NCBI GenBank assembly: GCA_017457015.1
Contig: JAFTIG010000017.1
Coordinates: 1-10,768 of the forward strand
Reading direction: 5' to 3'
Origin: Clostridia bacterium
GTDB lineage: Bacteria > Bacillota_A > Clostridia > Christensenellales > Borkfalkiaceae
DNA length: 10,768 nucleotides
Both the position numbers and the translations under genes were made by a program. The notes beneath the pieces were generated by a model. The model worked only from the letters and a program-made list of their open reading frames with translations. It was not told the DNA's origin and did not search any database. Positions 1 to 10,768 of this stretch are shown here, in pieces; position 1 is the stretch's first letter, and every line of letters begins with the position of its first letter.

Positions 1-506
1 TGCTCAAAGAAATAGGCGTTGAATACGTTATTATCGGACACAGTGAACGTCGTCAATATTTTGGCGAAACGGATGAATCCGTTAATATGAGATTAAAACA
101 GGCTCTCGCAAAAGGACTTAAACCTATCGTTTGCGTTGGTGAAACGCTTACCGAAAGAGAAAAGAATAAAACTAAAAAGGTTTTAAAGAAACAAGTTCTT
201 GAAGGATTTAAGGACGTTACCGATTTTACCGATATCGTTATCGCGTACGAACCCGTATGGGCAATCGGTACGGGTAAAACCGCAACTGCAGAAGACGCGA
301 ATAAGACTATCGGCTACATCAGAAGTCTTGTTAAAAAGACTTGGGGTGCAGAAGTTGCTAAATCTCTCCGTATTCAATACGGTGGTAGTATGAAACCCGG
401 CAACGCTAAAGAACTTATGGCTGAAAGGCATATAGACGGTGGACTTATCGGCGGTGCAGCGTTAAAGGCTAGTGACTTTGCGGCAATCGTAAACTACAAA
501 GGCTAA
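1..506 (+). CDS. tpiA: Triosephosphate isomerase, C-terminal two thirds (partial)
   Basis: Glycolytic enzyme that interconverts dihydroxyacetone phosphate and glyceraldehyde 3-phosphate in the cytosol. The reading frame is open from the left edge (first whole codon at base 3) and codes for 167 residues. About 80 N-terminal residues are missing compared with the usual ~250. The catalytic histidine lies in GHSERR (codon at 39-41). The catalytic glutamate lies in [11 protein letters not shown] (codon at 249-251), which also forms the flexible loop 6. The phosphate-gripping YGGS and GGLIGGAAL segments follow. No key residue is lost in the visible part. gpmI follows after a 63-bp gap that holds a hairpin, which fits a glycolytic cluster. 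The internal ATG at 87 is not a start, because conserved TPI sequence continues upstream of it. Confidence 0.97.
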
Positions 507-522
507 TAAAATTCAAATAAAA

Positions 523-552
523 AAAAGGCACAAATCGCGGTTTGTGCCTTTT
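523..552 (+). terminator. Hairpin terminator after tpiA
   Basis: A perfect 12-bp stem, AAAAGGCACAAA (523-534) with TTTGTGCCTTTT (541-552), has a 6-base loop. The A-run before and T-run after make it a possible bidirectional terminator. The T-tract is only four bases and no clear promoter lies between it and gpmI, so it probably lets some transcription through. Confidence 0.7.
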
Positions 553-569
553 AACAAGGATAGAAGAAA

Positions 570-2111
570 ATGAAAAATAGACCTAATTGTATTATAATAA
601 TGGACGGCTACGGCAGTAGTTGTGAAAAGGTGGGTAACGCTATTTCTTGCGCCCAGAGCGAGAACGTAAACGCACTTATGAGAGAATATCCTTCTACGCT
701 TATCGGTGCTAGTGGAATGGACGTAGGACTTCCCGACGGTCAGATGGGCAACTCTGAAGTAGGGCATCTTAATATGGGTGCAGGCAGAATAGTTTATCAA
801 GAACTTACTCGTATCACTAAATCTATTAAAGACGGCGATTTTTACGCTAACGAAGAGTTTTTAACGGCGATTAAAAACGCAAAAGAAAACGGTAAGAAAC
901 TGCACCTTTACGGACTTTTATCAGACGGTGGCGTTCACAGTCACATAACGCATCTTTACGCACTTATAGAACTTGCTAAAAAAGAAGGTTTAAAGGACGT
1001 GTTCGTTCACTGTTTCCTTGACGGCCGCGACGTTTCACCGACTAGCGGTGCAGACTTTATAAAAGACCTTAAATCACAAATGGATAAACTATCTTTCGGT
1101 ACTATCGCGTCGGTTGGCGGTAGATATTACGTTATGGATAGAGATAACCGTTGGGAAAGGGTAGAAAAGGCTTACGATATGATGACTGCAGGTATCGGCG
1201 AAAAGACTGAAGATGCGGAAAGTTACGTTCGCGCTTCTTATGAAAATGGCGTTACCGACGAATTTGTAATTCCCGCATGCGTAGTTAAAGACGGCAAGCC
1301 CGTAGGCTTAATTGAAAAAGGCGACAGTATAATATTTTTTAACTTCCGTCCCGACCGTGCGCGTCAAATAACCCGCGCAATGAGTGAAAAAGAATTTGAT
1401 GGATTTGAGAGAAAAACTGGCTTTATCGATCCCACGTATATATGTTTTACGAGATACGACGCAAGTTTTACCAACGTAAAAATAGCGTTCAAACCTCAAG
1501 TCTTAACTAATACTTTGGGTGAATATATTTCTTCGCTCGGCTTAAAACAACTTCGTATTGCGGAAACGGAAAAATACGCACACGTAACCTTCTTCTTTAA
1601 CGGTGGCGTAGAAAAACCCAACGCTAATGAAGATAGAGAACTTATCGCGTCTCCCAAGGTTGCTACTTATGACTTGCAACCGGAAATGAGTGCGGTAGAA
1701 GTTACCGAAAGAGCAATTGAAAAACTCGATACCGGCGATTACGACGTTATGATATTAAACTTTGCAAACTGTGATATGGTAGGGCATACCGGCGTATTTG
1801 ACGCGGCAGTGACGGCAGTTAAGACAGTTGATGCGTGTGTGAAAAAAGTAATCGATAAAATTTTAGAGTTGGGCGGTTGTGCAATAGTAACGGCTGACCA
1901 CGGCAATGCTGATAAGATGATAGATGCGGACGGATCTCCGTTTACCGCACATACTACGAATAAAGTTCCGTTTATAGTAGTGGGGAAAGACTTCGTAGGC
2001 AAAAAATTGCGTGAAGGCGGTATACTTGCAGACGTTGCTCCGACACTCTTAAATATGATGGAAGTACCCGTTCCCGAAGAAATGAGCGGAAAAAGTTTGA
2101 TAATTGACTAA
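570..2111 (+). CDS. gpmI: 2,3-bisphosphoglycerate-independent phosphoglycerate mutase
   Basis: Interconverts 3-phosphoglycerate and 2-phosphoglycerate in glycolysis, using two Mn ions and a phosphoserine intermediate. The 513 residues match the usual family length of about 510. The start is set by AAGGA at 556-560, nine bases before the ATG. The phosphatase-domain metal ligands are present: Asp12 (MDGYG), nucleophile Ser62 (GNSEVGH), Asp402 and His406 (CDMVGH), Asp443-His444 (TADHG) and His461 (TAH). The phosphotransferase-domain substrate residues are also there: His123 (VHSH), Arg153-Asp154 (DGRD), Arg185, Arg191, Arg260/Arg263 (FRPDR) and Lys335. The enzyme therefore looks intact. It follows tpiA, as in many Bacillota glycolytic clusters, and a new promoter for secG begins right after its stop. 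Confidence 0.98.
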   Translation: MKNRPNCIIIMDGYGSSCEKVGNAISCAQSENVNALMREYPSTLIGASGMDVGLPDGQMGNSEVGHLNMGAGRIVYQELTRITKSIKDGDFYANEEFLTAIKNAKENGKKLHLYGLLSDGGVHSHITHLYALIELAKKEGLKDVFVHCFLDGRDVSPTSGADFIKDLKSQMDKLSFGTIASVGGRYYVMDRDNRWERVEKAYDMMTAGIGEKTEDAESYVRASYENGVTDEFVIPACVVKDGKPVGLIEKGDSIIFFNFRPDRARQITRAMSEKEFDGFERKTGFIDPTYICFTRYDASFTNVKIAFKPQVLTNTLGEYISSLGLKQLRIAETEKYAHVTFFFNGGVEKPNANEDRELIASPKVATYDLQPEMSAVEVTERAIEKLDTGDYDVMILNFANCDMVGHTGVFDAAVTAVKTVDACVKKVIDKILELGGCAIVTADHGNADKMIDADGSPFTAHTTNKVPFIVVGKDFVGKKLREGGILADVAPTLLNMMEVPVPEEMSGKSLIID

Positions 2112-2129
2112 AAAAATACTGAAAAATAG

Positions 2130-2158
2130 TTGAAAAAAACGCATTTGTATGATATAAT
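2130..2158 (+). promoter_or_regulatory. Sigma-A promoter for secG (and probably rnr)
   Basis: TTGAAA (2130-2135), a 17-base spacer and a perfect TATAAT (2153-2158). A TG one base upstream of the -10 box (2150-2151) makes it an extended -10 promoter as well. Transcription should start near 2165, giving a short leader that includes AAGGAG before secG. Confidence 0.85.
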
Positions 2159-2201
2159 CAACAATAGCGACGTTTAATTTCAGTCGTTTAAGGAGATAAT
2201 T

Positions 2202-2501
2202 ATGAACATGTTAAATATGCTTATGGCAAATTTTTGGACTATATGGCACGACTATATTAAGATTATAGCACTCGTCATTATGGCGCTTTGTGCTTTATTC
2301 GTAATTCTCGTGGTATTATTCCAACCCGGCAATTCTTCTGGTGTCGGTGCACTCGGCGGGCAGACCGAAACTTTTTTAGGTAAAAATAAGAGCAAGACTT
2401 TTGAACACAGAATGAAAAAACTTACCGTTATCAGCAGTATAGTTTTTGCAGTTCTCTGTATTGCTTTTGCAATCGTTGCTTACTTTGCATCGATAGCATA
2501 A
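2202..2501 (+). CDS. secG: Protein translocase subunit SecG
   Basis: Small membrane subunit of the SecYEG protein export channel. It has 99 residues, and the start is supported by AAGGAG (2190-2195) six bases upstream. Two membrane segments are visible, roughly residues 18-41 and 74-98. Between them lies the conserved cytoplasmic loop with the Gly-rich SSGVGALGGQTETFLGK motif typical of SecG. The N-terminus, with its repeated Met-Leu residues and two tryptophans before the first membrane segment, is slightly longer than in many SecG proteins. In Bacillota secG commonly lies just upstream of rnr and smpB, as it does here. It has its own strong promoter and is followed by a terminator-like hairpin. 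Confidence 0.95.
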   Translation: MNMLNMLMANFWTIWHDYIKIIALVIMALCALFVILVVLFQPGNSSGVGALGGQTETFLGKNKSKTFEHRMKKLTVISSIVFAVLCIAFAIVAYFASIA

Positions 2502-2518
2502 CTTAAATAAGTACTATC

Positions 2519-2550
2519 AAAGCGGTTCTGTTTCAGGACCGCTTTTATTT
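2519..2550 (+). terminator. Hairpin terminator after secG
   Basis: A 12-bp stem with one G-T pair, AAAGCGGTTCTG (2519-2530) with CAGGACCGCTTT (2534-2545), closes a TTT loop. It is followed by TATTTT. No convincing promoter lies in the 31 bases before rnr, so it probably attenuates secG-rnr readthrough rather than ending the operon. Confidence 0.8.
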
Positions 2551-2581
2551 TCGCCTTTACATAATTAAAAGAGAGAACTAT

Positions 2582-4489
2582 ATGGCAAAAAGAGAAACTA
2601 TTGAAGGTAAATTACAAGGCAACGAGCGCGGTTACGCGTTTTTAATTCCGTTTGAAGAAGGTAAAGAAGATTATTTCATACCGCACTCGGACCTAAAAGG
2701 CGCAATGCACGGCGATACAGTACTTGCCGAAACCACACGCGGTGAAGGGGCTCGAACTACCGCACGCGTTCTTAAAATTTTAGAGCGTGGGATAACGGAA
2801 CTTGTCGGTACTTACTTTAATTGTAAAAGCGGTGGCTTTGTTACTCCTGACGAGAGAAAATATTACAACGATATTTTTATTCCGTTTGGCAAAGGGGTGC
2901 GAGCAAAAGCAGGAGATAAGGTAGTAGTAAAAATTTTGTCTTATCCTAAAAGGCAAAACCCTGAAGGAATAGTCACAAAAATTTTAGGTCGACAGTTTGA
3001 GAAGAAAGCAGAACTAAAATCTATTTTATATTCGTATAATCTTCCCGACCGTTTTCCAAAGCAAACGTTAGCGGAGGCGAACGCCGTTTGTAAACCAGTT
3101 AATGAAATCGACCTTACGGGTAGAACTGATTATCGCGGGTTAGTTACTATGACTATAGACGGAGAAGACGCGCGTGACTTTGACGACGCTATAAGCATTG
3201 AAAAAATGGATGGTAAATATCGTCTTGGCGTCCATATTGCGGACGTAAGTAGTTACGTTAAATCGGGCGGAGAAATAGATAAAGAAGCCTTTTCAAGAGC
3301 AACTAGCGTATATTTTCCAGAACAGGTAATCCCTATGCTACCCGAAAGCCTTTGTAACGATATTTGTTCGTTGAAAGAAGGCGTTGATAGACTTACGCTG
3401 TCGTGCGTTATGATGGTAGATAAGTCGGGTAAGGTTTGCGATTACCTTATAACGCCGTCAGTGATAAAAAGCCGTGCGAGAATGACTTATACAAACGTTC
3501 AAAAGATTATAGACGGGGATAAGGAAATTATTAAAAAATATCAGCCGATAATACAAGAAATTAGACTTATGAACGAACTTGCCGATATTCTTATCGAAAA
3601 ACGCGATAAAGACGGCAGTATAGATCTTGACGTCAAAGAGAGCGCAATATTCGTCGATTCAAACGGGGATATCACGGTAAAAGCTGCAGAGCGTGATAAG
3701 GCGCACAGAATTATAGAAGAGTTTATGATACTAGCAAACTGTACGGTTGCAGAATATATGTTCTATTTAGAACAACCCTTTATATTCCGCGTACACGGTG
3801 AACCTACCGAAGAGCGATTAAACGGCTTTTACGACTTTTTGAACGGACTTGGCGTTCAATATAAAAGAAAGCGCGACGGCGTATTTCCCAAAGATTTTCA
3901 AACTATATTAAAAAATGCGGAAGGGACACCACAGTATACGCTTATAAACAGGGTAATGCTCCGTTCAATGCAAAAAGCCAAATATTCCCCTGTGGACATA
4001 GGGCACTTTGGTCTATCGGCAGAACATTACTGTCACTTTACTTCACCTATTAGACGCTATCCCGATTTAGTTATTCATAGAATTATAAAAGATTTTTTAT
4101 TAGGGAAAACGAATATTATAGAAAAGTACGGCGAGTACGTTTTCTCGGCGGCAAAGCAATCGTCAGAACAAGAAAAGAACGCTACCGAAGCCGAACGCGC
4201 CGTAGACGATTATTATAAGATTTTGTATATTAGCAATTACGTCGGGGAAGTGTTTGACGGTGTTATAAGCGGCGTTACTGGATTCGGCATTTTCGTTGAA
4301 CTTGAAAGCGGAGTCGAAGGTATAATAAAAATAGAAAACTTGCATACGAGAAAAAGACTAGTTCACGATCAAAAAAATTATACTTTATCTGACGGTAAAA
4401 TTACTTATAAACTCGGACAAAAGGTGAAAATTAAAGTAGTAGGAGTAAATCTAGGCGAAAGACGAGCGGAATTTATATTGAGTGAGTAG
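2582..4489 (+). CDS. rnr: Ribonuclease R (RNB-family 3'-5' exoribonuclease), short form
   Basis: Processive 3'-5' exoribonuclease that degrades structured RNA and, with SmpB-tmRNA, the faulty mRNAs released from stalled ribosomes. It has 635 residues. Two cold-shock-type OB domains fill roughly residues 5-130. The RNB catalytic domain (about 180-505) holds the four metal-binding aspartates Asp193, Asp199, Asp201 and Asp202 in IDGEDARDFDD, and the HFTSPIRRYPDL motif near 485-496. An S1 RNA-binding domain follows (about 552-633). The usual N-terminal winged-helix domain and the long basic C-terminal tail are both absent, so it is shorter than the ~700-800 residues of most RNase R. The terminator just upstream leaves no room for a longer start. 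smpB follows after 59 bases. Confidence 0.95.
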   Translation: MAKRETIEGKLQGNERGYAFLIPFEEGKEDYFIPHSDLKGAMHGDTVLAETTRGEGARTTARVLKILERGITELVGTYFNCKSGGFVTPDERKYYNDIFIPFGKGVRAKAGDKVVVKILSYPKRQNPEGIVTKILGRQFEKKAELKSILYSYNLPDRFPKQTLAEANAVCKPVNEIDLTGRTDYRGLVTMTIDGEDARDFDDAISIEKMDGKYRLGVHIADVSSYVKSGGEIDKEAFSRATSVYFPEQVIPMLPESLCNDICSLKEGVDRLTLSCVMMVDKSGKVCDYLITPSVIKSRARMTYTNVQKIIDGDKEIIKKYQPIIQEIRLMNELADILIEKRDKDGSIDLDVKESAIFVDSNGDITVKAAERDKAHRIIEEFMILANCTVAEYMFYLEQPFIFRVHGEPTEERLNGFYDFLNGLGVQYKRKRDGVFPKDFQTILKNAEGTPQYTLINRVMLRSMQKAKYSPVDIGHFGLSAEHYCHFTSPIRRYPDLVIHRIIKDFLLGKTNIIEKYGEYVFSAAKQSSEQEKNATEAERAVDDYYKILYISNYVGEVFDGVISGVTGFGIFVELESGVEGIIKIENLHTRKRLVHDQKNYTLSDGKITYKLGQKVKIKVVGVNLGERRAEFILSE

Positions 4490-4498
4490 CGTAAATTA

Positions 4499-4527
4499 TT
4501 GCAAAATATAATAAAATGTAGTAAAAT
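4499..4527 (+). promoter_or_regulatory. Possible promoter for smpB-metY-metA
   Basis: TTGCAA (4499-4504), a 17-base spacer and TAAAAT (4522-4527) in the short rnr-smpB gap. An overlapping TATAAT (4507-4512) has no -35 partner at a suitable distance. If real, this promoter would also serve the methionine genes, because the gaps between smpB, metY and metA are only 18 bases each. Confidence 0.5.
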
Positions 4528-4548
4528 ATGTTATTAGGAGAAACTTTA

Positions 4549-5004
4549 ATGGAAGAAAAGACTATATGCCTAAATAGACAGGCGTCACACGAATATTTTA
4601 TTCTTGAACGCGTAGAAGCTGGCATAGTGCTAGAGGGCAGTGAAGTTAAATCGTTAAGGCTCGGCAACGTTAATCTAAAAGATAGTTTTTGCGTTTCATA
4701 CGGCGGAGAGATGTTTATTAAAAATATGCATATCGCCATATACGATAAAGCAGGGGCTTTTAACACTCGCGACAGTCGCAGGGATAGAAAACTGTTACTG
4801 CACGGTAGTGAAATAGTTAAACTCAATGCAAAGGTGCAGCAAAAGGGCTTGACGCTCGTTCCGCTAAAACTTTACTTTAAACAGTCGCTCATTAAAATGG
4901 AACTAGGACTTTGTCAAGGTAAACATACTTACGACAAAAAGCGTTCGCTTATGGAAAAGGATATAAAAAGAGAAAAAGAACGTGAAATTAAAAATTATAG
5001 ATAA
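4549..5004 (+). CDS. smpB: SsrA-binding protein SmpB
   Basis: OB-fold protein that binds the tRNA-like part of tmRNA and delivers it to ribosomes stalled on broken mRNA. I chose the ATG at 4549 (151 residues, beginning MEEKTICLN) because AGGAG (4536-4540) stands eight bases before it. The in-frame ATG at 4528 lies upstream of that site and would add seven unconserved residues. Family landmarks are NRQASHEY near the start, GIVLEGSEVKSLR, the basic RDSRRDRKLLLH stretch, LVPLKLYFK, and the C-terminal GKHTYDKKRSLMEKDIKREKER tail that enters the ribosomal A site and mRNA channel. Its RNA partner ssrA is encoded 2.35 kb downstream, separated from it by metY and metA. Confidence 0.96.
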   Translation: MEEKTICLNRQASHEYFILERVEAGIVLEGSEVKSLRLGNVNLKDSFCVSYGGEMFIKNMHIAIYDKAGAFNTRDSRRDRKLLLHGSEIVKLNAKVQQKGLTLVPLKLYFKQSLIKMELGLCQGKHTYDKKRSLMEKDIKREKEREIKNYR

Positions 5005-5022
5005 CTATAAGGAGAAAACACT

Positions 5023-6309
5023 ATGGCAAACAAAAAGAGAATTGAAACCGTTTGTATTCAGGGTGGATATACGCCGAAAAACGGAGAACCTAGGCAGATA
5101 CCTATTTATCAGAGTACTACTTTTAAGTACGATACTAGTGAAGATATGGGCAAACTTTTCGACTTGGAAGCAAGTGGTTATTTTTATACTAGACTTCAAA
5201 ATCCCACCAACGATTTAGTTGCTGCAAAACTTTGTGAACTTGAAGGTGGCTCGGCTGCAATGCTTACTTCGTCGGGACAAGCGGCAAACTTTTATGCAGT
5301 GTTTAATATTGCAAATGCAGGCGATCACGTAATATCGAGTTCTGCAATTTACGGCGGAACGTTTAACTTGTTTGCCGTTACTATGAAAAAAATGGGCGTC
5401 GATTTTACTTTTATTTCTCCCGATAGCACTGAAGAAGAAATAGACGCGGCATTTCGTCCCAATACCAAAGCGGTGTTCGGTGAAACGATTGCAAATCCTG
5501 CGTGTTCAGTTCTCGATATAGAATTTTTTGCACGCGTTGCGCATAAACATGGCGTTCCGTTTATTATAGATAACACTTTCGCGACGCCTATAAACTGCCG
5601 TCCTATTGAGTGGGGTGCGGATATTGTAACGCATTCTACCACTAAATATATAGACGGGCACGGCGTATCCATTGGAGGTGCGATTATTGACGCAGGTAAA
5701 TTTGATTGGATGGCACACGCCGATAAATTTCCCGGATTAACTACGCCTGACGACAGTTATCACGGCATAGTGTATGCGGAAAAATTCGGTAAAGAAGGCG
5801 CGTTTATCACCAAGGCAACCGCGCAACTTATGAGAGATTTTGGTTCAATTCAATCTCCACAACACGCGTTTTATATCAATTTAGGTTTGGAAAGTTTACA
5901 CGTTAGAATGAAACGCCACTGTGAAAACGCTCAAAAGATAGCAGAGTTTTTGCAAAAGAGCGATAAAATCGAGTGGGTTAGATATTGTGGACTTAAAGAA
6001 GATAAGTATTACGAACTCGGTCAAAAATATTTACCTAACGGTTCGTGTGGCGTAATCAGTTTTTCCGTCAAGGGCAATAGAGCGACTGCTGAAAAGTTTA
6101 TGAAGAGTTTAAAGGTTGCAGCGATCGAAACGCACGTTGCAGATGCAAGAACTTGTTGTTTACACCCTGCAAATGCAACGCATCGTCAAATGACGGATGC
6201 CCAACTCGAAGCGGCAGGTATTCCGCCGACACTTATCAGATATTCGTGCGGTCTTGAAAATGCCGACGATTTAATTGAAGATATTGCACAGGCACTCGAT
6301 CAGATTTAA
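5023..6309 (+). CDS. metY: O-acetylhomoserine sulfhydrylase (PLP-dependent, Cys/Met metabolism family)
   Basis: Makes homocysteine from O-acetylhomoserine and sulfide, bypassing cystathionine. It has 428 residues, typical for the family, and AAGGAG (5009-5014) lies eight bases before the start. The cofactor lysine is Lys208 in HSTTKYIDGHG. Asp183 in IIDNTFATP should contact the pyridine nitrogen, and YTRLQNPT (from residue 55) and SSGQAA (from 83) supply phosphate-binding residues. The long insert after the PLP lysine (DKFPGLTTPDDSYHG region) separates this subgroup from cystathionine gamma-synthase and beta-lyase. metA follows after 18 bases and makes the acetylated substrate, so the assignment to acetylhomoserine is well supported by context. 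No riboswitch fits in the 18-base gap upstream. Confidence 0.93.
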   Translation: MANKKRIETVCIQGGYTPKNGEPRQIPIYQSTTFKYDTSEDMGKLFDLEASGYFYTRLQNPTNDLVAAKLCELEGGSAAMLTSSGQAANFYAVFNIANAGDHVISSSAIYGGTFNLFAVTMKKMGVDFTFISPDSTEEEIDAAFRPNTKAVFGETIANPACSVLDIEFFARVAHKHGVPFIIDNTFATPINCRPIEWGADIVTHSTTKYIDGHGVSIGGAIIDAGKFDWMAHADKFPGLTTPDDSYHGIVYAEKFGKEGAFITKATAQLMRDFGSIQSPQHAFYINLGLESLHVRMKRHCENAQKIAEFLQKSDKIEWVRYCGLKEDKYYELGQKYLPNGSCGVISFSVKGNRATAEKFMKSLKVAAIETHVADARTCCLHPANATHRQMTDAQLEAAGIPPTLIRYSCGLENADDLIEDIAQALDQI

Positions 6310-6327
6310 GAAAAAGGGGGCGTAAAT

Positions 6328-7239
6328 ATGCCTATAATAGTACCAAAAGATATCCCCGCATCAAAAATTTTGCAATCAGAAAATATATTCGTAATGAATG
6401 ATAAGCGGGCAAAAAATCAGGACATTCGTCCTTTAGAGATTGCTATCGTAAATCTTATGCCTACAAAAATCGTTACTGAAACGCAACTTATGCGTTTACT
6501 TTCCAACTCACCGTTGCAGGTAAATATTACACTCGTCAGCACGGAAACGTACGTAGGGAAGAATACACCGCTCGAACATTTGGAAAGGTTTTACAAGTCG
6601 TTTAACGAGATAAAAAACAGAAAGTTTGACGGTATGATAATCACGGGCGCACCGGTAGAAGAAATGGAGTTCTCTGAAGTAAAATACTGGAAAGAACTTG
6701 AAGAGATATTTGAGTTTGCAAAAAAGAGCGTGACGAGTACGCTGTTTATTTGTTGGGGTGCACAGGCAGCACTGCATTATTATTACGGTATACAAAAACA
6801 TATTTTGCCAAAAAAAATTTTTGGAGTATATAAGCATAAAAAACTCGTAAAGTACGATAAACTGTTAAAGGGTACGGACGATAGATTTTTCATGCCACAC
6901 TCACGTCATACAACCGTTTACGAAGAAGATATAAAGAACTGTAAGGACTTGGTTTTACTTGCAAGTTCAAAGCAGGCAGGGGCAAGCATAATAAGATCTA
7001 AAGATAATAAGTTTATCTTTATAACTGGGCACGCCGAGTACGACAGAGATACTTTGGAACTTGAATATAAAAGAGATTTGTCTAAAGGCTTAAAAATCCA
7101 ACCGCCTGAAAATTATTACGTTAACGGCGATCACGGCGAAATTAAAATGTGTTGGGTTTCTACCGCAAATTTAATTTATATGAACTGGTTAAACCATTAC
7201 GTATATCAATTAACGCCGTATGAGATAGATAGCATATAA
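6328..7239 (+). CDS. metA: Homoserine O-acetyltransferase, MetA type
   Basis: Activates homoserine by acylation at the first committed step of methionine synthesis. The 303 residues match the MetA/HTS family (class I glutamine-amidotransferase-like fold). The catalytic triad is visible: Cys142 in FICWGAQAA, and His235 and Glu237 in TGHAEYD. Residue 111 is Glu (GAPVEEMEF). In published work on this family Glu111 selects acetyl-CoA, whereas the E. coli enzyme has Gly there and uses succinyl-CoA. I therefore infer an acetyltransferase despite the family's common name of succinyltransferase. The start follows an AAGGGGG ribosome binding site. metY lies directly upstream, giving a matched two-gene pathway, and the ssrA leader region begins right after the stop. 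Confidence 0.94.
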   Translation: MPIIVPKDIPASKILQSENIFVMNDKRAKNQDIRPLEIAIVNLMPTKIVTETQLMRLLSNSPLQVNITLVSTETYVGKNTPLEHLERFYKSFNEIKNRKFDGMIITGAPVEEMEFSEVKYWKELEEIFEFAKKSVTSTLFICWGAQAALHYYYGIQKHILPKKIFGVYKHKKLVKYDKLLKGTDDRFFMPHSRHTTVYEEDIKNCKDLVLLASSKQAGASIIRSKDNKFIFITGHAEYDRDTLELEYKRDLSKGLKIQPPENYYVNGDHGEIKMCWVSTANLIYMNWLNHYVYQLTPYEIDSI

Positions 7240-7240
7240 T
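7210..7240 (+). promoter_or_regulatory. Weak candidate promoter for ssrA
   Basis: A perfect TATAAT (7235-7240) overlaps the metA stop, with TTAACG (7210-7215) 19 bases upstream. The spacer is long and the -35 poor. If used, it would give a precursor with about 110 bases ahead of the mature tmRNA, to be removed by RNase P. Otherwise ssrA depends on transcription from upstream. Confidence 0.3.
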
Positions 7241-7253
7241 AAAGTTAGTAATC

Positions 7254-7352
7254 TTCCAAAAAGTATCGAAGAACTTTTTGGAAAGAGAAAGAGCAATGGA
7301 GTGAAATTACACTTTATTTTGTAATAAAGTGTAGTATAGCGGAATTTGCTCT
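7254..7352 (+). other. Hairpins in the ssrA 5' leader
   Basis: The metA-ssrA gap holds no gene but three pairings. TTCCAAAAAGT (7254-7264) pairs with ACTTTTTGGAA (7273-7283). TACACTTTATT (7308-7318) pairs perfectly with AATAAAGTGTA (7323-7333) around a TTGT loop. AGAGCAA (7290-7296) pairs with TTGCTCT (7346-7352) and encloses the second hairpin. None is followed by a T-tract, so they are not ordinary terminators. They may be processing structures of the tmRNA precursor or mRNA-end stabilisers for metA. Confidence 0.6.
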
Positions 7353-7358
7353 GACGAG

Positions 7359-7711
7359 GGGGGCGATTCAGTTTCGATTGGGCGACCGAGAAAAGACGTA
7401 AGCATACCGAAGGCTCGACTTCGTAAAAACGGAACTTAAATTTAAATGCTAACAATAACGAAGTAGCATACGCTGCATAACTAAAGCGTACGTCTTACCT
7501 TTTCTCTCCCGTTGGAAGGGGATAAGGCGTCAATTAGACGGGGAACTGTTAATTTATTTTGATTGCGGTATATTAACGGAATTAAGTAATCTTGGGAACG
7601 TTAAAGGTCGCTGACGGCCGTGACTTTTCTGAAATTTAATCGTCGGATAAGTATGTAGAAGGTTTTTTTAAAGCGTTCAAGACTGGGGTGCAAATCCCCA
7701 CGTCTCCACCA
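7359..7711 (+). ncRNA. ssrA: Transfer-messenger RNA (tmRNA), one-piece
   Basis: Rescues stalled ribosomes with SmpB by acting first as an alanyl-tRNA and then as mRNA for a degradation tag. The 5' end GGGGGCGATTC is the classic tmRNA start. Its first seven bases (7359-7365) pair with CGTCTCC (7701-7707), followed by discriminator A and CCA (7708-7711). The T-arm is TGGGG/CCCCA (7684-7688, 7696-7700) with a TGCAAAT loop. The GCATACCGAAGG and ACTTCGTAAAAACGG blocks (about 7401-7433) correspond to conserved tmRNA sequence upstream of the tag. TAAGTATGTAG (about 7647-7657) matches the conserved 3' part. Its 353 bases are normal. The 3' end is shared with a minus-strand recombinase gene, but the mature RNA is complete. 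The gene follows smpB-metY-metA. Confidence 0.96.
7448..7480 (+). other. tmRNA tag reading frame (ANNNEVAYAA)
   Basis: Within ssrA, GCT at 7448 opens a frame of ten codons, Ala-Asn-Asn-Asn-Glu-Val-Ala-Tyr-Ala-Ala, ending with TAA at 7478. It lies after an A/T-rich stretch, as tag frames do, and ends in the Ala-Ala expected by ClpXP-type proteases. The resume codon GCT is inferred from the family pattern. Confidence 0.85.
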
Positions 7712-7740
7712 TAACAGGGGTATACGCACACCCCGTTGAA
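7677..7740. other. Probable left attachment junction (attL) of the integrated element
   Basis: The minus-strand recombinase frame runs without a break from element DNA into the last 35 bases of ssrA, placing a junction at or near the tmRNA 3' end. Directly beside it is a hairpin, AAC-A-GGGGT (7713-7721) with ACCCCGTT (7730-7737), that loosely echoes the tmRNA T-arm (GGGGTGCAAATCCCC). The exact crossover cannot be fixed without the right junction or an empty site. Confidence 0.6.
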
Positions 7741-9275
7741 AGAGAAATCGCATTTGCGGTTTCTTTTTCTTTTGCGCTGTTTTCCATTGCACCGCCGTTG
7801 CCGTCGGGATAATCGGGAAAAATCAAGTTCAAAAGTAATTCGTTCTTTTGCCCACCTTTCAAATTGAAAATCACTTTCATTTTATCGTCGTAAAGCAATA
7901 CGCGATAAATAAACGTGTCGATTAGGTCTTTGCGGTTTTTCGTCTTGGAATAGTCCAACGTTCTGAAATGTTGCAACCACTTGCGAATATCGGCGTATGT
8001 GTAATTGATTTGCAACGCCTTTTCGCTTTCTATGGTGTCTTGCAGTTCCTTGTTCTCGTTTTCAAGCCGTTCGATTTGCGACAAAATCGTGTCCGCGATT
8101 TTGCCAAGCATTAACGCTTGCATTAAGTTATTGATAGCCTTTTGATTTTCCGCGACCAAACTTTCAAGCCGTTTAATTTCGCCGTCGTTTTGCTCCGCTT
8201 GTATCAATAAATAGGTTTCCGCCGCAACCGTGTCTATAAATTCGTCGGTCAAAATGCCGTGTGGGTTTTCCTTTGTGCCGTTGCCAACAATGGCGCAAAT
8301 AATCTCGTCTTCGATAAACTGTTTGCGTATTGTTCGCTTGTCGCAAACGCCTTTCGCAACGCCTACGCATTTGTAATAATGGTGTATTTTTTTGCTTTTG
8401 CTCGTTGACGATATACCCGTCATTTTGCGCCCGCACTCGCCACAAATAAGTTTTTCCGACAAAATATATTCGACTTTTGCTTTGCCACGCGACGGGGCTT
8501 GCGCGTATTTCTCTAATACCTTTTGCACGTCGTTAAAAAGTTGCTCGTCAATCAGTTGTGGCATACCGCCGTCAATTTCTTCGCCGTGAAAAATGTATTT
8601 GCCTAAATACCGACGATTTGAAAACAATCCCCGAAAACTGTTTTTATTCCATTTGCCACCGCGCGCGGTGGGTATTCCGCGCTCGTTCATATAGCGCATT
8701 ATTTGCGCGTAATTGTAACCACTCGCCAACATTTGAAACAGTTGCTTAACGATGGGCGCGGTTTTTTCGTCCACGATAAAACTTTTGTCTTCGCTTACCT
8801 TATAGCCAAGCGGAACGCTCCCACCGAAAAATTTACATTTTGATGCGGAAACGGCAATACCGCGCTTGATTTTTTGAGATAATTCCGCGCTGTAATATTC
8901 CGCCATACTCTCTAAAACGCCTTCGATTAAAATACCGCTCGCGTCGTCCGTGATATTCTCTTTTGCCGACAATACGCGAACGCCGTTCTTTTTGAGTTTC
9001 GCTTTATACGTTGCGCTGTCGTAACGATTACGGGCGAAACGGTCTAATTGATAGACAATGACAAACTGAAAGCCCTTGCGCTTGCTGTCTTCAATCATTT
9101 GTAAAAAATCGGGGCGTTTGTCCGTCGTACCCGTCAAGGCTCGGTCTATGTATTCGTGAATAATGCGAAAGCCGTTGCGCTCCGCAAATGCGTAACACTC
9201 TTTAAGTTGACCTTCGATAGATTGCTCGTTTTGAGCGTGAGAACTGAAACGTGCATAAATAACTGCGTTTTTCAT
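7677..9275 (-). CDS. Large serine recombinase (site-specific integrase)
   Basis: Integrates and excises DNA at attachment sites by 2-bp staggered cuts. It has 532 residues. The N-terminal resolvase domain (about 1-145) has the catalytic YARFSS motif with nucleophile Ser11 and the QLDRFARNR motif (Arg79, Arg82). A recombinase DNA-binding domain spans about 150-265. A zinc ribbon follows, with Cys278, Cys281, Cys303 and Cys311, then a coiled coil (about 362-425) and a C-terminal segment. AAGGAG (9290-9285 on this strand) stands nine bases before the start. The last 11 codons (METWGFAPQS and stop) are antisense to ssrA, and about 20 codons before them lie over the ssrA terminator. The native C-terminus in the excised form is therefore probably different. 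Its ~230-base leader is strongly structured. Confidence 0.95.
   Translation of the reverse strand: MKNAVIYARFSSHAQNEQSIEGQLKECYAFAERNGFRIIHEYIDRALTGTTDKRPDFLQMIEDSKRKGFQFVIVYQLDRFARNRYDSATYKAKLKKNGVRVLSAKENITDDASGILIEGVLESMAEYYSAELSQKIKRGIAVSASKCKFFGGSVPLGYKVSEDKSFIVDEKTAPIVKQLFQMLASGYNYAQIMRYMNERGIPTARGGKWNKNSFRGLFSNRRYLGKYIFHGEEIDGGMPQLIDEQLFNDVQKVLEKYAQAPSRGKAKVEYILSEKLICGECGRKMTGISSTSKSKKIHHYYKCVGVAKGVCDKRTIRKQFIEDEIICAIVGNGTKENPHGILTDEFIDTVAAETYLLIQAEQNDGEIKRLESLVAENQKAINNLMQALMLGKIADTILSQIERLENENKELQDTIESEKALQINYTYADIRKWLQHFRTLDYSKTKNRKDLIDTFIYRVLLYDDKMKVIFNLKGGQKNELLLNLIFPDYPDGNGGAMENSAKEKETANAISLSTGCAYTPVMVETWGFAPQS
7743..7770 (+). terminator. Likely terminator for ssrA, inside the recombinase gene
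   Basis: AGAAATCGC (7743-7751) pairs with GCGGTTTCT (7756-7764) around ATTT, with one G-T pair, and TTTTCTTTT follows. It lies 31 bases past the tmRNA CCA end and within the antisense of the recombinase C-terminal codons. Confidence 0.65.
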
Positions 9276-9300
9276 AGGTTTTTGCTCCTTAAATTAAATT

Positions 9301-9485
9301 TTGTCGTTCGCTGATGTGCTTACAGCCTTAATTAGCCAAGAAATGCCGCCGCAGGGAAATTGTCAAGGGTGTAACTTGCCTTTGGCAAGCGGCGGTTTAT
9401 GCCTAACGGGAGATAAATAGCCGCCCTTTACAATTTGTCAAGGCGGTGATACTCGCCGTAGGCAGTAAGCACACGCGAACAACAA
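9301..9485 (-). promoter_or_regulatory. Large structured leader of the recombinase mRNA
   Basis: The ends of this region pair over about 185 bases: TTGT (9301-9304)/ACAA (9482-9485), GTTCGC (9306-9311)/GCGAAC (9475-9480), GTGCTTAC (9316-9323)/GTAAGCAC (9465-9472) and GCCT (9325-9328)/AGGC (9460-9463). Inside, GCCGCCGC (9345-9352) pairs with GCGGCGGT (9389-9396), and CTTGCC (9375-9380) with GGCAAG (9384-9389). A further match (9357-9369 with 9424-9436, 12 of 13) would cross these helices as a pseudoknot. GCCGCC (9420-9425)/GGCGGT (9442-9447) competes with it. TTGTCAAGG occurs twice (9360-9368, 9435-9443). The strand is inferred from its place between the recombinase and its likely promoter. 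A DNA role, such as a transfer or replication origin, is the alternative. Confidence 0.65.
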
Positions 9486-9513
9486 AAAATATGAAAATAC
9501 TAACGCAATTATC

Positions 9514-9545
9514 ATTATAACAGCACTAAATAGCACTTATTTCAA
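9514..9545 (-). promoter_or_regulatory. Extended -10 promoter for the recombinase
   Basis: On the minus strand TGTTATAAT (9522-9514) is a perfect extended -10 box. TTGAAA (9545-9540) lies 20 bases upstream, too far for an ideal -35, so the TG motif would matter. Transcription would begin near 9507. Confidence 0.5.
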
Positions 9546-9600
9546 AGATATTTGTAGTTTTACACTTATTTTGTCGAAAATAAGTAAAAATCATTTACTT
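9522..9600. repeat. Cluster of short direct and inverted repeats between divergent promoters
   Basis: CACTTATTT occurs at 9534-9542 and 9563-9571, with a related AGCACTAAAT at 9522-9531. The second copy forms a perfect inverted repeat, ACTTATTTT (9564-9572) with AAAATAAGT (9577-9585). AAGTAAA (9582-9588) also pairs with TTTACTT (9594-9600). Lying between the recombinase promoter and the plus-strand leader promoter, they could be operator sites for an element-encoded regulator. Confidence 0.45.
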
Positions 9601-9618
9601 TTTGAACGCCATTTCTTA

Positions 9619-9647
9619 TTGACTTTCTTTTGTAAAATGCGTATAAT
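9619..9647 (+). promoter_or_regulatory. Promoter of the structured leader and SLOG operon
   Basis: TTGACT (9619-9624), a 17-base spacer and a perfect TATAAT (9642-9647). Transcription would start at about 9653-9655, exactly where the 14-bp closing stem of the leader RNA begins. Confidence 0.85.
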
Positions 9648-9653
9648 AGTAAA

Positions 9654-9810
9654 TGCGACATACTATTGAAAAGGAGATATTTTTCTAAAAAACCAACGTA
9701 TAATTTTATACTCTTAATGGGGATATAATACTTGATAGTATTATGTCCATTCGCGTTTACAACTTCCCTTTTAAGAGTATGTTGGTTTTAACGAAAAATA
9801 GTGTGTCGCA
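9654..9810 (+). ncRNA. Structured leader RNA domain, riboswitch-like, unrecognised class
   Basis: The first bases of the transcript, TGCGACATACTATT (9654-9667), pair with AATAGTGTGTCGCA (9797-9810) in a 14-bp helix with one G-T pair. Inside it, 9689-9697 pairs with 9781-9789 (AAAACCAAC type, 9 bp). ATACTCTTAA (9708-9717) pairs with TTAAGAGTAT (9771-9780). 9721-9732 pairs with 9737-9748 (12 bp, loop TGAT). The arms abut on the 3' side at 9780/9781 and leave a 10-base bulge on the 5' side. Unpaired stretches are 9668-9688 (containing AAGGAG) and 9749-9770. AAAAGG (9669-9674) could reach CCTTTT (9767-9772). I do not recognise it as a known class. It is followed at once by a terminator/antiterminator switch. 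Confidence 0.7.
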
Positions 9811-9816
9811 ACCTAA

Positions 9817-9851
9817 CGAAAGGATATATGCTATGGGTGTCGTTCCTTTCG
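9817..9851 (+). promoter_or_regulatory. Antiterminator hairpin competing with the leader terminator
   Basis: CGAAAGGA (9817-9824) pairs perfectly with TCCTTTCG (9844-9851). The 3' arm uses the bases that form the 5' arm and loop of the terminator (9837-9862), so the two cannot form together. The 5' arm is also the ribosome binding site of the leader peptide. CAACCTA (9809-9815) additionally pairs with TAGGTTG (9872-9878) and encloses the switch. Confidence 0.65.
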
Positions 9852-9871
9852 GGGAGCGGCACTTTTTTTAA
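9833..9871 (+). CDS. Leader peptide, 12 codons, overlapping the terminator
   Basis: A short frame coding MGVVPFGERHFF starts at 9833, eight bases after AAAGGA (9819-9824), and stops with TAA inside the terminator T-tract. An alternative frame from 9828 (26 codons, to 9908) starts too close to the same site. Because the frame spans the whole terminator, a ribosome on it would stop the hairpin from forming, as in ribosome-mediated attenuation. No matching protein family is known to me, and translation is unproven. Confidence 0.45.
   Translation: MGVVPFGERHFF
9837..9869 (+). terminator. Intrinsic terminator in the leader
   Basis: GTGTCGTTCC (9837-9846) pairs with GGAGCGGCAC (9853-9862) over ten base pairs, including two G-T pairs, around a TTTCGG loop. 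Seven T residues follow directly. This is a strong Rho-independent terminator 106 bases before the SLOG start, so it should act as an attenuator. Confidence 0.85.
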
Positions 9872-9912
9872 TAGGTTGTATATGTTATATTTAATAAAAA
9901 ATTTATAAGGAA

Positions 9913-10035
9913 ATGGCAAGCAAGAGAAAGACGGTTTTGTTTTTCTCTTGCTTGTTTGCTTTTATGGGTAAAATATGGACGGAAAAGTTTGTTGTTTTAT
10001 CGGGCATAGAAACGTTGAAAAAACGCCCGAATTAA
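9913..10035 (+). CDS. Possible 40-codon upstream ORF overlapping the SLOG start
   Basis: An ATG at 9913 opens a frame of 40 codons (begins MASKRKTVLFFSC) that crosses the SLOG start codon in another frame and ends at 10035. It has a basic start and a short hydrophobic stretch. AAGG (9907-9910) is closer than ideal. It might couple translation to the SLOG gene, which has almost no ribosome binding site. It may equally be a chance frame. Confidence 0.25.
   Translation: MASKRKTVLFFSCLFAFMGKIWTEKFVVLSGIETLKKRPN
9917..9954 (+). terminator. Second hairpin before the SLOG gene, possible weak terminator
   Basis: A perfect 13-bp stem, CAAGCAAGAGAAA (9917-9929) with TTTCTCTTGCTTG (9942-9954), has a 12-base loop and is followed by TTTGCTTTT. 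The T-tract is interrupted, so termination should be weak. It ends 20 bases before the SLOG start codon and may act on translation instead. Confidence 0.55.
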
Positions 10036-10484
10036 AAGAACGTTTAATAGATACGATTAGACGATTGATAACGGAAAACGGCGTAAACAAATTCTTGTTT
10101 GGCAGTAAAAGCCGTTTTGACGATTTATGTCAAGAAGTCGTCAAAGAACTACGGAAAGAATACCCCGACATTAAACGCGTTTACGTTCGTATGTATTATC
10201 CCGAACTTGGCGAGCCGTATATAGGTTATATTCTTCGTGATTTTGAAGATACCTATATGCCCGAACGGATAGAAAACGCAGGGGTAGCGCGTTACGTTGA
10301 ACGCAATCAAGAAATGATAAACGCAAGTGATTTTTGCGTGTTCTATTATAATGAAGAATACAAACCACCTTTAAGGAAACAATCACGTAGCGCATTATCC
10401 GCCTATCAGCCCAAAAGCGGAACACGGATCGCTTACGAATACGCAAAACAAAAGAAAAAAGATATAATCAATTTATATAGGTAA
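9975..10484 (+). CDS. SLOG/DUF1273-like Rossmann-fold protein, element cargo
   Basis: Small soluble protein of 169 residues. The N-terminal CCFIGHRN motif followed by a helix (residues 6-34), the FLFGSKSRFDDLC segment (about 41-53) and the C-terminal SGTRIAYEYAKQKKKDIINL stretch (about 147-166) are the pattern of SLOG-superfamily proteins related to YpsA/YspA. That superfamily is thought to bind nucleotides or nucleotide-derived signals, and some members serve in antiphage systems. The biochemical role of this branch is not known to me. There are no membrane segments. The start has only GGG (9966-9968) as a ribosome binding site. It lies downstream of the structured attenuator leader, and the next gene starts three bases after its stop, so the two are probably one operon. 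Confidence 0.75.
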   Translation: MDGKVCCFIGHRNVEKTPELKERLIDTIRRLITENGVNKFLFGSKSRFDDLCQEVVKELRKEYPDIKRVYVRMYYPELGEPYIGYILRDFEDTYMPERIENAGVARYVERNQEMINASDFCVFYYNEEYKPPLRKQSRSALSAYQPKSGTRIAYEYAKQKKKDIINLYR

Positions 10485-10487
10485 ATT

Positions 10488-10768
10488 ATGACGTTAAAAG
10501 AAAAAATAAAAGTCCGTCGTTTTGAACGGTATTGGAAAAAACAAGGTAGAAAAGATTTGTTTACTTGGGTACACCGTTATTTGCGGTTGCATAGCGAATT
10601 GCTTGCGGATAGCGTATATCAAGAAATGTTTGACTACCACCGCAACACCCTTATAGCATACGTTAAGCGCGACGTTAAAAGGAAAAATACGAGCGATAAA
10701 GAATACGGCGAACTCATAGACGTGCTTGCGGATATTTTCAATCGAAACGGGGCTGAACGAGTAAACAA
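10488..10768 (+). CDS. Unknown protein, N-terminal part (cut by window edge)
   Basis: The frame begins with ATG three bases after the SLOG stop, with AGG (10479-10481) six bases upstream, and stays open for 93 codons to the right edge. The visible part starts MTLKEKIKVRRFERYWKK and is rich in Lys and Arg. It has several aromatic residues (WVHRYLRLH, MFDYHRNTL) and looks helical, with no signal peptide or membrane segment. I do not recognise a family. The tight spacing implies co-expression with the SLOG gene. A nucleic-acid-binding role would be a guess from charge alone. Confidence 0.7.
   Translation, partial: MTLKEKIKVRRFERYWKKQGRKDLFTWVHRYLRLHSELLADSVYQEMFDYHRNTLIAYVKRDVKRKNTSDKEYGELIDVLADIFNRNGAERVN

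Follow-up and report, generated by a model that had tools for sequence, protein, structure and literature searches.

The leader and its genomic surroundings

The stretch of DNA analysed here, hereafter called the window, comprises 10,768 nucleotides of a contig from a bacterium of the Clostridia. Towards its end lies a gene for a SLOG-fold protein, which is followed by a small accessory ORF and preceded by a long leader with a promoter and an intrinsic terminator of its own. The features are listed in Table 1. Further upstream, the serine recombinase gene and the tmRNA gene lie on opposite strands and overlap at the 3′ end of the latter, an arrangement that is in line with a mobile element integrated at ssrA. 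The leader is presumed to be carried by such an element.

Table 1. Positions of the genes and of the leader components in the window.
Feature	Position	Strand	Basis or remark
tmRNA	7359..7711	opposite to the recombinase	Rfam
Serine recombinase	7677..9275	-	Pfam
Promoter: -35 TTGACT (9619-9624), 17-nt spacer, -10 TATAAT (9642-9647)	9619..9647	+	11 of 12 consensus positions
P1 5′ strand, presumed 5′ end of the transcript (partner 9797-9810, 14 bp)	9654..9667	+	Fold, conservation
P2 5′ strand 9689-9697 (partner 9781-9789) and P2′ 5′ strand 9708-9717 (partner 9771-9780)	9689..9717	+	MFE
P3 5′ arm (local hairpin with 9737-9748)	9721..9732	+	MFE, covariation, cognate test
Strand X: end of P3 loop, P3 3′ arm and start of joining strand	9735..9753	+	Alternative helix, covariation
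P1 3′ strand	9797..9810	+	Fold; conserved in relatives
Strand a′, partner of X; begins with the antiterminator 5′ arm (9817-9824)	9817..9834	+	Fold, covariation
Antiterminator, 8 bp	9817-9824/9844-9851	+	3′ arm lies inside the terminator region
Intrinsic terminator (9837-9846/9853-9862 and seven T)	9837..9869	+	Sequence, forced folding
Second terminator-like hairpin, between leader element and SLOG gene	9915..9956	+	Sequence scan
SLOG-fold gene, PF06908 (YpsA family)	9975..10484	+	Pfam E 6.3e-08, above the cut-off
Small accessory ORF, runs off the window	10488..10766	+	Similar ORFs directly behind the element at L088 and L168

Folding of the leader

The architecture given in the original prediction was confirmed. 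The near-consensus promoter lies where it had been placed, the first 14 bases of the presumed transcript pair with the predicted distant strand to close the domain (P1), and the three further nested helices appear in the minimum free energy (MFE) structure as P2, P2′ and P3. The coordinates of the mutually exclusive antiterminator and terminator were right as well, and forced folding separates the two states: the MFE structure, which holds the terminator, has an energy of -74.0 kcal/mol, compared to -68.2 kcal/mol when the antiterminator is forced, a cost of 5.8 kcal/mol. Shuffled versions of the leader reach -42.8 +/- 4.0 kcal/mol (z -7.76), with none of the 200 shuffles being equally stable. 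Both this folding and the covariation found in relatives of the leader, described below, are beyond chance.

One structural claim needs correction. The 22-base joining strand had been described as unpaired, but its first bases can, together with the P3 3′ arm, pair with 9817-9834. Strand X thus has two possible partners, the P3 5′ arm and strand a′, one excluding the other. These two partners resemble each other in sharing the motif GGATATA.

The window departs from the usual arrangement in the distance between the element and its gene: the SLOG gene starts 106 nt behind the element, compared to 20 nt usually, which counts against a reading as attenuator. The second terminator-like hairpin, which the original prediction did not mention, counts against it as well: with this hairpin in between, passing the first terminator may not be enough to reach the gene. 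The hairpin is possibly a second attenuator. A second strong hairpin between the element and the SLOG gene was also seen at L002 (3917-3997), L035 (2173-2240) and L057 (3903-3979); it is terminator-like in the window and of a GAGCCG type in the relatives.

Relatives of the leader

A protein search gave 1799 relatives of the SLOG protein, the best 120 of which were listed. Loci were then retrieved with an alignment of 32 sequences, and the best 80 of 210 from genomes were taken together with two viral ones; nearly all of the genome contigs among them are labelled metagenome-assembled. From the sequences upstream of the SLOG genes, leaders were chosen by eye for training two covariance models, R1 from 10 leaders including that of the window, and R2 from 13 that belong to two further sequence groups. 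Of the 82 loci, 24 have such a leader immediately in front of the SLOG gene. Eleven of these are matched by R1, nine of them from its training set, one (L001) cut by the contig end and one (L057) weak at 29 bits; the 13 matched by R2 are its entire training set. The remaining 58 loci gave no match to R1 or R2 in this position, although at two of these, L003 and L037, the element lies further up, beyond an opposite-strand HTH gene. The order of element, opposite-strand HTH-like gene and SLOG gene forms a second arrangement, found at L003, L037, L107 and L114.

Each model finds a member of the other's groups. R2, trained without window-type leaders, finds the window with 37.3 bits (E 2e-4), and R1, trained without the other groups, finds L053 with 35.5 bits (E 1.4e-4). 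By these cross-matches the RNA has a core that is conserved across lineages, as is expected of a riboswitch. The remaining cross-group matches have E values above 0.001 and some members are missed, which indicates that the R1 and R2 groups are distant from each other.

That the RNA class had not been recognized agrees with the Rfam 15 scans. In the window only the tmRNA was matched and the leader was not; 20 R1-type loci gave no match, and 20 R2-type loci gave a single tRNA outside the element. A permissive search of window positions 9500-10000 returned 15 matches, all below the gathering score, the best with E 0.04. Any Rfam 15 family, including the T-box family that this collection holds, can therefore be set aside as an identity of the leader, as no match reached the gathering score in the window and the loci of 40 relatives.

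A long-range helix that excludes both P3 and the antiterminator

RNAalifold, when run on alignments that had not been fitted to any model, picks the same long-range pairing between X and a′ in both groups. This pairing was absent from the original prediction. In the window the X:a′ helix (9735-9753/9817-9834) has 17 bp and an energy of -18.0 kcal/mol as a duplex. It excludes P3, because both use strand X, and it excludes the antiterminator, because both use 9817-9824.

Alignment A7 holds 105 R1 matches from 100 of the 102 loci of the family scan, among the matches listed. Across the X:a′ and terminator helices, 93.0% of 2826 cells are paired and 27 of the 28 pairs are changed on both sides (X:a′ 16/17, terminator 11/11), with none of 500 shuffles as high on any measure and slid versions reaching 26-54%. 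One of the 17 X:a′ pairs, at the inner end, is mostly unpaired. In alignment A8, composed of 87 R2 matches, 97.5% of the cells are paired and 15 of 19 pairs are changed on both sides, compared to 36-65% paired cells in slid controls. As the models to which A7, A8 and a further alignment, A6, were fitted include X:a′ and the terminator, the matches were selected for both helices. The alignments show that these predicted alternative helices are conserved.

Helices outside the search models and the transcription unit

For the other helices, a cognate test was used in which the duplex energy of an element's own strands is compared with that of strands taken from other elements. Among the 154 R1-type elements (one duplicate of 155 rows was dropped), the cognate pairing is better than the non-cognate mean for P1 in 145/149, P3 in 150/154, the antiterminator in 140/154, the joining strand with the antiterminator 5′ arm in 117/153 and P2 in 102/152, and control pairings score 85/153, 64/154 and 81/154. 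The 87 R2-type elements give 85/87 for P1, 65/84 for the antiterminator, 65/86 for P3 and 76/87 for P2, with controls at 37/85, 36/86 and 39/87. Elements with too little upstream sequence are omitted from the P1 tests, leaving 149 of 154 of the R1 type and 239 of 242 overall. The loss of the closing helix in homologues had been named in advance as the result that would overturn the proposed structure; P1 is instead preserved in nearly all members of both types. Two results for the R2 group count against a reading as attenuator: the pairing of the joining strand with the antiterminator arm is weak (46/82), and P3 is weaker than X:a′. On A6, P3 is paired in 82.2% of the cells and double-changed in 8 of its 12 pairs, a number reached by 16 of 500 shuffles, for column pairs that were picked on the same alignment.

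P1 can also be read from the -10 box. At least five contiguous pairs are then found in 181/242 elements, being the best of several registers, with pairs 1-5 paired by construction and no shuffle control; the fourth pair is G-C in 57, C-G in 49, U-A in 37 and A-U in 32 elements. In 188/239 elements (43/49, 77/104 and 68/86 by group) a -10 hexamer with at least five of six matches precedes the P1 5′ strand by 4-6 nt, again a count without shuffle control. This spacing suggests that the 5′ end of the RNA would be locked in P1. At the other end, a run of at least four T closes 234/242 elements. The core of the R1 type further comprises a TCG in the joining strand (89-97% per position), a GG in the P3 loop (90-100%) and GCARC-like bases at the end of P1 and behind it.

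The attenuator layout of the original prediction is upheld by the fold and the covariation, but the version of it in which a ribosome would be sensed is not. For such a mechanism one can point to the ATG codons in the window behind an AAAGGA site, from which a leader peptide, either MGVVPFGERHFF (9833-9871) or MLWVSF... (from 9828), would be read across the terminator. A Shine–Dalgarno-like start with an ORF of at least eight codons in the switch region is found in 10/242 elements, a conserved leader-peptide frame over the switch thus being absent; eight peptides that were compared all differ, and a degenerate DNA pattern for the peptide has no match in viral contigs. Ribosome-mediated attenuation was therefore rejected as highly improbable.

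Control by an antisense RNA can be given about as little credence. Antisense-RNA-controlled attenuators are known from the replication control of pT181 and pIP501, and an attenuator with long hairpins in a mobile element would suit such a scheme. Promoter-like sites on the opposite strand are nonetheless not in excess, as they occur in 10/242 elements by a consensus scan, compared to 16.5 expected from shuffles, and this candidate was rejected as well.

Distribution and copy number

R1 matches 18 of the 24 genomes that had yielded loci. In the family of G001 it is found in at least 80 of 201 genomes, with up to 11 copies as a lower bound, and a search centred on G019 likewise gives at least 80/201, in nearly the same genomes. 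Among the genomes sampled across the class it matches at least 10/291. R2 has matches in 18 of 20 genomes in the family of G013, where copy numbers reach 28, in at least 76/291 of the genomes sampled class-wide and in at least 1/249 in a phylum-wide draw, the one being the centre genome itself. The family, class and phylum counts (80/201, 10/291, 76/291 and 1/249) were obtained with stricter filters, with no more than 10-15 candidates scored in each genome, and are lower bounds. At least two copies are found on one strand at 16 loci. Three or four tandem copies lie at one place at L191 (399-1421), L113 (2193-2804) and L292 (389-984).

In viral sequences, the R2 element is present in 6 of the 11 stretches that hold an 18-base pattern, corresponding by eye to three distinct sequences, and the R1 DNA pattern had no match in viral contigs. 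Searches by DNA similarity of the window leader and of L053 against plasmids, and of L018 against phages, gave no match. The SLOG protein of the window has one distant record among phages, and a viral scan with this single protein found no relative.

Genes behind the element

Gene calls behind the elements are mechanical ORFs with loose Shine–Dalgarno patterns. In 128/239 elements a start codon with a Shine–Dalgarno-like site lies within 130 nt, at a median distance of 20 nt, and in another 49/239 there is a start without such a site. These calls, together with the -10 boxes, show the gene contexts and the position of the putative promoter.

Classified by simple motifs, the genes behind 179 elements encode lipoprotein-like proteins in 46 cases, SLOG proteins in 44 (including the 24 loci chosen for SLOG), other secreted-like proteins in 23, SAP/Rho-like proteins in 6, zinc-ribbon proteins in 4 and others in 56. 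A Pfam scan of 123 of the 178 distinct downstream proteins, cut at 350 aa, gave BspA-type LRR in 32, YpsA in 10, CotH, SLH, copper-amine-oxidase N-terminal and TIR domains in 2 each, and GmrSD and trypsin-like in 1 each; many SLOG proteins were left out of this set, and its ratio of LRR to SLOG is not representative. One family of targets recurs at L147, L152, L153, L183, L189, L095 and L113; its proteins are about 140-170 aa long and share a conserved LRxYG...GAPxKN motif.

In the family scan, which was genome-wide although its model was trained on SLOG leaders, SLOG genes account for 14/84 of the genes behind elements. As PF06908 genes number 1-3 per genome in 15 genomes, SLOG is an enriched but not a defining target. 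Regulation of SLOG genes only was therefore rejected, given that lipoproteins, BspA-type LRR, CotH, SLH, TIR, zinc-ribbon and small uncharacterized proteins follow the element as well. A signal shared with the ligand of the SLOG protein, as originally suggested, is likewise not supported, as the same RNA precedes many types of protein and also stands alone.

Copies without a gene

By the mechanical test, 62 of the 239-241 elements, about a quarter, have no gene start behind them; in genome G506, 19/28 copies have none within 130 nt. These copies keep the -10 box (55/62, compared to 129/141 in gene-linked copies, p=0.60) and P1, with similar medians and rank tests at p 0.27-0.81 by group. Their antiterminators, in contrast, are weaker by 2.2 kcal/mol than those of copies with a gene start within 45 nt (p=1.5e-4; 124 gene-linked and 62 stand-alone copies, stratified by group and without training copies), and in the same stratified test no difference is seen for the terminator (p 0.68), X:a′ (p 0.52) and P3 (p 0.75). 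By group, the antiterminator difference has p 0.23 in A6, which is not significant, 0.011 in A7 and 0.0023 in A8 without training copies; within the family of G013 it has p=0.003. The stratified test is used instead of a pooled one (p=4e-6), as the latter is confounded by group composition, and the comparison of gene-linked with stand-alone copies omits 36 of the 241 copies, classed as 'far' or 'short'.

A stronger antiterminator in gene-linked copies is what a read-through switch predicts, and the contrast fits an antiterminator that would be kept for read-through only where a gene follows. The stand-alone copies also mean that read-through control cannot be the whole function. That they keep the body of the RNA says that this body would have a use of its own. 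The best reading is that the same RNA class also exists as a stand-alone RNA.

The element behaves as a module relative to its flanks. In 19 of the 40 element pairs with the highest similarity (81-97% identity), a count made by hand, both flanks fall in the unrelated range, taking as limits the 95th percentiles among random pairs, 0.62 for upstream and 0.63 for downstream flanks. In the viral loci L347 and L351, 2 kb of upstream sequence is identical and the element is 96% identical, but the gene next to the terminator is a different one. L347 and L349, compared with L351, show an exchange of genes at the edge of the terminator.

From these data one could argue that the element is primarily a stand-alone non-coding RNA, a unit running from its own promoter to its own terminator whose product would act in trans or bind a protein, and that the gene-linked copies use the same promoter and merely leak through the terminator. 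The -10 box and P1 kept without a gene, the loci with several copies on one strand, the mostly geneless copies of G506 and the similar elements in unrelated flanks favor this explanation, and the many gene starts close behind the element and the better-kept antiterminator where a gene follows oppose it; on balance it is rather unlikely. Much further down in probability, and hardly credible, is a chance or decaying intergenic repeat that would be functionless and merely carry a promoter and terminator. Its many copies and their similarity across unrelated flanks would be expected of a repeat, but the compensatory changes in P1, P3, X:a′, the antiterminator and the terminator would not, nor would the dependence of antiterminator retention on context.

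A proposed model of strand exchange

The interpretation that we consider probable, though by no means certain, is that the leader belongs to a new class of transcription attenuator that works by strand exchange. The RNA probably decides on transcription of the gene behind it. RNA polymerase would start at P1, the P1 5′ strand being the 5′ end of the RNA, and P1, P2 and P3 would fold first. As long as X stays in the P3 hairpin, the 5′ part of a′ could join the antiterminator and transcription would continue. If a′ invades P3 from the P3 loop, the X:a′ pseudoknot helix would form and use up the antiterminator 5′ arm, upon which the adjoining terminator could form and transcription would stop. 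The chain of mutually exclusive pairings from the P3 arm over X and a′ to the terminator arm suggests a toehold-like exchange that begins in the P3 loop. A factor binding to the conserved region of P1, P3 and the joining strand would set the balance between the two states. We infer that the antiterminated state is the ON state, that switching occurs in vivo and that all copies respond to a common signal. Small molecules or proteins seem to be likelier candidates for this signal than a tRNA, the ribosome or an antisense RNA.

A stricter version of the attenuator model would make the element a riboswitch in the narrow sense, in which a metabolite or second messenger binds the core of P1, P3 and the joining strand and directly picks the state. 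Judged from sequence, the element is indeed a structured 5′ UTR RNA with alternative states of its platform, albeit with the quarter of copies that stand alone, and its conserved R1-type core, its expression platform, the tandem copies and the wide range of its targets, surface-related as well as nucleotide-related, agree with a riboswitch. This version is nevertheless doubtful: no single pathway points to a ligand, stand-alone copies exist, and the conserved paired bases of P1 could equally mark a protein site.

On a wider scale, a possible but tentative picture is that of a large undescribed RNA network in the Clostridia, with up to 28 copies per genome that are each their own transcription unit. 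It would comprise stand-alone RNAs that do not need the antiterminator, as well as switches before accessory genes such as those for surface LRR lipoproteins, SLOG and TIR proteins. A single signal would be read throughout, with stand-alone copies perhaps acting as decoys for it, and the module would be re-used with each new accessory gene. With its presence in about a quarter of the sampled genomes of the class, often in multiple covarying copies and without an Rfam entry, the RNA would rank among the more abundant undescribed cis-regulatory RNAs known, and surface and SLOG/TIR-type genes may answer to one common signal. The three-way strand exchange lends itself to direct in vitro testing, and the contrast between gene-linked and stand-alone copies offers a natural experiment on why an antiterminator is kept.

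Comparison with known systems

T-box leaders carry a long structured domain near the transcript start, choose between an antiterminator and a terminator and occur in many copies per genome. All these traits are shared by the RNA described here. Unlike T-box leaders, it has no T-box match in Rfam (window and 40 loci), its downstream genes include no aminoacyl-tRNA or amino-acid gene family among 25 of the 39 downstream Pfam families, and the strand corresponding to the antiterminator loop pairs with the RNA's own P3 strand.

Type III toxin-antitoxin systems of the ToxI type combine their own promoter, a pseudoknotted RNA, an attenuating terminator and a gene, often on mobile DNA. The promoter, the pseudoknotted RNA, the terminator before the gene and the mobile DNA are found here too, but the RNA forms units of about 200 nt, each with its own promoter, rather than a short tandem repeat, and the downstream proteins are diverse. 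The candidate was rejected, as no toxin family is present among 25 of the 39 Pfam families (123/178 downstream proteins).

Among described candidates, the SLH riboswitch candidate lies upstream of surface-protein genes and also occurs in Clostridia; in passages of its source, 80 examples are given, also from Synergistaceae and Negativicutes, about 60% of them before SLH genes (PMC6429828). Surface-protein targets are common to both RNAs, SLH domains being present in 2/123 downstream proteins here. Other targets dominate here, however, and the phylum-wide draw matched the centre genome only. Compared by the text description (PMC6429828), the two could overlap. The class could also overlap with the 3161 candidate RNAs of the human microbiome, 508 of which lie directly upstream of genes, as the comparison is with the main text only (PMC8040213); DUF1273 is absent from this main text, and such an architecture is not described in the main-text parts covered. 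More generally, the element is not described in the literature searched, including passages of PMC8632094 and PMC2864571, with supplements and most subscription papers outside the scope; absence from print is not claimed.

Close parallels are also found in the fluoride and ZTP riboswitches, which terminate transcription and make use of a pseudoknot and strand exchange, as described in passages of two papers (PMC11077080; PMC10085676). As far as those passages go, they resemble the RNA of the window in that a structured domain at the 5′ end is combined with a terminator platform and strand exchange leads to folds that exclude each other. In contrast to them, this RNA has no Rfam match, many stand-alone copies and a broad range of accessory targets; its domain is closed from the presumed first base, and its exchange helix is long, 17 bp in the window and by eye up to about 22 bp.
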